NCBI GenBank assembly: GCA_016125455.1
Contig: WGLS01000019.1
Location: forward strand, 1-64,000
Origin: Alphaproteobacteria bacterium
GTDB lineage: Bacteria; Pseudomonadota; Alphaproteobacteria; Caulobacterales; Parvularculaceae
Reading direction: 5' to 3'
DNA: 64,000 nucleotides
Part shown: positions 1 through 64,000 of the stretch, in pieces
Position numbering within the stretch: the stretch's first letter is position 1
How the letters are laid out: each line of letters starts with the position of its first letter
The notes under the pieces: generated by a model
Told to the model about the DNA's origin: nothing
Databases searched by the model: none
Seen by the model: the letters and a program-made list of their open reading frames with translations, nothing else
Position numbers and translations under genes: made by a program

Positions 1-320
1 AAAAGGCCCGGCGCTGAATTCCCCGTCGTTGCGAAACGGCCGACCCGGCGGGCTTCTACGACGCTGTCCGTACCCGGAGATAGCTCCCCGGCAACGCCGC
101 GGCCCGCTCGCCGGCGCCATGGCAGTTCGGGACGGAGGATCCGAGCCGCCTCTCATCCATGGCGCGAGGGAAAGGATAGGGGCGGCGGAAACCTGTTCGA
201 TAGATTTCCGCGAAACTGGCGCAGTTTTCGCCTAGTCTATTGTTTTTAATGTGGAAATATCGACGCGTTTTGTTCGATAGATTTATTTTCAACGTGGTTA
301 ACGGGCGGGATTCCTCGTTT

Positions 321-442
321 CGTCATCCTGACGAAAGTCAGGATCGAGACCAACGCCGCCGCTTGCGCGTTCGCTTGCCGTTTGCTGGCAGCATTTGCCG
401 CTCGCCGCCGCCAATGGATCCCGGATCAGGTCCGGGATGACG
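321..442. repeat. Interspersed repeat, copy A (~122 bp)
   Basis: This is an imperfect direct repeat of 548-669. It starts with a hairpin (TCCTGAC facing GTCAGGA) and ends with a second one (ATCCCGGA facing TCCGGGAT). Its outer ends are themselves inverted (CGTCATCC and GGATGACG). Elements of this look, often ending in 'GATCCCGGATCAAGTCCGGGATGACG'-like palindromes, are common between genes in alphaproteobacteria. That comparison is from general knowledge and was not searched. Confidence 0.7.
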
Positions 443-475
443 GCTGTGGGCGCTGGCGGCCAATTCACGCCTTTA

Positions 476-527
476 GCCTTCGTCCTTCGAGACGCGATCC
501 ATTCGGTTCGCTCCTCAGGATGAAGGC
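476..527. repeat. Hairpin-forming intergenic repeat of a second type
   Basis: The left arm (476-495) and right arm (510-527) are imperfect inverted repeats: the left begins GCCTTCGTCCTTCGAGACGC and the right, read on the other strand, begins GCCTTCATCCTGAGGAGC. The element sits between the two copies of the 122-bp repeat and has a different sequence, so two repeat families are interleaved here. This 'TTCGTCCTTCGAGACGC...CTCAGGATGAAGG' type is also familiar from alphaproteobacterial intergenic regions; that is recall, not a search. Confidence 0.6.
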
Positions 528-547
528 GAGTCCCCGGCCATGCCCCT

Positions 548-669
548 GTCATCCTGACGACAGTCAGGATCCAGACCAACGCCGCGGCTTGCCCTCTCGC
601 TGGCCGTTTGCTGGCAGCCCTTGCCTCTCGCGGCCAATGGATCCCGGATCAAGTCCGGGACGACGGCGG
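548..669. repeat. Interspersed repeat, copy B (~122 bp)
   Basis: This is the second copy of the repeat at 321-442, in the same orientation and of nearly the same length. The two hairpins and the internal tract 'CCGTTTGCTGGCAGC' are conserved, while the stretch between them has diverged. It ends just upstream of the 2-oxoglutarate oxygenase gene. Confidence 0.7.
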
Positions 670-715
670 CGGACGGGGCATTGCCCGGGCGGCGCAGTCG
701 CCTTACATCGCCATC

Positions 716-1669
716 ATGGCCGATCTCGACGCCGTTCCGGAGCTGTCGCTCGCAAGGTTCACCGACGGATCGCCCGCCGATCGCGACGCGTTTCAACGCG
801 CGCTGATGGAGGGGCTGACCCGTTTCGGCTTCGTCATCCTCAAGGATCACGGCGTCTCGACGGGCCTTCTCGGCCGCGCCTATGAGGCGTCGGCGGCCTT
901 TTTCGCTTCGCCTGTCGACGACAAGCTGCGTTATATGGTGGGTAAGGACGGCCAGCGCGGCTACACCCCGTTCGGCCGCGAGCATGCCAAGGACGCGCGC
1001 GCCCCGGACCTCAAGGAATTCTGGCACATCGGCCGCGAGTTTCCGGCGGGCGATCGCCTCGCCGACATTTACCCGCCGAACGTCTGGCCAGACCGCCCGC
1101 CGGCGTTTCGCGATACGTTCCTTGAGCTCTATTCGGCGCTGGAGGAAGCCGGGCTCGTGATGCTCGACGCCCTTGCGCCAAGCCTCGGGGTCGATCCTGC
1201 CTACTTTCGCGACATGGCGGGCGAGGGCAATTCAATCCTGCGCCTTCTGCACTACCCGCCGGTGCCCGACGGCGCCGACCCGGACGCGATCCGCGCGGCC
1301 GCCCACGAGGACATCAACCTGATCACCATCCTCGTTGCCGCCAATGGCGGCGGCCTGCAATTGCTTGACCGCAACGGCGAATGGCTGCCGGTTGAGACGG
1401 ATCCGGACAATCTGATCGTCGACGCGGGCGACATGCTGGCGCGCATCACAAATGACGTCATTCCGGCGACGACCCATCGCGTCGTAAACCCGGCGGGGCC
1501 AAACGTTTCACGTTATTCGATGCCGTTCTTCATGCATCCGCGCCCCGATGCGATGCTGTCCTGTCTTGACGCCTGCCGCGATCCGGCGATTCCAGGCGGC
1601 GCGAAGTACGCGGATATTAAGGCGATGGCGTTCCTGCGCCAGCGGCTGGCCGAGATCGGGCTCGCCTAG
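716..1669 (+). CDS. 2-oxoglutarate/Fe(II) oxygenase, isopenicillin N synthase-like
   Basis: A 317-residue soluble enzyme of the isopenicillin N synthase-like dioxygenase family, which uses Fe(II) and usually 2-oxoglutarate to oxidise small molecules. The N-terminal non-haem dioxygenase region has the typical 'GFVILKDHGV' stretch. The iron ligands are visible as H197-x-D199 (in AAHEDINLITIL) and H254 (in TTHRVVNP), and the co-substrate Arg-x-Ser as R266-Y-S268. The start at 716 was chosen because protein similarity begins at MADLDAVPEL; the frame stays open to 608, but that part is repeat DNA. No clear ribosome-binding site is seen. The substrate cannot be told from sequence. Confidence 0.88.
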   Translation: MADLDAVPELSLARFTDGSPADRDAFQRALMEGLTRFGFVILKDHGVSTGLLGRAYEASAAFFASPVDDKLRYMVGKDGQRGYTPFGREHAKDARAPDLKEFWHIGREFPAGDRLADIYPPNVWPDRPPAFRDTFLELYSALEEAGLVMLDALAPSLGVDPAYFRDMAGEGNSILRLLHYPPVPDGADPDAIRAAAHEDINLITILVAANGGGLQLLDRNGEWLPVETDPDNLIVDAGDMLARITNDVIPATTHRVVNPAGPNVSRYSMPFFMHPRPDAMLSCLDACRDPAIPGGAKYADIKAMAFLRQRLAEIGLA

Positions 1670-1703
1670 GCGGAAACGGGCGCAAGACGGACGGGATCGC
1701 GCT

Positions 1704-2606
1704 TTAGAACGTCGCGGCGAACGCTTCGCGATTGGCGCCGACGCCGGCGCGCTTCATGCCGTGCTTGTTCCAGGCGAAGGCGATGTCGCCGCTGGCGCTG
1801 ACGGCGATGACGCCGCCATCGCCGCCGAGCCGGGCGACGTCCGCGATCAGTCCGTCAGCGGCCTGTTGCAGGGTTTCGCCCTTGTAGCGGACCCGGCTGG
1901 CGAGGTCCTGGGCGCCGCCCGCAAGAATGAAGTATTCGCCAAGCCCGGTGCACGAGGCGGCGACCGCGCCGTCCGCCCATGTCCCGGACCCGATCAGCGG
2001 CGTGTCGCCGACCCGGCCTTCGAGCTTGCCGAATACGCCGCCGGTCGACGTGGCGGCGGCGAGGCGGCCCGAGGCGTCGAGGGCTGCGGCGCCGACCGTG
2101 CCGTGGCCCAGTTCCGCGCGTGTCATTTCGTCCGGCATAACGCCGATGGGGACGCGGTAATAGCTTGCCGGGTCTTCGACAAAGGCCATCCCTTTCGACC
2201 GGCAAAACGCTTCCGCGCCGCGCCCGACAAGCATCAAGTGCGGCGTTTCGTCCATCACGGCGCGCGCCGCCGCGATCGGCGAGACGAGGTGCGCGACCGC
2301 GGCGACCGATCCGGCCTCGCGGGGCGCGTCGGCGGTCTCGCCCGCCATGATCGACGCGTCGAGCTCGGCGTAGCCCGCCTTGTTCGGCGGCGCGCCGCGC
2401 CCGGCGATGTAGAGGCCCGACGCCTCCAGTTCCGCGACGGCGGCTTCCACGACGTCGATCGCCGCCTGGCCGCCCTCCAGCGCCGCGCCGTATTTCTCCA
2501 CCAGCGCCTTCAGGTGCGCTTCGGCTTCAGCGTAATCGCGGCCGGCGCGCGCGCCGGCGCCGCCGTGCAGGGCGAGGGCGGTCTTGCGGGGGAGTGCGGC
2601 GGTCAT
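1704..2606 (-). CDS. iaaA: Isoaspartyl peptidase / plant-type L-asparaginase
   Basis: A 300-residue N-terminal nucleophile hydrolase that cleaves beta-aspartyl dipeptides and L-asparagine. These enzymes cut themselves into two chains before a threonine. Here the site is the HGTVG motif, with T170 as the expected nucleophile. The substrate-site threonine segment TSTGG (186-190) and the R198-VGD loop are present, and the N-terminus carries the usual LHGGAG. Length fits the family. It is convergent with the oxygenase gene (35 bases apart) and divergent from gpmA. The substrate split between isoaspartyl peptides and asparagine cannot be decided from sequence. Confidence 0.92.
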
Positions 2607-2734
2607 GGCGGCGGGCCTTTCGGTGTCTTGCGGGGGCGAATGCGGTTTTTTCGGTCCGGGCGGTTGGCGTTGCGGACCGGCGCGTCGTATCAGGCCGGCG
2701 CGGTCACAGTCGAGACGCGAGGAAAGGAAACGGC

Positions 2735-3460
2735 ATGGCGACGCTGGCGCTCCTGCGGCACGGGCAGAGCGAATGGAACCTTCAGAACCGGTTCACCGGA
2801 TGGGTCGACGTCGACCTCACGGAGCAGGGCGTCGCCGAAGCGCGTCGGTCCGGCGAATTGCTCGCCGGCGCGGGGGTCGAGTTCGGAGCGTCTTACGCCT
2901 CGGTTCTGAAGCGGGCGATCCGGACGCTGAATTTCGCCCTTGAGGAGATGGATCGCCTGTGGCTGCCGGTCGCAAAGGACTGGCGGTTGAACGAACGCCA
3001 CTATGGCGGGCTGACCGGCCTCGACAAGGCGGAAACCGCCGCGAAGCATGGCGAGGCGCAGGTAAGGGTGTGGCGGCGCTCGTACGACACGCCGCCGCCG
3101 CCTTTCGACGGCGCCGCGGCGGAGGATCCGTGTAAAGACATAAGATATGCGGACGTGCCGGCGGCCGACCTGCCGGCGTCGGAGTCCCTGAAGTCGACGC
3201 TCGACCGCGTCGCGCCCTACTGGGCGTCGGAAATCGCGCCAAAGGCCGCGGGCGGGCAGTCGCTGATCATTGCGGCGCATGGAAACTCCCTGCGCGCCCT
3301 GGTGAAGTTGCTTTTCAACGTACCGGATGCGGACATTGTCGGCGTCGAGATCCCGACCGGCAATCCGCTGCTCATCGACCTTGCCGAGGGAACGACCCGG
3401 CCCACGGCGGCGCGCTATCTCGACGAAGCGCGCGCGACGGCCTTGCCGCCGCTGGCCTGA
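2735..3460 (+). CDS. gpmA: 2,3-bisphosphoglycerate-dependent phosphoglycerate mutase
   Basis: A 241-residue glycolytic/gluconeogenic enzyme that interconverts 3- and 2-phosphoglycerate through a phosphohistidine. The family signature [10 protein letters not shown] opens the protein (H9 is the phosphorylated histidine) and the second catalytic histidine is H182 in [12 protein letters not shown]. The start at 2735 has a GGAAAGG ribosome-binding site 7 bases upstream. Length is normal for dPGM. Its 3' end overlaps the end of the opposite-strand gene at 3415-4131 by 46 bases. Confidence 0.95.
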
Positions 3461-4131
3461 GGCGCGTCGTCGGGCGCTGTTGATCCAGCATCCGCGTACT
3501 GGCCGCCTAGGGCCGTCTGGCCGGAGATGCGGGCCGCGTCGATTTCTTTCACGAACCGCACGCGCGCGAGCCCCTCAAGCGATCGGCACACGTCGTCCGT
3601 CTTGTTGTGCTCCGCCTGCAGAGCGCCGAGGGCCCGATCGCGCATGAGACGGATGTCGGCGTCGCGCGCCTTCAGCTTCTCGATCCGCGCGGGCGAGGTC
3701 TCCGCATCGAGCGCGGCCTCGATCGACTTCAACTCATCGGCATGGTCCGCCATCGCCTGGATCGGAAAGGTCTCCAGCATGAAGTGCGTGTGGACCCGGG
3801 TCCGAAGCTCAGCGTTCCGAATGTCGAAAAGCCGCTCGCGGTTGCGTTCGTAGATTTCCGCCTCGCGCAAAGCCGTACGGTAGAGACGAAGCGTTACAGG
3901 GCCCCATGGGTCGCCAACCGCGTGAGAACGAAATGCAAGATCGAGGATCCGGTCAATCGATGACAGGATCTCGCCAAAAAACCGCGCCGCGTCGCGCTCG
4001 CGCCGGCGACGATTAAGGCGGTCCTGGATGATCTCGGCCACCAGCGCGCCGCCCGTGGCGAGAAGCGCGCCGACGACGACCGCAATCAGCGTGTCGAGAT
4101 TGCCGACATAGTCGAAGATCGATTGGCGCAT
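3415..4131 (-). CDS. Membrane-anchored helical protein of unknown function
   Basis: I do not recognise this 238-residue protein. One hydrophobic segment lies near the N-terminus (about residues 12-35, LIAVVVGALLATGGALVAEI). It is followed by a basic stretch (RLNRRRRERD) and a long, charged, mostly helical domain. This suggests a single-span protein with a cytoplasmic domain of coiled-coil-like character. The tail (last ~30 residues) is low in order and rich in Ala, Gly and Ser. I start at MRQSIFDYVG; an in-frame ATG 16 codons further upstream is less likely. The end overlaps gpmA by 46 bases tail to tail. Confidence 0.65.
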   Translation of the reverse strand: MRQSIFDYVGNLDTLIAVVVGALLATGGALVAEIIQDRLNRRRRERDAARFFGEILSSIDRILDLAFRSHAVGDPWGPVTLRLYRTALREAEIYERNRERLFDIRNAELRTRVHTHFMLETFPIQAMADHADELKSIEAALDAETSPARIEKLKARDADIRLMRDRALGALQAEHNKTDDVCRSLEGLARVRFVKEIDAARISGQTALGGQYADAGSTAPDDAPQASGGKAVARASSR

Positions 4132-4272
4132 CCGTCCATCCCGGCAGCAAGGGCGCGATGCGGCAAGCGTCCGCGGCACCCGGCGGTTCGTATAGGCGTG
4201 CCCCGCGCCAGTCTTGCGATCTGGGCGCCCGCCTGTCGACCGCCTGGGGCGGAAACAGGGCGGACCCGGCCG

Positions 4273-5034
4273 TTACGCTTCGGCGGCTGCGTTCGCGATC
4301 GCCCGCGCCTTCGCCTGCTGGCCGGCTTCCTGAAGCTGGCGGCGCTTGATGAGCTCGGCGACCTCAAAGGCGACGTCCGTGCCGGGCGTAAAGGCCGCGA
4401 TGAAGTGCTTGACGACGCCCGGGTTGCCCGACCAGGCGGTCTGCGACAGGGTCTCGTCCACATAGATCTCGCCGCGCATCGCGCGCATCATGACGCCGAC
4501 GTCGCAAGACATCCGCGCGACGGCCGGCGTGTCCGCGCCGCGGCGGGCCGTCATCTCGCCGTTCATGAAAAAATACGTGTACTGTGAATCGTCGATTGTC
4601 AGCTGCAGGACATAATTGTCGTGCGGCTGGGCGCATTTGCAGGCGAACATCTCCGCGGCGAGGGCGACGGAATCGGGCTGCAGATCGTTGGAATAGATGC
4701 ATTCCTTCGGCGCCGAAGCCTCCGGCCTCTTCATGAAGTACTCGATCGACCAGAACATCAGCTCCCGGAGCGCCGGGCGCATGTTCTCGCCCATGTCGGT
4801 GAGGCGGTACTGGCTGCGCGCCTCCTTCGAGGTCGTCATCACGATATCGGCTTCTTCAAGCTCTTTGAGGCGCTTGCTGAGAAGGTTGGTGCCGATGCCG
4901 GGCAGGGCGGCGTGCAGGTCGCCGAAACGGCGCGGCCCGAGGAACAGCTCACGGACGATGAGCAGCGTCCACCGCTCGCCGAGCAGGTCGAGCGCATAGG
5001 CCAGAACGCAGTCCTGATTATAGGTACGCGCCAT
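4273..5034 (-). CDS. HxlR-family transcriptional regulator with C-terminal extension
   Basis: A 253-residue DNA-binding protein. Residues ~8-100 form an HxlR-type winged helix, with the diagnostic opening CVLAYALDLLGERWTLLIVREL followed by GPRRFGDL, LPGIGTNLLSKRLKELE and YRLTDMG. The remaining ~150 residues resemble the sterol-carrier-like C-terminal half seen in longer HxlR regulators and may bind a ligand. The gene diverges from the small secreted protein gene at 5372 across an AT-rich 337-base gap and may control it; that is inference from position only. Confidence 0.88.
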   Translation of the reverse strand: MARTYNQDCVLAYALDLLGERWTLLIVRELFLGPRRFGDLHAALPGIGTNLLSKRLKELEEADIVMTTSKEARSQYRLTDMGENMRPALRELMFWSIEYFMKRPEASAPKECIYSNDLQPDSVALAAEMFACKCAQPHDNYVLQLTIDDSQYTYFFMNGEMTARRGADTPAVARMSCDVGVMMRAMRGEIYVDETLSQTAWSGNPGVVKHFIAAFTPGTDVAFEVAELIKRRQLQEAGQQAKARAIANAAAEA

Positions 5035-5371
5035 TCAAGGGTCCTCCACTGGTGCGGCGTGTTGTCCACGCCCGCTGTTCCCGGGTCGCCGGACGTCGGT
5101 CAGGCGGCGCCGCCGGGGCGCCGCCTGCGCGCCGGGACCTTACCCACCTGTTTCCGAACGACTTTCCAGCGTCTCGGCGTTCCTCCGTCCGTCGTATCCC
5201 GTCGGCGAGGCCGCCTCGGGGTCCGGATCATCTAATTGTCATATTGCATAGCATATTCAGATTTCCACAAAAATATACTTGACACTTGAAAAAAGAATAG
5301 TAAACCAAGCGGTGTCATGAGGCGTACGGGATCACACCGGCTTCAAAAAGTTCACCAACGGAGATCATGAG
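5035..5371. other. AT-rich divergent intergenic region
   Basis: This 337-base gap separates the HxlR regulator (minus) from the small secreted protein gene (plus). Bases ~5232-5305 are much richer in A and T than the rest of the window. A perfect -35 hexamer (TTGACA) is at 5279-5284, listed separately as a weak promoter. I see no RNA gene and no convincing small protein. Confidence 0.55.
5279..5306 (+). promoter_or_regulatory. Candidate promoter for the small secreted protein gene
   Basis: TTGACA matches the housekeeping -35 consensus exactly. The best -10 candidate, TAAACC after a 16-base spacer, matches TATAAT only at three positions, so the call is weak. It lies about 65 bases upstream of the ATG at 5372 inside the AT-rich patch. 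Confidence 0.3.
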
Positions 5372-5659
5372 ATGAAAAAATCAGTTTTCGCAGCCATCGC
5401 CGCCGCTCCGCTTGCCGCGGCGCTGCTTGCTGTCGCGCCCGCGAACGCGGCGTCCACGTCCGAGCAGATCGCCCTGTGCGTCTCGGCGCTCGAGAGCAAA
5501 GGCATTGCGCCGTCCGGCGAGTATCGCTCGCAGTTCGTCAAGTCGCGCGGCGCGTCGACAAAGACGCTCTGGATCGACCTCGTGCCGTCGAGCGGCGAGA
5601 CCGTGTCCGGCGTGTGCAAGGTCCGTCGCGGCGAAGTCACGGAAGCCGCGCGCGCCTAG
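5372..5659 (+). CDS. Small secreted protein, unknown function
   Basis: A 95-residue protein with a clear Sec signal peptide (MKKSVFAAIAA...ALLAVAPANA, cleavage expected after residue 25). The mature part of ~70 residues contains exactly two cysteines, C35 and C81, which could form a disulphide in the periplasm. I do not recognise a named family. A GGAG sequence lies upstream of the ATG. The gene is divergent from the HxlR regulator and followed by a strong hairpin at 5744. Confidence 0.75.
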   Translation: MKKSVFAAIAAAPLAAALLAVAPANAASTSEQIALCVSALESKGIAPSGEYRSQFVKSRGASTKTLWIDLVPSSGETVSGVCKVRRGEVTEAARA

Positions 5660-5743
5660 TTTTCGAGGAATCGTTTGCGGCTGACGTCCTCATGTTGGCC
5701 GCAGGTTCGCCTTTGCGACCCCTACTCGACCCAGGCGAACGAA

Positions 5744-5771
5744 ACGCCCGCGCCGGAAACGGCGCGGGCGT
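5744..5771. terminator. Strong GC hairpin between convergent genes
   Basis: An 11-base perfect stem (ACGCCCGCGCC / GGCGCGGGCGT) encloses a 6-base loop (GGAAAC). It lies between the convergent small secreted protein gene and the hydrolase gene. Read on the minus strand the stem is followed by TTTCGTT, on the plus strand only by CCTTG, so it probably serves the minus-strand gene best and may work both ways. Confidence 0.6.
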
Positions 5772-5858
5772 CCTTGCGAGTTGGCGAAGCAACCGGTGAG
5801 TCTGGCCTTTTAAGTCGCCGGGCAAGCGGCCTCAAACGTCGCCTTGCGAATGGCGCGG

Positions 5859-6809
5859 CTAGTGATCGTGGGCGGCCGCCATCAGCGACGCGACCGCGAA
5901 ACCGGTCATCCGTTCGGCGTTGATGAAACCCTGGCCCCAGGCCGCGTCGAGGTCGGCAAGCGGCTTTGCCGCCGCGATCTCCTCGGCGGTCTTGCCGTCG
6001 GCGATCAGCGCGGCGATCCGCGAACGGACTTCCTTCAGCATCGCGACCGAGGCCTCAAGGTCGGACCGGGCCGCCAGCGGGCCGTGGCCGGGAATGATTT
6101 TCGTGTCAGCGTTCGTGAGGGTGAGGGCGAACTCCTGCGCCGCGATATAGCCGTCGAGACCGCCGCCGGAGGCGAGGTCAATGAACGGGAAGCCGCCATT
6201 GAAGAACACGTCGCCCATGTGAATGACGTTCGCTTCCTTGAAATAGACGAACGCGTCGCCGTCCGTGTGGGCGTGGTGATTCTTGGTCGTCGCGCCGGGA
6301 TGGACGGCCTGCACCGTCTGGCCGTTCCAGTGGAAGGTCAGCGAATGGGCGAAGGTGATGACGGGCAACGCGACGTCTGGCGACGGCGGGGTCACATTGC
6401 CGTCGCCGCGGTCTAGGCCTGCCTTGAGGCGCGCGCGGACATTGTCATGGGCGACGATGTGCGCGCCGGCCTTGCCGAGGTTCTCGTTGCCGCCGGTATG
6501 GTCGTAATGCCAGTGGGTATTGACGACGAATTCGATCGGCTTGTCCGACACGGCGGCGACCGCCGCCGTGATCTTGTCGGTCAGCGGCGCAAACTGGTCG
6601 TCAATCAGGAATGCGCCGTCTTCGCCGACTGACAGGCCGAGATTGCCGCCCGCGCCGACCAGCATGTAGACGCCGCCGCCAAGCTCCGTCGTTGCGATCT
6701 CCACGGCGCTGAAATCGCGCTGTGCGCTGGCCGGCGCAGCGATGCCGACGGCTGACGCCGCTGCAAGCAAAAGGCCGTGGCCGGCCCGCATTCTCGTGGT
6801 GTTGGACAT
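5859..6809 (-). CDS. Secreted metallo-beta-lactamase-fold hydrolase
   Basis: A 316-residue zinc hydrolase of the metallo-beta-lactamase fold. A signal peptide (residues ~1-29, ending APASA) predicts a periplasmic location. The zinc motif is complete: H99-W-H101-Y-D103-H104 in NTHWHYDHTGG, with later histidines in KNHHAHTDGD and IIPGHGPLA. It is not obviously a beta-lactamase; relatives include assorted hydrolases of unknown substrate. The start at 6809 has a GGAGG sequence 8 bases upstream; the frame is open another 107 codons but that part is not protein-like. It diverges from the DAHP synthase gene. Confidence 0.88.
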   Translation of the reverse strand: MSNTTRMRAGHGLLLAAASAVGIAAPASAQRDFSAVEIATTELGGGVYMLVGAGGNLGLSVGEDGAFLIDDQFAPLTDKITAAVAAVSDKPIEFVVNTHWHYDHTGGNENLGKAGAHIVAHDNVRARLKAGLDRGDGNVTPPSPDVALPVITFAHSLTFHWNGQTVQAVHPGATTKNHHAHTDGDAFVYFKEANVIHMGDVFFNGGFPFIDLASGGGLDGYIAAQEFALTLTNADTKIIPGHGPLAARSDLEASVAMLKEVRSRIAALIADGKTAEEIAAAKPLADLDAAWGQGFINAERMTGFAVASLMAAAHDH

Positions 6810-7078
6810 GTGGCCCCTCCGGTTGGGCGACGAGCGTCCGGCCTGGGCGGCGCTTGTCGCAGGTGACGATCGTCGCGTCTTAACGCGGCCATGGTCGGCG
6901 GGGCGATCACAATTTCGCGCGCGCTTGAGCTGACCCGTGGCCGGCCCGCCATTGCCAGCAGGCCCGGCCCGTGACAGCCAGAAGCCCTGACTGCCGCCCT
7001 GATTGCCGCCCGGATTGCCGCCGCCGGAAAGCCGGACTAGGGAAGGGAGCGCCGGACGATCCGGCAGGAATTGGTAAC

Positions 7079-8464
7079 ATGTCATTCGACGAAAATCAGG
7101 CAGGATCAAGCGACTGGACGCCGTCGGCATGGCGCGCCCGACCGGCGATGCACATTCCGGACGATTATCCGGACACGGCCGCGCTGACGGCCATCGAGCG
7201 CGAGCTGTCGTCCTATCCCCCGCTTGTGTTCGCGGGGGAAGTCCGCAAGCTGCGCGAACGCCTTGCCGCCGTTGAGAAGGGCGAGGCGTTCCTGCTTCAG
7301 GGCGGCGACTGCGCCGAGAGCTTCAAGGAATTTCACCCGAACAATATCCGCGACACGTTCCGTGTCCTGTTGCAGATGGCCGTCGCGCTTACCTTCGGGG
7401 CCGGCGCGCCCGTCGTGAAAGTCGGCCGCATCGCCGGGCAGTTCGCCAAGCCGCGCTCGGCGCCCACCGAGACCCGCGACGACGTGACGCTGCCCAGTTA
7501 TCGCGGCGACAACATCAACGGGATGGAGTTCGAACCTGCCGCGCGCACGCCGGATCCTCAGCGGCTCCTGAAGGCCTATGGCCAGGCGGCGGCGACCCTG
7601 AACCTCATTCGGGCGTTCGCCCGCGGCGGCTACGCGTCGCTGTCGAACGTGCATCGCTGGAACCTGGAGTTCGTCGCCGGCGACCGGCAAAGCGATCGCT
7701 ATCGCGCGCTGGCGGACAAGATCTCCGAGGCGCTCACCTTCATGCGCGCGTGCGGCGTGACGGGCGAAAAAGTGCCGTCATTGAACGAGACGGATTTCTT
7801 CACCAGCCACGAGGCGCTGCTGCTCGGGTACGAAGAGGCGATGACACGCGTCGATTCAACCACGGGCGGCTGGTACGACACCTCGGCGCACATGATCTGG
7901 ATCGGCGATCGGACGCGCCAGCCCGACGGCGCCCATGTGGAGTTCTGTCGCGGCGTCGAGAACCCGATAGGCGTGAAGTGCGGGCCGAGCCTCAACCCGG
8001 ATGAGCTTCTGCGGCTGCTCGACATTCTGAACCCGGGGAACGCCCGCGGCCGCATCGTCCTGATTGCCCGGTTCGGGGCAAATAACGTCGCCGATGGCTT
8101 GCCGCCGCTGGTGCGCGCGGTGACCCGGGCAGGCCGCAATGTGGTCTGGTCCAGCGATCCGATGCACGGCAACACGATCAAGACCGGGGTCGGCGTGAAG
8201 ACCCGTCGGTTCGATTCGATCCTCGCCGAGGTCGACGCATTTTTCTCGGTCTGCCGCAGCGAGGGCGCCCATCCCGGCGGCGTCCACTTCGAAATGACCG
8301 GCCAGAACGTCACCGAGTGCCTCGGCGGCAGCGACGAGGTCACCGAACGCGACCTTAATTCGCGGTATCATACTCACTGCGACCCCAGGCTGAACGCCAG
8401 CCAGGCGCTCGAGCTGGCCTTTATCCTGGCGGACCGCCTGAAGATCGTGGCCAGCGACGGCTGA
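7079..8464 (+). CDS. aroG: Class II 3-deoxy-7-phosphoheptulonate synthase
   Basis: A 461-residue enzyme for the first step of the shikimate pathway: erythrose 4-phosphate plus phosphoenolpyruvate give DAHP. It belongs to the plant/actinobacterial class II type, shown by [41 protein letters not shown] and the C-terminal [20 protein letters not shown]. Length is normal for class II. Similarity begins at MSFDENQ, so I start at 7079 although the frame is open further upstream. The aroG symbol follows mycobacterial use; the class II enzyme is not related in sequence to E. coli AroG. Confidence 0.95.
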
Positions 8465-8585
8465 GTCCGGCCCGCCGACTGAAACAGGCCGTAACATTCT
8501 TTGAACGGGGGAAGGGTGCGGCGCACTATCCCCTGTTAAGCAATCTACTTAATCTACGTCGCTGCAGGGGAGCGAGCGGGGATTT

Positions 8586-9533
8586 ATGCGAAACAGCCTT
8601 CGCGCCGGCGTTATCGGAGCAGGGATTTTCGGCGGCTACCATGCCGCCAAGTATCTCGCGGCGGAGGGGACGGTCGTCACCTCCATTTTCGACGTGGACG
8701 CCGCCCGTGCCCAGTCCCTTGCGGAAAAGTGCGGGGCCACGGCCGCGAGGTCGCTTGATGCGTTCCTCGACGCCGTCGACGTCGTGACCGTCGCGTCCCC
8801 GGCAGAAACCCATTTCGATATTGGCCGGGTCGCGCTCGAAGCGAAGCGGCACGTCTACATGGAAAAGCCGCTGGCGATGGAAGTCGGGCACGCGGACATC
8901 CTTGCCGAACTCGCCGAAGCCCACGAGCGCGTGCTTTTCGTCGGCCACCAGGAGCGGGTGCTGATGGACACGGTCGGCCTGACGGGCCTCGGGGAAACGC
9001 CGGGCCGCCTTGAGTTCGCCCGGTGCGGGCCTGCGTCGGGGCGGTGCGAGGAAGTATCGGTCGTCTGGGACCTGATGGTTCATGACCTTGATCTCGCAGC
9101 GCGCATGGTGGGGTCGGCGCCGGCTGACGTGGTCGCCGCGGGCGATGACAACGAAGTCGCCGCGACCGTGACGTTCGATAACGGCGCCGTCGCCTCGTTT
9201 CTGGCCAGCCGATGCAGCGCCGTTCGCCGTCGGTCGATGACCGCGGCGTTCGACGACGGCGACGTGACCGTGGATTTCCTCGCGCGGAGCCTGAGTTCGA
9301 CGCGGCCCGGCATGCGCCGTCGGGTTGAATTCGGCAACCTCGTGGCCGATCCGCTTGGCGCCCACGTCAACGCGTTTCTCGCCGCCGTTCGCGGCGAGGC
9401 TAGCGACGGCGTGCGCGGGGCGGACGCCCGCGATTCGGTGATTCTCGCGGCAATGGTCGAACGCGCCCGGTCGCGCACGAATTCGCGCGCCGTCCGGCCG
9501 GCGGGCGAGCTTCGCGAGCGCCTCTACGCCTGA
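8586..9533 (+). CDS. Gfo/Idh/MocA-family oxidoreductase
   Basis: A 315-residue NAD(P)-dependent dehydrogenase of the glucose-fructose oxidoreductase family. An N-terminal Rossmann fold begins with GVIGAGIFGGYHA, the family motif EKPLA follows at about residue 98, and the C-terminal half carries the DLMVHDLDLAARM segment expected at the active site. Many members act on sugars, inositols or nucleotide sugars; the substrate here is unknown. It stands alone between DAHP synthase and the Zur-like gene and is slightly short for the family. Confidence 0.88.
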   Translation: MRNSLRAGVIGAGIFGGYHAAKYLAAEGTVVTSIFDVDAARAQSLAEKCGATAARSLDAFLDAVDVVTVASPAETHFDIGRVALEAKRHVYMEKPLAMEVGHADILAELAEAHERVLFVGHQERVLMDTVGLTGLGETPGRLEFARCGPASGRCEEVSVVWDLMVHDLDLAARMVGSAPADVVAAGDDNEVAATVTFDNGAVASFLASRCSAVRRRSMTAAFDDGDVTVDFLARSLSSTRPGMRRRVEFGNLVADPLGAHVNAFLAAVRGEASDGVRGADARDSVILAAMVERARSRTNSRAVRPAGELRERLYA

Positions 9534-9841
9534 CCGGCCGCGAGTGAAGGCGGTCCGTCCTTCGAATTTCGCTTGGGCGATCGCCAGGCGACAGGCAGTC
9601 AGGTCGCCCGGCGCCTCGAATTCCCCCAAGAGCGGCTGCCCAGAGCGACCCCACCAGATTGTTCGATTGCCGTTGTGGGTCGCGGGTTTGGGGAAATATT
9701 GTCGCATTTCCGGGTTGGCCTCGCCGGAAAATCTTTATAACATGATATAACATCGATCGGTCATCTGCCGGAGTCCCGTGTCGGATTTGCGTAATCCAGC
9801 GCTGGCGGACCTGGTCCGGTCGGTGGCGCCCGGGAGGAGTT
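9534..9841. other. Intergenic region upstream of the Zur-like gene
   Basis: This 308-base gap holds an AT-rich island around 9731-9760 with two direct copies of TATAACAT, listed as a candidate operator. Apart from that I see no gene, RNA or strong hairpin. Confidence 0.5.
9736..9753. promoter_or_regulatory. Candidate Zur/Fur-type operator (tandem TATAACAT)
   Basis: TATAACAT occurs at 9736-9743 and again at 9746-9753, exactly one helical turn apart, about 90-105 bases upstream of the Zur-like gene. The half-site TATAACA is the recognisable arm of enterobacterial and rhizobial Zur boxes (TGTTATA...TATAACA). Here the copies are direct rather than inverted, which weakens the match. Autoregulation is an inference. 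Confidence 0.4.
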
Positions 9842-10264
9842 ATGGCGATGGATGGCTGCGATCACGAAGGACCGGACGGCGATGACGCGCCGCTTGGATT
9901 GACCAAGAACGAACGCCGGGTCTGGGAAACCATGGTCGGCAGTGGCGAGCCGATGAAGGCGTACGAGATTCTCGACGCCCTCAAGGGCAGCGGCGTTCGC
10001 GCGCCCATGACCGTTTATCGCGCGCTCGACGGGCTTGAGGCCAAAGGCCTGATCCACAAGCTCGAAGGAAAGAACACCTACGTCATCTGCAACCATTCGC
10101 GGCCGCACCGGCTGCAGGTGTTCCTGGTTTGCGACGAGTGTCCGACCGTGACCGAGATCGATGTAAAGGGCCTCGACACGCTTCTGTCGCCGTTCGCGCG
10201 CGACGCCGGCTTCAAGATCGAAACGGCGCGGCTCGAAGTGCGCGGACGCTGCGAGGGGTGTTGA
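9842..10264 (+). CDS. zur: Fur-family zinc-responsive repressor (Zur-like)
   Basis: A 140-residue Fur-family regulator. The winged helix (about 20-85) contains the family stretch APMTVYRALDGLEAKGLIHKL. The structural zinc site is complete, with C97-DE-C100 and C137-EG-C140 as the last residue. The acidic, Cys/His-containing start (CDHEGPDGDD) and the short form ending on the second CxxC are like alphaproteobacterial Zur rather than Fur, but the metal assignment is by resemblance. The ATG at 9842 follows GGGAGGAG. A tandem TATAACAT lies upstream. Confidence 0.82.
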   Translation: MAMDGCDHEGPDGDDAPLGLTKNERRVWETMVGSGEPMKAYEILDALKGSGVRAPMTVYRALDGLEAKGLIHKLEGKNTYVICNHSRPHRLQVFLVCDECPTVTEIDVKGLDTLLSPFARDAGFKIETARLEVRGRCEGC

Positions 10265-10364
10265 TGGCGGCGCGCGCCCGCCGCATGATTCCGCCAAACT
10301 GACACGAAGCCGCGTTCTGCAAAAATGCTCTAGGTGACGGCCTCGCGATTTGCTATGTGCGAGG

Positions 10365-10596
10365 CGCGCAGCGGGAGAGATCGCCTCCGACCCAGGTCGA
10401 CGGCGGCGCCGAAGGAGCAACCGCCCCGGAAACTCTCAGGCCGAAGGACCGCGCGCAGGTTGAAGGCTGGAAAGCCGGCTTGATGGGGACGCCCGGATCG
10501 GGATTGTCCGTAACCGTCAGGCCGCACCGAAGGAGTAAGCCGCGCCCCTCTCGCCGAGGCGCGCCGTGAATCTCTCAGGTCAAATGACAGCCGGGG
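10365..10596 (+). promoter_or_regulatory. Tandem glycine riboswitch controlling the gcv operon
   Basis: Two glycine aptamers lie in tandem upstream of gcvT. The first shows GCGGGAGAGA, GCCGAAGGAGCAA and CTCTCAGGCCGAAGGACCG. The second shows GCACCGAAGGAGTAA, ATCTCTCAGGTCAAATGACA. These are the conserved cores of the two glycine aptamers. Such riboswitches normally turn gcv genes on when glycine is high. The second aptamer ends about 60 bases before gcvT. I did not resolve an intrinsic terminator, so control of translation is as likely as control of transcription. Confidence 0.93.
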
Positions 10597-10657
10597 TCGA
10601 TACGTCAATCGCGGGTCGCCCCACCGGGCGACGCGCAGTCAAGGCGCAAGCGACCCG

Positions 10658-11821
10658 ATGAACGAAGCAATCAATGTCGAACTGAAACATACGCCGCTTC
10701 ACGGCTTGCATGTTGCGGCGGGCGCGCGCATGGGGCCTTTCGCCGGGTACGACATGCCTATTCAGTACCCGGATGGCGTGATGCAGGAGCACCTTCACGT
10801 TCGCGCCGCGGCGGGCCTGTTTGACGTGTCGCACATGGGCCAGGCGTTCCTGAAAACCACCCAGGCGCCGATCGGCGCGCCGCAGGCGCACGAGGCGATC
10901 GCCGCGGCGCTGGAATCCCTGGCGCCGGGCGAGTTCAAAAAGCTGAAGCGCGGCGGCCTCAGATACTCCGTCCTTCTCAACGACGAAGGCGGCGTCCACG
11001 ACGATTTCATGGCCACCCGCCCCGCCATGGAGGCGGGGGACGGGAAGTTGTTTCTCGTCGTCAACGCCGCCTGCAAGGAAGAGGATTACGCCCTGATCGC
11101 CGACCGCCTCGCGGGCCGGGCCGAGCTCGACATCCTCGACGATCGTGCGTTGCTGGCGATCCAGGGGCCGAAAGCGGCCGCCGTCGTCGACGCGCTGTTT
11201 CCCGGCGCGGGCGAGCAGAAGTTCATGACCATGGTTCCGACCGAGTGGGAGGGCGCTTATGTCCTGCTCTCGCGGTGCGGTTACACGGGCGAGGACGGGT
11301 TCGAGATCTCCGTGCCGGCGGACGACGCCGAGCGACTGGCGAAGGCGCTGCTCGCCCATGACGACGTCAAGTGGATCGGGCTCGGCGCGCGCGATTCACT
11401 GCGCCTCGAAGCGGGGCTTTGCCTCTACGGCCATGACCTCGACGGCACGACGTCGCCGGTTGAGGGCGGGATCGACTTCACGATCGGCAAGCGCCGGCGG
11501 GAGGAAGGCGGATTTCCGGGCGCCGACCGGATCCTCCGGGAGCTGAGCGATGGCCCTGCGCGCCGCCGCGTCGGCATACTTCCCGAAGGCCGGGCGCCGG
11601 TCCGCGAGGGCGCCGTCATCCTTTCCGCAGACGGCGCGGAGATCGGCGTCGTGACGTCGGGCGGCTTTGGGCCGACGCTCGCGCGCCCCGTCGCCATGGG
11701 CTATGTGAAGGCGGGTTTCGACGCCATTGGCGCGGCGCTGCAGGTTGTCGTGCGCGGCAAGCCGCTGCCGGCGAGCGTCGCTGCGACCCCATTCGTTCCG
11801 CACAGATATTACAGAGGCTAG
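10658..11821 (+). CDS. gcvT: Glycine cleavage system T protein (aminomethyltransferase)
   Basis: A 387-residue tetrahydrofolate-dependent enzyme that moves the methylene group from aminomethyl-lipoyl H protein to tetrahydrofolate and frees ammonia. Family landmarks are the N-terminal [24 protein letters not shown], the [10 protein letters not shown] segment and [20 protein letters not shown]. It is the first gene of gcvT-gcvH-gcvPA-orf-gcvPB and lies directly behind the glycine riboswitch. Length is slightly longer than the E. coli protein, as usual for alphaproteobacteria. Confidence 0.96.
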
Positions 11822-11831
11822 GAGAACCCGG

Positions 11832-12203
11832 ATGTCGATCAGATACACCAAAGAGCACGAATGGGTGCGGGTCGAAGGCGACGTCGCCACGGTCGGCATT
11901 ACCTCGCACGCCGCTGAGCAACTCGGCGACGTCGTCTTCGTCGAGCTGCCGGACGTGGGCGCGTCGTTTGAGCGCAACGCCGATATGGCGGTCGTCGAAT
12001 CGGTCAAGGCGGCGTCGGATGTCTATGCGCCTGTCTCCGGCGAGATTGTTTCCGCCAATGGCGCGATCGTCGACGATCCGGCGAAGGTCAATGCGGATCC
12101 GGACGGCGAGGCGTGGTTCGTCAAGATCCGCCTGTCGAACCGCGAAGAGCTCGATGCCCTGATGGACGAGGCGGCGTACAAGTCGTTCGTGGAGGCGTCG
12201 TAG
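11832..12203 (+). CDS. gcvH: Glycine cleavage system H protein
   Basis: A 123-residue lipoyl carrier protein that shuttles the aminomethyl group between P, T and L proteins. The lipoylated lysine is K59 in [14 protein letters not shown]. Typical opening [11 protein letters not shown] and closing KSFVEAS are present. It starts 10 bases after gcvT with a GGAGAA site, and its stop is directly followed by the ATG of gcvPA, so the genes are surely co-transcribed. Confidence 0.96.
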
Positions 12204-13544
12204 ATGCGTTATCTTCCGCTTTCGGATGAAGACCGTCGCCAGATGCTGTCCGTAGTCGGCGCAAAGGATATAGCTGCCCTGTTTCAGGACGTGCCGGCCG
12301 ACGCGCTTGACCCCGGCTTCGACCTGCCGACGCACAAATCGGAGCTCGAGGTCGAACGCATCCTCGGCCGCATGGCGGCGAAAAACCGGACGGCGTCGGC
12401 CGGGCCGTTCTTTGTTGGCTGCGGCGCGTACAAGCACCACGTGCCGGCGACGGTCGACCATATCATCCAGCGATCCGAATTCCTGACGTCCTACACGCCC
12501 TACCAGCCGGAAATTGCGCAGGGCACGTTGCAATACCTCTTCGAGTTCCAGACCCAGGTTGCGGCGCTGACCGGCATGGAGGTCGCGAACGCCTCAATGT
12601 ATGACGGCTCGACGGCGTGCGCGGAAGCGGCGTTGATGGCGCGCCGGGTGACCCGGCGCTCGCGGGTCGTGCTGTCGGGGGGGCTGCATCCGCACTATGC
12701 CTCCGTGACGCGGATGAGCTCGGAGCTTGTCGGCGATGAGGTCGTCTTTGCGCCGTTCGCCCCGACAGGCGACGCTGACATTGAAGCGCTGATCGATGAG
12801 ACGACGTCCTGCGTCATCGTTCAGAACCCGGATGTATTCGGTAATGTGCGCGACCTGCGGCCGATCGCCAGGGCCGCCCACGAGAAGGGCGCGCTCCTCG
12901 TCGCGGTCGTGACTGAAACGATGTCGCTCGGGGCCGTCGAAAGCCCTGGCGCGATGGGCGCGGACATCGTCGTCGGCGAGGGACAGTCAATCGGCAACAG
13001 CCTCAATTTTGGCGGGCCTTATGTCGGCCTGTTCGCAACGCGCGAGAAGTTCGTGCGCCAGATGCCGGGACGCCTGTGCGGCGTGACGGCGGACACCGAC
13101 GGCAAGCGCGGGTTCGTCCTTACCCTGTCGACCCGCGAACAGCACATTCGCCGGGACAAGGCGACGTCGAACATTTGCACGAATTCCGGCCTTTGCGCGC
13201 TGGCGTTCACGGTCCACATGACGCTGCTCGGGGAGGCCGGCCTGCGCCGGGTGGCGGCGCTGAACCACGAGGCGGCCTGCAAGGCGGCGGATGCGCTGTC
13301 GGCCGTCAAGGGCGTTGATGTTCTGACGTCGGCGTATTTCAACGAATTCACGCTGCGCCTGCCGTCGAATGCGGAAGCGGTGGTCGACCGGCTCGCGGCG
13401 GCGGACATCATCGCCGGCGCGCCCGGCGGGCGTCTGTGGCCGGACGAACCGCAGGCGGAAAACCTGCTGATCGTTGCGGCGACCGAATGCACGTCCGACG
13501 AGGATATCGCGTCGTTCGCCGCGGCTCTGGCCGGGACGATTTGA
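12204..13544 (+). CDS. gcvPA: Glycine dehydrogenase (decarboxylating) subunit 1
   Basis: A 446-residue N-terminal half of the PLP-dependent glycine decarboxylase, in the split form used by many bacteria. Recognisable segments include [66 protein letters not shown] and [21 protein letters not shown]. It lacks the PLP lysine, which is in gcvPB. It starts immediately after the gcvH stop codon and its own stop overlaps the region just before the GTG of the next small gene. Confidence 0.96.
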
Positions 13545-13545
13545 G

Positions 13546-13893
13546 GTGGATGTCGTCGTTCAGCGGGATTTTGAGGTCGCGGACGAAGCTGGCCGCGCGC
13601 AAGGCCTCGCGAGTCTGAAGATCTATCGCCCGTCGCCGGCGGCCAATGGCGAATGGACGTGTCGGTACCAGTTCCTCGGCTTCGGGGACGGCTGGAACGA
13701 CGAGCCGCACGCGGCCTGCGGCGCGGACGGCTGGCAGGCGCTCGGCCGGGCGATGGCGATTGCTGCGGCGGCGTTGCCGGGCGCGCCGGCGTACAGGGCC
13801 CGCCGGCTCCGCCTTTTTGGCGAAGCGCTGCACGATGAGAACATGATGCGCCTCGTGGGCGCGCAAGGATCAAACGAAGCGAGACCGTCATGA
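13546..13893 (+). CDS. Uncharacterised small protein inside the gcv operon
   Basis: A 115-residue protein read from a GTG at 13546, one base after the gcvPA stop. The stop overlaps the gcvPB ATG as ATGA, so translation is coupled on both sides. Visible features are a beta-rich N-terminus (VDVVVQRDFEV), the stretch ANGEWTCRYQFLGFGDG, and a helix ADGWQALGRAMAIAAAAL. The order 'W-x-C-x-Y-Q...G-x-x-A-x-QAL' recalls the small DUF6968-like family, but I am not sure of that. No signal peptide or membrane segment. Its role in glycine cleavage, if any, is unknown. Confidence 0.7.
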   Translation: MDVVVQRDFEVADEAGRAQGLASLKIYRPSPAANGEWTCRYQFLGFGDGWNDEPHAACGADGWQALGRAMAIAAAALPGAPAYRARRLRLFGEALHDENMMRLVGAQGSNEARPS

Positions 13894-15470
13894 CCATGAA
13901 TAATCAGGGACGACCCACCCGGGGCGACGCAACCGATGCGACGGCTGAGACGACGACCGGCAATCGCGCATTGCAGATCGAGGAAAGCCTGATCTTCGAA
14001 AAGGACGCCTACGGCGAGACCGGCGTTGACTTTCCGGCGCCGACCCTGACGACGAACCGGCTGGGCGGCGTGGAGCGGCGCGGCGAGATCGGCCTGCCGG
14101 GCCTGTCTGAGCCTGAGACGATGCGGCACTTCGTGCGGCTCAGCCAGAAGAACTACGCCATCGACATGGGGCCGTTCCCTCTTGGCAGCTGCACGATGAA
14201 GCACAATCCGCGCCTCAACGAAAAGATGGCGCGTCTGCCGGGATTCGCTGACATTCATCCGATGCAGCCCGAAGGCTCGGTGCAGGGCGCGCTCGAGCTG
14301 ATCCACGTGCTGAGCTTCTGGCTGAAGGAGCTGACCGGCATGCCGGCCGTCGCGATGAGCCCGAAGGCCGGCGCCCATGGCGAGCTTTGCGGCATGATGA
14401 CGATCAAGGCCGCGATCGAGGCGCGAGGCGAAAGCGCGACGCGCACGCGCGTACTGGCGCCGGAATCCGCCCACGGAACGAACCCTGCGACCGCCGCCCA
14501 GTGCGGCTTCAAGGTCGACAACATACCATCGGACAAGACCGGCCGCGTCGATCTTGCGGCGCTGAAGGAACGCCTTGGACCCGACGTCGCGGGGATCATG
14601 GTCACCAACCCCAATACCTGCGGCCTTTTCGAGCGCGAGATCCGCGCGATCGCCGATGCGGTGCACGCGGCGGGCGGCTATTTTTACTGCGACGGCGCCA
14701 ATTTCAACGCGATCGGCGGCAAGGTCCGGCCTGGCGACCTTGGCGTCGACGCCATGCATATCAATCTGCACAAGACCTTTTCGACGCCCCATGGCGGCGG
14801 CGGTCCGGGATCCGGCCCGACGGTCCTGTCCGCGGCGCTCGCGCCTTTCGCGCCGGTGCCGTTCATCGTGGAAAAGGACGGGCGCTATCGCCTGATCGAG
14901 CGGCGCGACGCGGCGCGGACCGCCGGCGCAGAAGGCGAGCTGAGCTTTGGGCGGATGACCGCCTTCCACGGGCAGATGGGCATGTTCGTCCGGGCACTGA
15001 GCTATATGTTGAGCCATGGCAAGGATGGCGTCGCAATGGCGGCCGAAGACGCGGTGCTCAACGCCAACTACGTCCTCGCGCGCCTCAAGACGGAAATGAC
15101 GCCGGCGTTCGAAGGCTATTGCATGCACGAGGCGCTGTTCGACGACCGTTTCCTGGCGGATACCGGCGTCGAGACGATCGACTTCGCCAAGGCGATGATC
15201 GACGAAGGGTATCATCCGATGACGATGTATTTCCCGCTCGTCGTCCATGGCGCGATGCTTATCGAGCCGACGGAGTCGGAATCGAAAGCCGAGCTCGACC
15301 AGTTCTGCGACGCGCTTTTGTCGCTGGCGCGCCGGGCGAAGTCGGGCGACGTCGCCGCGTTCAAGGCCGCGCCGCGCTTTGCGCCGCGTCGCCGCCTGGA
15401 TGAGACCGCGGCCGCGCGCAAGCCGGTGCTGCGCTGGACGCCGGATGCGCCGCTGCAGGCCGCCGAATAA
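13890..15470 (+). CDS. gcvPB: Glycine dehydrogenase (decarboxylating) subunit 2
   Basis: A 526-residue C-terminal half of glycine decarboxylase that carries the PLP lysine, K295 in HINLHKTFSTPHGGGGPGSGP. Other family marks are DMGPFPLGSCTMKHNPRLNEK, SPKAGAHGELCGM, APESAHGTNPATA and a C-terminal region rich in family blocks (HPMTMYFPLVVHGAMLIEPTE). The first ~30 residues are a variable, Thr/Ala-rich leader. It overlaps the preceding small gene by 4 bases. Together with GcvPA, T, H and a lipoamide dehydrogenase (lpdA at 44495 is a candidate) it forms the glycine cleavage complex. Confidence 0.96.
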   Translation: MTMNNQGRPTRGDATDATAETTTGNRALQIEESLIFEKDAYGETGVDFPAPTLTTNRLGGVERRGEIGLPGLSEPETMRHFVRLSQKNYAIDMGPFPLGSCTMKHNPRLNEKMARLPGFADIHPMQPEGSVQGALELIHVLSFWLKELTGMPAVAMSPKAGAHGELCGMMTIKAAIEARGESATRTRVLAPESAHGTNPATAAQCGFKVDNIPSDKTGRVDLAALKERLGPDVAGIMVTNPNTCGLFEREIRAIADAVHAAGGYFYCDGANFNAIGGKVRPGDLGVDAMHINLHKTFSTPHGGGGPGSGPTVLSAALAPFAPVPFIVEKDGRYRLIERRDAARTAGAEGELSFGRMTAFHGQMGMFVRALSYMLSHGKDGVAMAAEDAVLNANYVLARLKTEMTPAFEGYCMHEALFDDRFLADTGVETIDFAKAMIDEGYHPMTMYFPLVVHGAMLIEPTESESKAELDQFCDALLSLARRAKSGDVAAFKAAPRFAPRRRLDETAAARKPVLRWTPDAPLQAAE

Positions 15471-15474
15471 GAGG

Positions 15475-16605
15475 TCAGCCCACTGGCGCCCCTTTTTGCG
15501 GCGCCCCCGCTTGGTGCGGCGCGGCTGCGTGCGGGGGCGCGGCGCGCGGAAGGGCCGAGTCGCCGAACCGCCGGGTCATTCGCAGCAATGGTTTCTCGAC
15601 AAACTCGTGCGCCAGGAACGCGACTGCGAGCCCGGTGGCCGCATAGGCGGCAATGAGGACGGCATTCGTCGCCGCCCCCGGCGCCAGGATCGTGGTGACG
15701 GCCTTCCCGACGACGAGAAATGTCGGCACGTGGAGAAGATAAAGCGCGTACGAGGCGTCGCCGACCTGGCGCAGCCACCGAGGCGCGATGCGCGGCCGGG
15801 GGGCAGCCTCCAGCGCGACGGCGCCGTAGGCGATGGCCGCCATCGGCGCGCCGAAAATCAGTACGCGTTGCATATGATCGGCCAGCGCCGCCGGGTAGAG
15901 GTCACGGGCGAAGCCGATCGCGAGCGCGAGGACGGCGCCGCCGCCGAGGGCAAGCGATGCGGCCGCGCAGCCCGTGACGCCCCGCCGGACAAGTAACGCG
16001 ACGGCCGCGCCCGCCAGAAACTCGAATGTCAACGGATTGAAAATCAGTCTAACGAATGGCGATGCGTCCGCGCCCGTCAATGCCGCGCCGGCGGCGACCA
16101 GCAATCCCCAGGCGAAAAGCAGCATGGGCAGCCGCCCGGGCGCCATCAAAAGGAACAGCGCGAACGCTGCGTAGAAATATAGCTCGTGCGTGAGCGTCCA
16201 GCCGACCGCCAGCAGCGGCAGCTCGCCGGTCGGCAGCAGCAGGAACGAACCGACAAGGTCGCCAAGCGGCGTGTCCTCGCCGAACGCGAACTTCTTGCCG
16301 GCGTAGAGCGCGACGAGCCCAGAGGTGGCGACCCAGTAAAGGGGAAAGATCCGTGCGCCGCGATTGTAGATGAACCGCGTCGCCGCTCTGCGGCCGCGCG
16401 GCCCATCCATGGTCACGTGGACCATAACGAAACCGCTGATGACGAAGAAAAGGTCGACGCCGACCTGGCCCAGATTGAGCGCGAACGGCAACAGCAATGG
16501 CGCCGACCCGTAGTCGCCTTCCGCCGCGGCCAGATGGGCCACAAACACCATCAACGCCGCGACTCCGCGCAGGGCCTGAAGGTTCTCGATCTTCGACGCG
16601 GCCAT
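15475..16605 (-). CDS. Acyltransferase-3 family membrane protein
   Basis: A 376-residue integral membrane protein of the acyltransferase-3 (OafA/YrhL) family, which acetylates or otherwise acylates surface sugars and glycans. It opens with the family motif LQALRGVAALMVFVAHL, has GVDLFFVISGFVM with the following RxxR-like FIYNRGARIFPLYW, and about ten hydrophobic segments. I start at MAASKIENL; an ATG 21 codons upstream has no ribosome-binding site. It converges on gcvPB with only 4 bases between stops. The acceptor is unknown. Confidence 0.88.
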   Translation of the reverse strand: MAASKIENLQALRGVAALMVFVAHLAAAEGDYGSAPLLLPFALNLGQVGVDLFFVISGFVMVHVTMDGPRGRRAATRFIYNRGARIFPLYWVATSGLVALYAGKKFAFGEDTPLGDLVGSFLLLPTGELPLLAVGWTLTHELYFYAAFALFLLMAPGRLPMLLFAWGLLVAAGAALTGADASPFVRLIFNPLTFEFLAGAAVALLVRRGVTGCAAASLALGGGAVLALAIGFARDLYPAALADHMQRVLIFGAPMAAIAYGAVALEAAPRPRIAPRWLRQVGDASYALYLLHVPTFLVVGKAVTTILAPGAATNAVLIAAYAATGLAVAFLAHEFVEKPLLRMTRRFGDSALPRAAPPHAAAPHQAGAPQKGAPVG

Positions 16606-16691
16606 CCTGCGGATCCACCTTTCCGACTTGAAAAGCCTACCGGTCCGTCGGACCTTGAGCCAAGGCATTAGTCAGTCCCGGAGGGGATGAA

Positions 16692-18035
16692 ATGGACGTC
16701 AATGACGCATTCAATGCGGCGACCGTCCTGTCGAAAATATTCGTTCTGGCGCTGGGCCTTGCGGCGGCGGCGCTTGTGGTCGTCTTCGTCATTGACCGGA
16801 CCCAAAATGGCGATGCGATACGGCGAAACTATCCGGTCATCGGGCGGCTCAGGTATCTGTTCTCGCACCTCGGCGAGTTCTTTCGGCAATACTTCTTTGC
16901 GCTTGACCGGGAGGAAATGCCCTTCAACCGGGCCGAGCGGGAATGGATTGAGAACTCCGCCAAAGGCCGGTCGAACACCCAGCCGTTCGGCTCGACGCGC
17001 AACCTCACGCTAGTCGGCACGCCGATCTTTGCAAACGCCGCCTTTCCGAAGCTCGACGAAGAGGCGAGCGATCCGCCAGCTGTGCTGTTCGGTCCTTATG
17101 TGGAACGCCCCTACCGGGCCGGGTCGATCATCAACATTTCCGCGATGAGCTATGGTTCGCTGTCGGCGCCGGCGATCGAGGCGCTGTCGAGGGGCGCGGC
17201 GGCGGCCGGCTGCTGGCTCAATACGGGCGAAGGCGGGCTCGCGCCGCAACACCTCGTCGGCGGCGCCGACGTCGTGTTCCAGATCGGCACCGCGAAATAT
17301 GGCGTCAGGACCCGTGACGGCGCGCTTGACGAGACGCGGCTGCGCGAGATCGGGGCGACGCCCCAGGTAAAGATGATCGAGCTCAAGCTCGCCCAGGGCG
17401 CAAAGCCCGGCAAGGGCGGCATTCTGCCTGCTGAGAAAGTCACTGCGGAGATCGCGTCTATCCGCGGCGTTACAGCGGGAGAGGCGTCGATCTCGCCAAA
17501 CCGCCACCCGGAAATTGACGATGTCGGCGACCTTATCGACATGATAGAGCGCCTGCGGCGGATTTCCGGCCTGCCAGTCGGGTTCAAGACGGTGATTGGC
17601 GGCTACCACTGGATTGAAGAGCTGTGCGATGCGATCGGCGCGCGCGGGGAACGCTCTGCGCCCGATTTCATCACGCTTGACGGGGGCGACGGGGGCACGG
17701 GCGCCGCGCCAATGGCGTTGATGGACAATGTCGGGCTGCCGCTGCGGTATGCGCTCCCGATGCTGACGGATATTCTCGCGCGCCGGCGTCTGCGCGACCG
17801 CATCAGGGTCATCGCGTCGGGCAAGCTCGTGACGCCCGCCGACGTCGCGTGGGCCTATTGCGCCGGCGCCGACGCGGTCAACACGGCTCGGGGCTTCATG
17901 TTTTCAATCGGTTGCATTCAGGCGCTTCGTTGCCATACGAACAATTGCCCGACCGGCGTCACGACCCACAAGAAGCATCTCCAGGCGGCGCTGGACCCGG
18001 TCCGGAAGGCGCGCCAGGTCGCCAGCTATGTGTAG
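16692..18035 (+). CDS. FMN-binding glutamate synthase-like protein, cut by an amber codon
   Basis: A 447-residue protein related to the FMN/Fe-S synthase domain of glutamate synthase. One N-terminal membrane segment (about 12-35) is followed by the (beta/alpha)8 domain with ISAMSYGSLSAPAIEAL, NTGEGGLAPQH, KPGKGGILPAEKVT, ISPNRHPEIDDVGDL, FITLDGGDGGTGAAP and the cysteine region ARGFMFSIGCIQALRCHTNNCPTG. Relatives usually run to ~500 residues. The frame continues after the TAG at 18033-18035 for 53 family-like codons (listed separately), so this is a shortened product unless the amber codon is read through. Function in these membrane-anchored relatives is not established. Confidence 0.85.
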   Translation: MDVNDAFNAATVLSKIFVLALGLAAAALVVVFVIDRTQNGDAIRRNYPVIGRLRYLFSHLGEFFRQYFFALDREEMPFNRAEREWIENSAKGRSNTQPFGSTRNLTLVGTPIFANAAFPKLDEEASDPPAVLFGPYVERPYRAGSIINISAMSYGSLSAPAIEALSRGAAAAGCWLNTGEGGLAPQHLVGGADVVFQIGTAKYGVRTRDGALDETRLREIGATPQVKMIELKLAQGAKPGKGGILPAEKVTAEIASIRGVTAGEASISPNRHPEIDDVGDLIDMIERLRRISGLPVGFKTVIGGYHWIEELCDAIGARGERSAPDFITLDGGDGGTGAAPMALMDNVGLPLRYALPMLTDILARRRLRDRIRVIASGKLVTPADVAWAYCAGADAVNTARGFMFSIGCIQALRCHTNNCPTGVTTHKKHLQAALDPVRKARQVASYV

Positions 18036-18197
18036 CAGATGCGCAAGGACGTCGGCATGATCGCCCACTCGTGCGGCGCAGCGCACGCTCGCGCGCTGGA
18101 TCGGCGGCATGTCAGGATCGTTCAGGGCGACGGGATTTCGGTGCCCCTCGATCGGCTTTGCCGGCGCCTCGCCGCGGAGGTCGGCTACGCGACCTGA
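18036..18197 (+). other. In-frame C-terminal extension beyond the amber codon
   Basis: In the same frame as the gene before it, the 53 codons after TAG read Q-MRKDVGMIAHSCG, then AAHARALDRRHVRIVQGDG and end at TGA 18195-18197. This matches what is expected at the end of the family (a helix with 'IAHSCG' followed by 'R-x-H-x-R...G'). The extension ends 13 bases before the stop of the opposite-strand DUF924 gene, consistent with it being the original gene end. It is either a recent nonsense mutation, a readthrough product or a sequencing error. Confidence 0.75.
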
Positions 18198-18210
18198 TCC
18201 GTCCGCCGTC

Positions 18211-18816
18211 TCAGGCGGCGAACCCGCCATTGCGCAGGAACTGCCGCTCGGCTGGCGTCGACGCCCGGCCAAGGATCGCATTGCGGTGCGGAAACCGTCC
18301 GAAGCGCAGGATGATCGATGCGTGTTCGCGGGCGTGACCCAGTTGCAGCGGATCGTTCCGCCGTGTGCGGAAGAGACGGAGCGACAGGTCCTGATCGGCG
18401 ATCGTTTCCGCGTGCATGAACGGCATATAGAAAAAGGCTCGCTCCCGCGCGGGCACGGCGAGGTCGAACCGCCGCGCGATGGCCCGCCGGGCGACGGCGC
18501 GCGCCAGCGGGTCCGAGGAGAAGGCGCGGGGGTCGTCGCGGTGAAGATTGCGCGAAAACTGGTCGAGCACGATGACGAAGGCGAGGGCGCCGCGCGGGAA
18601 GGACTCCAGCGCCGGCCAGGCGCCGGCGGCCGCGACGTCGTGCAGGACCGCGAAATTCTGACGAACCCGCGCGTCGAACGCCGCCGAGCGGCGGAACCAG
18701 TCCACGGGCCGCGCTGCTGCGAACCAGAACGACATGACGTCGTCAGCAATCGACGATGCGGGACGGCGGCGGGGGTCGGCGGCAGTTTGCAGGCTGCGCG
18801 GCAAAACCGGCTGCAC
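18211..18816 (-). CDS. DUF924 family protein
   Basis: A 201-residue soluble protein of the DUF924 family, found widely in bacteria and eukaryotes but without a known function. Family marks are VMSFWF, WPALESFPRGALAFVIVLDQFSRNLHRDDPRAFSSDPLA, AFFYMPFMHAETIADQ and the C-terminal HASIILRFGRFPHRN. It begins with a GTG 2 bases after the atpF stop, so it is probably the last gene of the ATP synthase F0 transcript. Length is normal for the family. Confidence 0.88.
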   Translation of the reverse strand: MQPVLPRSLQTAADPRRRPASSIADDVMSFWFAAARPVDWFRRSAAFDARVRQNFAVLHDVAAAGAWPALESFPRGALAFVIVLDQFSRNLHRDDPRAFSSDPLARAVARRAIARRFDLAVPARERAFFYMPFMHAETIADQDLSLRLFRTRRNDPLQLGHAREHASIILRFGRFPHRNAILGRASTPAERQFLRNGGFAA

Positions 18817-18818
18817 GC

Positions 18819-19373
18819 TCAGTTGAGGCGCGCGCGCAGGTCGTCGAGCGCCTTTTCGGCGAGTGCGGACTGGGCGCTCTGATCCATCCGGTCCCGGATG
18901 ATGATCTGGGTGGCGTTGACCGCCGCATCGACTATCTGGCCGCGAATTTCGGTGATCGCCTGAGCTTCGGCGCGGGCGATTTTCTGCGCAGCGGATTTTT
19001 CGCGGCGGTCGATCTGTTCGTTGATCTTCTCGCGCATGGAGGCGGCGAGGCGCTTGGCGTCGCGTTTTGCCTGCTCGACGATCGCCTGCGCTTCGTCCTC
19101 CGCTTCGCGCTGGCGACGCTGGTACTGGGCCAGAAGTTCCTGGGCTTCCTCGCGCAGGCGGCGGGCTTCGTCCAGTTCGTCGGAAATGCGCTGGGCGCGC
19201 GCGTCGAGCGCCTTCGTTATCGACGTATGCGCGCCCATGTAGAGCAGGAGCCCGACCACGACGAGAAAGCCGAGGCTGACCCAGAACGAAGTGTCCTGAA
19301 GGATCGGGGTCGAGTGGCCCGCGCCATGTTCAGCGGCGGCGTCGGCCGCCATCATCGCTAGTTCCGCAATCAT
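18819..19373 (-). CDS. atpF: ATP synthase F0 subunit b
   Basis: A 184-residue peripheral-stalk subunit. A single membrane segment (about 29-47, TSFWVSLGFLVVVGLLLYMG) is followed by a long charged coiled coil typical of b subunits, rich in Ala, Glu, Arg and Gln. It follows b' by 23 bases on the minus strand, in the order I-B-E-b'-b expected of alphaproteobacteria. The b and b' subunits pair to form the stator. Confidence 0.93.
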   Translation of the reverse strand: MIAELAMMAADAAAEHGAGHSTPILQDTSFWVSLGFLVVVGLLLYMGAHTSITKALDARAQRISDELDEARRLREEAQELLAQYQRRQREAEDEAQAIVEQAKRDAKRLAASMREKINEQIDRREKSAAQKIARAEAQAITEIRGQIVDAAVNATQIIIRDRMDQSAQSALAEKALDDLRARLN

Positions 19374-19396
19374 GTCCGCATCCTGACCTTTGCCGC

Positions 19397-19966
19397 CTAC
19401 CGGACCGATTTCGCGATCGCAGCGGCGATGGTTTCGTCAGTTGGCTTTTCGTCGATCAGCGCGCCGACAATCTCGCGGGCGACGTCGGCCGCCGCGGCGC
19501 GCACATTGGCGGCCGCCTTGTCCTTCATCTCGTCGATCTTGGCTTCGGCGGCGGCGATCTTCGCAGTCGCCCGGTCATCGGCTTCGGCCTGCATGGAGGC
19601 GATTTCCGCTTCCATTTCCGAGCGGGTCTCCGCGGCGATCGACTGCGCCTTGGCGCGGGCGTCGGCGAGCGACGTCTGGTAGGCCTTCTCGGCTTCCTCC
19701 GCCTGGCGGCGGAATTCGGCGGCCTGGTCGAGATCGTCCGCGATGCGGTCGCGCCGATCTTCGATCGCGCCGCCGAGGCGCGGCAGGATCGCCGATGACA
19801 TCACCGCGTAGAGGGTGCCGAACGTCACCGCGAGCCAGAAGAGCTGGCTCGGATAGGTGGAGAAGTCCATCTGCGGCAGGCCGCCGGAAGAGGTTTCCGC
19901 CGCCGCTACGATGCCTTCGGCTTCTTCCGCGGCCGCTGCCGCCAACGCCATCCAAAGGTGCGCCAT
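19397..19966 (-). CDS. ATP synthase F0 subunit b'
   Basis: A 189-residue second b-type stator subunit. It has an N-terminal Ala-rich stretch, then the b' mark LPQMDFSTYPSQLFWLAVTFGTLYAVMSS around residues 30-57, which holds the membrane segment, and a long coiled coil. Having both b' and b is typical of alphaproteobacteria, cyanobacteria and chloroplasts. It lies between the c and b genes. Confidence 0.92.
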   Translation of the reverse strand: MAHLWMALAAAAAEEAEGIVAAAETSSGGLPQMDFSTYPSQLFWLAVTFGTLYAVMSSAILPRLGGAIEDRRDRIADDLDQAAEFRRQAEEAEKAYQTSLADARAKAQSIAAETRSEMEAEIASMQAEADDRATAKIAAAEAKIDEMKDKAAANVRAAAADVAREIVGALIDEKPTDETIAAAIAKSVR

Positions 19967-20048
19967 TGCCGCCCCGTTTCGCTATTGGGCGACGCCGCGT
20001 CTTCCAACGCCGCGTCGCCGATCCTTCAAGGGTCTCGTCGTCGTCGGA

Positions 20049-20291
20049 CTAGAAGACGAAAAGGATCAGCATCGCGACAACGAAGCCAAGGAGGCCCGTA
20101 AATTCGGTCAGCGCGAAGGCGAGGAGGAGGGTCTGCTGGTTCGCGGCGGCCGCCGACGGGTTGCGGAACGCGCCAGACAGGAAGTTGCCGAAGATCAGGC
20201 CGAGGCCGACGCCAGCGCCGGCGAGGGGGAGGGCCGCGATGCCGGCGCCGATGAGTTTTGCTGCTTCAGGGGTCATTGCGGTGGTTTCCAT
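20049..20291 (-). CDS. atpE: ATP synthase F0 subunit c
   Basis: An 80-residue rotor-ring proteolipid with two membrane helices. The first contains AKLIGAGIAALPLAGAGVGLG; the polar loop is FRNPSAAAA; the second helix carries the proton-binding glutamate E63 in FALTEFTGLLGFVVAML. I start at METTAMTPEAAK; the second ATG (5 codons later) is also possible and would give 75 residues, which is nearer the usual length. Gene order atpB-atpE-b' is conserved. Confidence 0.95.
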   Translation of the reverse strand: METTAMTPEAAKLIGAGIAALPLAGAGVGLGLIFGNFLSGAFRNPSAAAANQQTLLLAFALTEFTGLLGFVVAMLILFVF

Positions 20292-20370
20292 TCTCGTCTT
20301 GCTCTGAGCCGATATCCTTGGCGCGCGCCCGCGGCCGGCTCCACCCCGCGCGCGACGGAAAAACTTACGA

Positions 20371-21243
20371 TCAGTGGTGCCCCACGTGCTCCGCATCGTT
20401 GAGATAGATGCAGGTCAGGATCGCGAACACGTACGCCTGAAGGAAGGCGACAAGGAGTTCGAGCAGGGTGATAGCGACCGTTCCGAGGAAAGGAAAGATC
20501 GCAATCGCACTGACGACGCCGCCCGCCCCGAGAAGCGAAATGATGAAGCCGGCGAACACCTTCAGGATGATGTGGCCGGCCAGCATGTTCGCAAACAACC
20601 GGATTGCGAGCGACAGCGGCCGCGACAGGAATGACACGAACTCGATCAGCACGATCAGCGGCAACAGCCAGGCCGGCACGCCGGAGGGCGCGAACAGCTT
20701 CAGAAAGCCAAGGCCGTTCTTGTAGAAGCCGTAGACGATCACGATGAGGATCGACGTCATCGAAAGGCCGATGGTCACGGCGATATGGCTGGTTGTCGTG
20801 AAGGTGTGGGTGAGGCCAGGGATCGATGGCGTCAGGCCAAGCAGGTTCGCCAGCAGGATGTAGACGAACAGCGTGAAGACGAACGGGAAGAACTTCATGC
20901 CTTCCGGACCGATCGCGCCGCGAACCATGTCTGCGACAAAGTCATAGGTGAGTTCGGCGACCGACTGGAGCCGCCCGGGGATCAGCGACCGCACGCGCGT
21001 CGCCGCGGTGAAGAAAAGGATGGCGAGCCCGGTCGCGATAACCATCCACAGGGACGAATTGGTGAATGACAGGTCGATGTCGCCAAGGGACAGCGGCACG
21101 TAGCGGTGGATTTCGAACTGTTCCATCGGGCCGGCCGCGCGCGGCGCGAAAGACGACCCGAGCAAACGCGCAAGGTCACCTACGACGCCAAGCGCCGCGG
21201 GGGCCGGTGCGTCGAGCATTGATGAAAGCGACGACGTCGTCAT
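20371..21243 (-). CDS. atpB: ATP synthase F0 subunit a
   Basis: A 290-residue membrane protein that forms the proton half-channels against the c ring. The essential arginine is in SRPLSLAIRLFANMLAGH, and the last helix region LLELLVAFLQAYVFAILTCIYLNDA is typical. The N-terminal ~35 residues are longer than in many relatives but the ATG overlaps the atpI stop (ATGA), which supports this start. Five to six membrane helices can be seen. Confidence 0.95.
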   Translation of the reverse strand: MTTSSLSSMLDAPAPAALGVVGDLARLLGSSFAPRAAGPMEQFEIHRYVPLSLGDIDLSFTNSSLWMVIATGLAILFFTAATRVRSLIPGRLQSVAELTYDFVADMVRGAIGPEGMKFFPFVFTLFVYILLANLLGLTPSIPGLTHTFTTTSHIAVTIGLSMTSILIVIVYGFYKNGLGFLKLFAPSGVPAWLLPLIVLIEFVSFLSRPLSLAIRLFANMLAGHIILKVFAGFIISLLGAGGVVSAIAIFPFLGTVAITLLELLVAFLQAYVFAILTCIYLNDAEHVGHH

Positions 21244-21593
21244 GTCTGTCCCTCGCCGGCGTTGTCGCCGTTCTTGTCGTTGGTCGCTCCGCCGCCAGTG
21301 AAAGCCGACACGGCGTTGCGCAGTCCCGCTGCGAAACCGATGAACAGGCCCGCGAGGAGCCCGAAGGGAGCGGTTCCGACAAACGCGTCGAAACCAAGCC
21401 CGAGCGCCAGGCCGACGAGCGCCGCCGCGATGAGCTCGGACGCGAGACGAAACCCCGCGCCAAGCGCCTGACCGCGGCTGGACGCTTCGCCCCGCCGTGC
21501 GGCGTCCGTCTCGCGTTGTCCGAGCGCTTCGTCAAGGCGCCGGGACAAATCTTCGAGCCGGTCGCCGGCTTCGCGGTTCTTATCCTCGCTCAC
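21240..21593 (-). CDS. atpI: AtpI/AtpZ-type ATP synthase assembly protein
   Basis: A 117-residue small membrane protein at the head of the F0 operon. A charged N-terminal part (EDKNREAGDRLEDLSRRLDEAL) precedes two hydrophobic segments (LIAAALVGLALGLGFDAF and FGLLAGLFIGFAAGLRNAV), the AtpI/AtpZ pattern. AtpI proteins help assemble the c ring or transport magnesium/calcium. I start at the GTG at 21593 (VSEDKNRE); the frame is open further but the upstream part is not family-like. Its stop overlaps atpB as ATGA. Confidence 0.82.
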   Translation of the reverse strand: MSEDKNREAGDRLEDLSRRLDEALGQRETDAARRGEASSRGQALGAGFRLASELIAAALVGLALGLGFDAFVGTAPFGLLAGLFIGFAAGLRNAVSAFTGGGATNDKNGDNAGEGQT

Positions 21594-21758
21594 CCGGCAT
21601 GCACTTTCTGGCGCAAAATCCGTCGCGACCCGTTCCGGCGGGTCGTAATTCCGCCGCACTGCAGCGTCAAGCGATTGCGGCGCGCCGTTGCCGGCGCGCC
21701 GCGGGTCGGCTCGAGTCGCGGCGATCAGCCGCAACTGTTCTGTCGCTGAAAATGCCGC

Positions 21759-23987
21759 CTACTGGCCGCCGGATTCGACCCCGGCGGGGATCGGGAACCC
21801 GCGGTCGCGCATCAGAGGCGCGATCGAAGGCTCCGAGCCGCGGAATTTCAGGTAGGCCTCCGCTGGGTCGATCGAATTGCGCGGCGCAAAGAGGTAGGTC
21901 ACCAGCTTCTCCGCGACGCCATCGTCGTAAAGGCCGCCCGGCGCCTCGGCGAAGGCTTCCGCGGCGTCCGACGTCAGGACGTCCGCCCACATGTAGCCAT
22001 AGTACCCCGCCGAATAACCTTCGCCGGAAAAGGCGTGGCCGAAGTGCGGCGTGCGGTGCCGCATCACGACCGCGGACGGCATGCCGAGCTTTTCCAGTTC
22101 GCGACGCTCGAATGCGTCGGGGTCAAGACCCTTCGGGTCGGCTGTGTGGAGTTTCATGTCGATGATCGCAGAAGCGAGATATTCCGTTGTCTGAAAACCC
22201 TGGTTGAAGGTCTTGGCCGCCTTGATCTTCGCCACAAGCGCATCGGGGATCGGCTCGCCGGTGCGGTAGTGAACGAGAAACCGGTCGATCACCTCGTCCG
22301 TCAGAAGCCAGCGCTCAAGCAGTTGCGACTGGAACTCGGTGTAGTCGCGCACGCCGCCGTTCAGCGTCGGATAGGCGACATTCGACGACAGATAATGCAG
22401 CGCGTGGCCGAATTCGTGGAACAGCGTTTCGGCGTCATCATAGGAGACGAGCACGGGTTCGCCGTCCGCCGCCTTGACGAAATTGGAGTTATTGGAGCCG
22501 AGCGGCGTCTTCTTGCCGTCGAAGGTTTCATGGCTGCGATAGCTCGTCGCCCAGGCGCCGGAACGCTTGCCGGCCCGCGCAAAGGGGTCGAGATACCACA
22601 GGCCCACATGCTCGCCGGTCTGACGGTCGGTCACTTCCCAGACTTTCACGTCAGGATGGAAGACAGGCACCGAACCTTCCTCGACAGGCTCGAATGCGAA
22701 CCCGAACAGCTCGCCGGCGACGTAGAAGAGGCCTTCGCGCAGATTATCGAGCTGCAGGTACTGCTTCACTTCGTCCGAGTCGAGATCGTATTTGGCCTTG
22801 CGAACCTTTTCCGAATAAAAGCGATAGTCCCAGGGCGCGATCTCGAAGTCGCCGCCTTCGGCGTCGACGATCGCCTGCATGTCCGCGACTTCCTCGGCGA
22901 CGCGGCCGATCGCGGCGGGCCAGACGGCCATCATCAGGTCCATGGCGCGCTCGGGCGTCTTGGCCATGCGATCTTCAAGGCGCCAGTCCGCATACGTCTC
23001 ATATCCGAGAAGGCCGACGCGCTCGTCCCGCAGCTTCAGGATCTCCGCAATGATCGCGTTGTTGTCGAATTCATCGCCATTGTCGCCGCGATCGTAATAG
23101 GTGCGCCACACCTTCTCACGCAGGTCGCGCTCGGTGGAGAATGTCAGAAACGGATCCATGGACGAGCGGGTGTTCAGGATGGCGTATTCGCCCTCGCGGC
23201 CGCGGTCGCTCGCCGCGGTTGCCGCGGCGTCGATGAACGCTTGCGACAGGCCGCCGAGGTCGTCGGCCGACAGGTAGGTGACATAGCTTTCTTCGTCGTG
23301 GAGGACATTGTTCGCGAACGTCGTATGCAGTTCGGCGAGGCGTTTATTGATATCCGCGTACCGCGCTTTCGCCGCGCCGTCGAGGGTCGCGCCATTGCGG
23401 GCGAAGCCGTCATAGACGAGCCGCACGAGCCGTTGCTGGTCGGGCCGCATCTGCTTCACGGCGTCGCTGTCGTGAACCGCTTTCACCCGGGCGAAGAGCT
23501 TTTCATTCTGGTTGATCTTGGAGAAGAATTCCGAGAGCCGGGGCGCCATTTCCTGTTGCACGTCGCGAAACGCCGGAGAGGAAAGGTTGCTGCTGGTGAC
23601 GCCCCAGTAGGCGAAGACGCGGCCGAGCGTCGCGCCGGCGCGTTCTAGCTCGAGGATCGTGTTGTCGAATGTCGGCGGTTCGGGATTGTCCGCGATCACG
23701 TCGATTTCGGCGAGCTGCTCGGCCATGCCGGCCTCAAGCGCCGACTTGAAGTCTTCGACTTTCATCTTATCGAATGCGGGAACGCCGCCATAGGGCCCGG
23801 CCCACTCGGCCAGCAGCGGGTTCGAAGCGGTCGCTTCGGCGCTTGCGACGGCGTCAATCGCGACTGCCGCCTCGCCAGCGGCTTCCGCCGCGGCGCGCGC
23901 GGCTGGCGCGTCCGACTGGCCGCATCCAGTGGCGGCCGCCAGGACCGACAGGCTGGCGACGAGATGGATTGTGTTCCGGATCTTCAT
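21759..23987 (-). CDS. M3-family oligopeptidase, lipoprotein (Dcp-like)
   Basis: A 742-residue zinc peptidase of the M3 family (peptidyl-dipeptidase Dcp / oligopeptidase A group). The zinc motif is H524-EFGH528 in ETLFHEFGHALHYLSS with E525 as catalytic base. The N-terminus is a lipoprotein signal with the lipobox AATGC, so the enzyme probably sits in the periplasm on a membrane; Dcp in E. coli is instead soluble. The C-terminal region includes FGHAFSGEGYSAGYYGYMWADVL, a family block. Start at 23987 has a GGGGG tract upstream; longer readings lose the signal peptide. Confidence 0.92.
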   Translation of the reverse strand: MKIRNTIHLVASLSVLAAATGCGQSDAPAARAAAEAAGEAAVAIDAVASAEATASNPLLAEWAGPYGGVPAFDKMKVEDFKSALEAGMAEQLAEIDVIADNPEPPTFDNTILELERAGATLGRVFAYWGVTSSNLSSPAFRDVQQEMAPRLSEFFSKINQNEKLFARVKAVHDSDAVKQMRPDQQRLVRLVYDGFARNGATLDGAAKARYADINKRLAELHTTFANNVLHDEESYVTYLSADDLGGLSQAFIDAAATAASDRGREGEYAILNTRSSMDPFLTFSTERDLREKVWRTYYDRGDNGDEFDNNAIIAEILKLRDERVGLLGYETYADWRLEDRMAKTPERAMDLMMAVWPAAIGRVAEEVADMQAIVDAEGGDFEIAPWDYRFYSEKVRKAKYDLDSDEVKQYLQLDNLREGLFYVAGELFGFAFEPVEEGSVPVFHPDVKVWEVTDRQTGEHVGLWYLDPFARAGKRSGAWATSYRSHETFDGKKTPLGSNNSNFVKAADGEPVLVSYDDAETLFHEFGHALHYLSSNVAYPTLNGGVRDYTEFQSQLLERWLLTDEVIDRFLVHYRTGEPIPDALVAKIKAAKTFNQGFQTTEYLASAIIDMKLHTADPKGLDPDAFERRELEKLGMPSAVVMRHRTPHFGHAFSGEGYSAGYYGYMWADVLTSDAAEAFAEAPGGLYDDGVAEKLVTYLFAPRNSIDPAEAYLKFRGSEPSIAPLMRDRGFPIPAGVESGGQ

Positions 23988-24128
23988 GAAGCCCCCGATA
24001 TCGTGTTGAAAGCGATGTAAATGAATGCGCGGCCGACTGCCGTTCAGCGCGCGAAGCGCCCGCGCTATTGACGACACTCAAGAGTGCCGAGGCGCCGTCG
24101 CGGCCGCAACGCGCCTTGCGGCGAAGCG

Positions 24129-27100
24129 TCACTCAGCCGCGGCGAGCTGTTCGGCGCGCGTCAGGTCAACCGAGACCAGCCGGCTCACGCCTTGCTCCAT
24201 CATCGTGACCCCGAACAGCCGATCCATGCGCGACATGGTGAGGGCATGGTGCGTGATCACGAGAAAGCGCGTTTTCGTTTCCTTGGCCATCTGGTGCAGG
24301 AGGCCGCAGAACCGTTCGGTGTTCGCGTCGTCGAGCGGCGCATCGACTTCGTCAAGGACGCACACCGGCGCCGGGTTGGCCATGAACACCGCGAATATCA
24401 GGGCCGTCGCGGTCAGCGCCTGTTCGCCGCCCGACATCAGCGACATGGAGGTCAGCTTCTTGCCCGGCGGCGAAGCGTAGATTTCAAGTCCGGCCTCAAG
24501 GACATCCTCTGAGTCCGTCAGTCGCAGCTCCGCCTGGCCGCCATTGAACAGGCGGGTGAAGAGCCGGCCAAAATTGGCGTTGACCGTTGAAAACGCCGCA
24601 TTAAGGCGCTCGCGCGCTTCGCGGTTGATCGATCCAATGCCGGCGCGGAGTTTGCGGATCGCCGCTTCGCAGTCTTCCCGGTCCGTCGCGATCGCGTCGA
24701 GGCGCTCGCTCATCTCCTGGAGTTCTTCATCCGCCCGCAGATTGACGCCGCCAAGATTCTCGCGCTCGCGCTTGTAGCGGTCGAGCTTGCGTTCGAGATC
24801 GTCGCGGTCGGGCAAGGGGGCGTCGCCTTTGAACTCCGCCACGTCGGGAAGGCTTTCCGGCGCGCAGTCGCACGTCTCGCGCGCCTGTGCGATCGTCTCC
24901 ACGACCCGCGCCTCGGCGCTTTCAAGCTGGGCGCTGACCCGCGCGCGGGCTTCGCGGGCGGCGCTGGCTTCGCCTTCGGCGCTTCTTGCGGCGGCGTCCG
25001 CGTCGCGCAGGGCGGCTTCTGCGGCGGCTAGGGCGTCTGCGGCGGCCGACCGGGCGGCTTCGGCTTTTTCCAGCTCGTCGAGAAGCGCGGCGCGCTTCGT
25101 TTCGATCGCCTTTGGCGCATCGGCCGCTGTCGCCTGCTCGGCGTCGTTCCGGGCGATCCGGGCCCGGAGTTCGTCCCGGCGCGTTGCCGCGCCCTCGGCG
25201 CGCGCGGCCCAGGCGGCTTCTTCGCGATCAAGCTCGCCGCGCCGCGCCGCTCGCGCCTCGGCGTCGCGCGTAAGGTCGCGATGGGCGCCGCGGGCTTCGG
25301 TTTCAACGCTGCGGGCGGCGTCCAGGAGACGACGCGCCTCGTCGAGGCGTCCTTCGATCAGGTCAGCCGCGGGCAGTTCGGCGATTTGGGTGCGAAGCGC
25401 TTCGGCCTGCTGCGCGGTTTCGGCCTGATCGGCCGCAGCGCGCAGGGCGGCTTCGGCAAGGGACGTCAGTCGTTCGGCGAGGCGCGCGGCCTGACGTTCC
25501 GCCTCAAGACGGTCGCGGCGCATGGCGTCAAGGGACTTGCGCGCCTCGGCCGCCGCGCGCCTGGCGTCGCGCTCGGCGGTCTCCGCGGCCCGCAGGCGCC
25601 CAATTCCCGCTTCATGAGCGTCGCTGGCGTCGGCAAGCGCGTCCTCCGCGTCCGCTGTTTCGACGAGTAGCCGTTCCAGGCGATTGCGCTGCTCGAGGCG
25701 CACCGCCGCCGCGGATCGCGCATCCGCGCGCTTGACGAACCCGTCCCACCGCCACAGCGCGCCGTTGCGCGAGACAAGCCTCTGGCCCGGCTGCAACAGC
25801 CGGGCGAGGTCGTCGCCGGCAGCCTCATCGACCACTCCGACCATCCGCAAGCGAAGCGAGAGCGCTGGCGGGGCGACGACTGCGTCAGCCAGCGTCGTTG
25901 CGCCCGCCGGCAGCGGCGGCAGGGCCGACAGGTCCAGGCGCTCTCGCCAGAACGCCGGCGCGCCGGGATCGAGGGCTGCGTCGAGGTCGTCGCCGAGCGC
26001 CGCCGCGAGGGCCTTTTCATAGCCGTCCCCGGCGCGGATCGCTTCGAGTACGGATGGAAAGTCGCCGTCGCTTGAGGCGCCGAGGATCTTTTCAAGGGCT
26101 TGCCGTTCGGCGGCCAGGGCGGCAAGTTTCTGCGCCGCGGCGTCCTTGGGGCCGCGCGTCGCCGGCAGGGCGGCGCGGGCGTCGATGCACGCGGTTTCGG
26201 CGTCGCCGAGACGCGCGTCCGCGTCCTGGGCGGTTCGTTCAGCGATCTCCAGCGGGTCGGCTCCGCCGTCCGCCTGCCGCCGGGCGGCTAGACGCGCTTC
26301 GAGCTCGTCGCGCTCGCGTTCGGCGTCGAGGCGCGCCGTTTCGAGCTTTTCCAGGCGCCGGGCCGCCGCGTCGAGGGCGGCCGTGGCGGCGCGGCGGTCC
26401 GCGTCTACGTCGGCGGCCCTGGCGCGCGCCTCCTCGAAGGCGGCTTCAGCTTCGGCAAGGCGCGTCCGCGCTGCGTCATGAGCGGAGGCGGCGTCGGCGA
26501 GACGCGTCGCTTCGGACGCGTCCCGGGCGGCGAGCCCCTCGCGCTCGCGATGGATCGCGTCGATTGCGTCGGCGGCGTCGCGATGCAGTTCTTCCTCACG
26601 GGCAAGGTCGCGCGCCGCGCTCGCCGCATCCTGCCGCAGACGTTCAAGGGTGGCGGCGGCCCGCTCAGCTTCGGCAGCGAGCCCGTCGCGGGCGACCGAC
26701 AGGCGATGAAGCGCGGCGGCGGCTTCGGCCTCCGCCATTCGGAGCGGACCGATCTTTTCCTCGGTTGCTTCGCGGGCGGCGAGCGCCGCTGTCGCCGCAC
26801 GGGCCGCGTCCTCCACGAGGCGGGCGAGGTCGTCAGCTTCGATCGCGGCGGCGTCGCGGGCGCCCATGGCGTCGCGCCAGCGCAGGTAGGCGACGCCTGC
26901 GGCCGTCCGCCGGATGTCGCCGGAGAGGTTGCGATACCGGGTCGCCTGGCGCGCCTGTCGGGCGAGAGCGGATTTTTGCGACTCAAGCTCGCCGGTCACG
27001 TCTTCAAGGCGCGCGAGGTTCTGTTCGGCCGCGCGCAGGCGCAGTTCCGCTTCGTGTCGGCGAGAATGCAGGCCGGTGACGCCGGCGGCCTCTTCCAGGA

Positions 27101-27596
27101 GGCGACGGCGGTTTTCCGGTTTCGCGTTGATCAGTTCCGAGATCTGCCCCTGGCGCACGAGGGCCGGCGAATTGGCGCCGGTCGACGCGTCGGCAAACAG
27201 GAGCTGCACGTCCTTGGCGCGGACTTCCTTGGAATTGATGTGGTAGATCGACTGGGCGCCGTCGGCGTTCTTGACGATCCGCCGCGAGACCTCGAGCACG
27301 GCGCAGTCATTGTACTCCGCCGGCGCGGTCCGGTCCGAATTGTCGAGCGTCAGGATGACTTCGGCCCAGTTCCGGGCCGGGCGCATCGACGTGCCTGAAA
27401 ACACGACGTCGGCCATCCCGCCGCCGCGCAGCGCCTTGGCGGAGGTTGCGCCCATGACCCAGCGCAGGGCCTCCAGCAGGTTCGACTTGCCGCAGCCGTT
27501 GGGGCCGACGACGCCCGTGAGGCCGTCGCGGACGTCGAGATCTGTCGTGTCGACGAACGATTTGAACCCGATAAGCCGAAGGTTGGTGAAGCGCAC
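24129..27596 (-). CDS. smc: Chromosome segregation ATPase SMC
   Basis: A 1155-residue SMC protein that compacts and separates the chromosome. The N-terminal Walker A is GPNGCGKS (31-38). Two long Ala/Arg/Glu-rich coiled-coil arms flank a hinge at roughly residues 490-640. The C-terminal head carries SLMSGGEQALTATALIFA (signature) and the Walker B stretch PVCVLDEVDAPLDDANTERF. It is the last gene of a DUF721-DsbA-smc run on the minus strand, an arrangement typical of alphaproteobacteria. No scpA/scpB genes are in the window. Confidence 0.96.
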   Translation of the reverse strand: MRFTNLRLIGFKSFVDTTDLDVRDGLTGVVGPNGCGKSNLLEALRWVMGATSAKALRGGGMADVVFSGTSMRPARNWAEVILTLDNSDRTAPAEYNDCAVLEVSRRIVKNADGAQSIYHINSKEVRAKDVQLLFADASTGANSPALVRQGQISELINAKPENRRRLLEEAAGVTGLHSRRHEAELRLRAAEQNLARLEDVTGELESQKSALARQARQATRYRNLSGDIRRTAAGVAYLRWRDAMGARDAAAIEADDLARLVEDAARAATAALAAREATEEKIGPLRMAEAEAAAALHRLSVARDGLAAEAERAAATLERLRQDAASAARDLAREEELHRDAADAIDAIHREREGLAARDASEATRLADAASAHDAARTRLAEAEAAFEEARARAADVDADRRAATAALDAAARRLEKLETARLDAERERDELEARLAARRQADGGADPLEIAERTAQDADARLGDAETACIDARAALPATRGPKDAAAQKLAALAAERQALEKILGASSDGDFPSVLEAIRAGDGYEKALAAALGDDLDAALDPGAPAFWRERLDLSALPPLPAGATTLADAVVAPPALSLRLRMVGVVDEAAGDDLARLLQPGQRLVSRNGALWRWDGFVKRADARSAAAVRLEQRNRLERLLVETADAEDALADASDAHEAGIGRLRAAETAERDARRAAAEARKSLDAMRRDRLEAERQAARLAERLTSLAEAALRAAADQAETAQQAEALRTQIAELPAADLIEGRLDEARRLLDAARSVETEARGAHRDLTRDAEARAARRGELDREEAAWAARAEGAATRRDELRARIARNDAEQATAADAPKAIETKRAALLDELEKAEAARSAAADALAAAEAALRDADAAARSAEGEASAAREARARVSAQLESAEARVVETIAQARETCDCAPESLPDVAEFKGDAPLPDRDDLERKLDRYKRERENLGGVNLRADEELQEMSERLDAIATDREDCEAAIRKLRAGIGSINREARERLNAAFSTVNANFGRLFTRLFNGGQAELRLTDSEDVLEAGLEIYASPPGKKLTSMSLMSGGEQALTATALIFAVFMANPAPVCVLDEVDAPLDDANTERFCGLLHQMAKETKTRFLVITHHALTMSRMDRLFGVTMMEQGVSRLVSVDLTRAEQLAAAE

Positions 27597-27736
27597 GTCT
27601 TAAAGCCCCGGATCGATGCGCCTTGTCCGGAAGGATGGACCGTGACGCATGCGGCGGACGGCGCGGGCGCGCCGCCGATGCCAAGGACTCGTCAACGATT
27701 CTGGCGTCGCGGCAATTTCACGAAAGAAGCCGGCGT

Positions 27737-28507
27737 TCAGCTTTCTTCCCCAGAGGCGGGTTCAGCGTCGCTGCCGGACGGGGTCTCGGACTGGGCGCCT
27801 GACTGTTCACCAGTCGCCGCGACATAGGCGGCTTCGAGGGTCTTGCTCCAGTCCTCAAGGCTTCGCATCGACTTCTTCTCGCCATTGACGACAAAGCTTG
27901 GCGTGGAATCGATCTGGTAGGCGGCTTCGGCCGACTTGACGTTATTGTAGATCAGGTCGACCAGATCCTGCCGCTGCAGGCAGGTTTCGAAAGCGTCTTC
28001 GCCGATCCCGACCTGCTGGGTTATTTTCAGAAGTTCGCCCTTGTGGTCTGCGCCATTCGGCACCCATTCGGCCTGCTTCTGGAAGAGCGATCCGATCACC
28101 GCAAAATAGCCTTCGCCGCCGGCGTTCTCGGCCGCGCAGCGAGCAAGGACCGAGCCAATCACCGAGAGCTGCGCCGGCGGGGTCGGGAATTCGCGGAACA
28201 CGAGGCGCGCCTTGCCGGTGTCGATCCAGTCTTTCTTGATGTCGGGCAGGACCCTAGCGTGGAAGGCCGCGCAGCCTGGACAGGTCACCGAGGCGAACTC
28301 GATAATGGTCACCGGCGCATCCGGATCGCCGATCACCATGTCGGCGTCCGTCACGGTCGCGGCCTCGGGTAGGGCGCCCGCTTTTCCCGCGTCGGCGCCT
28401 GACTCGCCGTTGGCGCCGCCGCACGCGGCGAGCCCCATTGCGCCAACGAACAGGGCGGCGGCGGCCGCGGCGCGGGCGAACGGTCGGGCGGGGCGCAGGT
28501 GCGACAT
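27737..28507 (-). CDS. DsbA-like thioredoxin-fold lipoprotein
   Basis: A 256-residue periplasmic thiol-disulphide oxidoreductase. The N-terminal signal ends in the lipobox LAAC (C29), so it is predicted to be membrane-attached. The thioredoxin active site is C76-PG-C79 in FASVTCPGCAAFH, and the cis-proline loop is DSTPSFVVNG. The C-terminal ~25 residues are a Ser/Gly/Glu-rich tail. DsbA-like genes beside smc and a DUF721 gene are common in this class. It may oxidise or isomerise cysteines; the sequence does not decide which. Confidence 0.9.
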   Translation of the reverse strand: MSHLRPARPFARAAAAAALFVGAMGLAACGGANGESGADAGKAGALPEAATVTDADMVIGDPDAPVTIIEFASVTCPGCAAFHARVLPDIKKDWIDTGKARLVFREFPTPPAQLSVIGSVLARCAAENAGGEGYFAVIGSLFQKQAEWVPNGADHKGELLKITQQVGIGEDAFETCLQRQDLVDLIYNNVKSAEAAYQIDSTPSFVVNGEKKSMRSLEDWSKTLEAAYVAATGEQSGAQSETPSGSDAEPASGEES

Positions 28508-28595
28508 CTTTCTTGATCCTTTTTCTGGTCGGCTCGACTGGCCGGAGAATCGCCGATTGAACGTGCCGAAGCAAGCGCCGTCACGGCGCGCCTCG

Positions 28596-29069
28596 TCAAT
28601 CGCCGTCGCGGAACCGTGACAGGCCGCGCGGGGCGCTGGCCTGCGGCGGCGTCCCAGTGGGGCTCGTCCCCGGCGCGGACCCGCCGACCTGCCGAACTGA
28701 AAGGCGAGCGACTACGCCCTGGCCGAAATAGGCGTTCAGCCGGTCGACGATGTCGTCATGGCGGAATTGAGCGAGCGCGGCTGCGGCGCCATCGGCGACA
28801 TGGATCTCCATCGTCCGCCCGACGCCAGAGCCAAGAAGCCGGCCCGGCCGGCAAACACCGGCCACATCCTTGCCGACGAGCGTCGGCCAGCGCGCGAGGA
28901 GGCCAGGATCGACGAAGCGGGTTTTCTGGGCGAGGCGGGCGATGATCATGTTGGCAAATCCGCCCGCCGCCGGCGCGGCCTGCCGCACGCCGCGGGATTT
29001 CACAGACCTCCCTGAGGTCTCCAGCGGGCGCGCCGCCAGTCGCACGAGGTCGCTGCGTTTCATCGCCAT
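28596..29069 (-). CDS. DUF721/DciA-like protein
   Basis: A 157-residue protein of the DUF721 family, related to DciA, the helicase loader/operator of bacteria that lack DnaC. The family core runs from about residue 40 to 115: ANMIIARLAQKTRFVDPGLLARWPTLVGKDVAGVCRPGRL, then a beta-hairpin GRTMEIHVADGAAAALAQ, and NAYFGQGVVARLSVRQV. The Ser/Pro/Gly-rich tail is not conserved. I start at MAMKRSDLV, which has a GGGAC upstream. A role in replication initiation is inferred from the family. Confidence 0.85.
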   Translation of the reverse strand: MAMKRSDLVRLAARPLETSGRSVKSRGVRQAAPAAGGFANMIIARLAQKTRFVDPGLLARWPTLVGKDVAGVCRPGRLLGSGVGRTMEIHVADGAAAALAQFRHDDIVDRLNAYFGQGVVARLSVRQVGGSAPGTSPTGTPPQASAPRGLSRFRDGD

Positions 29070-29298
29070 CGGCTTGTCCCGTACATGCAAGCGCGCCGGA
29101 CATTCATGCCGGAACTATAGCATGTCGGCCGACGAGATGTCGGCCACCTGTTTTTCCAGACGTGTCGCGCCGAGGCGGGCGTTTCCAGCGTGATGTGGAA
29201 ATCGGGTCGTTGAAGACGGGATGTTGAAAACGGGTGGGGGCGCCATCAGTTCGGCGACGCCGTCCGCGTGCGGTATGGATGCGGCGGAGGATCGCCCG

Positions 29299-30372
29299 AT
29301 GAAACAGAACCGGTTCAAGCGCCAGGCGCGCGATGCCCTCGACTGGTACGACGCCAACGCCCGCGATCTGCCCTGGCGCGTCGGCCCGTCAGCGCGGGCG
29401 GCGGGCCTCAGGCCGGATCCCTACCGCGTCTGGCTGTCCGAGGTGATGCTGCAGCAGACGACCGTCGCAACGGTGCGCCCTCGGTTCGCCGCTTTCGTCT
29501 CGCGATGGCCGAGCGTCGGCGCGCTGGCGGCGGCGGCCGAAGACGACGTGTTCGGCGAGTGGGCCGGCCTTGGCTATTACGCAAGGGCCCGCAACCTGCA
29601 CAGATGCGCCAAGGTCGTTGCGTCCGACCTCAATGGCGTTTTTCCGGATACTGAGGAGAAGCTGCTCGCCCTGCCTGGGGTCGGTCCATATACGGCGGCC
29701 GCTATCGCCGCTATCGCATTCGACGCCAGGGCGATCGTTATCGACGGCAATATCGAACGCGTCGCCGCGCGGCTGTTCGCCATCGACCGGCCGGTTCGCG
29801 TGGCGAAAGCGGACATCAGGGAGCGGCTAGACCGGATCTGGCCGAACGACCGCTGCGGCGACTTTGCCCAGAGCCTGATGGACCTCGGCGCGACCATCTG
29901 CACTCCGCGAAAGCCGTCATGCCCGATCTGCCCGCTGAACGATCACTGCCTCGCCGCGGCGGGCGATGATCCGGCGCGCTATCCGACAAAGCCGGCGAAG
30001 CCCGTGCGGCCCGACCGCGCAGGCGCCGCATGGGCTCTGTTCGACGGGCGCGACCGGGTGCTGCTGGTCCGGCGTCCGCCGAAAGGACTTCTCGGCGGCA
30101 TGATGGCGTTGCCGAGCGCTGGGTGGTCCGACCATGACGACGCGCCGCCGGCCGCAGCGCAATGGAAGGATGCCGGATCGATCGAGCACGTCTTCACCCA
30201 TTTCCGCCTTACACTGACGGTCCATGCGGGGGCCGCGCCGAAGGGCATGCGGTTGCGGGAAGGGGAGGTCTGGGCCGACGCGGCGAGCGCCGCAGTCCCG
30301 ACGGTCATGCGCAAGGCGATCGACCGGGCGATAGCGCACCGCGACAGTCGAAATTCCCCGTCCCCGGCGTGA
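29299..30372 (+). CDS. mutY: A/G-specific adenine glycosylase
   Basis: A 357-residue base-excision repair enzyme that removes adenine mispaired with 8-oxoguanine. Catalytic residues E48 (in SEVMLQQTTV) and D149 (in VIDGNIERVAAR) are present, as is the helix-hairpin-helix LLALPGVGPYTAAAIAAI. The [4Fe-4S] cluster ligands are C201, C208, C211 and C217 (spacing 6-2-5). The C-terminal Nudix-like domain (about 235-340) recognises the 8-oxoguanine. The ATG at 29299 follows GGAGG. It is divergent from the DUF721 gene. Confidence 0.96.
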   Translation: MKQNRFKRQARDALDWYDANARDLPWRVGPSARAAGLRPDPYRVWLSEVMLQQTTVATVRPRFAAFVSRWPSVGALAAAAEDDVFGEWAGLGYYARARNLHRCAKVVASDLNGVFPDTEEKLLALPGVGPYTAAAIAAIAFDARAIVIDGNIERVAARLFAIDRPVRVAKADIRERLDRIWPNDRCGDFAQSLMDLGATICTPRKPSCPICPLNDHCLAAAGDDPARYPTKPAKPVRPDRAGAAWALFDGRDRVLLVRRPPKGLLGGMMALPSAGWSDHDDAPPAAAQWKDAGSIEHVFTHFRLTLTVHAGAAPKGMRLREGEVWADAASAAVPTVMRKAIDRAIAHRDSRNSPSPA

Positions 30373-30394
30373 CGTCTTTCGCGCCTCGGCGGGA

Positions 30395-31933
30395 TCAGAA
30401 GTCGAGCGCGCCGTAGGCAAGGGAAGCGAATTCGCAAAGCAGCGGCCGTGTATCCCGAGGATCAATTATGTCCTCGACGAGGAAAGCATCCGCCGTGCGA
30501 AACGGCGAAGTAAGCGCCTTCAGTCGCGCCCGGATTTCCTCCAGCTTCGCGCCGGGATCCTCTGCGGCCTTCAGCTCCGCGGCATAAGCGACTTCGACGC
30601 CGCCGGCCATCGGCAGTGAACCCCAGTCGGCGGATGGCCAGGCGAAGCGGTACTGAAACCTTGAATGGTTGGACATCGCCGCGCCTGCGACTCCGTAGGC
30701 CTTGCGGATAATAACGGACGCCCACGGAACGCTGGCCCGGTAGACGGCGTTCATCGCCTCGACGCCCCGCCGGATCGTCGCGGCTCTTTCGGCGTCAAGG
30801 CCGATCATGAAGCCCGGATTGTCGACGAAATGCACGACCGGCAGGCGAAACTTGTCTGCAAGCTCGATAAAGCGGCGCGCCTTTTCCGAGCCGTCGGCGG
30901 TCCACGAGCCGCCAAGGTAGGTCGGGTCGGACGCGAGCACTGCGACCGGACGGCGATCGAGCCGCGCAAACGCGGTGATCACCCCGCGGCCCCAGCGCGC
31001 GCCCATTTCAAAGACGCTGCCGCGATCCATCGCCCCGCCGAGAATTCGCCGCATGTTGTAGGCCGCGTTGGGGTCTTCAGGGACGATGTCGACGAAGGAA
31101 GCCTCCCGCCGGTTGGTCGGGTCGTCCTTTTGCGAGGGCGCGGCGACGGGCGGCGCCTTTCCGGCGGCGCTCGGCAGATAGCCGAGGAAGCGACGGACAC
31201 GGAGGAATGCCTCCAGTTCGGTCTCCGCTTCGTCGTCGACGACGCCGTTGGTTGCGTGAATGTCGGCGCCGCCAAGCGCCTCATTGTCGAGTTCAGCGCC
31301 GCCCGCGCCAATCGCCGCGGCGACTTTCGGTCCGGCGGTGAAGACCTGGGCGATGTTGCGCACCATCACGGAATAATGGCTTGCGACCAGGCGCGCCGCC
31401 CCGAGCCCGGCCGTCGGGCCGAGCGCCAGCGCGACGACAGGGGCCGTATCGAGATTGGCGACGATGCGCTCCCATCCGGGCACGAACGGCACATAGGTGC
31501 GGCCGATTTCTTCCAGCGACTTCACCGATCCGCCGCCGCCCGTGCCGTCGATCATCCGGACGATAGGCAGCCGCAACTCGCCCGCCATCGCCTCGGCCGC
31601 GACAAATTTTGCATGGATCGACGCGTCCGACGCGCCGCCGCGCACGGTAAAGTCATCCGCCGTGGCGACGACTGGCCGACCGTCGATGTCGGCGCGGCCG
31701 AAGATGAAGTTCGAGGCGCGGAGCTTTTCGAAGTCGCCCTTCTCTCCATAACGCGCAGCGCCCGCGATCATGCCGATTTCCCGGAACGAGCCCCGGTCGA
31801 CGAGTCCGGCGATGCGCTCGCGGGCGGTCAGCTTGCCGCGCTCTTTCTGGCGCGCGACCTTGTCGGCGCCGCCCATTTCAAGGGCGTCGGCCTTGCGCCG
31901 TCTTAACTCCTTCATTCGGTCTTCGAAGGTCAT
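30395..31933 (-). CDS. Acyl-CoA carboxylase, carboxyltransferase (beta) subunit
   Basis: A 512-residue carboxyltransferase of the propionyl/methylcrotonyl/geranyl-CoA carboxylase group. It has the N-terminal crotonase-like half (KERGKLTARERIAGLVDRGSF, DFTVRGGASDASIHAKF, GTGGGGSV) and the C-terminal half (AVLASDPTYLGGSWTADGSEKARRF, VHFVDNPGFMIG, RKAYGVAGAAM). It needs a biotinylated alpha subunit, which is not in the window. The acyl-CoA used cannot be read from the sequence. It converges on mutY. Confidence 0.9.
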   Translation of the reverse strand: MTFEDRMKELRRRKADALEMGGADKVARQKERGKLTARERIAGLVDRGSFREIGMIAGAARYGEKGDFEKLRASNFIFGRADIDGRPVVATADDFTVRGGASDASIHAKFVAAEAMAGELRLPIVRMIDGTGGGGSVKSLEEIGRTYVPFVPGWERIVANLDTAPVVALALGPTAGLGAARLVASHYSVMVRNIAQVFTAGPKVAAAIGAGGAELDNEALGGADIHATNGVVDDEAETELEAFLRVRRFLGYLPSAAGKAPPVAAPSQKDDPTNRREASFVDIVPEDPNAAYNMRRILGGAMDRGSVFEMGARWGRGVITAFARLDRRPVAVLASDPTYLGGSWTADGSEKARRFIELADKFRLPVVHFVDNPGFMIGLDAERAATIRRGVEAMNAVYRASVPWASVIIRKAYGVAGAAMSNHSRFQYRFAWPSADWGSLPMAGGVEVAYAAELKAAEDPGAKLEEIRARLKALTSPFRTADAFLVEDIIDPRDTRPLLCEFASLAYGALDF

Positions 31934-31973
31934 GGCCCCTTCGTACGCAGCCCTTTGCGAACGCGCCAGCTTG

Positions 31974-33241
<1,268 letters not shown>

Positions 33242-33246
33242 GACGG

Positions 33247-33888
33247 CTATTCGGCGGCGACGAGATGCGCCGACGGGGCGGCCGCAAGGCGATCCCTGAT
33301 CGGCGCGAACGAGCGCCGGTGGTGGGGCGTGACGCCCAACGACGCGATGGCGTCGCGATGGGCTTTGGATCCGTAGCCCTTGTTCTTTTCCCAAGCGTAG
33401 TCCGGATGCTCGAGCGCCAGTTCCAGCATCATCCGGTCGCGGGTCGCCTTTGCGATGATCGAGGCCGCGGCGATCGACGTTGACCGCGCGTCTCCCTTCA
33501 CGACGCAATATGTGGGGCAGGCGAGGCGAGGCTTGACGTTGCCGTCGACGATCGCGATCGACGGCGGGGCCGGCAGGTTGGCGACCGCCCGGGTCATTGC
33601 GAGAAGGCTCGCGCGGAGAATGTTGAGCGTGTCGATCTCCTCGACGGTCGCGACGCCGACGCCGATCCGCGCCGTCTTCCATAGCGCCGCGGCGACATCG
33701 CGACGGCGTTTCTCCGAAAGGCTCTTTGAATCGCGCACACCGGCTGGCGTGCAGTTGCGGTTGAGGATAACTGCCGCGGCGACGACCGGCCCAGCCAGCG
33801 GGCCGCGGCCCGCTTCGTCGACGCCGGCCACAAGGCCGTCGAATCCGTCTTCTATCTCGAATGTCGGCGTCGTCGCCATGCCCGCCAT
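33247..33888 (-). CDS. rnhB: Ribonuclease HII
   Basis: A 213-residue enzyme that cuts the RNA strand of RNA-DNA hybrids and single ribonucleotides in DNA. The first catalytic motif is VAGVDEAGRGPLAGPVVAAAV; further marks are DSKSLSEKRR, IVDGN and the KGDARSTSIAAASIIAKATRDRMM block. Three starts are possible (GTG 33903, ATG 33888, ATG 33879); I use the middle one. It lies upstream of ccrM in the same direction, but the CtrA box between them implies ccrM has its own promoter. Confidence 0.94.
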   Translation of the reverse strand: MAGMATTPTFEIEDGFDGLVAGVDEAGRGPLAGPVVAAAVILNRNCTPAGVRDSKSLSEKRRRDVAAALWKTARIGVGVATVEEIDTLNILRASLLAMTRAVANLPAPPSIAIVDGNVKPRLACPTYCVVKGDARSTSIAAASIIAKATRDRMMLELALEHPDYAWEKNKGYGSKAHRDAIASLGVTPHHRRSFAPIRDRLAAAPSAHLVAAE

Positions 33889-33915
33889 TTGAAGCTTCGC
33901 CACAACCTACCGCCA

Positions 33916-35103
33916 TCACGATTCGCCAAACAGCGAGAGCTGCCCCCCTTTTTCCACAGGCGGCCGGAAGGCGCCGCACGACAGGACCGGCATGTCGGTT
34001 GCGAGACCGAGGCGCGAGCACGCCGCCTCGAAGCGCCGCCCGATCAGTTTCGCCATGACGCTGCGCGGGGTCCGGGCGCGGCTCCATTGCGGATCGTAGT
34101 CGCGTCCGCCGTTCATCTCGCGGATCGCCCGCATCACGCGGCCCGCCCGCTCAGGCCTTGCGTCTTCAAGCCATTCCCTGAACAGCCCCGCCACTTCGAG
34201 CGGCAGCCTGATGACGGTATAGCCGACGAATGCCGCTCCGGCGTCCTTTGCAGCCGCGAGTATGGCGTCGAGCTCGTGGTCATTCAGGCCCGGGATCATT
34301 GGCGCGGCCATCACGCCTGCCGGGACGCCGGCGTCGGCAAGGGCGCGAACCGCCTCGAGTCGCTTGCGCGGTCCGCTGGCGCGAGGCTCCATTGCTCTGG
34401 CGAGCGCCGGGTCGAGGGTCGTTACCGACAGCATCGCCTTGGCGGCGCCATCGCGGGCGAGAGCGGCGATCAGGTCGACATCGCGCGCGATGAGCGAAGA
34501 TTTCGTAAGGATCGACACCGGATGGCGATAGCGCGCGAGGACTTCGAGCACCGACCGCATCAGGCGGCGCGACCTTTCGATTGGCTGGTAAGGGTCGGTA
34601 TTGGTGCCGATCGCAATCGTCGCCGGCCGGTATCCCGGCGCGCGCAGCTCCCGGTCCAGGATCGCCGCCGCGTTCGGCTTTGCAAACAGGCGGGTTTCAA
34701 AGTCGACCCCCGGCGACAGGCCGTAGTAGGCATGGGTCGGCCGCGCGAAACAGTAGATGCAGCCATGCTCGCAGCCGCGATACATGTTGATCGACCGGTC
34801 AAAATTGACGAACGGACTGGCGACGTAATTGATGATCGTCCGTGCACGTTCGTCCTGGACGACCGTCGCCGGCGCCAGGTCGATTGCCGCCGAAGGCTCG
34901 AAAGCTCCGCCTACGCCGCTTGGCTTCGCGCCTGACTGGGCGCCGGAATAGTTTGAGGGTGGATGACCGGACCAGCCATCGTCGAAACTTTCTCGCTTTT
35001 CCTTTTCGAACCGGCCGCCGGCGTTGGATCGCGCGCCGCGTCCGCTTCGCTCGACCGGCGCCGTTGCATCCCGCCGCCCCATGCCGCCGCCTACGAATCC
35101 CAT
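33916..35103 (-). CDS. PA0069/SplB-like radical SAM protein
   Basis: A 395-residue radical SAM protein. The cluster-binding motif is C111-x3-C115-x2-C118 in YRGCEHGCIYCFARPTHAYYGLSPG. The following blocks, NTDPYQPIERSRRLMRSVLEVLARYRHPVSILTKSSLIARD, match the PA0069/Rv2578c group, distant relatives of spore photoproduct lyase whose substrate is unknown. The first ~90 residues are variable and rich in Gly, Arg and Ser. The ATG at 35103 follows GAGGG. It is divergent from the glycosyltransferase gene at 35270. Confidence 0.88.
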   Translation of the reverse strand: MGFVGGGMGRRDATAPVERSGRGARSNAGGRFEKEKRESFDDGWSGHPPSNYSGAQSGAKPSGVGGAFEPSAAIDLAPATVVQDERARTIINYVASPFVNFDRSINMYRGCEHGCIYCFARPTHAYYGLSPGVDFETRLFAKPNAAAILDRELRAPGYRPATIAIGTNTDPYQPIERSRRLMRSVLEVLARYRHPVSILTKSSLIARDVDLIAALARDGAAKAMLSVTTLDPALARAMEPRASGPRKRLEAVRALADAGVPAGVMAAPMIPGLNDHELDAILAAAKDAGAAFVGYTVIRLPLEVAGLFREWLEDARPERAGRVMRAIREMNGGRDYDPQWSRARTPRSVMAKLIGRRFEAACSRLGLATDMPVLSCGAFRPPVEKGGQLSLFGES

Positions 35104-35269
35104 CGTAAACCCTCGAATCGAAAGATGGAACAAAAGTAGAACATTCGAGCGGCGTCAAGCCCTTGCGCTGGCAATTGCCGAAGCGTTTTGCATCTGCGAA
35201 GGTGAAAGAGCACGAATAGTTTCCATTCTTGCTTTGGCGCGCATCTTTCGTGCCTGGAAAGTGGTGCTT

Positions 35270-35980
35270 GTGGAGCAAACGACTACGTCCGTGTCAGCGA
35301 TCATAATCACGTTGAACGCCGCCGACCGTATCGGCCGATGTTGCGCTGCGCTCGTGCAGGGCGACGACCGGACGTTGCTCAAGGAAGTCATTGTCGCGGA
35401 CGGCGGCTCGTCTGACGCAACGCGCGCAATCGCAACGAGCGCCGGCGCCCGTATTGTCGACGCGCCGCGCGGCCGAGGCGCGCAGCTTGCCGCTGGCGCA
35501 GCGGCGGCATCGGGCGACTGGCTCCTTTTCCTGCACGGCGATACGGCGTTGTCCGAAGGCTGGGCCGCCGCGGTCGAGGGCCACATGGCGGCGCGACCGG
35601 TCGGCGCGGGCGTTTTCCGCCTGGCCTTCGATGGCGGCGGCCGGTCGATGGAGATTGTCGCCGCCGCCGCCAATCTCAGAAGCCGCGCGTTCGCGGCGCC
35701 CTACGGCGACCAGGGGCTTCTCGTGCGCCGCGATCAATACGACGAAGTCGGCGGTTTCCGGCCGATGCCATTGTTCGAAGACGTGAATTTTGTCGACAGA
35801 TACATCCGCAGGTTCGGCCGTCGGCGGCTTCGCATGTTGCCGTCCCCGGCGGTCACCTCGGCCGAGCGCTACGCCCGCGCCGGGCCGGCCCGCCGGATCC
35901 TGCGGAACGCGGCTTGCTTGTCGCTGTATCGGGCGGGCGTTTCGCCGCAACGGATAGTGGGTCTTTACGAGGGCAGGTGA
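35270..35980 (+). CDS. Family 2 glycosyltransferase, TIGR04283-like
   Basis: A 236-residue GT-A glycosyltransferase. SAIIITLNAADRIGRC and VIVADGGSSDATRAIA form the nucleotide-sugar site; WLLFLHGDTALSEGW gives a DxD-like motif; then YGDQGLLVRRDQYDEVGGFRPMPLFEDVNF, typical of the TIGR04283 group. The start is not ATG: GTG codons at 35261, 35264 and 35270 are possible and I use 35270, where similarity begins, with GGAAAG upstream. Its stop overlaps the next gene (TGATG), so the two are translated together. TIGR04283 and TIGR04282 proteins often occur as pairs. Confidence 0.82.
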   Translation: MEQTTTSVSAIIITLNAADRIGRCCAALVQGDDRTLLKEVIVADGGSSDATRAIATSAGARIVDAPRGRGAQLAAGAAAASGDWLLFLHGDTALSEGWAAAVEGHMAARPVGAGVFRLAFDGGGRSMEIVAAAANLRSRAFAAPYGDQGLLVRRDQYDEVGGFRPMPLFEDVNFVDRYIRRFGRRRLRMLPSPAVTSAERYARAGPARRILRNAACLSLYRAGVSPQRIVGLYEGR

Positions 35981-36813
35981 TGTCACGTCGTCGGAGCATC
36001 GTTTCGGGCAGCATCAATACCAGGTCGTCAACGGTGACCGACCGGCTGGTGATTCTTGCCAAGGCGCCGGCCGCAGGCCGGTCAAAAACCCGTCTCGCGG
36101 CAGAGATTGGCGCGGGCCGGGCGGCGATGGTGAGCCGCTTGCTTATCGACAAGACAATTGACGCCGCGCGCGCCGGCGAACGGTCAGGATGGTGGCGGGC
36201 GCTTCTCGCCGTCGATCCGCCGCTCGCGACAGGCGCGAGGTGGCCGGGAGTCAAGCGGGGGCTCGCCACATTCGGGCAGGCTCGGGGCGATCTTGGCGAC
36301 CGGATCCTGTCGGCCATGCGGGATGCGGCGGCCGGCGGGCCGGTCGTCGCGATCGGCGCCGATGCGCCTTTCGTGTCCGCCGCCGCGATCAGGCGCGCCT
36401 TTCTGTTGCTGCGCTCGCATGATGTTGTCTTCGGCCCGGCGCACGACGGCGGGTTCTGGCTGATCGGCGTTGCGGGCGCGCAACGTCTGCCGCGACAGTT
36501 CGGCGCGGTGCGGTGGTCGACCGCCGATGCGCTCGCCGATGCGCAAGCGGCGTTTGCGCCGGGACTAAGGATCGCCCGAACGGACCCGTTGCTCGACATT
36601 GACGATCGCGCCGATCTCGACGCGGCAGGCAATCTTGCCGTGTGCGTTCATGCGTCATCAGCGCCGCTTTTCGAAAGGCGGGCCGCGCCGGAGGTTTTCG
36701 TCCAAGCGGACATTATTCCGATCACGAGCGCGCCAGGGCTTAGCGGTCGACAAAGGCTGCAGCGGATCCTTGGCCGACTTCGCCCGGCTACTTCCCCAGC
36801 CAGCGCAGGATGA
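35980..36813 (+). CDS. TIGR04282/DUF2064 glycosyltransferase-like protein
   Basis: A 277-residue protein with a nucleotidyl/glycosyl-transferase fold. LVILAKAPAAGRSKTRLAAEIGAGRAA is the family opening; GDLGDRILSAMRDAA, VVAIGADAPFVSAAAIRRAF and DVVFGPAHDGGFWLIGV are further family blocks. Relatives are labelled arsenosugar glycosyltransferases, but no arsenic genes are nearby, so that function is not claimed. The ATG overlaps the stop of the preceding gene. The tail overlaps the opposite-strand DUF2905 gene by 26 bases. Confidence 0.85.
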   Translation: MSRRRSIVSGSINTRSSTVTDRLVILAKAPAAGRSKTRLAAEIGAGRAAMVSRLLIDKTIDAARAGERSGWWRALLAVDPPLATGARWPGVKRGLATFGQARGDLGDRILSAMRDAAAGGPVVAIGADAPFVSAAAIRRAFLLLRSHDVVFGPAHDGGFWLIGVAGAQRLPRQFGAVRWSTADALADAQAAFAPGLRIARTDPLLDIDDRADLDAAGNLAVCVHASSAPLFERRAAPEVFVQADIIPITSAPGLSGRQRLQRILGRLRPATSPASAG

Positions 36814-36997
36814 AGCTGACGACGATGCTCACCAGAATCATCGTCGTCACGGGAAAATAGAAAGAAAACCCGTTCCGCTCGATGCGGATGTCACCGGGCA
36901 GACGGCCAAGACCGAGCTTTGTTATGAAAGGCCAAAGCAAGGCGACCGCGATCAAGGCGCACCCGGCAACGATAAGACCTTTCTGCATGGGCGACAT
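36788..36997 (-). CDS. DUF2905 small membrane protein
   Basis: A 69-residue protein with two membrane helices (about 6-27 and 48-66) joined by GRLPGDIRIERNGFSFYFPVTTMI, the diagnostic block of DUF2905. Function unknown. Such genes are often beside ruvB or unrelated housekeeping genes; here it faces the TIGR04282 gene and overlaps its end by 26 bases. Confidence 0.88.
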   Translation of the reverse strand: MSPMQKGLIVAGCALIAVALLWPFITKLGLGRLPGDIRIERNGFSFYFPVTTMILVSIVVSFILRWLGK

Positions 36998-37191
36998 TCA
37001 GCTCTTGTCCATGTGCAACGGGAGCACTCTTGCCGCCGCTGCGCGTCGCCGCAAATCTGGGGCCCGGTCGCAAATCGGCAAGGGCGACCGGTTCCGCCGA
37101 TGGACAACGCAGGCGCAGCGCCATAGCGTCCGCTCCAACGCGGCGCTCGTCGCGATCTGCCCTTCCATGCCGAAGACACATCGAGGACCTC

Positions 37192-37413
37192 ATGTCGATT
37201 GAACCCGAACGCATCACCATCCTCGCCCGCGAGTTCACCGCTGCGGCGCTCGAGTTTCATCGTGGCCGCATGGCCGAAAAAGGCTACCGGATGGAAGGCT
37301 CCATCACCCCGCGCGTCTTTAAGATGATCGAGGGCGTAGAACCGCCAAAGGACCTTTTCGATGGCGATCCGCTGTTTGCGGTGACGTTCGTGAAACGGGA
37401 CTCCTCGTCCTGA
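37192..37413 (+). CDS. Small conserved-looking protein, unknown function
   Basis: A 73-residue soluble protein (MSIEPERITILAREF...TFVKRDSSS) that I do not recognise. A GAGGA site 5 bases before the ATG and good codon use support it as a gene. It is helical in its first 30 residues with no signal peptide or cysteine. Its TGA overlaps a CTG that seems to begin the cupin gene, suggesting translational coupling. Confidence 0.62.
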   Translation: MSIEPERITILAREFTAAALEFHRGRMAEKGYRMEGSITPRVFKMIEGVEPPKDLFDGDPLFAVTFVKRDSSS

Positions 37414-37832
37414 CGGCTGACCCCAATCCGTCCGGCGCAGGCGAGATCCCTCGACCGATCAATGCGCTTCGCGCCTTCGAACAGATCCATGCAACGTGGT
37501 CGCCGCACATTCTCGCCGATGTCAACGGACAGGAAGTGCGCCTTGCGCGGATCGAGGGCGGCTTCGACTGGCATTTCCACGACGGCGTCGACGAGGCCTT
37601 CTTTGTCCTGAAGGGCGAGATGGAGATGGGCCTGCGCGAAAATGGCGTGGAGCGAATTGAGCGGCTGGCGGAAGGCGATTTTCTCGTTGTGCCGCGCAAT
37701 GTCGAACATCGCCCGGCGGCAGAGCGCGAGTGCTGGATCATGATGATCGAGACGGCGGGGGCGCTCAACACCGGCAACGTTCGCAATGCGCGAACGAGGG
37801 ATCATCCGCCCCGGCTTTCACCGGACCGTTAG
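37410..37832 (+). CDS. Cupin-domain protein with a non-standard start codon
   Basis: A 140-residue single-domain cupin (beta-barrel metal-binding protein). The metal motif is H55-F-H57...E62 in DWHFHDGVDEAFFVLKGEMEM; the second part includes EGDFLVVPRNVEHRPAAERE and AGALNTGNV. The family normally has an N-terminal helix and 'WSPHILADVNGQ' stretch, which is present here, but between the in-frame TAA at 37320 and GTG 37536 there is no ATG, GTG or TTG. I therefore place the start at CTG 37410, which overlaps the upstream stop. A GTG start at 37536 would give 98 residues and lose the first strand. Substrate unknown. Confidence 0.68.
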   Translation: MTADPNPSGAGEIPRPINALRAFEQIHATWSPHILADVNGQEVRLARIEGGFDWHFHDGVDEAFFVLKGEMEMGLRENGVERIERLAEGDFLVVPRNVEHRPAAERECWIMMIETAGALNTGNVRNARTRDHPPRLSPDR

Positions 37833-37947
37833 CCGGCGCCAAACGCAATTCCGGCGTTCGGCTGTTGCGGTGCGCTAGGGCGCTCGCTAAGAGCGGGCAA
37901 ACCGCGCGCCGCGGCCAATTCGGCCGCCGTTCTCCCCGGGAGATCCA

Positions 37948-38859
37948 ATGTCCGTCCTAATCGACCGAAACACGCAAGTCATTTGCCAGGGCCTGACCGG
38001 TAGTCAGGGTACGTTCCATACCGAACAGGCGATCGCTTACGGCACGAAAATGGTCGGCGGCGTGACCCCCGGGAAGGGCGGCTCTACGTGGACAGCGGGC
38101 GAGGCGTCGCCCGACAGGGCAAAAGGCGCCGAGCTGCCGGTATTCGACACCGTGCGCGAAGCGCAAGGCCATGCCCGGGTCGACGCGTCGGTCATCTACG
38201 TGCCGCCGGCGTTCGCCGCCGACTCCATCCTTGAAGCGATTGCTGCGGAAGTGCCGCTGATCGTCTGCATCACCGAGGGCATCCCGGTGCTCGACATGGT
38301 CAAGGTCCGCCGCGCGCTTGACGGCTCCGCGTCGCGGCTCGTGGGGCCGAACTGTCCGGGCGTCATCACGCCCGACGAGTGCAAGATCGGCATCATGCCC
38401 GGCCACATCCACCGGGACGGCCACGTGGGGATCGTCTCGCGTTCCGGGACGCTTACCTACGAAGCCGTGCACCAGACAACGATGGCCGGCCTTGGCCAGT
38501 CGACCTGCGTCGGCATTGGCGGCGACCCGGTCAAGGGCACGGATTTTATCGATGTGCTCGAACTGTTTCTTGCCGATGACGACACCCATTCGATCATCAT
38601 GATCGGCGAGATCGGCGGATCCGCCGAGGCGGACGCCGCGCGGTTTCTCGCGTCCAACAAGGTCAAGAAGCCGACGGTCGGCTTCATTGCAGGCGTCACG
38701 GCGCCGCCGGGCCGGCGCATGGGACACGCCGGGGCGATCGTCTCTGGCGGCGACGACACTGCGGCGGCGAAGATCGAGGCGATGAAGTCGGCGGGCATCG
38801 CGGTGTCGCCGACCCCTGCGGCAATGGGCCGGACGCTCCTGGAGCTTCTTAGAAAATAA
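37948..38859 (+). CDS. sucD: Succinyl-CoA ligase alpha subunit
   Basis: A 303-residue subunit of succinyl-CoA synthetase, which makes ATP or GTP from succinyl-CoA in the TCA cycle. Marks: [19 protein letters not shown] and [13 protein letters not shown] (CoA site), [21 protein letters not shown], and the phosphohistidine loop [13 protein letters not shown] (H260). A GGGAGA site precedes the ATG. The partner sucC, normally directly upstream, is not in the window. It is followed by sucA 169 bases on. Confidence 0.96.
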
Positions 38860-39028
38860 AGAATTCTGCGGGCATGGTTACCAGTCGTTGACCATTGAAA
38901 CGGCGCGCGATGGGCGTACGTTTCGAGAGATAATGTAGCGACTTGGCATTTTGGTGCGCGCAATGGCGAAACTAGGCGACGGCGTCGGCGGATCGGCTGG
39001 CGAACAGACAAGATTGGAAAGCTCGAAC

Positions 39029-41980
39029 GACATGGGCGCGGGCGCAGACGGCTCGTTGGAGAGCCAGACCTTCCTAAGCGGCGGCAACGCAACCTACCTC
39101 GAAGAACGATACCGCGCGTATCGGCGCGACCCGTCGTCCATGGACGCCGACTGGCGCGCCTTCTTTGACGCGATCGATGACGATGCGGGGGGCCTGTCAG
39201 GCCCGAGCTGGAAACGCGATGACTGGCCGCCGCGGGTGAATGGCGAGGCGACCGCCGTCCTTGACGGCGACTGGGGCGAGGTCGAACGCGACATTGCGCC
39301 GAAAATCGCGGATCGCGCCTCGGCGCGCGGCGCGCCGGTCGATGCGGAAGCGATCCGTCGTGAAACACGGGACTCCATCAACGCGCTGATGCTGATCCGC
39401 GCCTATCGCGTACGCGGGCACCTGGCGGCGGACCTTGACCCGCTCGGCCTGACGCCGCGGGCGGAGCATCCCGAGCTCGACCCGAGGAGCTACGGCTTCA
39501 CGGACGCCGATCTCGATCGCCCGATCTTCATCAATGAAGTTCTCGGCCTGGAAGTCGCCACCCTCCGCGAGATCATGGCGATCCTGAAACGGACGTACTG
39601 CGGCACGTTCGCCCTTGAATTCATGCACATGACCGACCCCGAGCAGAAGCAATGGCTTCAGCAGCGGATCGAGGGCCGGGACAAGGAAATCTCCTTCACG
39701 CCCGAGGGCAAGCAGGCGATCTACCGCAAGCTTATTGAAGCGGAAGGCTTCGAGAATTTTCTGCAGACGAAGTACGTCGGCACCAAGCGCTTCGGCCTCG
39801 ATGGCGGCGAATCGATGGTCCCGGCCCTGGAGCAGATCATCAAGCGCGGCGGCGCGATGGGGGTCAAGGAGATCATCATCGGCATGCCGCACCGGGGCCG
39901 GCTCAATGTCCTCGCGGCGGTGATGGGCAAGCCTTATCATCACATTTTCCACGAGTTCCAGGGCGGATCGGTGACGCCGGACGACGTCGAGGGCTCCGGC
40001 GACGTCAAGTACCACCTTGGCGCCTCGTCGGATCGCGAATTCGACGGCAACAGCGTTCATCTGTCGCTTACCGCAAACCCGTCCCACCTCGAAGCGGTGA
40101 ACCCGGTGGTGCTCGGCAAGTCTCGCTCGAAGCAGGATCGCCTGCCGCCGGGCAAGGACGTCCGGCCGCGCGGCCACGTGCTTCCTTTGTTGCTGCACGG
40201 CGACGCGGCATTTGCCGGCCAGGGCGTCGTTGCGGAGTGCTTCGGCTTTTCGGGCCTGCGCGGCTATCGCACGGGCGGGACGATCCATTTCATCGTAAAC
40301 AACCAGATCGGTTTCACGACGAGCCCGAAGTTCGCGCGGTCCTCTCCGTACCCGTCCGATGTAGCGAAGATGGTCGGCGCGCCGATCTTCCACGTCAATG
40401 GCGACGACCCGGAGGCTGTCGTGCACGCCGCGAAGGTCGCGACCGAATTCCGCCAGCTCTTCGGCGCCGACGTCGTCATCGACATGTTCTGTTATCGCCG
40501 GTACGGGCACAATGAAGGCGACGAACCGAGTTTCACGCAACCGCTCATGTACCGGAAGATCAAGGATCACCCGACCACGAGCGACCTTTATGCGATGCGC
40601 CTGAAGGAAGAAGGGATCGTCGACGCAGGTTGGCTCGACGCCGAACGCGACCAGTTCCGGAACTTTCTCGAGGAGGAATTCGATCAGGGATCGAGCTTCC
40701 GGCCGAACAAGGCCGACTGGCTCGACGGCCAGTGGTCCGGCTTCTGCCAGCCGCACGACGACGACCGCCGCGGCGAGACCGCCGTTGACGCCGACGTGCT
40801 GAAGCGGCTTGGCGAGCAAATCTGTTCCTACCCGAAGAGTTTCAATATTCATCGCACCCTGAAGCGGGTCATCGCGCAGCGCGCGGAAAGCTATCGCGAC
40901 GGACAGGGCATCGACTGGGCAAGCGCGGAGGCGCTGGCGTTCGGCACGTTGCTGCTGGACGGCTACCAGGTGCGGCTGTCCGGGCAGGACTCCCGTCGCG
41001 GCACCTTCTCGCAGCGCCATTCGGTATTTATCGACCAGGAAACGGAAAAGACGTACACCCCGCTTCGTCATATCGACGGCGCGACGGCGTCTTTCGAGGT
41101 GCATGACTCGAATCTCTCGGAATTCGCCGTCATGGGCTTCGAATACGGCTATTCGCTCGCGAACCCGCGCGCGCTCGTCCTTTGGGAAGCCCAGTTCGGC
41201 GACTTCGCCAACGGCGCGCAGGTGATGATCGATCAGTTCATCTCGTCTGGCGAACGCAAGTGGCTGCGCATGTCGGGCCTCGTCCTCCTGCTGCCGCACG
41301 GCTTTGAAGGGCAGGGGCCGGAGCACTCATCCGCGCGGCTTGAACGGTTCCTGCAGATGTGCGCCCAGGACAATATGCAGGTCGCGAACTGCACCACGCC
41401 GGCAAACTATTTCCATATCCTGCGCCGCCAGATGCGGCGAAACTTCCGCAAGCCGCTCGTTATGATGACGCCGAAGTCGCTCTTGCGGCACAAGAAGTGC
41501 GTCTCGACCATCGAGGAAATGAGCGCAGGATCGTCCTTCCACCGCGTTCTCTGGGACGATGCCGAGTATCGCAAGGGCTCGACGGTCGAGATGCGGCCGG
41601 ACGAAGAGATCAGGCGCGTGGTCATGTGTTCGGGCAAAGTCTATTACGACCTGCTCGAGGCGCGCGAGCAGCGTGGGATCGACGACGTTTACCTGCTCCG
41701 GATCGAGCAATTCTACCCCTATCCGGCGCAATCGATGCTGAAGGAACTGGCGAGGTTCCGGCACGCTGAAATGATCTGGTGCCAGGAAGAACCGAAGAAT
41801 ATGGGCGGCTGGACCTTTATTGAGCCGAACATCGAATGGACGCTCGACCAGATCGAGGCGACCCATCGCCGGCCGCGCTATGCCGGCCGCGCCGCCGCGG
41901 CGTCGCCAGCGACCGGCCTCATGTCCCGCCACAAGGCCGAGCTTGACGCATTTCTTGAAGAGGCGCTTGTCGTCGCCTGA
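39029..41980 (+). CDS. sucA: 2-oxoglutarate dehydrogenase E1 component
   Basis: A 983-residue thiamine-diphosphate enzyme that decarboxylates 2-oxoglutarate. It opens with FLSGGNATYLEERYRAYRRDP (the short E2-binding helix typical of E1o), and has IGMPHRGRLNVLAAVM, GDAAFAGQGVVAECFGFSGLRGY and the NQIGFTTSP thiamine region. The frame is open to ATG 38963; I choose 39029 because a GGAAAG lies upstream and the earlier codons include rare CTA and AGA. It is followed by sucB 63 bases on, as usual. Confidence 0.95.
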   Translation, partial: DMGAGADGSLESQTFLSGGNATYLEERYRAYRRDPSSMDADWRAFFDAIDDDAGGLSGPSWKRDDWPPRVNGEATAVLDGDWGEVERDIAPKIADRASARGAPVDAEAIRRETRDSINALMLIRAYRVRGHLAADLDPLGLTPRAEHPELDPRSYGFTDADLDRPIFINEVLGLEVATLREIMAILKRTYCGTFALEFMHMTDPEQKQWLQQRIEGRDKEISFTPEGKQAIYRKLIEAEGFENFLQTKYVGTKRFGLDGGESMVPALEQIIKRGGAMGVKEIIIGMPHRGRLNVLAAVMGKPYHHIFHEFQGGSVTPDDVEGSGDVKYHLGASSDREFDGNSVHLSLTANPSHLEAVNPVVLGKSRSKQDRLPPGKDVRPRGHVLPLLLHGDAAFAGQGVVAECFGFSGLRGYRTGGTIHFIVNNQIGFTTSPKFARSSPYPSDVAKMVGAPIFHVNGDDPEAVVHAAKVATEFRQLFGADVVIDMFCYRRYGHNEGDEPSFTQPLMYRKIKDHPTTSDLYAMRLKEEGIVDAGWLDAERDQFRNFLEEEFDQGSSFRPNKADWLDGQWSGFCQPHDDDRRGETAVDADVLKRLGEQICSYPKSFNIHRTLKRVIAQRAESYRDGQGIDWASAEALAFGTLLLDGYQVRLSGQDSRRGTFSQRHSVFIDQETEKTYTPLRHIDGATASFEVHDSNLSEFAVMGFEYGYSLANPRALVLWEAQFGDFANGAQVMIDQFISSGERKWLRMSGLVLLLPHGFEGQGPEHSSARLERFLQMCAQDNMQVANCTTPANYFHILRRQMRRNFRKPLVMMTPKSLLRHKKCVSTIEEMSAGSSFHRVLWDDAEYRKGSTVEMRPDEEIRRVVMCSGKVYYDLLEAREQRGIDDVYLLRIEQFYPYPAQSMLKELARFRHAEMIWCQEEPKNMGGWTFIEPNIEWTLDQIEATHRRPRYAGRAAAASPATGLMSRHKAELDAFLEEALVVA

Positions 41981-42043
41981 TACGCATTCCGTCGATGCGG
42001 ACGTCAATCCGCAATCTGACGATAACGGAGAACCAACGCAGCC

Positions 42044-43579
42044 ATGGCTACCGAAATCCGCGTGCCCGCCCTCGGCGAATCCGTCACCGAAGCGACGATC
42101 GCTCGCTGGCTAAAGAACGTCGGCGACAAGGTGTCGGCGGACGAGCCGATTGTCGAGCTCGAGACGGACAAGGTGTCGGTTGAGGCGCCCGCTCCGGCGG
42201 CTGGCGTCCTGACGGCGATCTCCGCGCAGGAAGGGGATACAGTTGAGGTGAACGCCCTGCTCGGCACCATAGACGACGCCGGCGCGGCGGCGGCGAACGG
42301 CGCCTCGAACGGGGCGGCCGGCAGCGCCTCAAACGAGGATGCCAAGGGCGCGGTCGCGGCGCCGGCTGCAAAGGGCGCCGCCGGCGAGATGATCGAAGTC
42401 GTCGTGCCGGAAGGCGGCGAAAGCGTGACAGAAGCGGACATCGGCGAATGGCTGAAAAAGGTCGGCGACGCGGTAAAGCGCGATGAGGCGATCGTTTCCC
42501 TCGAGACGGACAAGGCGGCCATGGACGTGGTTGCGCCGGCCGACGGCGTGATCCGTGAACTGAAGGGCGCGGAAGGCGATACGGTCCCTGTCGGGGCCGT
42601 TCTTGCCATCATCGAGGTGGGCGCCGCTGCGGCCGCAACCGGCGAAAACCAGCCGACCCCGCGCGATGTCGCCAAAAAAGGACGCGAACCTGCGGCGACG
42701 AATGGGGACAGGCCTCTTTCGCCGGCGCCGCGCCGCGTCGTCGCGGAAAGCGGCCTCGACGCAGCGGGCATCGCCGGCACCGGCAAGGATGGCCGCGTGA
42801 CAAAGGGCGACGCCCTTGCGGCCGCCGCCGCGGTGCCCAGGGCGGTCCGCGCGCCGGCCGAAGCTCCGCGGGCGCCAGGCGAACGCGAAGAGCGGGTCAA
42901 GATGTCACGCCTGCGCCAGACGATCGCCCGCCGCCTGAAGGAAGCCCAGGACACGGCGGCGATGCTGACGACGTTCAATGACGTCGACATGGGCGCGGTC
43001 ATGGACCTGCGCAAACAGTACAAGGACCTTTTCGAGAGGAAGCACGGCGTAAAGCTCGGCTTTATGGGCTTCTTCGTGAAAGCGTGCGTGCACGCGCTGA
43101 AAGAGCTGCCCGACGTCAACGCTGAAATTGACGGGACCGACGTCATCTACAAGAACCATTACGACATCGGCATCGCGGTCGGCACGGAGAAAGGCCTAGT
43201 CGTGCCGGTCGTGCGAGACGCCGACCTGAAGTCGATCGCCGAGATCGAAGCGGAAATCACCGATTACGGTCGACGCGCCCGCGCGGGCGACCTGAAGATC
43301 GAGGAGATGCAGGGGGGCACGTTCTCGATCACGAACGGCGGCGTCTATGGATCGCTGATGTCCACGCCAATTCTCAATCCGCCGCAGTCCGGCATTCTCG
43401 GCATGCACCGGATCGAGGAGCGGCCCGTCGCGATCAACGGCCAGGTGGTCATCCGTCCAATGATGTATCTTGCGTTGTCCTATGACCACAGGATCGTGGA
43501 CGGCAAAGGCGCGGTGACCTTCCTCGTTCGGGTCAAGGAAAATCTCGAAGATCCCCAGCGGCTCCTGCTGGACCTCTAG
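42044..43579 (+). CDS. sucB: Dihydrolipoyl succinyltransferase (E2o) with two lipoyl domains
   Basis: A 511-residue core enzyme of the 2-oxoglutarate dehydrogenase complex. It has two lipoyl domains in tandem, with lipoyl lysines K43 ([12 protein letters not shown]) and K157 ([14 protein letters not shown]), joined by an Ala/Gly/Asn linker. The E1/E3-binding domain is at about 225-260 ([27 protein letters not shown]). The catalytic domain ends with [14 protein letters not shown]2o usually has one lipoyl domain and ~400-430 residues, so this one is longer by one domain. The position after sucA makes E2o more likely than E2p. Confidence 0.94.
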
Positions 43580-43618
43580 GACCACGGGACCTGCGCCCGA
43601 AGGCGACGAGGCGAGCCT

Positions 43619-44332
43619 TCAGCTGCGCCGGAAAAGGCGACGGGCGATGGTGGCGCCGTCGCGCACGATCGGCGTGCGGTCGAACCATCTGCCGCCTTCG
43701 AAAATGTCGGATCGCGAGGATCGCTGATCGCCTATCTTCGGCGCCGCAAGCCAACATGACAGGTCCGGATTGTCCTTGCGGAACCAGCAATAGGCGCCAT
43801 CGACGTGCATCGGCCCGCCTTGCGGCGATCCCGCCGGACGCGCGAGCATCGCCGCGAGATAGTCGCGGGCGCGGGCGATCGCGCCGCCCCGAAAGACAAT
43901 GAAATGAGACGTACGGAACCCTTCGGTCGGGGCGATCCTGACGATTGGCCGCGCCGCGTCCGGCGTCGGGCGGATATCTTCATAGCCGCCATAGAAAATA
44001 TCCCAGTCGACGTCGCGCAGGGCGCGCGCGATCCCGGCTGACCGGGTCTGGAAGTCCGGCGGGAATCCAAGGTCGTCCTCGAACACTGCGACTGCGTCGA
44101 GGCCGCGGCGCGCCGCTTCGCCGAGAACGCCGAGATGGCTCATGAAACAGCCGCGTGCGCCAATCGACGGAAAATCGCCAGCGTCATCCGGGCGGACCGC
44201 GTCGAAGAACTCGACGCGCGCGTCATCGACCGACCGACCGGCCTTCTTCAGTTCGCGCGCCATCTCTGCGCGCCTGTCCGCCCTGGTCGGCAGGCTGATG
44301 ATGAACGCGTGGTCGAAAAGGTCGAAAAACAT
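43619..44332 (-). CDS. Family 25 glycosyltransferase
   Basis: A 237-residue protein of the LPS/procollagen glycosyltransferase family 25. It starts with FFDLFDHAFIISLPTRADRRAEMARELKKAG, has GARGCFMSHLGVLGEAARRGLDAVAVFEDDLGFPPDF (family motif with EDD) and YGGYEDIRP. It probably adds a sugar to a surface polysaccharide; donor and acceptor are unknown. I start at MFFDLFDHAF; an ATG nine codons upstream is possible. It lies on the opposite strand between sucB and lpdA and so breaks the dehydrogenase cluster. Confidence 0.82.
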   Translation of the reverse strand: MFFDLFDHAFIISLPTRADRRAEMARELKKAGRSVDDARVEFFDAVRPDDAGDFPSIGARGCFMSHLGVLGEAARRGLDAVAVFEDDLGFPPDFQTRSAGIARALRDVDWDIFYGGYEDIRPTPDAARPIVRIAPTEGFRTSHFIVFRGGAIARARDYLAAMLARPAGSPQGGPMHVDGAYCWFRKDNPDLSCWLAAPKIGDQRSSRSDIFEGGRWFDRTPIVRDGATIARRLFRRS

Positions 44333-44494
44333 GCCGGCAGTCCGAAGCCTTCCTTGCATTGGCTTTGCGCTGGACGCCCGCGGGATTTCCGGTTCTTGAA
44401 GGTGTCGCGCGATCGCCAAGTTATGTAGAGGGAGCGTTAGGAATTCGCAAAGGTTGAGGGCGGATAGCCGCCGTCAGAGAGGAAGACGGACGAC

Positions 44495-45895
44495 ATGTAC
44501 GACGTGGTCATCATCGGCGCCGGACCGGGCGGTTACAACGCGGCGATCCGAGCCGGACAGCTCGGCCTGAAGGCCGCCATCATCGAAAAGCGGGATACGA
44601 AAAAGCTCGGCGGCACTTGCCTCAATGTCGGCTGCATTCCTTCAAAGGCGCTGCTGCACGCCTCGGAACTCTATGAGGCCGCCCTGAAGAACTTTGACCA
44701 GCTTGGCATCCGGACGGGCGGCGTCTCGCTCGACCTCAAGACCATGCTCTCCCAGAAGGACGACGCCGTTGACGGCCTCACCAAGGGCGTCGAATTCCTG
44801 ATGAAGAAGAACAAGGTTGAGACTGTTCTGGGGGCCGGCGAGATCGTCGCGCCCGGCAAGGTGCGGGTCACCGCCGCGGACGGTTCGACGACGGAGCTTG
44901 AGACCCGCAACATCGTCATTGCGACCGGGTCGGAAGTAACGCCGCTGCCCGGCGTTGAGATCGACGAAAAACGGATTATTTCCTCAACGGGCGCGCTCGA
45001 CATTCCGGAAGTGCCGGGCCATCTCGTGATCGTCGGCGGCGGCGTCATAGGCCTTGAGCTCGGCTCGGTCTGGCGTCGTCTCGGCGCAAAAGTCACCGTC
45101 GTTGAGTTCCTTGACCGCATCCTGCCGACAATGGACGGCGAGGTAGCGAAACAGTTTCAGCGCATCCTGAAGAAACAGGGCGTCGACTTCAGGCTGTCGG
45201 CGAAGGTTACGAGCGTCGCAACAAAAAAATCCGGAGTCGCCGTCACGATCGAACCTGCCGCGGGCGGGGCGTCCGAAGCCATCGAGGCGACGCACGTCCT
45301 CGTCGCGATCGGACGTCGTCCGTATACGGTTGGACTTGGTCTTGAAGCCGTGGGCGTCGCAACCGACAAGCGGGGCTTTATCGTGACCGATCGCTTCAGG
45401 ACGAACGTCAAAGGCGTCTGGGCGATTGGCGACTGCGTCCACGGCCCGATGCTCGCCCACAAGGCCGAAGATGACGGCGTCGCCTGCATCGAGCTTATGG
45501 CGGGCAAGGCCGGACACGTGAATTATGACGCCGTGCCAAGCGTCGTCTACACCTATCCGGAAGTGGCGTCGGTCGGCAAAACCGAGGAGCAACTGAAGGA
45601 GGCGGGCGTCGCCTACAAGGTCGGCAAATTTCCGTTTTCGGCGAACAGCCGCGCCAAGACCAATCACGAGACGGATGGTTTCGTGAAGATCCTCGCCGAC
45701 GCCGGATCCGACCTCTTGCTTGGCTGCCATATTGTCGGCGTCGGGGCCGGCGAATTGATCGCCGAAGCGGTAAGCGTGATCGAATTCGGCGGATCTTCCG
45801 AAGATATTGCGCGCACCTGCCACGCCCACCCGACGAGGTCAGAAGCGGTCCGCCAGGCGGCGATGGGCGTCGAAGGTTGGACCATGCAGGCGTGA
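44495..45895 (+). CDS. lpdA: Dihydrolipoyl dehydrogenase (E3)
   Basis: A 466-residue FAD/NAD enzyme that reoxidises dihydrolipoyl groups. FAD site DVVIIGAGPGGYNAAIRAGQLG; redox-active disulphide C42-LNVG-C47 in GGTCLNVGCIPSKALLH; NAD site VIVGGGVIGLELGSVW; the C-terminal active-site region is CHAHPTRSEAVRQA. GGAAG precedes the ATG. It is the probable E3 of the 2-oxoglutarate dehydrogenase complex (sucA, sucB nearby) and may also serve glycine cleavage, whose L protein gene is absent from the gcv operon here. Confidence 0.96.
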   Translation: MYDVVIIGAGPGGYNAAIRAGQLGLKAAIIEKRDTKKLGGTCLNVGCIPSKALLHASELYEAALKNFDQLGIRTGGVSLDLKTMLSQKDDAVDGLTKGVEFLMKKNKVETVLGAGEIVAPGKVRVTAADGSTTELETRNIVIATGSEVTPLPGVEIDEKRIISSTGALDIPEVPGHLVIVGGGVIGLELGSVWRRLGAKVTVVEFLDRILPTMDGEVAKQFQRILKKQGVDFRLSAKVTSVATKKSGVAVTIEPAAGGASEAIEATHVLVAIGRRPYTVGLGLEAVGVATDKRGFIVTDRFRTNVKGVWAIGDCVHGPMLAHKAEDDGVACIELMAGKAGHVNYDAVPSVVYTYPEVASVGKTEEQLKEAGVAYKVGKFPFSANSRAKTNHETDGFVKILADAGSDLLLGCHIVGVGAGELIAEAVSVIEFGGSSEDIARTCHAHPTRSEAVRQAAMGVEGWTMQA

Positions 45896-45901
45896 CGCCA
45901 A

Positions 45902-46282
45902 TCAGTCGTAGCTGACGACCTCGTATTCGATGCCGTCCGCATCGAGAAAATAAAACCGCCGGCCCGGCGCGTAAGACCCGTGGTTCATCGGCGTCAGTCC
46001 GGCGGCCTTCGTTCTTGCCTCGACCGCGTCGAGGTCGCCGACGACGACGCCGACATGGTTAAGGGAGGCGAGCCGCTCGGGCGCGCGGCCGCCATCGCCT
46101 GGCCCGCCTGCCGGCGAATAGATCGCGACATAGTCGTCGTCCGATCCAACGTGTACGGTTCGGCCCCCATTCAGCGCGGGGCCGGACCAGCGGATCGTCC
46201 ATCCGAATACGTCGCAAAGCATCTGCGCGGTCGCGTCCGGATCGCTCGTCGTGAAGTTCACGTGTTCAAGCCGTGCCGTCAT
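45902..46282 (-). CDS. VOC-family (glyoxalase-like) protein
   Basis: A 126-residue protein of the vicinal oxygen chelate superfamily. Two beta-alpha-beta-beta-beta modules can be seen (RLEHVNFTTSDPDATAQML...GWTIRW and LNHVGVVVGDLDAVEARTKAAGL...RRFYFLDADGIEYEVVSYD), with likely metal ligands H (in EHVNF), H (in NHVGV) and E near the end. The chemistry is unknown. An AAGGAG and GGAAG lie just upstream of ATG 46282. It is probably in one transcript with the 62-residue ORF before it, driven by the SoxR promoter. Confidence 0.85.
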   Translation of the reverse strand: MTARLEHVNFTTSDPDATAQMLCDVFGWTIRWSGPALNGGRTVHVGSDDDYVAIYSPAGGPGDGGRAPERLASLNHVGVVVGDLDAVEARTKAAGLTPMNHGSYAPGRRFYFLDADGIEYEVVSYD

Positions 46283-46323
46283 TTCTTCCATCTCCTTCAT
46301 GTGGCGTCGTCTTGCGCCGGTCA

Positions 46324-46512
46324 TCAGTTGGCGACGAGCCGAGACGGCGCTCTATGGGGCCACTTGTCCGATGACGCATCGAAATCCGCGGCATGGCAGC
46401 TGTAGGCGTCCGCCCGCCAGCGGTCGCCCCATCGGATCTCACTCAGATAGTTCCGCGCCAATGCCGCCGGTCCGTCGCGAACGCACGTCGCCTCGGATTG
46501 GTCTTTTGTCAT
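46324..46512 (-). CDS. 62-residue ORF directly behind the SoxR promoter
   Basis: A small protein I do not recognise: MTKDQSEATCVRDGPAAL..., with GC-rich third positions like its neighbours and a GGAG upstream. It has Trp-rich RWGDRWRADAY, and C10, C39 and H40. It is predicted soluble. The stop is 39 bases before the VOC gene. It is the first ORF after the SoxR-type promoter at 46568-46598 and so a candidate direct SoxR target. Evidence that it is translated is indirect. Confidence 0.5.
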   Translation of the reverse strand: MTKDQSEATCVRDGPAALARNYLSEIRWGDRWRADAYSCHAADFDASSDKWPHRAPSRLVAN

Positions 46513-46567
46513 GCCGGGAACTCCGTTTCCTGCAGCCGCGGGGTACGCGCGCGGCCAGCGCTTGAGG

Positions 46568-46598
46568 AAGATGCGTCCTCAAGTTAACTTGAGGTCAA
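46568..46598 (-). promoter_or_regulatory. SoxR-activated promoter facing the 62-residue ORF
   Basis: On the minus strand, TTGACC (46598-46593) is followed after 19 bases by CATCTT (46573-46568). SoxR-dependent promoters have an unusual 19-20-base spacer that the activator shortens; E. coli soxS has TTTACC-N19-TATACT around the same operator. The operator lies inside the spacer. The promoter points to the 62-residue ORF and the VOC gene, not to soxR. Confidence 0.72.
46577..46594. promoter_or_regulatory. SoxR operator (18-bp perfect palindrome)
   Basis: CCTCAAGTTAACTTGAGG is a perfect palindrome and equals the core of the E. coli soxS SoxR box. It lies 26 bases upstream of the soxR ATG and within the minus-strand promoter. 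Binding by the SoxR encoded at 46620 is expected. Confidence 0.85.
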
Positions 46599-46619
46599 TA
46601 GGCTGGAGGGAAATTTTTC

Positions 46620-47102
46620 ATGCCGACCCAGGGGACGGACGAAACGATTTCAATCGGCAATCTTGCGGCGCGAACCGGGGTCGCGGTATCGGCGCTGAGA
46701 TTTTATGAAGAACGCGGCCTCGTGCGCCCGGTCCGCGACGGCGGCGGCCGGCGGCGTTTCCGTCGGTCGGACGTGCGGCGAGTATCGTTTGTCATTGCCG
46801 CCCAGCGTCTCGGTTTCGCGCTCAGCGAGATCGAGGCGCAGCTGGCGGCGCTCCCCAACGGCCGCACGCCGACGGTGCGGGACTGGGAAAGAATCGCGGC
46901 CGGCTTTCGCGCCGATATCAACGAGCGGATCGACCGGCTCGTCGACCTTCGCGACCGCCTTGCCTCCTGCATCGGCTGCGGCTGTCTCTCGCTGAAAAAA
47001 TGCGCCCTCTACAATCCGCAGGACGCCGCTGGCGAGAAAGGCCCGGGGCCTCGATTTCTGCTCGGCGAGCGAGGCATGCCGGCCGGCGAAGGCGACCCCT
47101 GA
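46620..47102 (+). CDS. soxR: Redox-sensing transcriptional activator SoxR
   Basis: A 160-residue MerR-family regulator. The N-terminal helix-turn-helix is ISIGNLAARTGVAVSALRFYEERGL. The [2Fe-2S] cluster cysteines are C117, C120, C122 and C128 (C-x2-C-x-C-x5-C) in the CIGCGCLSLKKCALYN motif, which defines SoxR and excludes other MerR types. GGAGGG precedes the ATG. No soxS gene is present, as is usual outside enterobacteria, so SoxR should act on its targets directly, the nearest being the operon on the other strand. Confidence 0.95.
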   Translation: MPTQGTDETISIGNLAARTGVAVSALRFYEERGLVRPVRDGGGRRRFRRSDVRRVSFVIAAQRLGFALSEIEAQLAALPNGRTPTVRDWERIAAGFRADINERIDRLVDLRDRLASCIGCGCLSLKKCALYNPQDAAGEKGPGPRFLLGERGMPAGEGDP

Positions 47103-47170
47103 GACGAAGCGATTCGCGCTTCCGCCGGATGCGGCGTAGAAGCGACGAAAGCGGAGGCGCGGAGGGGCGT

Positions 47171-47497
47171 ATGACGATCTTGCGATTGCTGATGGTGGCG
47201 ACGATCTATTCGGTCATCATTCTCGAAGTATATTCCGGTGTCATTCGCGGCCCGCTTTGGTGGATCATTCCCGGCGTGCTGGTGATTTCTCTGGTTGGCG
47301 CGCTGGTCGTATTCGGCGATCAGGTTGCCCCGATTGCGGGCGGCGCCGGCGCGCCGCCGAGCCTTGGGCGCTGGATCCTGATCGTCATTGCGGCCGTAAT
47401 GATGGCGGGCTTCGCCTATTATTTCGGGCGCGAGGTCATTCCCGACCTGCTGACGAACACGCCGATGGACGAGGTCCTGAAGGGCCCTGGCGAGTAA
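47171..47497 (+). CDS. Small membrane protein, unknown function
   Basis: A 108-residue hydrophobic protein with three likely membrane helices (about 2-22, 28-50 and 66-88) and a short acidic tail. I do not recognise a family. A GGAGGGG site is placed 4 bases before the ATG. It is followed after 8 bases by another small membrane protein gene in the same direction, so they form a pair downstream of soxR. Confidence 0.65.
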   Translation: MTILRLLMVATIYSVIILEVYSGVIRGPLWWIIPGVLVISLVGALVVFGDQVAPIAGGAGAPPSLGRWILIVIAAVMMAGFAYYFGREVIPDLLTNTPMDEVLKGPGE

Positions 47498-47505
47498 GGC
47501 CGGCC

Positions 47506-47763
47506 ATGGCGATCACCGCGCCCGACCTGATCGGGCTGCTGGGCGCGGCGCTGATCGTCGTCGCCTATGCCGCCTCCCAGGCTGACAGGCTCGATACGCG
47601 TGGCGTCGCCTATTCGGCCATGAACCTCGCCGGCGCGGCGGCGATTCTCGTTTCGCTCGCCTTTGCGTTCAACCTTGCGTCATTCGCGATCGAACTCGTC
47701 TGGCTTGTCGTCAGCGTCTATGGACTGTTCCGGGCGGTCCGTCGGCGGGATGGCGGTGACTAG
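47506..47763 (+). CDS. CBU_0592-like small membrane protein
   Basis: An 85-residue protein with three hydrophobic segments: LIGLLGAALIVVAYAASQ, AMNLAGAAAILVSLAFAFNLASFAIELVW and a third ending LVVSVYGLFRAVRR. The arrangement and the 'N-L-x-G...W...S-x-Y-G-L-x-R' pattern match the small CBU_0592-type family. Function unknown. It lies 8 bases after the preceding membrane protein gene and is likely co-transcribed. Confidence 0.78.
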   Translation: MAITAPDLIGLLGAALIVVAYAASQADRLDTRGVAYSAMNLAGAAAILVSLAFAFNLASFAIELVWLVVSVYGLFRAVRRRDGGD

Positions 47764-47924
47764 GTCCTTGATCTCACTCGCCAAAGCGGCGGAGAAGGCG
47801 CCTGAAGGGCTGGATTCGGCGCCTTATTGACGCCAAAGTCCCGGCTTTGTTGCAAGTTGGTTGCGCGAGCGGCCGCAGCTCGCGACGGGCCGAGGGGCGC
47901 CCGCGCCGCTCGAGTGGAGGTTCC

Positions 47925-49556
47925 ATGACGTTCATTCTCATCCTGACCGCGATTGGCTTTGTCGGCATCGCAACTGCGCTGTTCCTCATGCGCAACGAGC
48001 CGAAAGGCCTCTACATTCTCTTCTTCGCGGAGATGTGGGAGCGTTTCTCCTATTATGGCATGCGCGCACTTCTGGTCTTTTACCTGACCAAGCACTTCCT
48101 TTTCGATCAGAATGCCGCATACGGACTTTACGGCGCCTACACGACGCTCGTCTATATACTGCCGGTCATCGGCGGCGCCATCGCCGACCGCTATCTCGGC
48201 CAGCGCCGGGCGGTGCAGATCGGCGCTCTCCTGCTGGTCGCGGGCCACGGCCTGATGGCGTTCGAGGGCGAGCCGGTGGCCGCCGGCGAGAGCCCCGATG
48301 TGGCTGTCATCAACATTTTCTATCTGGCGCTGGCGCTGATCATCACCGGCGTGGGCTTCCTGAAGGGCAACATCTCCGCTCTTGTCGGCCAGCTTTATCC
48401 AAAGACGGACAAGCGGCGCGATTCGGCGTTCACCTACTTCTATGTGGGCATCAACGCAGGCGCCTTCTTCGGCGCATTATACGCCGGTTACCTGGGTGAG
48501 ACTTTCGGCTGGAAATACGGCTTTGGCCTAGCTGGCATCGGCATGCTGCTCGGCCTGGTCGTGTTCATTCTGGGCAAGCCGCTCCTGCAGGGCGCGGGCG
48601 AGCCGCCGAGCATTGAGGAATTGAAGAAGCCGCGCTTCGCCGGCCTCAACGCGGAATGGCTCACATATCTGGGCACCGTCGTCGCGGTCGCCGCCGTTTG
48701 GTGGATGGTGCGCGACCAGGGCACGGTCGGCACGCTGCTCTATGTCACGATGGCGCTCACCTACGCCTACATTCTCTGGCGCGCCGTCGCGAAGCTTGAG
48801 CCGCACGCCCGCGACCGGATCTTCGCGGCGCTGTTCCTCATCACCATGAACGTACTGTTCTGGGGCCTGTTTGAGCAGGCGGGATCGTCGCTCAACGTCT
48901 ACGCCGACGAGCAGGTAGACCGGACGCTGTTCGGCCAGGAGGTGCCGGCGTCGATCTTCCAGTCGCTCAACGCCATGTACATTATCTTCCTTGGTCCGAT
49001 CTTCGCGGCGGTCTGGGCGTTCCTTGGGCGTCGCGGCATGGACCCGACTGCGCCGCAGAAATTCGGCCTCGGCATGCTGCAACTGGGCCTCGGCTTCCTC
49101 GTGCTTGTTTGGGGCGCGAACGCAGCTGGCGCCGGGCTGACGCCGGTCTTGTTCATCTTCCTTATCTACCTGCTGCACACCACCGGCGAGCTTTGCCTTT
49201 CGCCGGTCGGCCTGTCCGCTATGACCCGCCTGTCCACCTCGAAAATGGTGGGCCTTATCATGGGCGCGTGGTTCCTCGCGTCGGGCGCGGGCAACTTTGT
49301 CGCCGGCCTGATCGCGCAGCTCACGACGGCGGAAGGGGAGGGAAGCGAAAACGTCGTCCTTGACGTCTATTCCAATGTCGGTTGGGTCGCGATCGCGGTC
49401 GGCGTCGGGCTCATCGTCATCTCGCCGCTCATCAATCGGCTGATGCATCTCGACACGCTGAAGGACGATCCGCATCCGCTCGCCGGCGAGAGCGAGATCG
49501 GCGAACCGATGGGGCCGGGGATTCATCCCGGTCGAAAAGGTCAGCTGGCGGAATAG
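47925..49556 (+). CDS. POT/PTR-family peptide transporter
   Basis: A 543-residue proton-coupled di-/tripeptide permease. The family signature FFAEMWERFSYYGMRALLVFYL is at about residues 29-50, followed by YILPVIGGAIADRYLGQRRAVQIGA and, in the middle, KGNISALVGQLYPKTDKRRDSAFTYFYVGINAGAFFG. Twelve or more membrane helices. An extra hydrophobic segment precedes the signature. The ATG follows GGAGG. It stands alone with its own leader after the small membrane protein pair. Confidence 0.93.
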   Translation: MTFILILTAIGFVGIATALFLMRNEPKGLYILFFAEMWERFSYYGMRALLVFYLTKHFLFDQNAAYGLYGAYTTLVYILPVIGGAIADRYLGQRRAVQIGALLLVAGHGLMAFEGEPVAAGESPDVAVINIFYLALALIITGVGFLKGNISALVGQLYPKTDKRRDSAFTYFYVGINAGAFFGALYAGYLGETFGWKYGFGLAGIGMLLGLVVFILGKPLLQGAGEPPSIEELKKPRFAGLNAEWLTYLGTVVAVAAVWWMVRDQGTVGTLLYVTMALTYAYILWRAVAKLEPHARDRIFAALFLITMNVLFWGLFEQAGSSLNVYADEQVDRTLFGQEVPASIFQSLNAMYIIFLGPIFAAVWAFLGRRGMDPTAPQKFGLGMLQLGLGFLVLVWGANAAGAGLTPVLFIFLIYLLHTTGELCLSPVGLSAMTRLSTSKMVGLIMGAWFLASGAGNFVAGLIAQLTTAEGEGSENVVLDVYSNVGWVAIAVGVGLIVISPLINRLMHLDTLKDDPHPLAGESEIGEPMGPGIHPGRKGQLAE

Positions 49557-49585
49557 TTGAATCTGTAAGCACGGAGCGTACGCAA

Positions 49586-50161
49586 GTGCCGGACCGTCTG
49601 AACACAATCGTCACTCGCGGCGGCGACGCCGGGGAGACCTCCCTCGGCGACGGATCGCGTCGCCCGAAGCACGATCCGCGCGTCTGCCTGCTAGGCGACG
49701 TCGATGAGCTCAACGCCTCGATCGGCGTCGTGCGCGCCCATGGGCCGGACGGCGACGTCGACGGCGTGCTTGAAGGCGTCCAGCATGACCTGTTCGATCT
49801 CGGCGGCGCATTGTGCTTTCCGGGCGCGACCTTGCTCAGCCCAGCCCATGTTCGCCGCCTCGACGATGCGGCCGCCGCGCTCAACGCGACCCTGCCGCCG
49901 CTGAAGGAATTCGTGCTGCCGGGCGGCGCGCCGATTGTCGCCTCCCTGCATGTGGCCCGGACGGTCTGCCGGCGCGTCGAACGCAATGCCTCGGCGTTTT
50001 TTTCAGGCGGAGAGGAGGCGGCGGGCCTTACCGCTGACGCGGCGGCGTATCTTAATCGGCTATCGGATTATCTCTTCATCGCCGCCCGAACCGAAGCCCG
50101 CCGCGCCGGCGCCGGCGAAACGTTGTGGCAAAAGTCGAAAAGCATTGCGCCGGGAGAATGA
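49586..50161 (+). CDS. PduO-type cob(I)alamin adenosyltransferase
   Basis: A 191-residue enzyme that puts the adenosyl group on cob(I)alamin to make coenzyme B12. The ATP-binding N-terminus is IVTRGGDAGETSLGDGSRRPK, and the helical bundle has VDELNASIGVV, DLFDLGGAL and ARTVCRRVERNA. I start at GTG 49586 with GGAG ten bases upstream. B12-dependent genes are not in the window, but an acyl-CoA carboxylase subunit is, which is consistent with, though no proof of, a methylmalonyl-CoA pathway. Confidence 0.9.
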   Translation: MPDRLNTIVTRGGDAGETSLGDGSRRPKHDPRVCLLGDVDELNASIGVVRAHGPDGDVDGVLEGVQHDLFDLGGALCFPGATLLSPAHVRRLDDAAAALNATLPPLKEFVLPGGAPIVASLHVARTVCRRVERNASAFFSGGEEAAGLTADAAAYLNRLSDYLFIAARTEARRAGAGETLWQKSKSIAPGE

Positions 50162-50346
50162 CCGCGGGCGCCTTTTCGGCGCCAAGTCGTCCGGGGGTTC
50201 ATTTTTCGCTTACGCTACCATGGTTGAGTGGCGTTTCCCGCCGCGCGGCCGATCGACGGGCCGCCTCCCGTCTTGACGATCTGTTTGATAAATTTACCAA
50301 AGTGTTCAACCGGCCGGTAAACTGTCAGGCCTAGACTTCGCCTGTT

Positions 50347-51024
50347 ATGTTGAGCGTCGGTGCGACATCCCTGTCTCCGCCGCAAGTCGCGGCAGGGCGG
50401 CCTTCCATCCAACGGGAAACCGGGGGAGCGGACGGGTCTGCCGATGCGCCAACAGCGGCGCCCGCAACCCAGCTGAGCGAAGAAGAGCAGCGGATTGTCG
50501 CGCAGTTGAAGGCCCGCGACCGCGAGGTGCGCGCTCACGAACAGGCTCACAAGGCTGTTGGCGGGCGATATGCCGGGGCGATCAGCTATGAGTATGATCG
50601 CGGTCCGGACGGCAAGGCCTACGCCGTTGCCGGCGAGGTGCCGATTGATGCGTCGCCAGTTGCGGACAATCCCAAAGCGACGATCGCCAAGATGGAGATT
50701 GTCATCGCAGCGGCCCTCGCGCCCGTCGAGCCTTCGGCTCAGGACCGCGCGGTTGCGCGGCAGGCCCAGTCCACCAAAATCGAGGCGGAGACCGAATTGC
50801 GCGCCCAAAGGCGCGAGGAGCGATTTGCGGCGCGCCCGGATTCCCTCAACGGGATTCTGCTCGACCGGTTCGAAGACGCGAAACGCGGCGCGCCGGGAGC
50901 GGAGACGAACGCTCTCGAGGCCTTTCGCGCCTATGCCCAGCAGATTGCAAGAGCGCCCGCAGAGATTGCGCAATTCGCTGGCGTGACAGGGGGCGGTCTG
51001 CGGTTTGGCGGCATCCTCGTCTGA
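50347..51024 (+). CDS. SprA-related putative metalloprotease
   Basis: A 225-residue protein whose central block, LKARDREVRAHEQAHKAVGGRYAGAISYEYDRGPDGKAYAVAGEVPIDAS, matches the SprA-related (putative metalloprotease CJM1_0395) family. A zinc-like H64-EQA-H68 is present. The N-terminal 40 residues are low-complexity and the C-terminus is Ala/Arg-rich. Function is not known in the family. The gene stands alone between the adenosyltransferase and the OmpA-like gene. Confidence 0.82.
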   Translation: MLSVGATSLSPPQVAAGRPSIQRETGGADGSADAPTAAPATQLSEEEQRIVAQLKARDREVRAHEQAHKAVGGRYAGAISYEYDRGPDGKAYAVAGEVPIDASPVADNPKATIAKMEIVIAAALAPVEPSAQDRAVARQAQSTKIEAETELRAQRREERFAARPDSLNGILLDRFEDAKRGAPGAETNALEAFRAYAQQIARAPAEIAQFAGVTGGGLRFGGILV

Positions 51025-51392
51025 CGCGCGCCTCGCCGACTGGATTATCTCGGTGGCGATATTGTCTCAGTTGCCTTGCAGACTGTCCGAATGATCTGAC
51101 CCGAATGTTCCGGCCGGGGCGACTGATTCGGGGCGGATCCGACATCCGAAGACCGTGGAAAACGCCAAGGCCGCGACGATTCGGCCGGTTCGGGGGCTCA
51201 AGACTGACAGACCTGTCACAATCAATGTTTCGCAGATGCGTTGATGCAACATGATTAACCGGATATTATCGAAACCGGTCGATTTGCGCTTGGGACGGCT
51301 GTTAGTCGCCGGACAAAACGTCTATGACCATCGCAAGAACGTCGGCTCGCACGGGCGCGCGTCTTGGTAGCTGCACCTTAGGAGGGGACTAC
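51025..51392. other. Leader region of the OmpA-like gene
   Basis: This 368-base gap contains the promoter listed at 51241-51269 and a long untranslated leader of about 115 bases before the ribosome-binding site. No RNA gene or open frame is convincing. Confidence 0.5.
51241..51269 (+). promoter_or_regulatory. Candidate promoter of the OmpA-like gene
   Basis: TTGATG (51241-51246) is followed after 17 bases by TATTAT (51264-51269). Both hexamers are close to the housekeeping consensus, and the spacing is ideal. It lies about 120 bases upstream of the ATG at 51393. Confidence 0.5.
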
Positions 51393-52538
51393 ATGAACCT
51401 GAAAGCAACTCTTTACGCCGCCGTCGCCGCCGTCGCGATCGCGCCGGCAGCGAATGCGTACGAAGGCTGGTACGGCTCCATCGGCGCTGGCTTGTCGTAC
51501 AACCAGCCGGACCTCGACACCGAAGGCACCGGCGCCATCAATTTCGACACGGACGGCGACTACGACAATGGCATCGGCATCTACACCGCCGTCGGCTATT
51601 CGTGGGACAGCGGCGTTCGCCTCGAGCTTGAGTATTCCTATCGCCAGAACGACGTTCGCCACTGGGCGGGCGACGGCCTCGGCTTCACCGGCTTCAACAC
51701 CGCGAACAACAATTTCTCGGGCGAACTCGACGCTCACGCGTTGATGGTCAACGCGCTGTACGACTTCCAGGTCAATGACACCTTTACGCCGTACATCGGC
51801 GCTGGCGCTGGCGTCGCTTCTTTTGGCGGCGTGTTCTCCGGCAATGATCCGCTGTTCACAGGCGGCCCGGTGAATCTGTCGATCAGCGACAAGGGCGTTC
51901 GTCGCCTTGCCGGTCAACTGATCGCGGGCGTCAATGTGGCCCTCGCCGACAATCTTGGCCTCGACCTGTCTTACCGTTACTTCATCGCGGCGCGCGATCC
52001 GCGCTTCGACGGCAACATTAACGGCGTGGCGCAGACGGTCCGCACCGATTACCAGAACCATGGCCTGTTCGCTGGTCTGCGCTGGAATTTTGGCGCCCCG
52101 GCGCCGAAGGTCGAGTACAAGGATTGCTGGGACGGCTCGTCCGTGCCGGTCGCCAGCCCTTGCCCGCCGCAGCCGGTTGAAGATGTCGACGCCGTTCCCG
52201 GCCCGATTAGCTTCCCGATCTACTTCGGCTACGACAAGACGAACCTGACGTCCGACGCCATGACCGCGATCCAGAATGCCGCGGCCCAGGCCCTTCAGAA
52301 CGACATCAACCTCGTCGTCGTCTCCGGCAACACAGACACGTCGGGCAGCGCTGACTACAACGAGCGCCTCTCGGCTCGCCGCGCCCAGGTCGTCCGCGAC
52401 GCCCTGATTGCCAATGGCGTACCGGCCGGCAGCATCCGGACGGAAGCGAACGGCGAGCGTAACCTCGCCAAGCCGACGCCGGATGGCGTCCGCGAGCCGC
52501 TGAACCGTCGCGCTGAAGTCGTCATCACCTTCCAGTAA
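51393..52538 (+). CDS. OmpA-family outer-membrane protein
   Basis: A 381-residue protein. The signal peptide (residues 1-22, ending ANA) leads into an eight-strand-type barrel (YEGWYGSIGAGLSYNQ... to GLRWNFG, about residues 23-245). The periplasmic OmpA domain follows from ~270 (FPIYFGYDKTNLTSDAMTAI, VSGNTDTSGSADYNERLSARRAQVVRDALIANGV), which binds peptidoglycan. A very strong AGGAGGGG site precedes the ATG, in line with high expression. It is followed by a good terminator. Confidence 0.92.
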   Translation: MNLKATLYAAVAAVAIAPAANAYEGWYGSIGAGLSYNQPDLDTEGTGAINFDTDGDYDNGIGIYTAVGYSWDSGVRLELEYSYRQNDVRHWAGDGLGFTGFNTANNNFSGELDAHALMVNALYDFQVNDTFTPYIGAGAGVASFGGVFSGNDPLFTGGPVNLSISDKGVRRLAGQLIAGVNVALADNLGLDLSYRYFIAARDPRFDGNINGVAQTVRTDYQNHGLFAGLRWNFGAPAPKVEYKDCWDGSSVPVASPCPPQPVEDVDAVPGPISFPIYFGYDKTNLTSDAMTAIQNAAAQALQNDINLVVVSGNTDTSGSADYNERLSARRAQVVRDALIANGVPAGSIRTEANGERNLAKPTPDGVREPLNRRAEVVITFQ

Positions 52539-52551
52539 GAAGGTCGGCGAT

Positions 52552-52574
52552 CCGGGACGGCCAGACCGTCCCGG
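52552..52574. terminator. GC hairpin after the OmpA-like gene
   Basis: A 9-base perfect stem (CCGGGACGG / CCGTCCCGG) with a 5-base loop lies just after the stop. It lacks a T-tract, so it is more likely an mRNA-stabilising stem than a terminator by itself; the T-rich terminator follows. Confidence 0.4.
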
Positions 52575-52588
52575 TGCAACAGACAGTG

Positions 52589-52622
52589 AAACGCCCTGGC
52601 CTTCCGGTCGGGGCGTTTTTTT
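52589..52622 (+). terminator. Intrinsic terminator of the OmpA-like gene
   Basis: AAACGCCC pairs with GGGGCGTTT across a 13-base loop and runs into seven T residues, a classic rho-independent terminator. It lies 50 bases after the OmpA-like stop. The opposite-strand TetR gene ends at 52758 and could use it in reverse. Confidence 0.85.
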
Positions 52623-52757
52623 GACGTGTTGGTACTGTCGCGACCGATGCATCGCCAGTGACGGGCCGGTCTTTGCACCTTTGGTGCGGTCGCACAGCAT
52701 CCACGGACCGAAAGGCGAGCGCTCCGCCAGCCGGCCGAATCCGGCGATCCGGGGCTG

Positions 52758-53474
52758 TTACCCGACGTTTTCCGAAGATGGAACGCCGTAGAGCCGCCAG
52801 AACGCATCAAGGCCGTTGGCGAGCTGTTCGTCGATCGCCGCGTCAATGTCGCCCGGCGGCGCCCCGAGAAGCATTTCAGAATAAAGCGGCTCGGTGATGA
52901 GCGCGCCGAGCTGGTGTACGGCGAGTTCCGGATCGGCGTCCGGCCGGACGACGCCCCGCGACTGAAGGCGCGCGACAATGTTGGCGGCGCCTTCGACCAT
53001 GAAGTAGAGGCCGTTCTCCAAGTAGGCGCGGCCGAGTTCCGGTTTGCGAGACGATTCGAACGTCGCGATCCGGCGCAGGGCGATCGCTTCCTTGTCGAGA
53101 ATTGCCCGCAGGAAGGCCCGGGACAGTCCCTGCACGAATTCACGCGGCGTCGTGCCGCGTTCGGCCGCTTCGATATCAACGGGCAGGACTCGGCGGCACG
53201 TTTCCTCGATCGCCGCGCCGAACAGCTGTTCCTTGGAGGCGAACCTGTTGTACACGGTTCGCTTTGAGACGTTCGCCGTCAGGGCGATGGCGTCCATGCT
53301 CGCGCCGTCAAAACCGTTGGCGAGAAAAACCGTTCGCGCGGCGGCGATGATCGCGGCTTCCTTTGCATCGAACGGGGCGGACGGCTCGCTGGCGTCGTGG
53401 ACCTCGCGTTCGCGCGGGCTGGCGTCGCGGCGCGACGTCACCGGGGCCGACACGTCACGTTGGCGGTCTGTCAT
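52758..53474 (-). CDS. TetR/AcrR-family regulator
   Basis: A 238-residue repressor-type regulator. The HTH is at about residues 40-90: EAAIIAAARTVFLANGFDGASMDAIALTANVSKRTVYNRFASKEQLF. The C-terminal ligand domain resembles the group with a TetR_C_7-like fold (LEN.LYFMVEGAANIVARLQSRGVVRPDADPELAVHQL). The first ~35 residues are a disordered, Ser/Arg-rich leader. Its target is unknown; it is divergent from the class A PBP gene at 53624 and could control it. Confidence 0.88.
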   Translation of the reverse strand: MTDRQRDVSAPVTSRRDASPREREVHDASEPSAPFDAKEAAIIAAARTVFLANGFDGASMDAIALTANVSKRTVYNRFASKEQLFGAAIEETCRRVLPVDIEAAERGTTPREFVQGLSRAFLRAILDKEAIALRRIATFESSRKPELGRAYLENGLYFMVEGAANIVARLQSRGVVRPDADPELAVHQLGALITEPLYSEMLLGAPPGDIDAAIDEQLANGLDAFWRLYGVPSSENVG

Positions 53475-53623
53475 TGCGCTCCCTTTGGACGGACGCCGCT
53501 CATAGCACTTTATCGCCGAAGGGTGAATGCAGCCCTTCCATGGCGGACTGGATCCGGCGTCGCCCCGGCTGGGCGCTTTTCTCTCGTTCTGCGCATTTAC
53601 GGCTCATTAACAACGTGCCCCCG

Positions 53624-55762
53624 ATGTCGTGGGTCATGACAAACAGCCGAAAAACGCGAAACGGCCAGACAAAGGGCAGGCGGAAAAAGGGCGGCCAGAC
53701 AAAGGGCAGGCGTCCGACGAATCGTGCCCGGCATCCGGCCGCCGCAGGGTCCGGGGCATCATCCGGCGCTCCGCGAAAGGCCGGGACGCGGGCGGTCCGG
53801 AAACGCCCCGCTGCCTCGCGGGGCGCCGCGCGCCGCGGGCGATCGCCGTCGACGCGCAACAGAAGAGGCGCCCGCGCCCGACGGCCGCTGGCGCGGATCG
53901 CCGTTTATGCAGGGCATGCCGCGGCCTCGCTGATGATCATGGCCGTACTTGCGCTAGGCGGCGCCTACCTGGTGATCCGGGATCTGCCGACAACGGAGGA
54001 ATTGACGGTGCAGGCCGGCTCGCCGTCCTTCATCGCGAGCGACGGCGCGCCGATCCTTCAGGAGGGCCGCTATGTCGGCGCTGAGGTTGCGCTGGCGGAT
54101 CTGCCGCCGCACGTCGTGCAGGCGGCCCTGGCGATTGAAGATCGCAATTTCTACCACCACGTCGGCGTCAACCCCCTGTCAATCGTCCGTGCATTGGTGG
54201 TCAATCTCCGTGAAGGCGACATCCGTCAGGGCGGATCGACGATTACCCAGCAGCTGGCCAAGAATCTGTTCCTTTCCCGCGACCGCACGATCATCCGTAA
54301 GCTGCAGGAAGCGTTTCTTGCGATCCGGCTGGAGCGCCGGTTCACCAAGGACGAATTGCTCGCGCTTTATCTGAACCGCGCCTATTTCGGCGGCGGCGCC
54401 TATGGCATCGCCGCCGCCGCCGACCGCTATTTCGACAAGGCGCCGACCGAGCTGTCCGTGGGCGAAGCGGCTATCCTGGCCGGGCTGTTGCAGGCGCCGA
54501 CAAGGTACGCCCCGAACGCTCATCCGGAAATTGCCGGCGAGCGCGCCCGCGAGGTGCTGGTGGCGATGGTCGACGCGGGGTTTCTTGATTATTTTGCCGC
54601 CGAGGAAATCGCCTCTCGGCCAATCCGCCTGCGGCGCGACCCGTTGTTTGCGGCGCCGTACTTCCTTGATGCCGCCCGACGCGAAACCCGCGACCTGTTT
54701 GGCGACGATCGGCAAATGCCGGTCGACGCGATCGTCCGCACGACCCTTTCCGCAAGCGCCCAGAAGGCCCTGGTCGATGGAGTTGACGCCGGGATAAGCC
54801 TTGCGCGCTTGCCGGGCGACGTTGAGGTGGCGGCCGTCCTCATCGATGGCGCCGGCGCGGTGCGCGCAATGATCGGGGGACGGGACTACGCGGCCTCGCA
54901 GTTCAACCGCGCCGTGGATGCCCGACGGCAGCCGGGATCGGCGTTCAAGCCGTTCGTGTTCCTTGCCGCGCTTGAGGCGGGCGCATCTCCTTACGACGTC
55001 GTGTCGGACACGCCGGTCGGCGTGGCTGGCTGGCGGCCGTCAAACTATGGCGACAAGTTCCACGGCGACGTGTCGCTTACCGAGGCCCTCGCGGTATCCG
55101 CCAATGCCGCGACGATTCGGGTGCAGGAAACGATCGGCCGCCCTGTTGTGCGCGCTGCTGCTCGCCGGATGGGCGTCTCCTCGCCGCTCAGCGACGGCCC
55201 CGCGCTGGCGCTTGGCGTCGACGTGATGACGCCGCTCGAGCTTGCCGCCGCTTATGCGCCATTCGCGAATGGCGGCTACCGAGTAAAGCCATACTTCGTT
55301 GAGCGGATTGCGGATCCGCTCGGGCGGACGGTCGAGCGCCGCGAGGCGAGTTATTATGACCGCGCGGCGGAACCCTGGGCGATTGAACGGATGAAGGGCA
55401 TGTTGCGGGCGGTGGTGACTGAAGGCACCGGCCGCGCTGCGGCGATTCCCGGCGTAGACGTCGGCGGCAAGACCGGCACAAGCCAGGAAAGCCGCGACGC
55501 CTGGTTCGTCGGCTACGCCCGCGGCTACGTGCTCGCGGTGTGGACCGGCCGGGACGACAACACGCCGATGCAAGACATTACAGGCGGAGGCGCGGCGGCG
55601 GTTCTCTGGCGCGAAGCGATGGGCCGCGTTCTGGCGAGCGATGTCGAGCCGGCCGCCGCCGTCACGCCGGCTCTCATGTCCGCGCGCATCGTGCCGATCA
55701 ACGAAGGCGGGCCATCGGTTGCACCGGTCGCTCCTCGACGCAAGCGATCGGCGCCTCGCTAG
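53624..55762 (+). CDS. Class A penicillin-binding protein (PBP1A-like)
   Basis: A 712-residue bifunctional peptidoglycan synthase. A ~90-residue basic cytoplasmic tail with an internal repeat precedes one membrane helix (about 100-120). The glycosyltransferase domain has E172 in LAIEDRNFYHHVGVNP and GGSTITQQLAKNL. The transpeptidase has S439-x-x-K442 (PGSAFKPF), SANAATI and K616-TG in GGKTGTS. Length is near the PBP1A/1C group; the order of motifs fits PBP1A. The start is ATG 53624 or 53636. It ends by overlapping the YgjP-like gene by 4 bases. Confidence 0.92.
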   Translation: MSWVMTNSRKTRNGQTKGRRKKGGQTKGRRPTNRARHPAAAGSGASSGAPRKAGTRAVRKRPAASRGAARRGRSPSTRNRRGARARRPLARIAVYAGHAAASLMIMAVLALGGAYLVIRDLPTTEELTVQAGSPSFIASDGAPILQEGRYVGAEVALADLPPHVVQAALAIEDRNFYHHVGVNPLSIVRALVVNLREGDIRQGGSTITQQLAKNLFLSRDRTIIRKLQEAFLAIRLERRFTKDELLALYLNRAYFGGGAYGIAAAADRYFDKAPTELSVGEAAILAGLLQAPTRYAPNAHPEIAGERAREVLVAMVDAGFLDYFAAEEIASRPIRLRRDPLFAAPYFLDAARRETRDLFGDDRQMPVDAIVRTTLSASAQKALVDGVDAGISLARLPGDVEVAAVLIDGAGAVRAMIGGRDYAASQFNRAVDARRQPGSAFKPFVFLAALEAGASPYDVVSDTPVGVAGWRPSNYGDKFHGDVSLTEALAVSANAATIRVQETIGRPVVRAAARRMGVSSPLSDGPALALGVDVMTPLELAAAYAPFANGGYRVKPYFVERIADPLGRTVERREASYYDRAAEPWAIERMKGMLRAVVTEGTGRAAAIPGVDVGGKTGTSQESRDAWFVGYARGYVLAVWTGRDDNTPMQDITGGGAAAVLWREAMGRVLASDVEPAAAVTPALMSARIVPINEGGPSVAPVAPRRKRSAPR
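53662..53712 (+). repeat. Tandem repeat inside the PBP N-terminal tail
   Basis: A 21-base sequence occurs twice with a 30-base period (53662-53682 and 53692-53712), giving the protein a 10-residue repeat (G-QTKGRR). It lies in the low-complexity, basic cytoplasmic tail. Confidence 0.7.
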
Positions 55763-56496
55763 GCGTCGACGCCCCAGCAGAACAGGTCAGGCCCGCGGCG
55801 CTTCAGCCACTCCTCCGCTCCCGTACGATCGACGCCCATTCGATCGACGAGCCGCCAGAATGCCGGTGAGTGGTTCATGTGGCGCAGGTGGGCGCATTCG
55901 TGCGCGGCGACATAGTCGAGGACAAAAGAAGGCGCGAGGATGAGGCGCCAGGAGAACGACAGCGCGCCGTCGCTTGAGCAACTGCCCCAGCGGGACTGTT
56001 GGTCCCTGACGGCGATCGGGCCGCGGCGTTCGCCGATGCGGGTCGAGAATTCATCCGTCATTGATGACAGACGCTCCCGGGCCCGCCGCTTCAGCCAGTC
56101 AACGACGCGGCGGTTCAGATGTTCGGGCGCGCAGGCGACGGACAGTTCCCGGACGGACTCCTCAAAGGTCGCGCCGCGCCCGGCGTCGCGTCGCCGGATT
56201 GTCGCCATTTCGCCTTCCAGCGGGAAACTGACGCCATCTCCGAACGGGGTCGGGGCGGGCGTTTCGAGCAGTCGGCCGAGAATCCACAACCGTCGCGACC
56301 GGGCGAACGCCAATGCCTCGTTCGACGACGCGCGGACAGGCATGGTCACGATCGCCCGTCTGGTGCGCGGATCGACGCGCAGGATGTAGCGCCGCGCGCG
56401 CGCGTTCCGCCGCAGCTCGACGGCAATGTCGACGCCATCAATCTTGAACAGGCTTGGACCGGCGGTCCTGCGCGTGTTGGGCGGACGGGATGTCAT
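55759..56496 (-). CDS. YgjP-like zinc metallopeptidase (M48-type)
   Basis: A 245-residue protein of the YgjP (DUF45) metallopeptidase group. The zinc site is H199-ECA-H203 in AAHECAHLRHMNHSPAFWRLV, with a further H in NHSPAFW. Before it are WGSCSSDGALSFSWRLILAP and RRYILRVDPRTRRAIVTMP. Substrates are unknown. ATG 56496 lacks a clear ribosome-binding site; the frame continues 67 codons upstream with no similarity. It faces the PBP gene and diverges from mutS. Confidence 0.88.
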   Translation of the reverse strand: MTSRPPNTRRTAGPSLFKIDGVDIAVELRRNARARRYILRVDPRTRRAIVTMPVRASSNEALAFARSRRLWILGRLLETPAPTPFGDGVSFPLEGEMATIRRRDAGRGATFEESVRELSVACAPEHLNRRVVDWLKRRARERLSSMTDEFSTRIGERRGPIAVRDQQSRWGSCSSDGALSFSWRLILAPSFVLDYVAAHECAHLRHMNHSPAFWRLVDRMGVDRTGAEEWLKRRGPDLFCWGVDA

Positions 56497-56762
56497 GCCG
56501 CGCCGGTCCACAAACCGGCAGCGCGAACGTCGGAAACTCCAGGCGCCATGAATGCTCCTGCGAAAACATCGACCGGGGTCGTACGCCAGAAAGGCGGATC
56601 GCAAGCGAATGATACAGCCGTTTCCCGCTTTTGGTCGACCTTCGAATTTGACGTGGCGATGGCGCGCGCCGCAACCAGCCCGGCAAGGACGGCGCACGGT
56701 GTTCGTTTTGCGATTCCTCGACTAGTTTGACGCACGCCATGCCCCGAGCCCCGGAATTCCCG

Positions 56763-59522
56763 ATGTCCACGACCATCGCCACCCAGGAGTCTGATGCGCC
56801 CGTCGCGTCGGAAGCATTTGCGGGCGCAACGCCAATGATGACGCAGTTCCTGTCGATCAAGGCCGCGGCGCCCGATGGCGCGCTCCTGTTCTACAGGATG
56901 GGCGATTTCTATGAGCTCTTCTTCGAGGATGCCGTCATTGCCTCGGATGCGCTTGACATCACCCTTACGCGGCGCGGCAAACATCGCGGCGACGACATCC
57001 CGATGTGCGGCGTTCCGTTCCACAGCTACGAAACCTACCTCGCGCGCCTCATTCGCAAAGGGCATGTCGTGGCGATCTGCGAACAGGTCGAGGATCCGTC
57101 AGAGGCGAAGAAACGCGGCGCGAAGTCGGTCGTGCGCAGGGAGATTGTCCGTATCGTGACGCCGGGCACCCTGACGGAAGACACGCTGCTTGAGGCGGGG
57201 AGCAATAATTTTCTGGCCGCTCTTGCGCCCGCTGGAACGCGCGGCGAGACGAATGGCGGGCCGACAGGAGAGGCGGGCGCGACCGGGGCCCTTGCGTTCG
57301 TCGATGTTTCCACGGGCGAGCTATTCGTCCAGGCGACCCGCGCCGACCGGCTCGCCGCCGACCTCGCCGCGGCGCCCATCCGAGAGCTGATCGTCCCGGA
57401 GGATGACGCGCTCACCCCGAACTGGCGCGCGGCGATCGCCGATGCGGAGCGCAAGGCGCCTGTCGGTCGCCTTCCGGCGGGAGAGTTCCAGTCGACCGCC
57501 GGCGAGCGCCGCATCCGGGAGACCTTCAGCGTCGCCGCCATCGAGGGGTTCGGCGACTTCGAAAAGGCTGAGCTCGGCGCCCTTGGGGCGGCTCTCGCCT
57601 ATGTCGCGCTGACCCAGATCGACCGCATGCCGCCCTTGCGCGCGCCGGAGAGGCGCGTCGAGGGCGACTTCGTGTCGATCGACGAGGCTACTCGCGCCTC
57701 GCTCGAAATTCTCGCAACGAACGCGGGCCAACGAAAGGGCAGCCTCGCCCACGCCGTCGATCGAACGCGTTCGGGCCCGGGCGCCCGCCTTCTTGCTGCG
57801 CGCCTGTCGGCGCCGTTGCGAGACGCGGCGCGCATCGCCGCCCGGCACGACGCCATTGCCTATTTTCTCGACCGGCCCCGTCTTTGCGAGGACGTGCACG
57901 GACTGATCGCCGGCGCGCCGGACATGGCGCGCGCTCTGTCGCGCCTCGGCGTCGGTCGCGGCGGTCCGCGGGACCTCGCCGCCATCCGTGACGGGCTCGC
58001 GGCGGCGATGGATATCTCTTCGCGTCTGCGCGGCGAATGGGACGGCGCGCCCGAAGCGCTGCGCGGGGCCGCCGCGCGCCTCGCGGACGATCGCTTCGGC
58101 GATCTCGGCGCGACGCTCAAGGGCGCGTTGAAGGAAACGCCGCCATTGCTGGCCCGGGATGGCGACTTCATCGCCCCCGGCCATGACTCCAGCCTCGACG
58201 AGTTGCGGACGCTGAAGGATGACGCCCGGCGGATCATGATTCGTCTCGAAGCGGACTACCGCGCCGCGACGGGCGTAAAATCGCTGAAAATCAAGAATAA
58301 CAACGTTCTTGGCTATTTCATCGAAATATCGCCGGCAAATGCCGGACCGCTTGCCGAAGGGGAGGGGCGAACGCAGTTCGTACATCGCCAGACCCTGGCA
58401 AGCGCCGTGCGATTCACGACAGGCGAACTTGCGGATCTCGATAGCCGGATCGCTCGGGCCAAGGACGACGCCCTTGGGCGCGAGCTTGCGCTGTTCGAAG
58501 CCTTGCGGGCGTCGACGCTGTCGCTGGCGGCTGAAATCGCCGCCGCCGCCGTCGCGATCGCTGAGGTCGACGTTGCATGCGCCGGCGCGCGCCTCGCCGA
58601 CGAATGGAACTATGTCCGCCCTCTGATTGATACGACGCTCGCGTTCGAGGTGACCGGCGGGCGGCACGCCGTCGTCGAGCAGTTCCTGGCGAGAGACGCA
58701 GGCCGGGCCGCCTTTACCCCGAACGACTGCCTTCTCGGGCGCGATGATGCGTCGTTCCTACGCCTTGTCACGGGGCCGAACATGGCCGGCAAGTCGACCT
58801 ATCTCCGCCAGAACGCACTCATCGCGATCCTCGCGCAGGCGGGCATGTACGTGCCCGCGACGACCGCGCGGATTGGCGTCGCCGACCGGATCTACAGCCG
58901 CGTCGGCGCTAGCGACGATATCGCCAGGGGACGGTCGACGTTCATGGTGGAGATGGTCGAGACGGCGGCGATCCTTAATCAGGCGGGACCGCGCGCGCTT
59001 GTCGTGCTGGACGAAATCGGCCGCGGCACAGCGACGTTCGACGGCCTGTCGATCGCATGGGCGGCGGTGGAGCACCTGCACGACGTCAACCGCTGCCGGG
59101 CGCTGTTCGCGACCCACTATCACGAGCTGACGACGCTAGCCGAACGCCTGCCGGGCCTGAAGAATGTCTCGATGCGCGTGCGGGAGTGGCGCGGCGAGGT
59201 GATCTTTGCGCACGAGGTGGTCGACGGCGCTGCGGATCGTTCGTACGGCGTTGCGGTGGCGCGCCTCGCCGGCATGCCGAAAAGCGCGATCCGACGCGCC
59301 GGCGAAGTTTTGCGCATGCTTGAGGAAACGGGGGCCGGGGCGGTGCGTCTCGATGACCTGCCCCTGTTTGCGGACGCGGGCGACTCTCTTCCGCGAAAAA
59401 GCGATCCGATTACGGATGACGCCGTTCGGCAGGCGCTGCGTGCGCTCGATCTCGACGGCCTGGCGCCGCGAGAGGCGCTGGCCGAGCTCTACCGCTTGAA
59501 GTCGATGCTTGACGAACGATGA
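56763..59522 (+). CDS. mutS: DNA mismatch repair protein MutS
   Basis: A 919-residue mismatch recognition ATPase. Mismatch-binding domain I has the Phe-x-Glu motif in LLFYRMGDFYELFFEDA. Walker A is the GPNMAGKST motif starting at residue 671, followed by GASDDIARGRSTFMVEMVETA and LDEIGRGTATFDGLSIAWA. ATP-hydrolysis HYHELT is present. The start (ATG 56763, 56739 or TTG 56727) is uncertain; only the first ~12 residues depend on it. The stop overlaps the glnD ATG (ATGA). No mutL is in the window. Confidence 0.96.
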   Translation: MSTTIATQESDAPVASEAFAGATPMMTQFLSIKAAAPDGALLFYRMGDFYELFFEDAVIASDALDITLTRRGKHRGDDIPMCGVPFHSYETYLARLIRKGHVVAICEQVEDPSEAKKRGAKSVVRREIVRIVTPGTLTEDTLLEAGSNNFLAALAPAGTRGETNGGPTGEAGATGALAFVDVSTGELFVQATRADRLAADLAAAPIRELIVPEDDALTPNWRAAIADAERKAPVGRLPAGEFQSTAGERRIRETFSVAAIEGFGDFEKAELGALGAALAYVALTQIDRMPPLRAPERRVEGDFVSIDEATRASLEILATNAGQRKGSLAHAVDRTRSGPGARLLAARLSAPLRDAARIAARHDAIAYFLDRPRLCEDVHGLIAGAPDMARALSRLGVGRGGPRDLAAIRDGLAAAMDISSRLRGEWDGAPEALRGAAARLADDRFGDLGATLKGALKETPPLLARDGDFIAPGHDSSLDELRTLKDDARRIMIRLEADYRAATGVKSLKIKNNNVLGYFIEISPANAGPLAEGEGRTQFVHRQTLASAVRFTTGELADLDSRIARAKDDALGRELALFEALRASTLSLAAEIAAAAVAIAEVDVACAGARLADEWNYVRPLIDTTLAFEVTGGRHAVVEQFLARDAGRAAFTPNDCLLGRDDASFLRLVTGPNMAGKSTYLRQNALIAILAQAGMYVPATTARIGVADRIYSRVGASDDIARGRSTFMVEMVETAAILNQAGPRALVVLDEIGRGTATFDGLSIAWAAVEHLHDVNRCRALFATHYHELTTLAERLPGLKNVSMRVREWRGEVIFAHEVVDGAADRSYGVAVARLAGMPKSAIRRAGEVLRMLEETGAGAVRLDDLPLFADAGDSLPRKSDPITDDAVRQALRALDLDGLAPREALAELYRLKSMLDER

Positions 59523-62266
59523 GCGTTGTCGATCCCGTCATTGCAGATGTAAACCGTCGGGTTGACCCATTGCGGTCGGAGACGTGGACGGCGTTTCGCG
59601 CTGCAGCCGCCCGCATTGCAGGCGTTGCTGGCGACGCGACTGGCGCGGATTTGCCGCGCGCCCGCGCGGACGCGGCGCGCGCCCTCAAAGCTGCGCTGAC
59701 GGCGGAGCTGAAGGCGGACTTTGATGCGGGCGTCCCGGGAGATGTGGTCGCGGCCCGTCGCGCAGCCGCCGTCGACGAGGCGCTGCGCCAACTGCTGCAA
59801 GGCCGAGACGACGTTGCGGTCACTGGCGTCGGCGGGTATGGCCGCGGCCTGCTTGCGCCGTTTTCCGACGTGGATCTCCTGTTTCTCACCCGCGACGACC
59901 CGAAGGCGGCGCGCAGCGCCGTTGAGACGACGCTCTATGTATTGTGGGATGCGGGCCTCGTTGTCGGCAATGCAGCTCACGACGTCGCCGGGGCGGTGGC
60001 CGCCTGCAAGGCTGACGTCACTACCTGTACGTCGTATCTCGACGCACGCCTGGTCGCCGGCGATCCGCGTCTGCATGCGGCATTTTCCGAACGGTATGAC
60101 GCCTACCGCCGCCGTTCGGCGAAACGCTTTACCAAGGAAAAGCTCGCCGAGTTCCGCGAGCGCCGACGCGACTATGACCGCGCCGGTCGGCACCTTGAGC
60201 CCAATCTCAAGGAGATGCGCGGCGGGTTGCGCGACATCGATACGGTTGGCTGGATCTATCGCTACCTGACCGGCGTCGATCCATGGTCGGCCGACGGTCT
60301 TGAGGACCTTGTCGACGCGGAGGAGGCAGATCGACTGAAAAAGGCTCGGTCGCATCTCTGGTCGGTGCGGGGGCACCTTCATGACATCGTTGGCCGCGCC
60401 GACGACCAGGTCACGTTCGATCTGCAGCCTCTGCTGGCGTCTCGGCTTGGCTATGCCGACCGTCGGCGCGCCGCGGCGGCCGAACGATTGATGAAGCACC
60501 TGCGCCTGAATGCGCTGACGGCCGCGCGACTTGTGCGGGTCTGTCTCGCGCGACTCGAGGAGCGCACTGCTGAACTCGCCCACTGGCGGCCGCGCGGCAC
60601 GCCCCAGCCCTTGCGGACCGACGAGATGCCGGGCCGCGTCAATGTCACGATGCGGACGAACCGGCTTGACTTCCTGAACAAGGCCGAAGCGCGGCGCACC
60701 CCGGCCGACCTGTTCCGCATTTTCAGGGCGAGAGCGAAGCGACCAGATCTTGGCCTGCATCCCGACGCCATAGAGCTGATCGCGTCGTCCGCGCGGCGCC
60801 TGACGGATGACGTGCGCGGCGATGCCGAGATTGCCGAGTTGTTCCTTGCCATGATTGAACGCGCCCGGGAACCGCTGACGGTTCTTCAGGACATGTCAGA
60901 GTGCGGCCTGCTTGGCGCCTATCTGCCGAGCCTGCGGCGGGTCACGGGACAGGTCGAATACGGCCTCTATCGTCGCTATTCCATCGAGGAAACGATCTTC
61001 CGGTCAATCGACGCCTATGCCGGCCTTCGCTATCGCGATCTTGCCGAGTCCCATCCGATCGCCGCGTCGCTGTTGAAGCGCAAGGCGCGCCGCCGGGCGG
61101 CGCTTGTAGCGATACTGCTTCAGGAGACGTCATGGGCCGTTGCTGATCGCTCGACGGAACACGTCGAAAGAGCGGCCCGGCGGATTGCGCGCCGGTTCCT
61201 GTCCGATGAACGACAGGTCGCCGACGTTGCGTGGTGCGCCGCGCGGCCCGACCGCCTGATCGTCGCGGCCGAACGCCGGAACATCGGCGCGGACGAAACC
61301 ATCCTCGACTTCGCAGCGGACGTCGGTTCGGTCGCCCGGCTCGAGACACTCCTTGTACTGACAGTATGCCGGCATCTCGTGGTCAGCGAGAATCGCTGGA
61401 ACGCGTGGACGCGCCGACAGGTGGGCGCGATGTTTTTCGGCGCGCGGGCGGCGCTTGCGGGCGGCGCGCCGGCGCTCGCGGCATTCCGGCGCGAGGAGGA
61501 GGCGGCGCTTGTCGCCGCTCTGCGCGAGGCCGCGCCGTTCTGGTCAGCGAAAGAGGCGCAGGCCTATGCGGCGCGACTTGTGGAGGTGGGCGCGTCGCGG
61601 TTGCCGGCCCGGCTCCTTGCGCAAGGGGCGTCGCTCTTGCATGGCGCCCGCAACGCCCGTCCGCCGGTTGCGGTCGACGTGCGCGCCGCAGCCGACGGCT
61701 TCGAGGCGGTCGTTACCGCCCCGGACCGAACGGGCCTGCTCGCAGACCTAGCCGCCGGCGCAGGCGAAGCGGGAGTCGCCGTGCGTCTGGTGCACGCCAT
61801 GTCGCTTGACGGCCAGGCGCTTGATTTTTTCGTTCTCTCAACGCCCGGCGCGGCGGCCGGCGCCGGCGGGGAAACTGACCGCAGCGTTGTCGCCGCGCGG
61901 ATTGAAGCCGCGTTCAGGAGCCGGGCTGCGAATGCGGAGCGGCGCGCGCCACGCACGGCGCAGCGAATCGGCGACCGCCGGGCGCTCTTCGACGTGACGC
62001 CGAAAGTCGAGATCGACGCCGACGCCGCGCCCGGCCGCCTGCTGGTGGAGATCGAAGGGCGCGACCGGCCGGGCCTGCTGCACGATCTCGCCGCGGCGAT
62101 CGCCGACGCCGGGGGCTCGATCGGCTCGGCGCATATCGCGACCTATGGCGAACGCGCCGTCGACGTTTTCTACGTCACGCCGATTGGCGAGGCGGAACGG
62201 TTCCGGGAAGACGTTCTCCAGGATATCGAACGCCGGCTCATGGCCGTCCTGTCGGAATGCGGCTAG
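59519..62266 (+). CDS. glnD: GlnD-type PII uridylyltransferase with an altered HD domain
   Basis: A 915-residue nitrogen-status sensor. The nucleotidyltransferase site is intact (GVGGYGRGLLAPFSDVDLLFL, with D117 and D119), as are the family block EPNLKEMRGGLRDIDTVGW and two ACT domains that bind glutamine (about 720-780 and 825-905). The uridylyl-removing HD domain (about 480-640) is degenerate: E. coli HQYTVDEH is YRRYSIEET here, the HD of LFHDIAKG is QE in LLQETSW (~535), the RQH is ARP (~573) and the TVADI aspartate is R (TVCRHL, ~617). It may modify but not de-modify PII. It overlaps mutS by 4 bases. Confidence 0.9.
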   Translation: MSVVDPVIADVNRRVDPLRSETWTAFRAAAARIAGVAGDATGADLPRARADAARALKAALTAELKADFDAGVPGDVVAARRAAAVDEALRQLLQGRDDVAVTGVGGYGRGLLAPFSDVDLLFLTRDDPKAARSAVETTLYVLWDAGLVVGNAAHDVAGAVAACKADVTTCTSYLDARLVAGDPRLHAAFSERYDAYRRRSAKRFTKEKLAEFRERRRDYDRAGRHLEPNLKEMRGGLRDIDTVGWIYRYLTGVDPWSADGLEDLVDAEEADRLKKARSHLWSVRGHLHDIVGRADDQVTFDLQPLLASRLGYADRRRAAAAERLMKHLRLNALTAARLVRVCLARLEERTAELAHWRPRGTPQPLRTDEMPGRVNVTMRTNRLDFLNKAEARRTPADLFRIFRARAKRPDLGLHPDAIELIASSARRLTDDVRGDAEIAELFLAMIERAREPLTVLQDMSECGLLGAYLPSLRRVTGQVEYGLYRRYSIEETIFRSIDAYAGLRYRDLAESHPIAASLLKRKARRRAALVAILLQETSWAVADRSTEHVERAARRIARRFLSDERQVADVAWCAARPDRLIVAAERRNIGADETILDFAADVGSVARLETLLVLTVCRHLVVSENRWNAWTRRQVGAMFFGARAALAGGAPALAAFRREEEAALVAALREAAPFWSAKEAQAYAARLVEVGASRLPARLLAQGASLLHGARNARPPVAVDVRAAADGFEAVVTAPDRTGLLADLAAGAGEAGVAVRLVHAMSLDGQALDFFVLSTPGAAAGAGGETDRSVVAARIEAAFRSRAANAERRAPRTAQRIGDRRALFDVTPKVEIDADAAPGRLLVEIEGRDRPGLLHDLAAAIADAGGSIGSAHIATYGERAVDVFYVTPIGEAERFREDVLQDIERRLMAVLSECG

Positions 62267-62327
62267 CAGGTCGCCTCGAACCGGCCGACAACGGCCCGGA
62301 AAGGTTCCTTCGGCCAAATTCGACGAC

Positions 62328-63926
62328 ATGCGCGCGCGTTTCCTGAAATCCCTCGCTACGGTCAGCGGCTTCACCCTGGCCAGCCGGCTGCTTGGATTTG
62401 CCCGCCAGATCCTGATCGCCGGCGTCATCGGAGCGGGCGGCAACCCGGTCGCCGACGCATTCTGGGCGGCATTTCGATTGCCGAACATGTTCCGCCGGCT
62501 GTTCGCCGAAGGGGCATTCCAGGCCGCGTTCATCCCCTTGTTCCAGGGCAAGCTCGCCGAGGAGGACGCCGTCGCCGCCAAGGAACAGGCGCGACGGTTC
62601 GCCGAGGAGGTCCTCGCCGGCCTTATCCTCGTCCTTGGCGTACTGACGGCCCTCGTTCTGGTGGCGGCGCCGGTCGCGATTTTCATGGTCGCCGGCGGTT
62701 TCGCCAACGATCCGGAAAAATTCGACCTGACGATCCTCTATCTGCGGATCATGTTCCCTTATCTCGCCTGCATGTCCGTCGTCGGGCTGTTGTCAGGCGT
62801 CCTTAATTCGCTCGACCGGTACATGGCCTATGCCGGCGCGCCGCTGATCCTCAATTTCTGCCAGATCGCCGCGCTTGTTCTTTATGCGGACGGACAGATC
62901 GAAATGACCGGCCTTGCGCTGTCGGTCGCGACGACGATCAGCGGCGTCCTTCAGGCGGCGCTGTTGATCTGGGGCGCTGGCCGGCAGGGCTATCTGCCGA
63001 GGCTGCGGCTGCCGCGGATGACCGCGGACGTCCGGCGCCTCCTGGTTCTTGGCGCGCCGGGTTTCCTGTCCGCGGCGGCAGTGCAGATCAACATCTTCGT
63101 CGGCACCAACATTGCAAGCCGCGAACAAGGCGCCGTTTCGTGGCTGATGAACGCTGACCAGCTCTACCAGTTGCCGCTGTCGCTCATCGGAATTGCCCTC
63201 GGCACGGTTCTTCTGCCGACCCTTTCGAGGCGCGTGAAGGCCGGCGACGAGTCCGGCGCGGTGCGCGCGCTGAACCGGTCGATCGAGATTTCCGCGGCGC
63301 TGGTGCTGCCGGCCGCGATCGGATTTCTGGTGCTTGCCGAGCCGATTTGCGATGCGCTCTTCCGCAGCCTTGCAAGCGACGCGCTGAAGTTATTCGGCGG
63401 ACGCGGGTCGAAGTTCACTGAAGCGGATGCGGCGATGACGGGCGCTGCGCTCGCGTACTACGGCATCGGCCTGCCGGCGTTTGTCTGGCAGAAGGTCTTC
63501 CTGCCGGCTTATTTCGCCCGCGAGGACACGCGCACGCCAATGATGTTCGCGATCTGGTCGATCATTGCCAATACGGTTCTGGCGCTCGTCCTGTTCCCGA
63601 TCATGGGCTTTCTTGGCGTTGCGCTGGCGACGAGCCTGGCGGGATGGCTGCAGACAGTCCTGCTCGCGATTGGCCTCGGCCGCGGGCGAAGGTTCCTGCC
63701 CGACCGTCGGCTCCTCGTGCGGCTGCCCGCGATCGCAGCCGCGTCGATCGCCATGGGCCTTGCGCTGACATATGCCGCAACTTTTACGCCGGCCCTCGCC
63801 GAGATCACCTTCGGTCGATACTGGATCGCGGTAATCGTGCTCGTGGCGGGCGGCGGCGCGATTTATGGCGCGGCGCTGCTTGCGCTTGGCGGCGTGCGCA
63901 TCAGCGACTACAAGGCCTCTTCCTAA
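62328..63926 (+). CDS. murJ: Lipid II flippase MurJ
   Basis: A 532-residue membrane protein with ~14 helices that flips lipid II, the peptidoglycan precursor, to the periplasm. Opening FLKSLATVSGFTLASRLLGFARQILIAGVIGAG, then FRLPNMFRRLFAEGAFQAAFIPLF, and the SREQGAVSWLMNADQLYQLPLSLIGIALGTVLLPTLSR block are diagnostic of the MviN/MurJ family. The ATG at 62328 is 61 bases after glnD. The order mutS-glnD-murJ-trpS is common in alphaproteobacteria. Confidence 0.95.
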   Translation: MRARFLKSLATVSGFTLASRLLGFARQILIAGVIGAGGNPVADAFWAAFRLPNMFRRLFAEGAFQAAFIPLFQGKLAEEDAVAAKEQARRFAEEVLAGLILVLGVLTALVLVAAPVAIFMVAGGFANDPEKFDLTILYLRIMFPYLACMSVVGLLSGVLNSLDRYMAYAGAPLILNFCQIAALVLYADGQIEMTGLALSVATTISGVLQAALLIWGAGRQGYLPRLRLPRMTADVRRLLVLGAPGFLSAAAVQINIFVGTNIASREQGAVSWLMNADQLYQLPLSLIGIALGTVLLPTLSRRVKAGDESGAVRALNRSIEISAALVLPAAIGFLVLAEPICDALFRSLASDALKLFGGRGSKFTEADAAMTGAALAYYGIGLPAFVWQKVFLPAYFAREDTRTPMMFAIWSIIANTVLALVLFPIMGFLGVALATSLAGWLQTVLLAIGLGRGRRFLPDRRLLVRLPAIAAASIAMGLALTYAATFTPALAEITFGRYWIAVIVLVAGGGAIYGAALLALGGVRISDYKASS

Positions 63927-63950
63927 CTGACGCAACAGGCGAGCGGCGAC

Positions 63951-64000
63951 GTGGCGGATTATCAGGGACCGGAGCGCGTACTTTCGGGCATTCAGCCCTC
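63951..64000 (+). CDS. trpS: Tryptophanyl-tRNA synthetase, 5' end only
   Basis: Starting with GTG 63951, the frame reads VADYQGPERVLSGIQPS before the window ends. R-V-x-S-G-I-Q-P at this distance from the start is the well-known beginning of TrpS, the tryptophan-tRNA ligase, and trpS normally follows murJ in this group. Only 16 full codons are present. Confidence 0.75.
   Translation, partial: MADYQGPERVLSGIQP

Follow-up and report, generated by a model that had tools for sequence, protein, structure and literature searches.

GltB, a protein of about 1500 residues, provides the best sequence and fold matches (PDB 7mfm, 1ofd and 1ea0) to the protein investigated here. Only its FMN/Fe-S part, the region of glutamate synthase described by PF01645, corresponds to our protein, and the sequence matches to GltB stop at our residue 430-437. 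Proteins in which the PF01645 domain stands alone are, we take it, those named "FMN-binding glutamate synthase family protein". Relatives from this family share the focal protein's domain, its Cys motif and the tail at the C-terminus, and 112 of them are 55-75% identical to it over nearly the whole length.

Both lone and shared in-frame stops in bacteria have already been described, in the available part of Belinky et al. 2021 (PMC7918605), and the available part of another paper (PMC8629427) cautions that recoding is mimicked by the in-frame stops of pseudogenes. Here we analyze an in-frame TAG in a family member from an alphaproteobacterium of the Parvularculaceae (GCA_016125455.1); the window is the whole stretch of 64,000 nucleotides at positions 1 to 64,000 of contig WGLS01000019.1. 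The reading we favor, with a probability of roughly 0.58, is that a dispensable gene has only very recently acquired a nonsense substitution and become an incipient pseudogene.

The interrupted gene and its continuation

The gene and its neighbors comprise the following features (window coordinates):

15475..16668, minus strand: upstream neighbor, divergent; a 397-aa ORF that by eye resembles an acyltransferase (ORF listing)
16680..16686, plus strand: GGAGGGG, from its sequence a likely ribosome-binding site, 5 bases 5' of the ATG
16692..18035, plus strand: focal ORF of 447 aa, FMN-type glutamate-synthase-like, from ATG 16692 to TAG (PF01645, ORF listing)
18033..18035, plus strand: in-frame TAG, codon 448 (sequence, translation)
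18036..18197, plus strand: 53-codon in-frame continuation plus TGA, the conserved family C-terminus (translation, relatives, read-through model)
18211..18816, minus strand: downstream neighbor, a convergent ORF of 201 aa (ORF listing)

The initial annotation had reported a stop at TAG 18033, 53 same-frame codons beyond it and a gap of 13 bases to the next gene, all of which sequence and translation confirm. The 53 sense codons occupy positions 18036-18194 and are followed by TGA at 18195-18197; the next ORF is convergent and on the minus strand, and is therefore not a downstream operon gene. A stretch of genome G002 (L204) matches the window at two flanks of the gene, 10397-11818 and 20374-21531, so that the local gene order is common to G002 and the window.

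The focal ORF matches PF01645 at residues 137-447 (3.5e-86, 290.1 bits; cut-off 20.4), and the 53-codon tail by itself matched no Pfam or NCBIfam model. C408, C414 and C419 are invariant across 42 aligned sequences; we take them to be a putative Cys triad of a 3Fe-4S cluster, a role known from GltB. The C-terminal end of the family is incomplete in the focal ORF, as the TAG is codon 448 and the tail lies beyond it. Six-frame codon statistics, by themselves weak on a tail as short as 53 codons, place the tail's own frame at the top over all 53 codons (8.9 vs. 7.1) and not at the top over the first 25 (2.1 vs. 2.4).

A model of the read-through protein, built on 42 sequences (mean pLDDT 87, pTM 0.86), has its best fold matches among glutamate synthase large subunits and places residue 448 within a helix that spans residues 436-460. 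The block-mean pLDDT of the tail is about 88-95, with the last residue lower. According to this model the 447-residue product is probably inactive or unstable: it would be cut in the middle of the helix, losing half of it together with the AHSCG...HVRIV end. One alternative is that the short protein still works, or that a restart at ATG 18039 yields the tail as a separate piece. The TAG does lie 3' of the Cys-rich motif, the Pfam match extends to residue 447, and an ATG is found one codon past the stop; however, the predicted cut falls inside the helix, and at least 40 codons from the site onward are kept in all 112 relatives described below. Met at the position of the putative restart is common in the family, so that its place is no adaptation, and a Shine-Dalgarno-like stretch is not visible just 5' of ATG 18039. 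We consider this alternative highly improbable.

Comparison with relatives

The full focal frame, with X at the stop, was aligned by tblastn to 127 loci from relatives, the family and the genome contigs; after 12 matches below 55% identity and 3 duplicate records were dropped, 112 distinct relatives remained. Their alignments continue straight across the TAG site, which is reached in every one of them. No stop occurs within the aligned stretch in any of the 112 (all at least 55% identical), and none of them ends at this point; relatives that all end here would, according to the initial annotation, have refuted its interpretation. The codon at the site, whose comparison it had also proposed, is sense in all 112 and encodes E in 27, K in 24, R in 17, D in 14, N in 10, L in 5, Q in 5, G in 4, H in 3, M in 2 and T in 1. 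From the site to the relative's own stop there are 40 to 129 codons where the end fell inside the locus. The 28 closest relatives (at least 69% identity) have E or D at the site (GAA 15, GAG 6, GAC 5, GAT 2), and GAG differs from TAG by one base. As judged from these alignments, the tail belongs to the gene as genuine family sequence. Because no relative has a stop and each carries a sense codon at the site, the TAG is private to the focal genome among the genomes compared.

A search of the family found the gene in 32 of 62 genomes (match of 1e-120 or better) and an interior stop in the focal copy only. Some of the 30 genomes without the gene are incomplete; of the 42 genomes with a completeness of 90% or more and no more than 5% contamination, 21 carry the gene. 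Because only about half of the family genomes have it, the gene is, judging from this distribution, accessory and dispensable at the family level. The focal genome also contains an intact gltB-type gene (1513-codon frame) and a second PF01645-like gene, which is also open.

The initial annotation held that the tail still looks protein-coding and that decay is at most recent, and both statements stand. The focal sequence keeps all 13 near-invariant columns of the tail (38 relatives), through which the relatives' alignments pass, and 172 of the 175 near-invariant columns before the TAG. The retention of 13/13 is normal and not special, as 27 of the 38 other rows likewise have no tail deviation. 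Identity to the 11 closest relatives is 67-82% in the tail vs. 69-75% before the TAG. With every near-invariant column kept and the tail about as similar to its closest relatives as the rest, there has been little or no decay. In neutral simulations all protected residues were kept and no stop was gained in 80% of the runs with 1 tail change, 27% with 6, 11% with 10 and 4% with 15. In all five comparisons with relatives, pN is far lower than pS both before and after the TAG. However, dS is close to saturation or beyond it, and in one of the five comparisons infinite for the tail, so that the low pN speaks for constraint over long periods before the stop appeared and not for constraint after it. 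By these measures the stop is young, with a loose bound on its age, because the protein of the nearest compared genome is only about 73-75% identical.

A tail without any decay also means that nothing independent indicates lost function. The main rival to a recent nonsense substitution is a wrong base in the draft assembly, with the gene intact in the organism itself. Such an error gives the same picture as a real mutation, and it would leave the tail and the rest undecayed, as observed. However, odd residues are not in excess in the focal sequence: 3 near-invariant columns before the TAG deviate (1.7%), compared with an average of 3.0% across the other 38 rows. We return to this explanation, which we judge possible but doubtful, with the other stops in the assembly.

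Termination at TAG

RF1 is present with an open frame (492.7 bits vs. a curated cut-off of 423.25) and is expected to end translation at the TAG, which would leave a product of 447 residues. A 704 kb sample of the genome contains 561 gene-like ORFs, of which 190 end in TAG, 300 in TGA and 71 in TAA; TAG, which ends about a third of these ORFs, is thus not avoided as a terminator. The genome yielded 37 tRNA genes (RF00005 search; anticodons read by ARAGORN). The suppressor tRNA raised as a possibility in the initial annotation did not turn up: none of the 37 has a CUA anticodon, in a list that lacks Ile, Cys, His and Asn tRNAs. These four kinds of tRNA are absent from the assembly or from the search results; the set is therefore incomplete, and unassembled DNA may hold a suppressor. 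PylS was not found above the cut-off in the genome; there are two hits far below it, and weak hits of this kind are likewise present in 12 of the 14 control genomes. The 100 bases 3' of the TAG fold no better than shuffled sequences (z = +0.85), and a stop kept at the same site, the sign of conserved programmed readthrough, occurs in 0/112 relatives. Nothing that we found favors decoding of the TAG or a novel use of the genetic code.

These results bear on the explanation that useful levels of readthrough or suppression at the TAG yield the full-length enzyme. The available part of PMC7918605 reports that in-frame stops for which dN/dS is below 1 are widespread in bacteria, and a tail conserved as well as the rest of the protein is in keeping with this explanation. 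Nevertheless, the presence of RF1, the lack of a CUA anticodon among the listed tRNAs and of PylS above the cut-off, the unremarkable fold after the TAG and the lack of the stop in the relatives all point the other way. In addition, the other two interrupted genes of this genome (below) carry TAA, and therefore no one codon is recoded. Readthrough is thus very unlikely. It is extremely unlikely that a leaky TAG acts as a dimmer of an accessory oxidoreductase, with purifying selection on the tail exerted via the read-through product. Of the three options offered in the initial annotation, recent mutation and base error remain, whereas readthrough or suppression is without support.

Other lone stops in the assembly

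Two further stops interrupt conserved frames:

L202:15793-15795 (G000:C31:165793): TAA inside bioB (biotin synthase), frame otherwise intact (codon statistics)
L195:15743-15745 (G000:C33:265743): TAA close to the 3' end in a gene of the Vgb-lyase family (comparison with G002)

Here G000 is the focal genome. bioB is above the cut-off in 32 family genomes, and the G000 copy alone has a stop; the site encodes Tyr in 29 of 30 relatives examined. In the Vgb-lyase-family gene 13 codons continue past the TAA, and the frame of the closest relative runs on.

When 111 G002 genes were compared with the G000 sample, seven stops appeared in the alignments, two of which were judged genuine by eye: the focal TAG, for which the G002 region had been fetched deliberately, and the TAA of the Vgb-lyase-family gene. 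The other five, at alignment ends or in poorly aligned flanks, were rejected. The reverse comparison of 118 genes gave 14 stops, none judged genuine by eye, and frameshift-like breaks between G000 and G002 numbered zero in either direction.

In a codon-statistics scan shadow frames overwhelmed the first form; the second marked 32 of the 257 pairs tested, including the bioB TAA and missing the focal stop. Of 217 long ORFs, the stricter rule would flag 153 with a 53-codon tail. A looser list contained 85 places, the focal stop among them. Nine of these, picked by eye, and the Vgb-lyase-family stop were tested with Pfam, and only in bioB, of those 10 places, does a domain span the stop. The ~704 kb sample, about a fifth of the genome, thus holds at least three lone stops, a lower bound because the other 75 places (the focal one apart) were assessed by eye or not judged.

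Lone stops of these two kinds in conserved frames are compatible with occasional wrong bases or with the recent loss of genes that are dispensable, and they argue against one codon having been reassigned. The assembly is a draft of 37 contigs, 96.33% complete, and two more lone stops in conserved frames within ~704 kb, together with the 2/111 vs. 0/118 genuine stops judged by eye, are in keeping with wrong bases. However, frameshift-like breaks do not accompany these stops, and without the focal gene the comparison becomes 1/110 vs. 0/118 interior stops, a difference that is not significant. The focal gene and bioB are also both patchy in the family (32/62 genomes each), where real losses are tolerated.

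A mutator phenotype through loss of mutY was considered as well, since a change from GAG to TAG would be G:C to T:A; mutY is open and single in the genome, and the idea was not supported. The mutY-like gene lies at window positions 29329-30120 on the plus strand (open frame of 392 codons) and scores 283.3 bits, just below the NCBIfam cut-off of 286.5, as do several relatives.

Discussion

The reading that we prefer is that one nonsense substitution, very recent and confined to this genome, hit an accessory FMN/Fe-S glutamate-synthase-like oxidoreductase and would have cut it about 54 residues before its C-terminus. We infer a correctly called base, a product without function and a gene at the start of its life as a pseudogene; a disabling change absent from the orthologues, as expected of a pseudogene, is what the 112 relatives reveal.

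By itself the stop matters little, and the finding is an ordinary one. It provides a clean example of how a lone in-frame stop may be mistaken for recoding and, taken with the two further lone stops, warns of imperfect base accuracy, or of recent gene loss, as possibilities in this assembly. If readthrough were shown, the locus would be an example of an amber codon with a natural regulatory role in a bacterium that has no evident suppressor.

The focal gene looks like an ordinary case of a gene broken very recently, or of a single wrong base in the assembly. The focal copy differs from the FMN-binding glutamate synthase family in the TAG, which precedes the normal end by 54 codons. In the cases described in the available part of Belinky et al. 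2021 (PMC7918605), a sense codon has become a stop within sequence conserved on both sides, as is seen here. However, only stops present in at least two genomes were counted there, in order to exclude sequencing errors, and the focal stop differs from those cases in being found in one genome only.

Follow-up and report, generated by a model that had tools for sequence, protein, structure and literature searches.

A probable one-way PII uridylyltransferase with a pseudo-HD domain in the Parvularculaceae

The covalent switch formed by reversible uridylylation of PII is a textbook case, and no enzyme other than GlnD is known to write or erase the mark. PII-UMP usually acts on GlnE, the glutamine synthetase adenylyltransferase/adenylyl-removing enzyme, whose adenylyl-removing nucleotidyltransferase (NTase) domain works by phosphorolysis. 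In model GlnD proteins, uridylyltransferase (UTase) activity resides in the NTase domain and uridylyl-removing (UR) activity in the HD domain, two separate sites (PMC4285133, PMC3480911). Here we describe a GlnD from the alphaproteobacterial family Parvularculaceae in which no metal-ligand residue of the HD domain is left. Its gene lies in a 64,000-nucleotide stretch of contig WGLS01000019.1 (assembly GCA_016125455.1), hereafter the window.

The glnD gene (59519..62266; forward strand, like all features of the window given here) has an ATG start that overlaps the end of mutS, contains zero internal stops when translated and encodes 915 amino acids. It is present in a single copy in a 3.6 Mb genome that is 96% complete, and a search of that genome for a second GlnD found none. 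The upstream neighbor is mutS (56727..59522) and the downstream neighbor is murJ (mviN; 62328..63926, start inferred from translation), an order also present in most relatives examined. The product is an orthologous GlnD by clade and by synteny within the order. Horizontal acquisition of glnD was considered and is contradicted by the synteny and by the monophyly of the family's proteins. The protein falls under the curated cut-offs for GlnD, unlike its bifunctional counterparts, which is in line with a divergent member: it matches NF003467 over residues 45-913 (E 6.6e-171, 570 bits against a cut-off of 959) and TIGR01693 over its full length (E 2.6e-149, 499 bits against 519).

The protein resembles the bifunctional GlnD of E. 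coli and other Proteobacteria in length, in its GG..DxD UTase motif, in having a PII substrate with Tyr51, in the mutS/murJ synteny seen in relatives, and in the order of its domains: NTase, PF08335, HD-type region, ACT, ACT. Pfam recognizes NTP_transf_2, GlnD_UR_UTase (PF08335, 101 bits) and ACT (38 bits). The NTase domain spans residues ~86-200 (59774..60118) and is followed by PF08335, the UTase's helical domain (residues ~201-345, 60119..60553). An earlier note on this DNA had called the NTase site and both ACT domains intact. The first part holds, as G105, G106, D117 and D119 are all present, and GG..DxD is retained in 56/56 aligned GlnDs. The second part holds for ACT domain 2 (residues ~838-915, 62030..62263), which is clear by Pfam and in the predicted structure; ACT domain 1 (residues ~715-800, 61661..61918) is not clear by Pfam and can be seen in the structural model and in the proteins of relatives.

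Unlike bifunctional GlnD, the protein has replaced all four metal-ligand positions of the HD domain and the conserved Lys. When it is aligned with E. coli GlnD and 54 relatives, the pseudo-HD region (residues ~441-690, 60839..61588) carries T492 (60992..60994) in place of the first His ligand, H471 of the DEH motif; Q535 E536 (61121..61126) in place of the HD doublet H514 D515; W539 (61133..61135) in place of the invariant K518; P577 (61247..61249) in place of H556 of the RQH motif; and R618 (61370..61372) in place of the Asp ligand D597 of the TVADI motif. The earlier note had read these motifs exactly (DEH as E490 E491 T492, HD as Q535 E536, RQH as A575 R576 P577, the VADI aspartate as R618). 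It had set its reading against the possibility of an intact H/HD/H/D quartet elsewhere in the HD domain, and a search of residues 470-650 found none. The sole invariant His in residues 441-690 across the three GlnDs of the genus is H512, which is not at an HD ligand position.

This loss of HD residues is far beyond chance. Among columns invariant in the outgroup and E. coli, the protein keeps 42/50 in the NTase and PF08335 domains and 18/48 in the HD domain (Fisher p 3e-6). The HD model PF01966 has no match here at E<=1 and none in the nearest relative (G002) or in a relative from g6, and it matches the orthologue of a neighboring family at E 4e-8. We rejected a sequencing error or frameshift as the source: the reading frame is undamaged, the residues are the same in G002, and the core losses recur in 29 more genomes. 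Beside the lost VADI Asp, C617 (61367-61369) is invariant in Parvularculaceae GlnDs and nearly absent outside the family, where the position is Ala.

The same losses extend through the family. GlnD was found 31 times among 37 Parvularculaceae genomes, which include Amphiplicatus metriothermophilus, a Marinicaulis MAG and Parvularcula oceani. D515, K518 and D597 are missing in 31/31 of these proteins, H471 is lost in 9, H514 in 11 and H556 in 19, and the GG and DxD of the NTase are kept in every one. In contrast, orthologues from the sister families in the tree (e.g. Hyphomonadaceae, Henriciella) have the full H/HD/H/D quartet and the Lys in 24/24 GlnDs sampled, which represent four further families of the order. 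Across the class, four of 80 named GlnD loci deviate (L134-L137: three Parvularculaceae and one MAG of the same type) and the other 76/76 have the full quartet, as do 78/80 GlnDs sampled from ~75 Alphaproteobacteria families, whose sequences were read directly. A degenerate DNA pattern for LHDxGKG matched 38/241 genomes of the class and is too strict for classification; its match in the window's genome (contig C31) was spurious, lying in a 115-codon frame. Two unrelated alphaproteobacterial GlnDs (L295 in G137 and L272 in G121) show partial ligand loss, one H556Q with D597N and the other H556Q only, and are possible independent early stages.

We built a GlnD tree from columns 86-440 only, so that the HD columns were excluded. 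The Parvularculaceae form one clade with 100/100 support and a long stem. On this tree the losses of D515, K518 and D597 each take one change and the His losses take four or five. HD catalysis was thus most likely lost once, with the ligand His residues lost later and repeatedly. By this phylogeny, the loss is ancestral to the family and not peculiar to the window's genome.

Between Parvularculaceae genera the HD domain diverges faster than the UTase part (identity 0.365 vs 0.475 in matched pairs), whereas matched pairs from other families give 0.506 vs 0.486. Within the window's genus, however, the domain shows no sign of decay: between the window's GlnD and that of G002 it is the most conserved domain, with an identity of 0.81. 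For this pair dN/dS is 0.24 overall, 0.115 in the HD domain (0.081 in its core), 0.26 in the NTase, 0.16 in PF08335 and 0.52 in ACT2. The difference in pN between HD and NTase is -0.14 (95% CI -0.20 to -0.08), and since dS is near saturation (0.6 observed) the domain comparison depends mainly on pN in this one pair. The excess of HD over NTase conservation is the largest among 73 within-genus pairs of the family, and some outgroup pairs reach a similar excess, up to 0.18. Stronger constraint on a non-catalytic domain than on a catalytic one suggests that the ligand-free HD domain has a structural or allosteric role. The HD region may also have undergone old recombination.

An AlphaFold2 model built with nine family sequences (mean pLDDT 79, pTM 0.68) gives HD-type helices mostly at pLDDT 85-93 and a poor loop at 474-487 near the start of the domain. 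In this model, the HD domain is retained as a fold. The fold predicted for residues 373-651 is like that of the C-terminal part of tRNA CCA-adding enzymes (3wfq_F, Z 18.4, 253 residues aligned, 13% identity); these enzymes have HD-type and ex-HD C-terminal domains (3wfq and others) and share only the fold with GlnD, with no tRNA substrate implied. No HD hydrolase was among the matches listed in the fold comparison, which is no evidence of a different fold, and searching solved structures by sequence returned no GlnD. In the predicted structure the UTase half is similar to each of the two GlnE halves (1v4a, Z 23.6; 3k7d, Z 19.9). With the ligands gone, HD-type helices predicted and strong purifying selection relative to G002, the earlier note's reading that catalysis was lost and the domain kept is supported.

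The substrate of the UTase is in place. The window's genome has one PII with a full, unchanged T-loop and Tyr51, and Tyr51 is present in all sampled PIIs from GlnD-bearing Parvularculaceae genomes. Three genomes of genus g4 (G005, G013 and G018; loci L086, L087 and L215) keep GlnE and PII and lack GlnD, and in these Tyr51 of PII is Leu. This replacement, a single event in a single genus, would be expected if GlnD is the reason why Tyr51 is kept. Many PIIs that never undergo uridylylation also have Tyr51.

We consider it likely that the product of the window's glnD uridylylates PII in one direction only and that its HD region is a pseudo-domain. That it uridylylates and does not deuridylylate is our best inference from sequence, because the NTase site is intact, Tyr51 and the T-loop of PII are intact, and the genome has a single GlnD. 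In this mechanism, GlnD would attach UMP to Tyr51 of GlnB at low glutamine and would not remove it hydrolytically. The ligand-free HD domain would be retained because it connects, structurally or allosterically, the UTase with the glutamine-sensing ACT domains, and PII-UMP would be reset by dilution, turnover or another enzyme.

The rest of the nitrogen cascade is also altered. Canonical GlnE is present in most Parvularculaceae and missing from the window's genome (G000) and from G002 (99% complete), whose only GlnE-like protein is a paralogue of 937-1016 aa that lacks the DxD motif in both nucleotidyltransferase halves (L091:5310-8342, on contig G000:C16; also L092, L093-L106 and L109). The window's genome differs in this from GlnE-bearing systems. 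The paralogue occurs in g1, g2, g5 and g6 and nowhere else at a comparable score among 150 genomes of the order; it probably acts in regulation as a pseudo-adenylyltransferase. Both genomes have a lone amtB with no adjoining PII gene (glnK). The need for a fast reset of PII-UMP may be reduced in the window's genome, since canonical GlnE and an amtB-adjacent glnK are both missing. Judging from scores and positions, the best NtrC-model matches in the family are probably of the two types left in a genome whose ntrC beside ntrX has been lost. In the window's genome, a glutaminase gene with EF-hand-like and ankyrin repeats (L110:7071-8873, minus strand) lies between glnB (L110:9032-9394, minus strand) and glnA (also minus strand), and to judge from gene spacing G002 and several g2 genomes may have a similar insert.

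Three genomes (G004, G026 and G030) of genus g3, to which Parvularcula oceani also belongs, lack GlnD, GlnE and PII altogether and keep AmtB and a glutamine synthetase with Tyr397. This Tyr is uninformative, as it is kept even in such genomes. A broader version of the model would have the whole family using an irreversible writer GlnD, with the HD eraser turned into an allosteric module (in the window's genus under tighter conservation than the catalytic domain), a dead GlnE paralogue alongside, and a one-way signal replacing the bicyclic cascade. We put this forward tentatively, as possible and on balance doubtful.

There are other ways to read the locus. First, PII-UMP might still be reset enzymatically outside the HD site, by the NTase run backwards or by a separate phosphodiesterase. 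A regulatory tag that is never removed makes a poor sensor, and the family retains Tyr51; for the backward reaction in particular, there is the similarity of the modeled UTase half to the GlnE half that removes adenylyl groups (1v4a, Z 23.6). However, no candidate gene emerged among those examined here, and every well-studied GlnD removes UMP via its HD domain (PMC4285133, PMC3480911), and we think such a reset unlikely. Second, the GlnD-PII module could be on its way out, with GlnD a remnant of little function, as might be expected from the three genomes of the family without GlnD, PII and GlnE, from three more without GlnD, and from N-terminal and ACT regions that diverge fast between G000 and G002. 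The undamaged frame, intact NTase motif, kept synteny and dN/dS of 0.24 overall and 0.115 in the HD domain argue against decay, and leave this reading quite improbable. Finally, an HD site that still removes UMP through substitute ligands (H / HE / H / H for H / HD / H / D) is hardly credible: most of g2 (e.g. G011, G029, G025, G033, G021 and G036) keep His471, His514 and His556 with His at D597, an arrangement that could bind metal, but almost every other alphaproteobacterial GlnD has both D515 and D597, and in the window's gene, whose genus has lost all ligands, T/Q/E/P/R and a single His invariant in the genus, off the ligand positions, make it impossible.

GlnD itself is well known. In the literature, which we covered incompletely, we found no paper joining GlnD with the term pseudoenzyme no description of a UR-less GlnD in Parvularculaceae, and no account of a whole family that lost the UR site and retained the domain. 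One-way PII uridylylation, the reading we favor for the window's gene, has a wider counterpart: taken together, the sequences suggest that the normally reversible PII switch has become one-way in the family. The Parvularculaceae offer a series of states, with a dead HD domain in all GlnDs, GlnD lost together with Y51L in PII, GlnE either missing or joined by a dead paralogue, and everything lost. Since the family diversified after a single loss of the eraser site, it provides a natural experiment on whether reversibility is essential to the switch, and the series allows a comparative test across cultured members, among them Parvularcula oceani and Amphiplicatus metriothermophilus.
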